From a virus: a DNA stretch of 20,878 nt. The stretch's first letter is position 1. Every line of letters starts with the position of its first letter. Below, one piece after another: positions 1-20,878 of this stretch. The notes beneath the pieces are model-generated. The model was not told the DNA's origin. It was given only the letters and a program-made list of their open reading frames with translations, and made no database searches. The position numbers and the translations under genes were made by a program. The stretch spans positions 1-20,878 of the IMG/VR virus record IMGVR_UViG_3300044970_000028. One strand, written 5' to 3'.

Positions 1-1
1 T

Positions 2-295
2 ATGCTTAAGAACGCAGGAGCTTATGCTAAGGCAAAGGCTGAGGTAACGTATCTTGAGGAGTTTCGTAAGAGCAAGAAGGCAATATTATTTGCTAGGGCT
101 ACAGGCAATACGATAGCGGATAGGGAGAATTATGCTTATGCTCATCCAGAATATCGTGAGGTACTTAAAGGGCTTCAGGAGGCTGTAGAAAGGGCTGAGG
201 CGTTGAAATGGGAGTTGGTAGCAGCACAGGCTAGGATAGATGTTTGGAGGTCACAGGAAGCCTCTAATCGAGCAATAGACCGTAATACTAACTAG
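2..295 (+). CDS. Charged helical phage protein, possibly 5'-truncated
   Basis: The reading frame is open from the first bases of the window. The ATG at 2 has no visible ribosome binding site, so the true start may lie upstream. The 97 visible residues are mostly charged helix, rich in Ala, Glu, Lys and Arg. They contain a segment around YLEEFRKSKKA (residues 18-28) and a C-terminal segment around RIDVWRSQEASNRAID. This pattern resembles small uncharacterised proteins found near recombination and replication genes in many phages, with no assigned activity. It is followed 10 bases later by the next gene, with an AGGAG-like site between them, so both are probably co-transcribed. Family resemblance is from memory; function is unknown. 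Confidence 0.7.
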   Translation: MLKNAGAYAKAKAEVTYLEEFRKSKKAILFARATGNTIADRENYAYAHPEYREVLKGLQEAVERAEALKWELVAAQARIDVWRSQEASNRAIDRNTN

Positions 296-305
296 GAGAA
301 TAACA

Positions 306-674
306 ATGGCTAAGTTGCCGTACACAATTACTATTTGCCCTGATGAGCCGAATCCAAAGCAGTTTACGGCTATGACTCCGCAGTTAATTAACGCTATGCG
401 GTTTGGGTACGATATGACTATTAATCAAAATCAATATATATGGCCTGCTGGCAGTAAAGGTGCGACACAAATAAATACCCATAAAGAAAAGGAGATGGAA
501 ATAGACGACTCAAATCTGGCTGAATGCGAATATTGCGGCTATGTTGAAGATTGGAACGAAATCCCTACGGCTAATGATCCGTGGTGTTCTGACGGTACGG
601 TAACGGTATGTCCTAAATGCAATGAGGGCGAGTCATTCCGTGATTATCAACCGGAGAAAAAGAATGAGTCTTGA
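306..674 (+). CDS. Hypothetical protein with C-terminal zinc-ribbon-like cysteines
   Basis: This is a 122-residue protein with an ATG preceded by AGGAG about 7 bases upstream. The N-terminal half shows no recognisable motif. The C-terminal part has two Cys-x2-Cys pairs, CEYC near residues 74-77 and CPKC near residues 99-102, with another Cys between them. This is the spacing expected of a treble-clef or zinc-ribbon fold that binds one zinc ion. Such small zinc proteins are common in phage early regions and often act through DNA, RNA or host-protein contacts, but no specific role can be assigned. Its end overlaps the start of the next gene by 11 bases, which suggests translational coupling. 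Confidence 0.7.
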   Translation: MAKLPYTITICPDEPNPKQFTAMTPQLINAMRFGYDMTINQNQYIWPAGSKGATQINTHKEKEMEIDDSNLAECEYCGYVEDWNEIPTANDPWCSDGTVTVCPKCNEGESFRDYQPEKKNES

Positions 675-939
675 GCGAGTTATTGCGGAACAACAAGCCA
701 CTATTGATCGTATGGAAGCCACGATTCAGAGTCAGACTAAAAGTTTAGATACGGTATGGAATCAGCATAACGAGCTATTTGAGTGTATTGCTAGGTTTCT
801 GGATACTGACTTACCTGATAGCAATGATTTAGAGGCTTGTAAGAAATTCGGTAAGGCTAGATGGGATGTAAGGATGAAGCTGGCTGAAACTGGATATTGT
901 CCTGATTGCTATAGTTTCTTATGCGAGTGCCATGACTGA
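664..939 (+). CDS. Small coiled-coil protein with C-terminal Cys cluster
   Basis: I choose the ATG at 664, which gives 91 residues, over an upstream in-frame codon at 622. The ATG at 664 has GGAG about 8 bases upstream and overlaps the preceding stop by the short distance seen elsewhere in this region. The first 35 residues (ERVIAEQQATIDRMEATIQ) have heptad spacing of hydrophobic residues typical of a short coiled coil. The last 14 residues contain CPDC and CEC, a probable zinc-binding cluster at the extreme C-terminus. The protein may form a small oligomer. I recognise no family, and no function is proposed. Confidence 0.65.
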   Translation: MSLERVIAEQQATIDRMEATIQSQTKSLDTVWNQHNELFECIARFLDTDLPDSNDLEACKKFGKARWDVRMKLAETGYCPDCYSFLCECHD

Positions 940-1165
940 AGATAAAAAGAGAGAAGCCGCGGCATATTTGGGCGAAAACGTATTGTGGCTTATTGAGCAG
1001 ATATTAATAAAACACAATATTGCGATTATTGAGGCATCTAAGGAAGCTATTGATGCTGCGGTAAAGAAAGAAAGAGAAGAATGCGCTAAGTTATGTGAGG
1101 CTTGTGACGATGATGAATTTTATTTTGGTAGAAATTATGCTGAGGCTATACGAGCTAGAGGATAA
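932..1165 (+). CDS. Small acidic/helical phage protein with KEREECAKLCE motif
   Basis: This 77-residue protein starts at an ATG that overlaps the preceding gene by 8 bases. The segment KKEREECAKLCEA (about residues 46-58) is a very common signature in small phage proteins of unknown function. In these an amphipathic helix ends in a Cys-x3-Cys pair, followed by an acidic stretch and a short helix ending in Arg. The motif recurs in otherwise unrelated phage ORFs, so it marks a gene type rather than an activity. The gene ends one base before the next ATG, consistent with one polycistronic message. Confidence 0.65.
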   Translation: MTEDKKREAAAYLGENVLWLIEQILIKHNIAIIEASKEAIDAAVKKEREECAKLCEACDDDEFYFGRNYAEAIRARG

Positions 1166-1477
1166 ATGAGAAAAAGAGAGAAAGAATACCTATCCAAAAT
1201 AGCTGATATTGGCTGTATATTGTGCTATAAACTTGGTAATGCTGGCACTCCTGCTGAGATTCATCATATCAGGGGAATGGGGCTAGGAATGGGGGTTAGG
1301 AACTCTCACGATAACGTGATTCCACTGTGTCCTGAGCATCATCGAGGTAGTTCTGGTTATCACGGTATGGGTCGTAAAGCCTTTGAAAAACGGTATGAAG
1401 TTACGGAATTGGAACTTCAACAGCAATTAGAGGAGTTGCTAAATGAAAATGACGAAAGCACAGAAGAAGGTGGGTAA
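1166..1477 (+). CDS. Ref-like RecA-dependent HNH nuclease
   Basis: This 103-residue protein has the layout of the Ref family (RecA-dependent nuclease, named for phage P1 Ref). Visible elements in order are a Cys-x2-Cys pair at residues 17-20, a HisHis pair at 33-34, Cys-x2-HisHis at 55-59 within IPLCPEHHRG, and a Gly-rich HGMGRKAFE block at 66-74. These are the expected zinc ligands and catalytic histidines of an HNH-type fold. Members of the family nick DNA displaced by RecA filaments and can stimulate recombination. Here it probably serves phage recombination or the processing of replication intermediates. Its 3' end overlaps the next gene by 35 bases. Family assignment is from motif recognition; RecA dependence is inferred. 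Confidence 0.82.
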   Translation: MRKREKEYLSKIADIGCILCYKLGNAGTPAEIHHIRGMGLGMGVRNSHDNVIPLCPEHHRGSSGYHGMGRKAFEKRYEVTELELQQQLEELLNENDESTEEGG

Positions 1478-1634
1478 GGTAATGGGCGAGTTCAAGGAAG
1501 GCACTCTCCACAGCGGTAAAGGCGGCAAAGTAGTTACGAATCCTAAACAGGCTATTGCTATTGCACTTTCTGAGGCTGGTAAGTCATTGCCTAAGCGTGG
1601 TCAGCGTACAGCTAAGAACAAGGCAAAGAAATGA
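1443..1634 (+). CDS. Small basic protein, DUF6496-like
   Basis: This 63-residue, lysine-rich protein begins inside the end of the nuclease gene, at an ATG 8 bases after AGGAG. It contains KVGKVMGEFKEG (about residues 9-20), LHSGKGGKVV and KQAIAIALSEAGK, the recognisable core of a small family I know as DUF6496. That family is widespread in phages and some bacteria and has no known activity. The basic tail (KRGQRTAKNKAKK) suggests contact with nucleic acid or an acidic surface. It is the first of four consecutive short basic proteins whose stop and start codons overlap, so they are almost certainly translated together. Confidence 0.75.
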   Translation: MKMTKAQKKVGKVMGEFKEGTLHSGKGGKVVTNPKQAIAIALSEAGKSLPKRGQRTAKNKAKK

Positions 1635-1780
1635 AAGGCGTACCGCATTATTTACCTGATGGAAAACTTTACACTGGTGCAACTCATAAGGTTGGCAAAA
1701 CTCTAATGACAGGTGCAAAGCATACCAAGAATAGCAAAGTCTTAACTCACACTAAACCTAAAGAGAAGGTGAAAAAATGA
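1631..1780 (+). CDS. 49-residue basic protein in a coupled small-gene chain
   Basis: This ORF starts at the ATG overlapping the preceding TGA (ATGA) and encodes 49 residues, beginning MKGVPHYLPDGKLYTG. It contains two short related segments (YTGATHKVGK and MTGAKHTKNSK) and ends in a Lys-rich tail. The Thr-Gly-Ala-x-His motif appears twice, roughly 12 residues apart, which suggests a duplicated hairpin. I recall similar small proteins next to DUF6496-type genes in aquatic phage genomes, but know of no function. The conserved ATGA junctions at both ends are good evidence that it is real despite its length. Confidence 0.65.
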   Translation: MKGVPHYLPDGKLYTGATHKVGKTLMTGAKHTKNSKVLTHTKPKEKVKK

Positions 1781-1929
1781 AAGCTGGACTTTATGCCAAT
1801 ATTCACAAAAAGCGTCAGCGTATAGCCGAGGGATCAGGCGAGAAGATGCGTAAGCCGGGAACTAAGGGCGCTCCTACTGCGAAGGCATTTAAAGAGGCGG
1901 CTAAGACTGCGAAGCCGATGAAAAAATGA
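1777..1929 (+). CDS. 50-residue basic protein in a coupled small-gene chain
   Basis: This ORF begins at an ATG overlapping the preceding stop and encodes 50 residues. The sequence starts MKAGLYANIHKKRQRIAEGS and continues through GEKMRKPGTKGAPTAKAFKEAAK to a Lys-rich end. It carries 13 lysines and only three acidic residues, so it is strongly basic. The LYANIHxKRxRIxxGSGEKMRKPG pattern is one I associate with small phage proteins of unknown role. The next gene starts at an ATG overlapping its stop. Synteny and overlapping junctions support translation. A nucleic-acid-binding or virion-associated role is speculation. Confidence 0.65.
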   Translation: MKAGLYANIHKKRQRIAEGSGEKMRKPGTKGAPTAKAFKEAAKTAKPMKK

Positions 1930-2198
1930 TTAAGCGCGGCAAAGAGGAGTTTTCTGGCTACAACAAGCCAAAGAAAACACCTAGTCATCCTACCAAAAGC
2001 CATGCTGTTCTAGCCAAAGAAGGCGATCAGGTAAAGCTCATCAGATTCGGTCAGCAAGGCGTTTCTGGCTCTCCTGCTAGAGAAGGTGAGTCTGCGGCTG
2101 ATAAAGCCCGTAGAGCCTCGTTTAAAGCCCGCCATGCGTCAAATATCGCTAAGGGAAAGATGTCTGCTGCTTGGTGGGCAAATAAAATAAAGTGGTAG
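1926..2198 (+). CDS. Conserved small basic phage protein
   Basis: This 90-residue protein is the last member of the coupled basic-gene chain; its ATG overlaps the previous stop. Residues about 35-50 read VKLIRFGQQGVSGS. The C-terminal third (SFKARHASNIAKGKMSAAWW) ends in a Trp-rich, basic tail. This C-terminal block is highly recognisable and recurs in many phage genomes without an assigned function. The alternation of FKARH and AKGKMSAAWWANK resembles a short helix-turn element with aromatic anchors. A possible role in DNA packaging or compaction would fit the charge but has no direct support here. A 43-base spacer with an AGGAGG site follows. Confidence 0.7.
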   Translation: MIKRGKEEFSGYNKPKKTPSHPTKSHAVLAKEGDQVKLIRFGQQGVSGSPAREGESAADKARRASFKARHASNIAKGKMSAAWWANKIKW

Positions 2199-2241
2199 AC
2201 AAAGTTAAATGGCAGTAGAATAAAGTCTCACAGGAGGCTTT

Positions 2242-2736
2242 ATGGAAGTTACAAAAGGTTCGGATGGCAGATATTACAAGCCATGTTCATCTTGTGGTGA
2301 GCTTCAAAGTTATTTAAGAAAGAATTATGCTATTGAGTCTTTGCGACTCAAAAAAATGTGCAAAAAATGCTCAAACCGAAAAACAGACAATTGTCATAGG
2401 GGTTGGCATAGAGGGGTTAGAGTTTCTTGGTTCAATAAATTTAAAGTTGGAGCCGAGACTCGTGGAATAAGTTGGGAACTATCAATAGACGATGTTGCAG
2501 ACGTTTTTGATGAGCAAGATCGTCGTTGTGCTCTTACTGGTTGGTTATTAGTTTTTCCGTCAATTGGTCATCCACAAAATACTGATGCAAGTATAGATAG
2601 AATTGATAGTCAAATTGGGTATAAAAAAGACAATATTCAGATAGTAAGCAAAAAGGTAAACATGATGAAACAACATTACAGCATGGAGGATTTTGTTTTC
2701 GTCTGTAAAGCTGTTGCGGACAGGGTGAAGTGGTGA
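2242..2736 (+). CDS. Free-standing HNH-type endonuclease
   Basis: This 164-residue protein has a strong AGGAGG site upstream. The N-terminus has two Cys-x2-Cys pairs (residues 15-18 and 40-43), likely a zinc finger. The C-terminal half carries CALTG (96-100), SIDRIDS (117-123), GYKKDNIQ (126-133) and a later Asn at 140 in KKVNMMK. This is the order seen in a family of phage HNH endonucleases in which the Asp-Arg-Ile-Asp block and the Asn contribute to the metal site. Codons are richer in AAA, TTT and CAA than in neighbours, which suggests recent acquisition. It is probably a homing endonuclease between two host-related modules. Target and activity are unproven. Confidence 0.75.
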   Translation: MEVTKGSDGRYYKPCSSCGELQSYLRKNYAIESLRLKKMCKKCSNRKTDNCHRGWHRGVRVSWFNKFKVGAETRGISWELSIDDVADVFDEQDRRCALTGWLLVFPSIGHPQNTDASIDRIDSQIGYKKDNIQIVSKKVNMMKQHYSMEDFVFVCKAVADRVKW

Positions 2737-3299
2737 GTCACCAGAGCCAGTTAAATTTCGTTAGCAGTCTGAAATCACAGTTTCCTATATTTTTTGCAGG
2801 TCAGAAAGTATTGGAAGTAGGAAGTTTGGATATTAATGGCTCGATAAGACAATTCTTTGTAGGCTGTGACTATACTGGTGTTGACTTGGGAGAAGGCAAA
2901 GGCGTTGATCTGGTGGCTAAGGGAGAGGAATTAGACTTTCCTGATGGTTACTTTAAGGTTGTGGCTAGTTGTGAGTGCTTTGAGCATAATCCTGAATGGG
3001 AAGCTACTTTCAGGAATATGATTAGGATGAGTAGTGGGCTAGTGTTTTTCTCTTGTGCAACTACTGGTAGACCTGAGCATGGAACTAAACGGACTAGTCC
3101 TGATGATGCTCCTTTTTGTGGTGATTATTACCGCAACTTAACGGAGGAGGATTTTAGGGAGAAGTTTACGTTTGAGGAGTTTGAGAGTTACGGATTCTTA
3201 ACGAATAGCAACCCTGCTGATTTGTATTTCTGGGGTATCAAGACGCATGAGCATTTGCTGGAGATGGTAGAACGCACCACTACCGGAGAAATACGGTGA
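2730..3299 (+). CDS. SAM-dependent class I methyltransferase
   Basis: The frame opens with two GTG codons at 2730 and 2733; the second forms a GTGA overlap with the upstream stop. The protein of about 189 residues has class I methyltransferase features. These are VLEVGSLDINGS (residues 27-38), the motif I loop that binds S-adenosylmethionine; an acidic residue at Asp52 in YTGVDLG; and SCECFEHN (80-87) at the motif IV position. The rest resembles small Methyltransf_11-type enzymes that modify sugars or small molecules rather than DNA, since no NPPY or DPPY motif is seen. It lies next to a glycosyltransferase-like gene, so modification of a glycan is a reasonable inference. The substrate cannot be determined. 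Confidence 0.78.
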   Translation: MVSHQSQLNFVSSLKSQFPIFFAGQKVLEVGSLDINGSIRQFFVGCDYTGVDLGEGKGVDLVAKGEELDFPDGYFKVVASCECFEHNPEWEATFRNMIRMSSGLVFFSCATTGRPEHGTKRTSPDDAPFCGDYYRNLTEEDFREKFTFEEFESYGFLTNSNPADLYFWGIKTHEHLLEMVERTTTGEIR

Positions 3300-3559
3300 A
3301 TGCTCAGTCGTGTTGGTATTAGTGAACAGTCGGCAGTGGCATAGTGCACACGGACAATGGGGAATAGCTGATACCAACAGCTAACACGCATGAGGATTGA
3401 TTAACCTGTTTAAGCGGTCGCAGGGGCATCGAAAGGTGCGTATAGCCGCATTAGTCCTCAGTCGTGTTGGCGGCATAGGTGCACCTATGTAATTGCTGGA
3501 GATGGGATTAACTTAGTGAGGCTCTATTCAGACACTGCCAACAACTAACAGGAGGTTAC
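3300..3559 (+). ncRNA. Candidate structured RNA with two related stem-loops flanking a GAAA hairpin
   Basis: This is the only long non-coding stretch in the window. The 14-mer CTCAGTCGTGTTGG occurs at 3303-3316 and 3457-3470. Copy 1 pairs TGTTGGTAT (3311-3319) with ATACCAACA (3371-3379). Copy 2 pairs TGTTGGCGG (3465-3473) with CTGCCAACA (3535-3543). Both are 9-pair stems, and three inner pairs differ between copies while still pairing. Each copy is followed by a conserved CTAACA. Between them, TGAGGATTGAT (3391-3401) pairs with ATTAGTCCTCA (3450-3460) and encloses GCATC-GAAA-GGTGC (3426-3439). The palindrome CATAGGTGCACCTATG lies at 3474-3489. The structure is seen directly; its being an RNA and its function are inferred. 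It could be a trans-acting RNA or a cis-regulator of the next gene. Confidence 0.5.
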
Positions 3560-4270
3560 TTGCAAGCAATCGTAATATGCACTGTAAACAGTCCGAGCAT
3601 CCATGTATTAATGGAGTCAATAAATCAGTATGCACCAGATGATATACCGATATACCTTAGCGGTAATAACTTGGAACTCTGGGCAAGAGTCAGAGACACG
3701 GGAAATGTCATCTTCAGACCCAATACTGCTACCAATTTCGGAGATGCATATAATTCAGCGATTGATTACACATTCCTACATGGGCATTACGATTCATTAA
3801 TAGTATGTAACGATGATGTGGTATTTACTCCTACGACTTACGAACTGTTAAAGAAAGACTATGACTTTCTTACAGGCGATAGAGAATTCAAGGTAGGTTG
3901 GTTAGGATGTAGGTCGGATTATGTATTGCATGACCAGAATATTAGATTCCCGATAGAGGGTGATAGTGTTACAGCGTTGAAATACAGTAGTGAAGAAAAA
4001 ATAAAAGAGGCAAAAGTAATAGCTCCTATTTGCGCTGCTGTAACTAAAGATGCATGGGATACGGCTAAATTTCCCTCTATAAATTGGTTTTCAGATAATA
4101 TAATCTGTATGGACATGAGTAAGGCGGGGTATAAGCATTTCGTGAGCAGGGCGTATGTTCATCATGCTGGATCACAAACGGTAGGAATGGACTACGAGAA
4201 GTGCTTAGAGGAGCCTAAAGCGTGGTTAAAGGCTAACAGGCCAGATATGTATGAATTGTTCTACGCATGA
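3560..4270 (+). CDS. GT-A-fold glycosyltransferase-like protein
   Basis: The best start is TTG at 3560, after AGGAGG at 3550-3555 with a short 4-base spacer; no ATG lies near the start of the conserved fold. The 236-residue protein begins with a beta strand (QAIVICTVNSPSI) as expected for a GT-A Rossmann-like domain. It has NATNFGDAYNSAID-like spacing near residues 56-69 and the acidic motif CNDDVVF (83-89), which would bind metal and nucleotide sugar. A late AYVHHAGSQT segment matches the C-terminal His region of family 2-like enzymes. It probably transfers a sugar to a phage or host glycan. The TTG start and the structured leader upstream suggest translational control. Donor and acceptor are unknown. 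Confidence 0.72.
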   Translation: MQAIVICTVNSPSIHVLMESINQYAPDDIPIYLSGNNLELWARVRDTGNVIFRPNTATNFGDAYNSAIDYTFLHGHYDSLIVCNDDVVFTPTTYELLKKDYDFLTGDREFKVGWLGCRSDYVLHDQNIRFPIEGDSVTALKYSSEEKIKEAKVIAPICAAVTKDAWDTAKFPSINWFSDNIICMDMSKAGYKHFVSRAYVHHAGSQTVGMDYEKCLEEPKAWLKANRPDMYELFYA

Positions 4271-4290
4271 CACCTAAGAGGTAATGCACA

Positions 4291-5478
4291 GTGCAGATAA
4301 AAACAGTTGCGGTAGATAAACTAATCCCTTATGTCAGAAACAGCAGGACTCATTCTGACGCACAGATAGCCCAGATCGCGGCAAGTATTAAGGAGTTTGG
4401 ATGGACTAATCCTATATTGGTGGATGCCGAGAATGGGATTATTGCAGGTCATGGGCGGCTAATGGCTGCAAGGAAGCTAGGTTACAAGGAAGTCCCGGTA
4501 ATCGAGCTAAAGGACATGACCGAGACCCAAAAACGGGCTTATGTTATTGCGGATAATCAACTAGCGTTAAATGCAGGGTGGGACTTTAGCCTATTATCGT
4601 TGGAACTAGCCGACCTAAAGGAACAAGGGTTCGAGATGGACGTACTCGGATTCGACCCTAAAGAGCTAGATAAGCTGCTGGAGCCTGAGCAGGTAGATGG
4701 ATTAACGGACGAGGATGCCGTACCTGAAGCCCCGGTAGAGCCTAAGACGAAGCTAGGGGATATTTATCAACTTGGCAATCATCGGTTAATGTGTGGGGAT
4801 AGCACGAGCATTGATGCGGTAGAGAAGCTGATGGATGGTCAAAAGGCCGATATGGTGTTTACTGATCCTCCTTATGGTATGTTTCTGGATACTAACTACG
4901 ATTCAATGTTTGCCGCTGATAAATCTCACCGAAAAACTGGAAAACGATTTGACGAGGTAGTGGGGGATCACGAAGATTTTGCGCCTGAGTTAATCAGCAC
5001 GATTTTTGCGGCTTTCCACGACACAGATGAAATTTTTATATGGGGTGCTGACTATTTCAGTGAATTACTTCCAGATCGTAAGAATGGTTCATGGATCGTA
5101 TGGGATAAACGAACAAACGAAAACATGGACAAAGTGTCGGGTAATACCTTTGAACTATGTTGGTCAAAACAAAAACATAAGCGATTGATTGCGCGGATTT
5201 TGTGGTCGGGACATCACGGAATGCAGAGGGATGATACAAAAACAAGGGTTCATCCAACACAAAAGCCAGTCGAATTAGCAAGTTGGTTTTTTGAAAATTG
5301 GGGCAAAAATTGCATAGTTGTAGCCGACTTATTCGGTGGCAGCGGTAGTACGTTAATTGCCTGTGAGAAAACAAATCGCCATGCAATGCTAATGGAACTA
5401 GACCCTAAATACTGTGATGTAATAGTAAAGAGATGGGAAGATTTCACCGGCAAGAAGGCCGTATTGTTGACAGATTAG
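4291..5478 (+). CDS. ParB/Srx domain fused to a DNA methyltransferase
   Basis: The start is GTG at 4291 with AAGAGG about 8 bases upstream; the protein has 395 residues. Residues 1-95 form a ParB/sulfiredoxin-like domain with IIAGHGRLMAARKLG (50-64), followed by a helical linker to about 150. The catalytic part begins with the DIYQLGNHRLMCGD block, then DPPYG (192-196, motif IV), HPTQKP (321-326) and FGGSGST (348-354, motif I for S-adenosylmethionine). Motif IV before motif I marks a beta-class N6-adenine or N4-cytosine methyltransferase. This fusion is common in phages and probably modifies phage DNA against host restriction. The middle segment (about 4900-5330), which should hold the target recognition region, uses more A-rich codons than its flanks. 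Confidence 0.9.
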   Translation: MQIKTVAVDKLIPYVRNSRTHSDAQIAQIAASIKEFGWTNPILVDAENGIIAGHGRLMAARKLGYKEVPVIELKDMTETQKRAYVIADNQLALNAGWDFSLLSLELADLKEQGFEMDVLGFDPKELDKLLEPEQVDGLTDEDAVPEAPVEPKTKLGDIYQLGNHRLMCGDSTSIDAVEKLMDGQKADMVFTDPPYGMFLDTNYDSMFAADKSHRKTGKRFDEVVGDHEDFAPELISTIFAAFHDTDEIFIWGADYFSELLPDRKNGSWIVWDKRTNENMDKVSGNTFELCWSKQKHKRLIARILWSGHHGMQRDDTKTRVHPTQKPVELASWFFENWGKNCIVVADLFGGSGSTLIACEKTNRHAMLMELDPKYCDVIVKRWEDFTGKKAVLLTD

Positions 5479-5498
5479 TAACATTTCCCCTTAAGAAA

Positions 5499-5816
5499 AT
5501 GGTAGAGCATATTCCTAGCGAAGAAAACAAGCGGATAGTCGAGACATCGGCAGGACTAGGCTTGCCCCATGAGCAGATAGGCGCATTGATTGGCATCGAT
5601 GACAAGACGCTGCGGAAACATTATCGGATTGAGCTAAACGTAGGTAAGGCTAAAGCCAGCGCACAAATAGCCAAGACGCTGTTTAGCAAGGCTCAGGGCG
5701 GTGATACGACTGCATTGATCTGGTGGACTAAGGCTCAGATGCGATGGGCTGAGACACAGAAGCAGGAGATTACCGGGGCTGATGGAGCGCCTCTTGTTGT
5801 ATCTTGGAAGAAATGA
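5499..5816 (+). CDS. Terminase small subunit-like HTH protein
   Basis: I place the start at the ATG at 5499, giving 105 residues; a longer frame from 5433 would overlap the methyltransferase gene by 46 bases. The ribosome binding site is weak (TTAAG just upstream). Residues 15-50 (VETSAGLGLPHEQIGALIG followed by DDKTLRKHYR) form a helix-turn-helix of the type found in small terminases. The downstream part resembles the helical oligomerisation segment, with KAKASAQIAKTLFSKA and an IWWTK motif. Its position immediately before the large terminase supports the call. Small terminases recognise the packaging site and stimulate the motor. Similar short HTH proteins exist elsewhere, so context carries much of the evidence. 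Confidence 0.78.
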   Translation: MVEHIPSEENKRIVETSAGLGLPHEQIGALIGIDDKTLRKHYRIELNVGKAKASAQIAKTLFSKAQGGDTTALIWWTKAQMRWAETQKQEITGADGAPLVVSWKK

Positions 5817-7072
5817 AAGAGATACAGATAGATTACAAGCCAAGACCTCACCAGTACGAGTTACATGAGGCGTTAGATAAGCACAGGTTTGTAGTTGCTG
5901 TAATGCATCGTCGCGCTGGGAAAACTGTAGCGGCTATCAATCATCTGATAAAGAGTGCAATCCAATGCGAGAAGCCAAACCCTCGACTAGCGTATATCGC
6001 GCCTACTTATGGTCAAGCCAAAAGGATTGCTTGGGATTACTTACTAGAATATACAAGGCCACTTGGTGCTATCGCTAACATTGCTGAGTTGCGCGTTGAT
6101 TTTTGGGGGCGTCGGATTAGTCTTTACGGGTCTGACAATCCTGATAGTCTTAGGGGTCAGTACTTTGACGGAGTATGTCTTGATGAGGTTGGGGATCAGA
6201 ACCCTAAGATTTGGAACGAGATTATCCGTCCAGCGCTGGCAGATCGTCTTGGGTGGGCTTTGTTCATTGGGACTCCTAAGGGTAATAACCATTTCCACGA
6301 TCTAGCAGAAAGAGCCAAGACTGAGGCAGATTGGTCATTCCTAGAGTTCAAGGCTAGTCAGACTAAGATTATCCCAGAGCAAGAACTTAAGGCTGCTTTA
6401 AGGGAAATGGGTCAGGACAAGTATGACCAAGAGTTCGAGTGCTCGTTTAATGCAGCGGTGGAAGGGGCTTACTATGGGTCGCTTATCAATGATCTTGAGG
6501 CGAAGAGTCGCATCACCACTATTGACCGGGATGATCTTTGCAGGTCTTTTGTCGCTTGGGATTTGGGTATTAGTGATTCGACAAGTCTTTGGGTGGCTCA
6601 GTTGGCTGGCAAGGAAGTGCGGCTTATTGACTATCACGAAGCCCACGGAGTCGGTCTGGACTACTATGTACGATGGTTGCGCGAGAACAAGTACGAAGGG
6701 TTTGAGCAGTTCCTCCCGCACGACGTTGAAGTCCGGGAACTAGGTACAGGAAAGAGCCGTAAAGAGGTTTTACAGGAAGCTGGACTAGATATTAGGGTAG
6801 CGCCTAGATTGTCGATTGCAGACGGTATTCAGGCGGCTAGAAGGCTATTGCCGAGATGCTGGTTCGATAAGGACAAAACAAAGGCAGGGCTAGACGCGCT
6901 AAGAAACTATCGCCGTGAATTCAATGAGCGCCAGAATGTTTACTACGATAAACCATTGCATTCATGGGCATCTCATGGAGCAGACGCATTCCGTTACCTA
7001 GCGATAACACTTGACGAAGGCGTAGATTCATGGTCAACACCATTGCCAAAAAACGTAAGTTGGGTTGTATAA
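5813..7072 (+). CDS. terL: Terminase large subunit
   Basis: The chosen start is the ATG at 5813, which forms an ATGA overlap with the small subunit; an in-frame TTG at 5804 is possible. The 419-residue protein has an ATPase domain with MHRRAGKT (31-38, Walker A), VCLDE (121-125, Walker B) and IGTPKG (152-157, coupling motif). The nuclease domain has AWDLGISDST (248-257) with the first catalytic Asp, a downstream LPHDVEVRELG and a final SHGADAFRY, the expected RNase H-like metal ligands. It translocates DNA into the prohead through the portal and cuts the concatemer. Length is normal for the family. All key motifs are intact. Confidence 0.95.
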   Translation: MKEIQIDYKPRPHQYELHEALDKHRFVVAVMHRRAGKTVAAINHLIKSAIQCEKPNPRLAYIAPTYGQAKRIAWDYLLEYTRPLGAIANIAELRVDFWGRRISLYGSDNPDSLRGQYFDGVCLDEVGDQNPKIWNEIIRPALADRLGWALFIGTPKGNNHFHDLAERAKTEADWSFLEFKASQTKIIPEQELKAALREMGQDKYDQEFECSFNAAVEGAYYGSLINDLEAKSRITTIDRDDLCRSFVAWDLGISDSTSLWVAQLAGKEVRLIDYHEAHGVGLDYYVRWLRENKYEGFEQFLPHDVEVRELGTGKSRKEVLQEAGLDIRVAPRLSIADGIQAARRLLPRCWFDKDKTKAGLDALRNYRREFNERQNVYYDKPLHSWASHGADAFRYLAITLDEGVDSWSTPLPKNVSWVV

Positions 7073-7073
7073 T
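7043..7073 (+). promoter_or_regulatory. Possible sigma70-type promoter before the portal gene
   Basis: TATAAT at 7068-7073 is a perfect -10 hexamer, with TTGCCA at 7043-7048 as a -35-like element one base from consensus. The spacer is 19 bases, longer than the optimal 17. It overlaps the 3' end of the large terminase gene and lies about 27 bases before the portal ATG, so it could start a message for the head genes. The match may be chance in A/T-rich sequence. Confidence 0.3.
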
Positions 7074-7099
7074 GAGCAAAATTATCCAAAGGGGCAGTT

Positions 7100-9214
7100 A
7101 TGCTCGATTCAGGCACAGTCAAGAGTATTCTTGAGAATGAAATAGACAACGCTATCGGGTATCTCGACACAGAGACAACAGAAGCCCGTAGCAAGGCATT
7201 GCAGTATTACTTGCGTGATCCTTATGGCAATGAGCAAGAGGGTCGCAGTCAAATAGTCACCGGAGAAGTAGCAGAGGCTATCGATGGTGCACTTCCTCAG
7301 TTAATCCGCGTATTCACCACCACTGAAGATATTGTCTACTTTGAGCCTAAGAGTCCGGGCGATGAGGAAACGGCTAAACAGGCTACAGACTACTGTAATT
7401 GGGTGTTCTATCGTGAGAACGACGGTCTATTGATCCTGCATAACTGGTTCAAGGATGCTTTGCTTCAGAAGGTCGGCGTTGTTAAGGCTTACTGGGACGA
7501 GCAAGAATCTGTTATCAAAGAGGAATACAGCAATCTCACTGAAGATGAACTGGCAATGCTTTTAGCTGATGGCTCTATGGAAGTCATTAAGCAGGAAGTA
7601 GAGTTCGAGGACGGTGGGTTTGACATGATGGGCAATCCTATCCAGATTCCCAAGTATGAAATCTATGTCAAGCGTAAGAAGGAATATGGCTGCGTAAAGA
7701 TTGATAACGTGCCACCCGAAGAGTTCCTGATCTCCAAGAGTGCTCGGACTGTCAGCGATGCTAATTTCGTAGCTCACCGTAAGCTAATGACTCGTTCTGA
7801 GTTGATAGCTATGGGCTATGACAAAGAGATTATCGATACATTGCCGACTTATAACGATCTTGAGTTCTCTGATGAGAGAGTGGCTCGTTATCCGAATGGT
7901 GAGCAGCCTGACCAGAACAATAGTCTGGACTTCTCAATGCAAACGGTTGAGGTCTATGAGTGTTATATCAAGATTGACGAGGATGAGGACGGTATTGCTG
8001 AACTTCGTAGGATTGTCTATTGCGGCTCTGAGATTCTAGATGACGAAGAATGTGACCATGTTCCGTTCCACACTATTTGTCCGATTCCTATCCCTCACAA
8101 GTTCTTTGGTCAGTCATTGGCTGATCGTGCAATGGATATTCAGCTTATAAAGTCTACGGTAACCCGTCAGATGCTGGATAACTTGTATCTCACGAACAAC
8201 GCTAGGGTTGGTGCTGTAGATGGTCAGGTGAATCTCGATGACTTGCTGAACGCTACTCCGGGCGGTGTTATTCGGATGAAGTCGGCTAATGCTATCCAGC
8301 CTATCGAGGTTCCTGCTGTAACGGCTCAGGCATTCCCAATGCTGGAGTACATGGATCAGGTACAGGCTAAGCGCACTGGTGTTTCAGACTCGCAACAAGG
8401 TCTTGATCCTGATGTTCTGAACAATGTCTCGGCTACTGCTGTGGCTGCGATGATGAAGTCTAACTCTGGCAAGCTGGAGTTGATAGCTAGGGTGTTTGCT
8501 GAGACAGGTGTAAAGAGTCTGTTTAAGGGCATCTTGCATCTGATGACTAAGTATCAGAACAAGCCCAAGATTGTCCGTATGCGTGGGAAGTATGCAGAGT
8601 TTGACCCTCGCACATGGGCTAATGAATACGATGTGTCTGTGAATGTTGGTCTTGGCTCAGGGGATCGTGAGCAGAAGCTGGCTATGTTGCAGATGATTCT
8701 ATCTAAGCAAGAGCAGATTATTCAGCAGTATGGCCCTGCAAATCCTTTGGTTTCAGTTGGTCAATACCGTAATACATTGGCTAAGTTCATTGAGGCGGCA
8801 GGATTTAAGGATTCCACCGAGTTCATGAATGAAATTACACCAGAAGTTGATGCTGCGTTATCTCAGCCACAGCCACCGGCTCCCGATGCACAAGCCGAAG
8901 TCGCGCAGATGTTGGCTCAGGTTGAACGTGAAAAGACTCAGGCTAAGGCACAAATTGATGCGGCAAAACTTGATCTTGAGAGGCAGACGCTTGAAGCGGA
9001 ATACACTCGCAAGGGCATAGAGATGCAGATGAAGAACCAGCGAGATGCGGCTGAACTACGGATTAAAGAGGCTGAACTTGCTGTTAAACAACTGCAAGCT
9101 ATGTTGGCTATGGATTTGGCTGATGAGAGCGCAAAGAACAATCAGGTTGAATTGACTCTGAAGGCTCTGAAAGAGTTGGGCAATCTGACTAAGACAGGAA
9201 CAATGATTCAATAA
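7100..9214 (+). CDS. Portal protein, P22-like
   Basis: This 704-residue protein follows the large terminase and has AAAGGGG upstream of its ATG. Length and order match long P22-type portals. The N-terminal region has the typical helical entry segment, and residues about 40-60 (YYLRDPYGNEQEGRSQIVTG) introduce the stem and wing region. A middle segment, including KFFGQSLADRAMDIQ, continues into the crown. From about residue 600 to 675 the chain is a long charged helix with heptad character, like the C-terminal barrel of P22 portal. It would form a dodecameric ring at one vertex, serving as the DNA channel, the terminase dock and the tail attachment point. The call rests on context, length and general pattern; no single catalytic motif exists. 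Confidence 0.88.
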   Translation: MLDSGTVKSILENEIDNAIGYLDTETTEARSKALQYYLRDPYGNEQEGRSQIVTGEVAEAIDGALPQLIRVFTTTEDIVYFEPKSPGDEETAKQATDYCNWVFYRENDGLLILHNWFKDALLQKVGVVKAYWDEQESVIKEEYSNLTEDELAMLLADGSMEVIKQEVEFEDGGFDMMGNPIQIPKYEIYVKRKKEYGCVKIDNVPPEEFLISKSARTVSDANFVAHRKLMTRSELIAMGYDKEIIDTLPTYNDLEFSDERVARYPNGEQPDQNNSLDFSMQTVEVYECYIKIDEDEDGIAELRRIVYCGSEILDDEECDHVPFHTICPIPIPHKFFGQSLADRAMDIQLIKSTVTRQMLDNLYLTNNARVGAVDGQVNLDDLLNATPGGVIRMKSANAIQPIEVPAVTAQAFPMLEYMDQVQAKRTGVSDSQQGLDPDVLNNVSATAVAAMMKSNSGKLELIARVFAETGVKSLFKGILHLMTKYQNKPKIVRMRGKYAEFDPRTWANEYDVSVNVGLGSGDREQKLAMLQMILSKQEQIIQQYGPANPLVSVGQYRNTLAKFIEAAGFKDSTEFMNEITPEVDAALSQPQPPAPDAQAEVAQMLAQVEREKTQAKAQIDAAKLDLERQTLEAEYTRKGIEMQMKNQRDAAELRIKEAELAVKQLQAMLAMDLADESAKNNQVELTLKALKELGNLTKTGTMIQ

Positions 9215-9564
9215 TGGGATTACTTGATTTTATTAGCGGATTGCAGTCTTATGGGGCTAGATATGCTGAAAGCCCTAGTGAGCCTCTATCGATGAAGGGC
9301 AAAGGTTATTTTGGTCTTTTGCCTAGTTCTGAGGGCTTCTCGACTGAAATATCTGCTACTGACGATCAAGGTGTAAGTTTCCCGCTATTGGTTCCTACGT
9401 TGTCTAAGCAAGAGATACAGTATTTGCTGCAAGGAAACGATCCTACAGAGGATATTTATAACAAGGCTGCAATGTGGGCTGAATACCGTAGAAAGATGGG
9501 TTTAGACCAGTTTGCAACTCCTACTGAATTGCGTGTTCCTATGGGGCTGCTAGGTAATGAATAA
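9214..9564 (+). CDS. Conserved small protein of the head region
   Basis: This 116-residue protein starts at an ATG that shares one base with the portal stop (TAATG). Residues 27-40 read MKGKGYFGLLPSSE, followed by a STEIS segment. The core is FPLLVPTLSKQEIQYLL, then a DPTEDIYNKAAMWAEYRRK helix and a short C-terminus. This pattern occurs in many phages, sometimes as a free protein and sometimes as a domain of larger virion proteins, with no established role. Translation coupled to the portal gene suggests a virion or assembly function. I cannot go beyond that from sequence. Confidence 0.7.
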   Translation: MGLLDFISGLQSYGARYAESPSEPLSMKGKGYFGLLPSSEGFSTEISATDDQGVSFPLLVPTLSKQEIQYLLQGNDPTEDIYNKAAMWAEYRRKMGLDQFATPTELRVPMGLLGNE

Positions 9565-9787
9565 ATCTCAATGGGCAATTAACCTTTTGAAAGACGATTA
9601 CTTTATCGAAATGATGAAGGAATTGCGCGACATGGAGATTAACAAGTTTGCAATGTCTGATTATGGTCAGATAGAGCAGCGTGAAGAGGCTTATATGCGG
9701 TTGAGGTGCTTTGAGTTGGTGGAAAATCATCTTGAGAGCATGGCTGCGGATAAGAAGATTCAGGAGAAAAAGTTAAAGATTTTGTAG
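9557..9787 (+). CDS. Small helical protein between portal and scaffold
   Basis: This 76-residue protein overlaps the preceding gene by 8 bases. It is almost entirely helical and charged, with WAINLLKDDYFIEMMKELR (residues 6-24), a QREEAYMRLRCFELVENHLE segment and a lysine-rich tail. Small helical proteins of this size occupy the same place between portal and scaffold in several P22/SU10-like phages. The position suggests a head-assembly accessory role, but I know of no experiment on a relative. A 39-base gap with a short hairpin follows before the scaffold gene. Confidence 0.65.
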   Translation: MNKSQWAINLLKDDYFIEMMKELRDMEINKFAMSDYGQIEQREEAYMRLRCFELVENHLESMAADKKIQEKKLKIL

Positions 9788-9792
9788 TGCGA

Positions 9793-9814
9793 GTCGGGCG
9801 CTTCCCGATATAAT
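9793..9814 (+). promoter_or_regulatory. Small hairpin adjoining a TATAAT box before the scaffold gene
   Basis: TCGGG (9793-9797) pairs with CCCGA (9804-9808) around a short loop and runs directly into TATAAT at 9809-9814. The scaffold ATG begins 12 bases later, after AAGGA. No convincing -35 element lies 16-18 bases upstream of the TATAAT. It could be a weak promoter, a processing or translation element, or chance. Confidence 0.25.
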
Positions 9815-9826
9815 TAAGGAAACTAA

Positions 9827-10783
9827 ATGAGCGATACTCAAGACATGACCCCGGAAGGGAATGCAGAGTTGACGGTGGATGGTGCAGCTAACGCTATCTT
9901 GGGCTTAATGGGTGGTGACGAAGGCTCCGACGGACAACCTGAACCCCAACTAGAAGCCAACGATAGCGAGGCCGAATCAGACGAGTATGAGTCTGAGGTA
10001 GAACAAGAGGAAGCTGAAGAGCAAGAGGAACCTCAAAAATTCCGTGTCAAAGCCGCTGGCGAAGAACGGGAGGTAACCCTCGATGAGCTTATCAAGTCTT
10101 ATCAACTTGGCACTGATTACACCAAGAAATCGCAAGCTGTAGCTGAAGAACGTAAGGCGGTTGAGGCCGAGCGCCAAGCGGTTCAAGAGGCTAAGGCATT
10201 GCGCGATCAATACGCGCAGCGGCTAGAGATGTTGGAAACAATGTTGCAGCCGCAAGAGACTGAGAATTTAGATTACCTGAAAGAGACTGATCCTATTGGC
10301 TATGCGGTAAAGGTAGCTGAGATGGCTCAGAGGGAGAAGCAACTAGCCCAAGTACAAGCGGAGCGTCATCGTATTGCTCAACAACAAGAGCAAGATCGTC
10401 AGATGCAGATGCAGAGCTTGGTTCGGGAGGAGATGCAGAAATTAACTGTGGCTATTCCTGAGTTTGCTGATCCTGCTAAAGGCGAGACTATCAGGAATGA
10501 TATTCGTGCTTTCGGTAAACAACTAGGATTCTCGGATCAGGAGTTAGCGGCTGTTTATGACAGTCGTGCGGTTCTAACGCTGTATAAGGCGATGCAATAC
10601 GATAAGCTAATGGCAAGTAAACCTGAGGTAACCAAGAAGGTTTCTCAAGCGCCGAAAGCGATTAAGCCCGGAGTTGCACAGTCTAGGGATACAAACGTTG
10701 AAGAACTGAAGAAACTTAAAGCGCGAGCTAAGCAGTCTGGAAGGGTTGCTGATGCCGCAAGTGTATTTGAACGATTTATTTGA
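9827..10783 (+). CDS. Head scaffolding protein
   Basis: This 318-residue protein lies directly before the capsid gene, the standard scaffold position. Residues 1-70 are very acidic (runs of Asp and Glu, such as EQEEAEEQEE). From about 95 to 220 the sequence is a long charged helix rich in Gln, Glu, Lys and Arg, as expected for the elongated scaffold core. The C-terminal 40 residues are basic and helical (KKLKARAKQSGR), a good candidate for the capsid-binding helix-turn-helix found in scaffold proteins. It would direct capsid assembly and leave the prohead before or during packaging. Start is supported by AAGGA. Sequence identity to known scaffolds is not needed for this call, since they diverge greatly. 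Confidence 0.82.
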   Translation: MSDTQDMTPEGNAELTVDGAANAILGLMGGDEGSDGQPEPQLEANDSEAESDEYESEVEQEEAEEQEEPQKFRVKAAGEEREVTLDELIKSYQLGTDYTKKSQAVAEERKAVEAERQAVQEAKALRDQYAQRLEMLETMLQPQETENLDYLKETDPIGYAVKVAEMAQREKQLAQVQAERHRIAQQQEQDRQMQMQSLVREEMQKLTVAIPEFADPAKGETIRNDIRAFGKQLGFSDQELAAVYDSRAVLTLYKAMQYDKLMASKPEVTKKVSQAPKAIKPGVAQSRDTNVEELKKLKARAKQSGRVADAASVFERFI

Positions 10784-10791
10784 GGTGAATC

Positions 10792-11739
10792 ATGGCTATT
10801 TATAACGCACATACCGCTATTGGTCAGCGCGAAGATTTGATCGATGTTATCTACAACATTTCGCCTACCGAGACTCCTTTCATGTCCTCGATTGGCAAGA
10901 CTAAAGCTACCGCTGTTTATCATGAGTGGCAGACTGACTCGCTGGACGCTGCAACGACTGCTAACGCTGCTGTTGAAGGTGCAGACGCTTCTGACGCTAC
11001 GCTGGCTCCTACCGTTCGTCTTGGTAACTACACTCAGATTCTGCAAAAAACCATCAAGGTTTCTGGCACTCTGGATACGGTGAACAAGGCTGGTCGTAAG
11101 TCTGAGAAGGCTTATCAGCTTGCTAAGGCTTCACAAGAGATCAAGCGTGATCTGGAAACGATTATGCTGTCGAATCAGGGTCGTGACGCAGGTTCGTCGA
11201 ACTCGACTCCTCGTAAGATGGCTTCTCTGCTGTCATGGATCAAGACCAATACCGACTTTGGTTCGGGCGGTGCTGATCCTACGACTATCGGTGTTTCGAC
11301 TCGTTCGGATGGTACGACTCGTACTTTCACCGAAACCCTACTGAAAACCGTTGTTGCAGAAGTGTTCAACTCGGGTGGTATGCCTAGCGTTCTGATGGTT
11401 GGCGCTTTGGGCAAGCAGAAAGTCTCGTCGTTCGCTGGTATTGCTGGTCAGCGTTTCAATGTGAATGGCAATAAGCCCGGTACGATTATCGGTGCTGCTG
11501 ACATTTATGTGTCTGACTTCGGCAATATGTCGGTTGTTCCTAACCGTTTCATGCGTAGCCGTGATGCTCTGATCCTTGATCCTGAGTATGCAGCAGTGGC
11601 TTATCTGCGTCCGTTCCAGACTAACGAACTGGCTAAGGCTGGCGACAGCGACAAGACTCAGATTCTGGTCGAGTGCACTCTTGAGGTTAAGAACGAGGCT
11701 GCTCATGGCATCGTTGCTGACCTGAATATGGCTCTGTAA
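10792..11739 (+). CDS. Major capsid protein, SU10/DUF5309-like
   Basis: This 315-residue protein follows the scaffold by 8 bases, with GAGGTGA as ribosome binding site. The N-terminus (REDLIDVIYNISPTETPF, residues 13-30) leads into a segment around GKTKATAVYHEWQTDSL. These are the recognisable opening of the DUF5309/SU10-type capsid family, an HK97-fold protein. The middle contains RDLETIMLSNQG on the spine helix, and the C-terminal part includes LDPEYAAVAYLRPF. It assembles into the icosahedral head lattice. Its codons are the most uniform in the window (frequent GCT, CGT, TCT), consistent with high expression, and the gene is followed by a strong terminator. The family call is from memory. 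Confidence 0.9.
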   Translation: MAIYNAHTAIGQREDLIDVIYNISPTETPFMSSIGKTKATAVYHEWQTDSLDAATTANAAVEGADASDATLAPTVRLGNYTQILQKTIKVSGTLDTVNKAGRKSEKAYQLAKASQEIKRDLETIMLSNQGRDAGSSNSTPRKMASLLSWIKTNTDFGSGGADPTTIGVSTRSDGTTRTFTETLLKTVVAEVFNSGGMPSVLMVGALGKQKVSSFAGIAGQRFNVNGNKPGTIIGAADIYVSDFGNMSVVPNRFMRSRDALILDPEYAAVAYLRPFQTNELAKAGDSDKTQILVECTLEVKNEAAHGIVADLNMAL

Positions 11740-11740
11740 A

Positions 11741-11793
11741 GCTCCTTCGCTGAAGAGCGATTTCCCTCGGGGCTTCGGCTCCGGGGGTTTTTT
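11741..11793 (+). terminator. Rho-independent terminator after the capsid gene
   Basis: CCCTCGGGGC-TTCG-GCTCCGGGGG (11764-11787) forms a 10-pair stem, with two G-U pairs and a UUCG loop, followed by six T residues (11788-11793). A second short hairpin, CTTC-GCT-GAAG extended by GCT/AGC pairing, lies at 11741-11758, right after the capsid stop. The pair would end or attenuate the abundant head message before the connector genes, and the first hairpin may protect the 3' end. Confidence 0.92.
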
Positions 11794-11808
11794 AGAAAGG
11801 ACTCCTTA

Positions 11809-12105
11809 GTGAACTTTCGCGCTTCAACGGTACACGCAGATGGTGATGGCGGTATCGTAATTGAAACAAAGCAAGACGTAACCGATATTCTTGAAAGGAA
11901 TAAAGTTCTCCTAGAGATAGATAAAGCCAGACAGAAACCACCTGATGACTTGCACTTAGTGGCATCTATACCGTTTACGGTGATAGACGATCTAAACAAG
12001 CTAGGGATTATGAGAGGGTTTACGGTCTTAGACCAAAAAGCCTTGAATAATTGGCTGAATAAGCCTGAAAACCAAGTCTGGAAAACATATCGCGGGAAAC
12101 TCTAA
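11809..12105 (+). CDS. Small conserved protein after the capsid gene
   Basis: This 98-residue protein starts with GTG at 11809; AGGA (11798-11801) is the likely ribosome binding site. The sequence has an early DGDGGIVIETKQDV segment, then a helical block, HLVASIPFTVIDDLN, and a C-terminal half ending in WLNKPENQVWKTYRGKL. The HxASIP plus late Trp/Tyr-Arg pattern matches a family I recall between the capsid and adaptor genes of several podoviruses. Those proteins are unassigned and could be minor head or connector components. Its last base overlaps the next ATG. Function is unknown. Confidence 0.68.
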   Translation: MNFRASTVHADGDGGIVIETKQDVTDILERNKVLLEIDKARQKPPDDLHLVASIPFTVIDDLNKLGIMRGFTVLDQKALNNWLNKPENQVWKTYRGKL

Positions 12106-12827
12106 TGTCTACTAAAAAGAATAAAGTTGCGAAGGAAAAAGGTGTCACAGTTGGAGTATGTGTTCCAGCGCGTGATGAGGTACATACAGGATTTGCGTTC
12201 GACTTTGCCAAGATGGTCGGACATGATGTGAAGTTTCGGTGTAGTAACTCTGAGAATGGGTTGAAACTTTACACGATGGCAGGAACTCTGATCTTTGACC
12301 AGAGAGAAGGATTAGTAAAGGCTGCGTTATCAGAAGGTTGTGATGCAGTCTTGTTTATTGACTCAGATATGCGGTTCCCTAGCGATATCATTAGCATCAT
12401 GCTAAGTCGCAATGTTCCGATATTAGGGGTCAATGCAGTAACGCGGAGGAAGCCTGTTCTTAGTACGGCTCTGAATTTAGAGTTGACTAAGGATGATGAG
12501 TCTGGGGAGATTAAAAAGACTCGTTGGTTAAAGGTAGATTCGCGTGGAAAAGAAGGAATTGAGCAGGTTACTGCTGTTGGTTTTGGGGTAACCTTGATTC
12601 GTAGAGAAGTCTTTGAGAAGTTAGGAACTCCGTGGTTTGATGCTCAGTGGTCACCGAGGGGAATCATAGGCGAGGACGTATATTTCTGTCTGAAGGCCTT
12701 AGATGAGGGAATCCCGACGTATGTTGACCATGATCTATCAAAGTACATTGGACACATAGGTACGCATGAGTATCGATGGGAAGATGTAGGGGCTACAGCT
12801 ATCGAGGACTATAACGCAGGGAAATAG
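12105..12827 (+). CDS. GT-A-like glycosyltransferase in the structural region
   Basis: This 240-residue protein overlaps the preceding stop by one base (TAATG). After a basic N-terminus it begins a GT-A-type fold with VTVGVCVPARDEV. The motif FIDSDMRFP (84-92) is the expected DxD-type metal and nucleotide-sugar site. VGFGVTLIRREVFEKLG (158-174) and GEDVYFC (189-195) resemble the acceptor region and catalytic acid of family 2-like enzymes, and HIGTHEY (217-223) is a late His segment. Phages of this type often carry such a gene between capsid and adaptor. It could glycosylate the virion or alter a host glycan. No signal peptide or membrane segment is seen, so it acts in the cytoplasm. Substrate unknown. 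Confidence 0.75.
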   Translation: MSTKKNKVAKEKGVTVGVCVPARDEVHTGFAFDFAKMVGHDVKFRCSNSENGLKLYTMAGTLIFDQREGLVKAALSEGCDAVLFIDSDMRFPSDIISIMLSRNVPILGVNAVTRRKPVLSTALNLELTKDDESGEIKKTRWLKVDSRGKEGIEQVTAVGFGVTLIRREVFEKLGTPWFDAQWSPRGIIGEDVYFCLKALDEGIPTYVDHDLSKYIGHIGTHEYRWEDVGATAIEDYNAGK

Positions 12828-12829
12828 AC

Positions 12830-13447
12830 ATGGCGCTAACGGATTACAGTTCGCTAAAGACTTCGGTAGCAAGTTATCTGGCTAGAAGTGATCTTACTAA
12901 CCAGATTCCGGACTTTATCCGTTTAGCCGAGGAAAGGCTCGCTAGAGACCTTAGAACGCGCAAGATGCTCGTTGTAGCTCGCGCTGATACCACAGCTAGT
13001 GATTCCACTGTTGGCCTTCCTACGGACTTCCTAGAGATGCGGGACATGCATTTACGCACGACTCCTGTTCAGTCTCTCACTTATCGTTCACCTAATGCTT
13101 TCTTTGCAGGATCGAGGACTACCGATTCGGGTAAGCCTATTGATTACACGATTCTGGCAAGTGAGATTCAGTTTGCCCCTGTTCCTGATACTGCTTACAG
13201 CGTACAGATGTTGTATTACGCTAAGCCTCAATACTTGAGCGACACGAACATTACCAATGCTTTTTTGGCAAACTATCCTGATGCTTTACTTTATGCTGCA
13301 TTAGGGGAGGCAGAACCGTATCTCATGAATGATGCAAGGTTGCAGACTTGGGCTGCTTTGTATGATCGTGCGATAACTGCAATTAATACTTCTGACCAAT
13401 CCAGTGAGTACGGTGGTCAGCCTATGTCTATGTCTTATGTGAGGTAA
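12830..13447 (+). CDS. Head-tail adaptor protein, SU10-like
   Basis: This 205-residue protein starts 2 bases after the preceding gene. Residues 1-60 are helical, with YLARSDLTNQIPDFIRLAEE (18-37) and ERLARDLRTRKM. Next comes a beta-rich region around LPTDFLEMRDM, and a helical end containing YPDALLYAALGEAEPYLMND. This matches the arrangement of the SU10-type adaptor, which docks under the portal and connects to the nozzle. In P22 the equivalent position is held by tail accessory factor gp4. The gene order (capsid, small protein, glycosyltransferase, adaptor) agrees with that role. A distant relation to gp4 is likely but not shown. Confidence 0.8.
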   Translation: MALTDYSSLKTSVASYLARSDLTNQIPDFIRLAEERLARDLRTRKMLVVARADTTASDSTVGLPTDFLEMRDMHLRTTPVQSLTYRSPNAFFAGSRTTDSGKPIDYTILASEIQFAPVPDTAYSVQMLYYAKPQYLSDTNITNAFLANYPDALLYAALGEAEPYLMNDARLQTWAALYDRAITAINTSDQSSEYGGQPMSMSYVR

Positions 13448-13450
13448 ATC

Positions 13451-13837
13451 ATGGCTGAAATGTCCAATTATCTAGAAAATGCGTTGATTAACGCTGTTCT
13501 GCGGAATACGAGTTATACGAGTCCTACGACGACTTATCTGGCGCTATATACGTCTGATCCGACTGATGCTGATACTGGCACTGAGATTTCAGGTGGTTCG
13601 TATACTCGTCAGGCTATTACGTTTGGTGCTCCGTCTAACGGTACGTCAACGAATAGTGCTGCTGTAGAGTTCCCTCAAGCGACTGCTGATTGGGGCATTA
13701 TTTCTCACGTTGCAATCCGTGATGCAGTGACTTCTGGAAATCTGCTGTTCCATACGGCTTTGGATGCTTCTAAGACGATTAACAACGGGGACGTATTCAA
13801 GATCACTACTGGCAACTTGTCGGTTCAGTTGTCCTAA
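13451..13837 (+). CDS. Gp80-like tail fibre-associated protein
   Basis: This 128-residue protein begins 3 bases after the adaptor gene. After a short helix (NYLENALINAVLRNTSY) it is almost all beta, with TTYLALYTSDPTDADTGTEI, the recognisable core of Gp80-like proteins often annotated as tail fibre proteins. It ends with a segment around LLFHTALDASKTINNGDVF. Proteins of this family sit close to receptor-binding genes and probably form part of a fibre or its attachment. Codon bias toward ACG, TCG and GCT matches the capsid neighbourhood. The precise location in the virion is unknown. Confidence 0.75.
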   Translation: MAEMSNYLENALINAVLRNTSYTSPTTTYLALYTSDPTDADTGTEISGGSYTRQAITFGAPSNGTSTNSAAVEFPQATADWGIISHVAIRDAVTSGNLLFHTALDASKTINNGDVFKITTGNLSVQLS

Positions 13838-13848
13838 GGAGTAATTAA

Positions 13849-14553
13849 ATGACAACAATTACTTTACGGAATGTAAAGGGATCAGCCCTAAGTTTTACTG
13901 AGGTTGATAATAACTTTACGAATCTTAATACCGATAAGATTGAAGGCGTAACTTCGAGTGTAGACAGTGAACTAGCTCTGTGGAGTAGCACCACTGGTAA
14001 GGTTCTAAAACGTGCGACGGTTACTGGTGTTCTAAAGGCTACGTCTGGCGTATTAGCCGCTGCGACTGCTGGAACGGACTACGCTAAACCTGATACGGCT
14101 AGTACATGGAGTGCTAATCAGTCGTTTAACAGTGGCAATCTGCGGTTAAATGGTTCGTCTAGCGGTACTGCGACGCTGAACGCTCCTGCTGCTGCTGCTA
14201 CGAATACTTATACGTTGCCTCCTGATGCTGCGACACTAGGCTATAGAAATGTGCCTCAGTCTGGATCGGATAAAACGACTTCGTACACACTAGCAACAAC
14301 TGATATTGGTGAGTTTGTTGGTGTTGGAACTGGTGGTTCTATTACGATTCCGAACTCAACATTTGCTGCTGGCGATGTAATTTCGATATTTAATAATACG
14401 ACGGGTAATATCACGATTACTTGCTCGATTACTACTGCTTATATCGCTGGAACGAACACGGACAAGGACACGATGACTCTTGCTACTAGGGGCGTTGCCA
14501 CGATTCTATTTATTAGCGGTACTGTTTGTGTTGTAACTGGTAACGTCAGCTAA
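13849..14553 (+). CDS. Tail fibre protein with N-terminal anchor motif
   Basis: This 234-residue protein follows an AAGGAG site. Residues 10-31 include KGSALSFTEVDNNFTNLN, a motif typical of phage fibre proteins just before the shaft. Then comes a low-complexity, Ser/Thr/Ala-rich shaft, including a SGTATLNAPAAAATNTYTLP segment that recurs in aquatic phage fibres. The C-terminal part is beta-rich with a GGSITIPNSTFAAGD block. Fibres of this type trimerise and carry or present the host-recognition tip. Neighbouring genes are also adhesin-like, so several products may form one appendage. Confidence 0.75.
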   Translation: MTTITLRNVKGSALSFTEVDNNFTNLNTDKIEGVTSSVDSELALWSSTTGKVLKRATVTGVLKATSGVLAAATAGTDYAKPDTASTWSANQSFNSGNLRLNGSSSGTATLNAPAAAATNTYTLPPDAATLGYRNVPQSGSDKTTSYTLATTDIGEFVGVGTGGSITIPNSTFAAGDVISIFNNTTGNITITCSITTAYIAGTNTDKDTMTLATRGVATILFISGTVCVVTGNVS

Positions 14554-14562
14554 GGAACAGAT

Positions 14563-16581
14563 ATGAGTGGAATCATGTCAATGGTCTTAGGTGCTAAGAC
14601 TGCTATAGCAGCAGCCGTAGATGCCTATTTCAACCTAGTCACGCTATTGTTACCCGGAGATGGCACGAACGGCGCGCAGAACAACACGTTCCTAGACTCG
14701 TCGAGCAACAACTTCACCATCACCCGCAACGGCAACACGACGCAGGGTACGTTCTCGCCGTTTAGTCAGACGGGGTGGAGTAACTACTTTAACGGAAGCA
14801 CAGATTATTTCAATTTTGCAGCTCAATCTGGTTTTTCTTTTGGAACTGGCGATTGGGCTATTGAAACATTCGTCTATTTAACATCAACAGCAGACCAAGC
14901 TATTTATGATGCTAGGCCAACATCAACTAATGGTTTGTATCCTCTTGTTGATATAGCGGGGGGTAAATTTAGGTATTACACAAACTCGGCAAGCAGGATA
15001 GAAAGCGACTCAACTTTTTCTACTAATAGGTGGTATCACATTGTTGTTAGCAGAGTTAGTGGTACAACGCGCATGTTTATTGATGGAACTGTGCAGTCTA
15101 CTACTTACACAGATTCCAACAACTATATTGTTGGAACTAATAGACCTACAATAGGCGTAGGTGGTTTTAATTTGACAGCGCATCTGTCAGGGTATCTTTC
15201 AAATATGCGCGTATTGAAAGGCTCTGGATATACGTCGGTTACAGTTCCAACAGCACCGCTAACCGCAGTCACTAATACACAGCTACTGACCTGCCAGTCA
15301 AACCGCTTTGTTGACAACAGCAGCAACGCATTCGCCATCACAGTCAACGGCACACCCTCCGTCCAAGCATTCAGCCCGTTCGCTCCTACGGCTGCGTACA
15401 GCGCGGCAACGAATGGCGGCAGTGGGTACTTTGATGGGACGGGGGATTACCTAAGCGCAGCAAACAATACTGCGTTGGATTTATCAACCGGTGATTTCAC
15501 TGTTGAATGCTGGTTTTATGCAAACGGCGTAACCGCTGAACAGCCACTTGTAATTAGGAACAACGGCAACATTGCTACCGGAAACGATATTCAATACAAC
15601 ATTGTAATTCTTAGCGGATCTGTGCGAGTTCGGCCTTACTCTGGGACGACCGACTATACGATCAACTGCGGAACTGTTGTACCGAATAGCTGGAACCACG
15701 TCGCTCTTGTTCGTACAGGAAGTACGTTCTACGGGTTCCTAAATGGTGCACGTTCTGCTACAACTCAGACCATAGCGGGTTCGCTTAACACTGGAACATG
15801 GGCAACATACTTTGGTGCTGCTCTTATTTCAGGAGGTGGCAATCTTTTCTTTAATGGATACCTTAGCAGCGTTCGTATTACCAAGGGCGGCGCTCTCTAT
15901 ACAGGATCAACATACACCGTTCCAACAGCACCATTAACTACTACAGTTGCATCTGGAACTGCTAATGCGCTCCTCAACTTCACCAACGGCGGCATCATCG
16001 ATGCCACTGGCAAGAACGTGCTGGAGACTGTTGGCAATGCGCAGATCAGCACGACGCAAAGTAAGTTTGGCGGCAGCTCGATGTACTTCGATGGGACGGG
16101 GGACTACCTGACGGCACCAGCAAGCCCCAATAACAACTTGAACATTGGCGACTTTACGCTTGAGTTTTGGGTTTACAGGGCAAACCTAACTGGTGATGTT
16201 GACCCTATTGGTTGCGGTAATGTATCTACCACTGGTTATCAGGTTCGCATCAAAGGAACGACGGGATACGTTCAATTCTTGGTAATTGGCGGCGCAACTA
16301 TAACTACAACTACTGGAATTGCTGCAACGACTTGGACGCACATTGCGATTGTGCGGTCTGGAACTACTGTCAAAATTTACATAAATGGCACTGACGGTGG
16401 AGGCAGTGGAACGGTCGGTAATTCTGGAACGGTTACAACTGAACTGCTTGTAGTCGGAGCAAATCGTTATGACTATTCAAACACTCTCAACGGATACATG
16501 GATGATGTTCGCATCACCAAAGGCTATGCTAGGTACACGGCTTCGTTTACTCCACCGACAGCAGCTTTTGCCACACAGTAA
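14563..16581 (+). CDS. Large adhesin with three LamG-like modules
   Basis: This 672-residue protein has three repeats of a concanavalin A-like (LamG-type) jelly-roll. Module starts are marked by related strands: YFNGSTDYF (75-83), YFDGTGDYL (about 289-297) and YFDGTGDYL (about 508-516). Each is followed by GDW or GDF and a later NGYLSxxRxxKG-type strand. The modules are joined by Pro/Thr-rich linkers (VPTAPLT). It probably binds host surface glycans as the receptor-binding tip. No catalytic residues are evident. The codon pattern alternates: linkers and early strands use C- and G-ending codons, while module interiors use A- and T-ending ones. This indicates assembly from segments of different origin. 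Confidence 0.82.
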   Translation: MSGIMSMVLGAKTAIAAAVDAYFNLVTLLLPGDGTNGAQNNTFLDSSSNNFTITRNGNTTQGTFSPFSQTGWSNYFNGSTDYFNFAAQSGFSFGTGDWAIETFVYLTSTADQAIYDARPTSTNGLYPLVDIAGGKFRYYTNSASRIESDSTFSTNRWYHIVVSRVSGTTRMFIDGTVQSTTYTDSNNYIVGTNRPTIGVGGFNLTAHLSGYLSNMRVLKGSGYTSVTVPTAPLTAVTNTQLLTCQSNRFVDNSSNAFAITVNGTPSVQAFSPFAPTAAYSAATNGGSGYFDGTGDYLSAANNTALDLSTGDFTVECWFYANGVTAEQPLVIRNNGNIATGNDIQYNIVILSGSVRVRPYSGTTDYTINCGTVVPNSWNHVALVRTGSTFYGFLNGARSATTQTIAGSLNTGTWATYFGAALISGGGNLFFNGYLSSVRITKGGALYTGSTYTVPTAPLTTTVASGTANALLNFTNGGIIDATGKNVLETVGNAQISTTQSKFGGSSMYFDGTGDYLTAPASPNNNLNIGDFTLEFWVYRANLTGDVDPIGCGNVSTTGYQVRIKGTTGYVQFLVIGGATITTTTGIAATTWTHIAIVRSGTTVKIYINGTDGGGSGTVGNSGTVTTELLVVGANRYDYSNTLNGYMDDVRITKGYARYTASFTPPTAAFATQ

Positions 16582-16583
16582 TC

Positions 16584-17096
16584 ATGCCTAGAAACAACAA
16601 AACATTGCCAAGCAAATCCGAGTTACTTGAATTATTCGAGTACGACGAAACTGCTGGAACGCTTTTTTGGAAACGCAGGGTTTTTGATTCTGTGCTGGCT
16701 AATGGCTGGAATACTAGGTATGCAGGAAAACAAGTTGGCGTAAAAAACTCTGCTGGCTACTTGGTGTTATCAATTAACAACACTAAATATTTGGCGCATA
16801 GAATTATATGGAAGATGGTTAATGACGAAGAACCCATTGTTGTTGACCATATTGATGGGAACCCGCTGAATAACTCAATTGCAAATCTTAGGGCGGCAGA
16901 TGAATCTTTGTCTGCTTTTAATAAACGGCTTCCAACGAAAAGATTGCCGAGGGGAGTTCAGCCTAACGGGTCAAGATATATGGCAAGACTTGCTAATACG
17001 CATCTTGGAACTTACGCAACTCCAGAGGAGGCGCATGCTGTTTACTGTGCCGCTGCACAACAAAGATTTAATGGCGTACCAAACGCTCTGCAATAA
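16584..17096 (+). CDS. HNH homing endonuclease with AP2 DNA-binding domain
   Basis: This 170-residue protein starts 2 bases after the adhesin stop, without a strong ribosome binding site. Residues 71-106 contain AHRIIWK, then VVDHIDGNPLNNSIANLR, the HNH_3-type core with His72, the Asp-His pair at 88-89 and the Asn residues that complete the metal site. Residues 121-163 (GVQPNGSRYMARLANTHLGT then TPEEAHAVY) form an AP2-type DNA-binding domain. This pairing is typical of free-standing homing endonucleases, which cut an allele lacking the gene and so spread between phages. More A/T-rich codons than the flanks agree with insertion. The module is intact. Confidence 0.9.
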   Translation: MPRNNKTLPSKSELLELFEYDETAGTLFWKRRVFDSVLANGWNTRYAGKQVGVKNSAGYLVLSINNTKYLAHRIIWKMVNDEEPIVVDHIDGNPLNNSIANLRAADESLSAFNKRLPTKRLPRGVQPNGSRYMARLANTHLGTYATPEEAHAVYCAAAQQRFNGVPNALQ

Positions 17097-17105
17097 GGAT
17101 TGACC

Positions 17106-17429
17106 ATGCTCTACACAAAGAACGGCTCTATTCCAAAGCCAGAAACAGATGGCACAGAAGGCTGGCTAGAGGTTCCTGATGCCCCTGATGCTCCTGAAGG
17201 CAAGGAGGTAGTCTGGCTGAATTGGGAGTGGGTTATCCGCGATCCTAAGCCTATAGACCGCGAAGGCTATCGATGGAAGTGGAACCATGACCAGATGCAG
17301 TGGATTGAATATGCGCTGCCTACTACAATTGAAACAGTGGAATTGTCTGTTATTTCTAGCGACCAGATAGCTGCATTGTCTAGCACAGATGTTATCGCAT
17401 TGACCTCAGAGCAAATTAGCGGATTGTAA
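17106..17429 (+). CDS. Small tail-region protein with C-terminal octad repeats
   Basis: I choose the ATG at 17106 (AAGGA 6 bases upstream) over TTG at 17100, giving 107 residues. The first two thirds are Trp-, Pro- and acid-rich, with EGWLEVPDAPDAPEGKEVVW and a WRWKWNHDQMQW-like segment near 68-77. Residues 83-107 form three 8-residue repeats, ISSDQIAA, LSSTDVIA and LTSEQISG, followed by a final Leu. This resembles an octad helix repeat seen in some phage tail fibre proteins, usually as longer arrays. The stop overlaps the next ATG (TAATG). It may be a fibre-tip accessory or assembly factor. The function is unknown. Confidence 0.65.
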   Translation: MLYTKNGSIPKPETDGTEGWLEVPDAPDAPEGKEVVWLNWEWVIRDPKPIDREGYRWKWNHDQMQWIEYALPTTIETVELSVISSDQIAALSSTDVIALTSEQISGL

Positions 17430-17896
17430 TGGCTAACTACGTTGACTACGATTATTGGGTTCAGGGATATGGCGAAGGTGATTTAAGCCAGCCTGACCGA
17501 TATGTTGTTGCTGGTTACTGGAATGACGGATACGCCGAGTATGAAGGCGATTCTGCTGCGTTTACTGGTACGGCTACGTTTGTTGCTTCTGCGTTAGCTG
17601 AGAAGTACGGTATTGCCACAATTACAGGTAATGCGACGTTTGAGGCTGTTCCTGTAGACGTTATTCGTGGATCGGCTTCGTTTACTGGAGTAGCTACGGT
17701 AACGGCTGCTGGTAACTTTATTGTTTCTGGTAATGCTTCAGTTACTGGTGTGGCAACGGTATCGGCACTAGGTAGTTATGTGACTACGGCTGCGGCTTCT
17801 GTTGTTGCAACTGCTGTGGTAGATGCTACTGGAAACATCATAGGTTACGAATGGACGATTGTTGCTCCTGAGCCTACTACATGGGTTAAGCAATGA
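17429..17896 (+). CDS. Repeat protein with five 20-residue beta-type units
   Basis: This 155-residue protein has an aromatic N-terminus (YVDYDYWVQGYGEGD) with Tyr/Trp/Gly repeats, then five back-to-back units of exactly 20 residues at 42-61, 62-81, 82-101, 102-121 and 122-141. A typical unit is SASFTGVATVTAAGNFIVSG. The consensus is small-Ala-x-hydrophobic-Thr-Gly-x-Ala-Thr-hydrophobic, then a second strand and a Gly turn; the last unit has lost the Thr-Gly. The alternating hydrophobic pattern suggests a beta-solenoid or stacked beta layers. It lies between a fibre-accessory protein and the nozzle and is probably a small spike or fibre part. I recognise no named family. Confidence 0.7.
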   Translation: MANYVDYDYWVQGYGEGDLSQPDRYVVAGYWNDGYAEYEGDSAAFTGTATFVASALAEKYGIATITGNATFEAVPVDVIRGSASFTGVATVTAAGNFIVSGNASVTGVATVSALGSYVTTAAASVVATAVVDATGNIIGYEWTIVAPEPTTWVKQ

Positions 17897-19305
17897 AGAT
17901 TACTTTCGGAGAATGGTTGCCAGATCAGCCGGGTGTAACTGGTGCTGTAATGGAAGCTGTGAATTGTTATCCTGTTACTAACGGTTATGCCCCTTTACGA
18001 GATGCCGCAGACTATTCTGACGCTGCTGGAGAAACTTTGCTGCTTGCTTTTGCAGGTAAGTATGCTGGTGCTTCCACTCTATTTGCTGCTAGTGCTACTT
18101 CGATCTATAAGTTTGACTCTACCGATGCCTCACTGGATGCTGTAAAGACTTCCTATAGCTCTGTAGAATCTTGGGATGTGACTCAGTTCGGTTCTAAGCT
18201 GATTTTGGCTAATGGGGCTAACAAACTCCAATATTGGGATTTGGGAGGCTCTACGACGGTTTCAGACCTATCTGCTGCTGCTCCTACGGCTAAGTATGTG
18301 ACTGTAGTTCGAGACTTTGTAGTTGCGGCTAATGTTGGCGGTGAAGAATCTAGGGTTTACTGGTCTGATATTAATGACGAGACAGATTGGACACCTAGCA
18401 CTGCTTCTCAGAGTGACTCACAGTTAATCCCTGATGGTGGCGATATTATTGGGTTAGCTGGTGGAGAGTATGGATTGGTGTTCTTGGAAAGGGCGATTTA
18501 TCGTATGTCCTATTCAGGAAGCCCGTATTTCTTCCAGTTTGACGCTATTTCTAGGACTTTGGGCTGTTTATCTAATGGTTCTATCGCTCAGTTCGGTGGA
18601 TTGACGTATTTCTTGGCTGATGATGGCTTTTATGTCTGTGATGGTCAGACGGTTAAGAACATTGGGCTAGAGAAGGTCAATCGATGGTTCTTTGAGAATG
18701 CTATTCCAGACCAGTTGATTAACGCTATTAGTTCTACGGTTGATCCTGTCAGGAAATTAGTCATTTGGAACTTTAAGAATACATTTGGCGGCAGATATTT
18801 GCTCTTTTACAGCATTGATTTGGGTAAATGGAGCTATGGAACGACGGATATTTTCCATCTTTCCTATGGTTACACTCCTAGTGCGACGCTAGAACAAGTG
18901 GATAACTACAATACGAACCTAGATGCACTTGATATTCCGCTGGATTCTAGGCTTTGGGCTGGTGGTCAACTACTAGCGTTAGGTGTTCGAGAGCAAAAGA
19001 TCGTTGTTATTTCAGGTGCATACAAAACTGCATACGTTGTTTCAGGGGATATAGACATTGGACGTTCTACTGTCACATTGGCAAAACCTATTGTTGATAA
19101 TGGATCGGCAACAGTCGCAGTTGCAAGCAGGGATTTGCTCACAGAATCAGTTGAATTCGGAACCGCAGTAGCAGCAGACGCAGAAAACAGGGTTTCTCTG
19201 AGGTCTAATGGGGATTACCACCGGATTAAGGTAACTCCGACAGGCTCCAACTGGAAAACTATTGTTGGCGTAGATGTTGAGATTGTGAAACAGGGTGATC
19301 GATGA
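17893..19305 (+). CDS. Tail nozzle/hub protein, P22 gp10-like in size and position
   Basis: This 470-residue protein overlaps the preceding stop (ATGA). It opens with a strand-rich segment containing GEWLPDQP and a VNCYPVTNGYAPLRDA block. It continues with repeated beta segments such as LFAASATSIYKFD, WDVTQFGSKLILANG and RDFVVAANVGGEESRVYWSD that look like beta-propeller blades. The C-terminal third is a separate beta domain. P22 gp10, about 470 residues, is also a beta-propeller hub below the adaptor, and SU10-type nozzles have the same role. It would extend the DNA channel and anchor the fibres. The relation to gp10 is inferred from length, layout and context. Confidence 0.75.
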   Translation: MKITFGEWLPDQPGVTGAVMEAVNCYPVTNGYAPLRDAADYSDAAGETLLLAFAGKYAGASTLFAASATSIYKFDSTDASLDAVKTSYSSVESWDVTQFGSKLILANGANKLQYWDLGGSTTVSDLSAAAPTAKYVTVVRDFVVAANVGGEESRVYWSDINDETDWTPSTASQSDSQLIPDGGDIIGLAGGEYGLVFLERAIYRMSYSGSPYFFQFDAISRTLGCLSNGSIAQFGGLTYFLADDGFYVCDGQTVKNIGLEKVNRWFFENAIPDQLINAISSTVDPVRKLVIWNFKNTFGGRYLLFYSIDLGKWSYGTTDIFHLSYGYTPSATLEQVDNYNTNLDALDIPLDSRLWAGGQLLALGVREQKIVVISGAYKTAYVVSGDIDIGRSTVTLAKPIVDNGSATVAVASRDLLTESVEFGTAVAADAENRVSLRSNGDYHRIKVTPTGSNWKTIVGVDVEIVKQGDR

Positions 19306-20099
19306 CTCGTAACGTCCAGTTTAGAACTCTCCCGGTATTTGGAGCCTCAGAACGTGAGGTTTCAGAGGTTGTTCGCGGGATTATGGACGGTAAAACGAAC
19401 AATACTGGGTTATTGACGCTGGCTACAGGCAATGCCACCACAACTACCCTCTACGACGAGCGTATAGGCTCTGAGAGCTTAATATTCTTCACACCTGTAT
19501 CTGATGCTGCGGAAGCTGATGCGGCTCCCTATGGGGCGTTTCAGGACACTACAGACCAGACTGCTGCGAATACTACTACAGCCTACGCTGTTACATTTAA
19601 TACAACAGATTATTCGAGTGGTGTTTATCTTTCCAATAGTTCACGGCTTAACGTCAGGAATTACGGAATTTATAACATCCAATTTTCGATACAGTTTAAG
19701 AATACTACGAACGATAGTCAGGATATAGATATTTGGTTTAGGAAGAACGGGACGAATATCGCTGGATCTAATAGTCGTTTTGGTATGCCAGCTAGGAAAT
19801 CATCTGGTGATCCGTCCCACGTTATTGCTGCCCTGAACTTCTTTCTTGAGCTTCAGGCTAATGATTACATTGAAATCATGTGGCGACCTTCTGACACTGG
19901 CATTGTGATGGAGCATTATGGGACTAGCACGACTCCTGACAGGCCATCGGTTCCTAGTGTTATTGCGACTGTAAATTATATTGCGCCATCTGCAACAAGT
20001 AATGTGTATGTTTCAGCGAAGCAACGTGGGCAAGCTACGGTTACACATTGGGCAAATAGCACTGCTGATAAGACGTATGGTTATGTGATAATCGGTTAA
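19302..20099 (+). CDS. Tail fibre/receptor-binding protein with C1q-like domain
   Basis: This 265-residue protein overlaps the nozzle gene by 4 bases. The N-terminal 90 residues include VVRGIMDGKTNNTGLLTL (23-40), a motif found in many aquatic phage tail proteins, followed by TTTTLYDERIG. The C-terminal half reads YSSGVYLSNSSRLNVR, GIYNIQFSIQFKN, DIDIWFRKNG and NDYIEIMW, the strand order of a C1q/TNF-like jelly-roll. That fold trimerises and presents exposed loops for binding. Its coupling to the nozzle gene suggests that the N-terminus docks on the hub. Receptor and exact placement are unknown. Confidence 0.75.
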   Translation: MTRNVQFRTLPVFGASEREVSEVVRGIMDGKTNNTGLLTLATGNATTTTLYDERIGSESLIFFTPVSDAAEADAAPYGAFQDTTDQTAANTTTAYAVTFNTTDYSSGVYLSNSSRLNVRNYGIYNIQFSIQFKNTTNDSQDIDIWFRKNGTNIAGSNSRFGMPARKSSGDPSHVIAALNFFLELQANDYIEIMWRPSDTGIVMEHYGTSTTPDRPSVPSVIATVNYIAPSATSNVYVSAKQRGQATVTHWANSTADKTYGYVIIG

Positions 20100-20497
20100 T
20101 GGAATACAAATACATTGACCCTCAAGAACTGAGAAATTGGTGGGCTTCAGTTAAGCCCGGTTTAGAGAAAATTAAGTCTAAGAGTCCTGAGAATTGGATT
20201 ATCGAGGACGTATATACGGATTGCTTTAATCAAAGGTCTTTGCTTTTCGTACTGATAGAGAATAACCATTATCAAGGCTTCTTTATCCTGCAACCTTTAG
20301 GTGAGACTCTGCATTTATGGGCTGCTTATTCGTTAGAAAATAGCTATGAAATTGTCGAAAATGCCTTAAAATACATTAAAGGCATGGCGGCTCAAGCTAA
20401 CGTCAAATATCTGACATTTTCTAGCCATAGGCGCGGTTGGGATAGAAGGGCGGCGGCTTATGGATTCCGTCCGAAACAATGGATTTGTGAGGTGTAA
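20099..20497 (+). CDS. GNAT-like acyltransferase-fold phage protein
   Basis: This 132-residue protein starts at an ATG overlapping the previous stop (TAATGG). It has an alpha/beta pattern with W-x-x-V-x-PGL-EKI at the N-terminus and ENWIIEDVYTDC leading into LLFVLIE and GFFILQPL strands. A helix precedes KYLTFSSHRRGWDRRAAAYGF near the C-terminus. The last segment resembles the end of GNAT folds, where a helix and a GF turn follow the acetyl-CoA region, but a clear pyrophosphate-binding Q/RxxGxG/A motif is missing. Comparable proteins occur near the tail genes of related phages. It could be a degenerate acyltransferase or a structural reuse of the fold. Confidence 0.65.
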   Translation: MEYKYIDPQELRNWWASVKPGLEKIKSKSPENWIIEDVYTDCFNQRSLLFVLIENNHYQGFFILQPLGETLHLWAAYSLENSYEIVENALKYIKGMAAQANVKYLTFSSHRRGWDRRAAAYGFRPKQWICEV

Positions 20498-20499
20498 TT

Positions 20500-20878
20500 A
20501 TGGGCGGTGGCGGCGGTACTCAAACACAAACAGCTAGGGCTGAGATTGATCCAACACTCAAGCCTTATGTTGAATATGGTCTTGGTGAAACTAAACGTCT
20601 TTATCAGGGAACTACTCCATCCTTCTTTCCCGATCAAACCTTTGTAAGCCCTTCTGAGGCCACTACACGCGCTCTAGGGCTTGCTGAACAACGTGCTCTA
20701 GCAGGTTCTCCTTTGACTGAGGCTGCTCAACAAGAGACTTTAGCGACAATTCAAGGACGAGGTGTTAATCCGTTCCTAGCGGGTGCTGCTGAGGCTCTGT
20801 ATCGACCTACGACGATGGCTGGTCAAGAGGCTATTCGTGGGCTTCAGTCTGAGGCATCTTCTAGGGGTCGTTATGGTT
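20500..20878 (+). CDS. Virion-associated protein, 3'-truncated by window end
   Basis: The ATG at 20500 begins an ORF that runs off the right edge; 126 codons are visible. The N-terminus is Gly-rich (MGGGGGTQTQTARAE), followed by IDPTLKPYVEYGLGETKRLY and a segment around FFPDQTFVSPSEATTRALGLAEQRA. This pattern is found in internal or tail-associated proteins that follow the nozzle gene in related podoviruses, whose role is not known to me. An ejection or internal virion protein is likely from position. The remaining sequence is needed to tell whether it contains a lytic or DNA-ejection domain. Confidence 0.6.
   Translation, partial: MGGGGGTQTQTARAEIDPTLKPYVEYGLGETKRLYQGTTPSFFPDQTFVSPSEATTRALGLAEQRALAGSPLTEAAQQETLATIQGRGVNPFLAGAAEALYRPTTMAGQEAIRGLQSEASSRGRYG

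Follow-up and report, generated by a model that had tools for sequence, protein, structure and literature searches.

Positions 3240 to 3546 of the window, by which we mean the whole stretch of 20,878 nucleotides analysed here, encode a modular structured RNA, present as two units in tandem. In each, a stem P1 (ACG..UGAGGAUU paired with AGUCCUCA..CGU) is followed at once, with no spacer, by a stem P2, and both stems enclose a long and variable "plug-in" domain. The element looks unremarkable in one genome, yet it is part of a widespread and nearly undescribed class of structured phage RNAs, and the P1/P2 units would be a clear example of RNA evolution through the exchange of domains.

The window comes from a freshwater phage and is a virus record of 20.9 kb, with portal and capsid genes that match those of SU10-type podoviruses; a blastn comparison of its DNA with annotated phages finds nothing, and only short motifs are shared. 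An earlier note on this DNA had singled out 3300-3559 as the only long gene-free gap, and this is borne out: the other candidate, 1635-1925, holds two overlapping short ORFs. These ORFs, lysine-rich and about 50 codons each, lie in 1632-1929 and probably encode small phage proteins. The element that the note placed in the gap is real but was drawn too small, its true extent being 3240-3546: the 5' part of unit A overlaps the 3' end of ORF 2730-3299. The methyltransferase profile of this ORF stops near residue 172, approximately where unit A starts, and its final residues are thus probably a translation of inserted RNA sequence. The protein of gene 3560-4270 has no Pfam or PHROG match, and we read it as glycosyltransferase-like. 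The features of the locus are given in the table.

Table. Features of the two RNA units and of their flanking genes, in window coordinates
Feature	Position	Strand	Basis
Upstream gene, SAM-dependent methyltransferase	2730..3299	+	PHROG 32762, E 1.7e-60
RNA unit A (P1 and P2 with domains)	3240..3382	+	motif, complementarity, minimum-energy fold; homologues L018, L073, L078, L161, L142
Unit A, P1 5' strand ACG-CA-TGAGCATT	3243..3255	+	direct; covariation
Unit A, P1 plug-in domain	3256..3298	+	homologues L090, L127, L131, L142, L240, read by eye
Unit A, P1 3' strand AATGCTCA-GT-CGT	3299..3311	+	direct; covariation
Unit A, stem P2 (3311-3322 with 3368-3379) around P2 domain A	3311..3379	+	ten-member family, covariation
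CTAACA copy 1, 6-nt repeat at unit ends	3381..3386	+	direct; L018 and L078, without unit B between repeats
RNA unit B (P1 and P2 with domains)	3383..3546	+	motif, minimum-energy fold; homologue L073
Unit B, P1 5' strand ACG-CA-TGAGGATT	3386..3398	+	direct; covariation
Unit B, P1 plug-in domain	3399..3452	+	one distant homologue, L010, by eye
Unit B, P1 3' strand AGTCCTCA-GT-CGT	3453..3465	+	direct; covariation
Unit B, stem P2 (3465-3473 with 3535-3543) around P2 domain B	3465..3543	+	direct
CTAACA copy 2 and Shine-Dalgarno GGAGG (3551-3555) ahead of TTG start 3560	3545..3559	+	direct; compared with empty sites with abutting genes
Downstream gene, 236 aa protein	3560..4270	+	TTG start at 3560

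The sequence facts from which the note had started are correct: the 14-mer CTCAGTCGTGTTGG occurs at 3303-3316 and 3457-3470, the stems TGTTGGTAT/ATACCAACA (3311-3319 with 3371-3379) and TGTTGGCGG/CTGCCAACA (3465-3473 with 3535-3543) are exact, three of their inner pairs are altered between the copies with pairing kept, and CTAACA trails both copies, at 3381-3386 and 3545-3550. The single nine-pair stem described for each copy is real, and is our P2, but the first stem, P1, had been missed: relatives found with the 14-mer revealed a further conserved strand upstream, ACGCAUGAGGAUU, that pairs with AGUCCUCA..CGU. This strand is present in the window at 3243-3255 and 3386-3398, and the P1 pairing joins 3248-3255 with 3299-3306 in unit A, and 3391-3398 with 3453-3460 in unit B. 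Both window units have the conserved ACGCA and the covarying inner triplet of P1, unit A with a U-A that replaces the conserved U-G at the wobble position, and in both P2 follows P1 without a gap and its inner pairs covary; minimum-energy folding recovers the two stems in either unit. The motif GGCATAG(G)TGCAC, also said to be common to the two copies, is indeed present, but probably by coincidence, since the two P2 domains of the window fall in different clusters. We judged coincidental as well a 13-nt repeat, TTGCTGGAGATGG (3255-3267 and 3493-3505), whose two copies lie in unrelated domains.

When the region was shuffled 20,000 times by mononucleotide, a 14-mer repeat arose in three cases. 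Six nine-pair stems of this spacing are present in the region; 300 shuffles give 0.17 on average, with one shuffle reaching seven. Folding energy alone gives no signal (z = -1.2 and -0.3 for two pieces), and it is thus comparative evidence that demonstrates the RNA structure.

That evidence comes from 98 units anchored by a sequence motif only, with the central triplets of P1 left free; a looser structural scan was abandoned for these motif-anchored tests, its 667 matches, against 401 in reversed sequence, being too many by chance. The eight-pair P1 stem forms in all 98 motif-selected units, through 15 pair combinations, whereas a control that swaps 3' strands between units yields 68.2 +/- 2.2 units that pair, with a maximum of 78. 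Every unit that was recovered in a scan with both P1 triplets free, and then motif-anchored, pairs as well. In an alignment of P1 and P2 over 38 composite sequences, 98.1% of cells are paired, and 47 cells show changes on both sides, compared to 11.3 +/- 2.6 in shuffles, a signal that is destroyed by sliding the partners against each other. The outer five pairs of P2 are nearly constant and its three inner pairs covary. The P2 partners of this alignment were picked by complementarity, which is a source of bias; a test free of it finds 32 of 75 free triplets complementary, versus 17.1 +/- 3.0 in swaps. The claim of selection on RNA structure is therefore supported by strong covariation in the homologues, in P1, in P2 and in domain A. 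Nor does the stretch read as an intact coding frame in homologues: all three forward frames of 3238-3546 are interrupted by stops, as are those of 63 among 82 units.

The domains themselves are structured. In the P1 domain of unit A, the hairpin 3266-3270/3280-3284 shows compensatory changes in homologues (GGUAG/CUACC, GGCAG/CUGCC, GCCUG/CAGGC), as read by eye. The inner helices of P2 domain A are 3329-3331/3353-3355 and 3336-3340/3346-3351; the domain belongs to the ten-member family, in which 19 cells change on both sides, compared to 7.0 +/- 2.3 in shuffles. For the P1 domain of unit B, we propose a pseudoknot formed by 3405-3408/3421-3424 and 3414-3417/3446-3449, together with a hairpin 3426-3430/3435-3439, on the basis of compensatory changes read by eye in a single distant homologue, L010. 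P2 domain B occurs elsewhere only in L073 in the domain clustering of the 98 units. A kissing-loop domain found in both freshwater-type and coliphage-type units has 42 both-side-change cells versus 7.9 +/- 2.2 in shuffles: both of its hairpins covary, and so does the one variable pair of the loop-loop contact (Fisher p = 0.0014).

How these domains are distributed shows that they are swapped between scaffolds. In the 98 units, P1 domains fall into 64 clusters and P2 domains into 58; 11 of the P1 clusters are combined with two or more P2 clusters, and eight of the P2 clusters are found with several different P1 ones. Some domain types even switch position, from P1 in one unit to P2 in another (L043/L127, L009/L130). 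Some plug-ins resemble tRNA or the message domain of tmRNA, and most do not; T-arm hairpins were seen in 11 of 161 domains, where background stretches give 0.75.

Is the RNA fold merely the by-product of a recombination cassette, whose stems would act as short homology or as folded-DNA sites for gene swapping? The domain swapping is in keeping with this explanation, as are the CTAACA repeats at the unit ends and the polymorphism of the locus. One or two P1-type elements, with several different domains, are carried by 14 of 79 relatives of the downstream gene, and in the other 65 the unit is absent and the flanking genes abut or overlap in most; L018 and L078 have unit A and lack unit B, and in L073 a different upstream gene is joined at the unit start. 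However, the units keep G-U pairs, which are not DNA pairs (the U-G of P1 is kept in 35 of 38 sequences), and the motif stands at one place per record instead of being dispersed, so that we consider a cassette improbable. The motif was found in 41 of 46 phage records, once or twice, always in tandem and at a single site, with zero matches for the reversed pattern; many of these records are fragments, and copy number is a lower bound.

Other small elements were seen around these loci. A spacer element AAGTTTATAGTC...TTTAAGTTTACAGTCAGGAG occupies the same insertion spot upstream of the homologue of gene 3560-4270 in L177, L201, L205, L214 and L234, and also occurs in L022 and L037. Variants with P1 and without P2, ending in CCGTGTTGATATT(T)AGGGGAATTACTTGCAA or near that, are found in L210, L224, L231 and L232, and a short hairpin with loop GAAAGA (e.g. 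CCCCGGAAAGACGGGG) adjoins several units, in L011, L113, L148 and L034.

We now turn to the spread of the class. A consensus query has matches, many of them partial, in 213 annotated phages; a 96-nt consensus of the coliphage type matches 465 of 50,697 annotated phage records, many over part of the query, and, partially, 1,124 of 5,426 E. coli genomes. Whole or partial units are present in lambda, HK620, P1, Bas77, Magnus, phiEt88 and others, many coliphages among them, phage P1 having several tandem units beside tRNA genes. A motif search of 399 genomes of the Polynucleobacter order returned 23 with matches, mostly unlike real units and about as many as with the reversed-pattern control, which indicates that units of the freshwater type are restricted for the most part to phages and prophages; a copy on a Polynucleobacter chromosome adjoins prophage genes. 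The two scaffold types, freshwater and coliphage, are not alike in sequence. We treat them as one class because they have the same layout and have in common the kissing-loop domain, nearly identical in the two types, and we infer that the scaffolds are of common descent.

No fixed neighbour gene accompanies the units, which adjoin terminases, HNH, MazG, repressors and SSB; the local coding strand is the same as that of the unit in 57 cases, opposite in 19 and unclear in 22, out of 98. Many units nevertheless occupy positions expected of a cis element, in the leaders of operons or between genes of the same direction, and two explanations of this kind have to be weighed.

The main rival of the reading that we favour is antitermination or anti-pausing in cis, the nascent two-stem RNA binding RNA polymerase and letting it pass downstream terminators, in the manner of put of phage HK022, which consists of two adjacent stem-loops that act without a phage protein (PMC9378689). 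Units are found in leaders, after the repressor in mEp460 and in the late leaders of lambda, HK620 and phiEt88, and one site per record would suit a cis site. On the other hand, HK022 putL (NC_002166), compared by eye, has no common motif with the units; in KP591P1 and Bas77, the units lie in RNA-only stretches and the next genes downstream are encoded on the opposite strand; and a cis site needs no swapped domains. The lambda unit (44785-44960), moreover, lies just 3' of the terminator tR'. A cis site of this kind is, in our estimate, unlikely, though a serious candidate.

According to the second explanation, the units are intercistronic spacers, with stems that protect or cut a polycistronic mRNA (RNase E/III, Rho shielding), bring a Shine-Dalgarno sequence, and act on their own transcript only. 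The window would fit: its units lie between co-directional genes, with GGAGG beside the next start, and neither a promoter nor a terminator was seen near them. But whole domains are conserved well past the needs of a spacer, as the near identity of the kissing-loop domain across unit types illustrates, and most relatives do without any element at the window locus. We hold this explanation to be quite unlikely.

The reading that we favour, and to which we give about an even chance, is that of a phage-encoded structured RNA that acts in trans and is probably cut from longer transcripts. The lack of a fixed neighbour, the RNA-only loci of KP591P1 and Bas77, the domain exchange and an expressed relative, STnc100, all count for it. 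So does a promoter-like site at the Bas77 locus, although the terminator hairpin there was called by the scan on the opposite strand only, and these transcript boundaries are consensus predictions. A unit would be transcribed within whichever phage transcript contains it, would probably be cut out as a small stable RNA, and would work on a host component, the conserved scaffold serving as a shared handle and the swapped domains as variable effectors. Since some plug-ins mimic tRNA or the message domain of tmRNA, the target might be the machinery of translation, tRNA processing or ribosome rescue, or else a defence that monitors it; this link comes from a minority of domains, namely the T-arm hairpins and the tmRNA-like domain of coliphage units. 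We raise more tentatively the idea of a general phage platform, in which one two-stem scaffold, from lambda to freshwater podoviruses, would carry interchangeable domains, tRNA and tmRNA mimics included, that trap or misdirect host factors of translation, of ribosome rescue or of tRNA-cleaving defence. With units in lambda and P1, the function of the scaffold can be tested in standard laboratory strains.

The tmRNA-like message domain also deserves a description of its own. With no recognisable tRNA-like domain, it is found in L152:2588-2760, L146:2713-2820, L150:2640-2790, L155:2298-2426 and L156:2300-2405, also in L449-L455 near 1200-1400, and, by blastn, in 763 of 50,697 phage records (Felix O1, Kuttervirus, IME11, P1, HK620 and others). 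Its tags include ANEEMYLAVA, ANDDVVLMAA and ANDNVFLAVA, and identical tags differ by synonymous changes. Two stretches of about 2 kb without annotated gene, L450:248-2235 (Kuttervirus Maynard) and L454:420-2506 (IME11), hold this domain, the latter together with an RNA unit. A survey of 2014 lists tmRNA, among phages, only in mycobacteriophages and Bacillus phage G (PMC4131195).

It remains to compare the units with known RNAs. The note had recognised no known riboswitch, ribozyme, tRNA or retron RNA in the gap. Rfam likewise gives no match in the window, with nothing meaningful at E <= 10, and neither ARAGORN nor Rfam finds a tRNA or tmRNA in it. Over the window and its relatives, Rfam returns only tRNAs, C4, isrK, STnc100, sub-threshold tmRNA and chance-level matches. 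The intricacy of the folds, which include a kissing loop and perhaps a pseudoknot, might recall a described riboswitch, ribozyme or intron family missed by the models, but with no Rfam match in the window and no consistent downstream gene, we regard this as very improbable. Two phage RNAs were set aside by position, svsR at the 3' end of cI (PMC12803456) and PreS between ea10 and ral (PMC12197685); neither is a P1/P2 unit.

Like the units, GOLLD and ROOL are ornate phage RNAs, of unknown function and often near tRNA islands (PMC12286853); however, they have no Rfam match in the window or its relatives, and each is one fixed fold of 600-800 nt, whereas P1/P2 units are modular and roughly 100-250 nt long. 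The put sites, whose RNA binds the beta' zinc-binding domain of RNA polymerase, share with the units two adjacent stem-loops in phage operon leaders, P1 and P2 being likewise without spacer, but put is about 70 nt long; the units accommodate insertions the size of a domain and are not restricted to operon starts. With tmRNA, one plug-in seen in coliphage units has in common a pseudoknot, a GCA/GCU resume codon and a tag of ten residues (for instance ANDDVVLMAA), but it has no recognisable tRNA-like domain and is absent from the window; the Rfam tmRNA models score it at 20-28 bits, below the cut-off of 47, and ARAGORN finds none.

A known relative is STnc100 (RF02076), an expressed prophage RNA of about 190 nt seen on Northern blot (PMC5331693), of which PasD has been reported as a structural relative (PMC13192938). 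Both are small RNAs from prophages of enteric bacteria, phage-borne like the units, and STnc100 is one plug-in variant of the P1/P2 class: an STnc100-like domain occupies the P2 position of a unit in phage P1. Its model scores 52.9 bits in Magnus, and 33.9 bits, below the cut-off of 47, in P1. The window units, with other domains and another P1 sequence, have no match to this model at E <= 10, and their P2 domains fold otherwise than the two hairpins of STnc100 that flank a variable part in a GGUG/CACC helix. In the literature searched, whose coverage leaves out most subscription papers, we found no description of the P1/P2 scaffold or of domain exchange. STnc100 is already named and its model covers neither of the two; this orphan prophage RNA would gain its place in a larger family.
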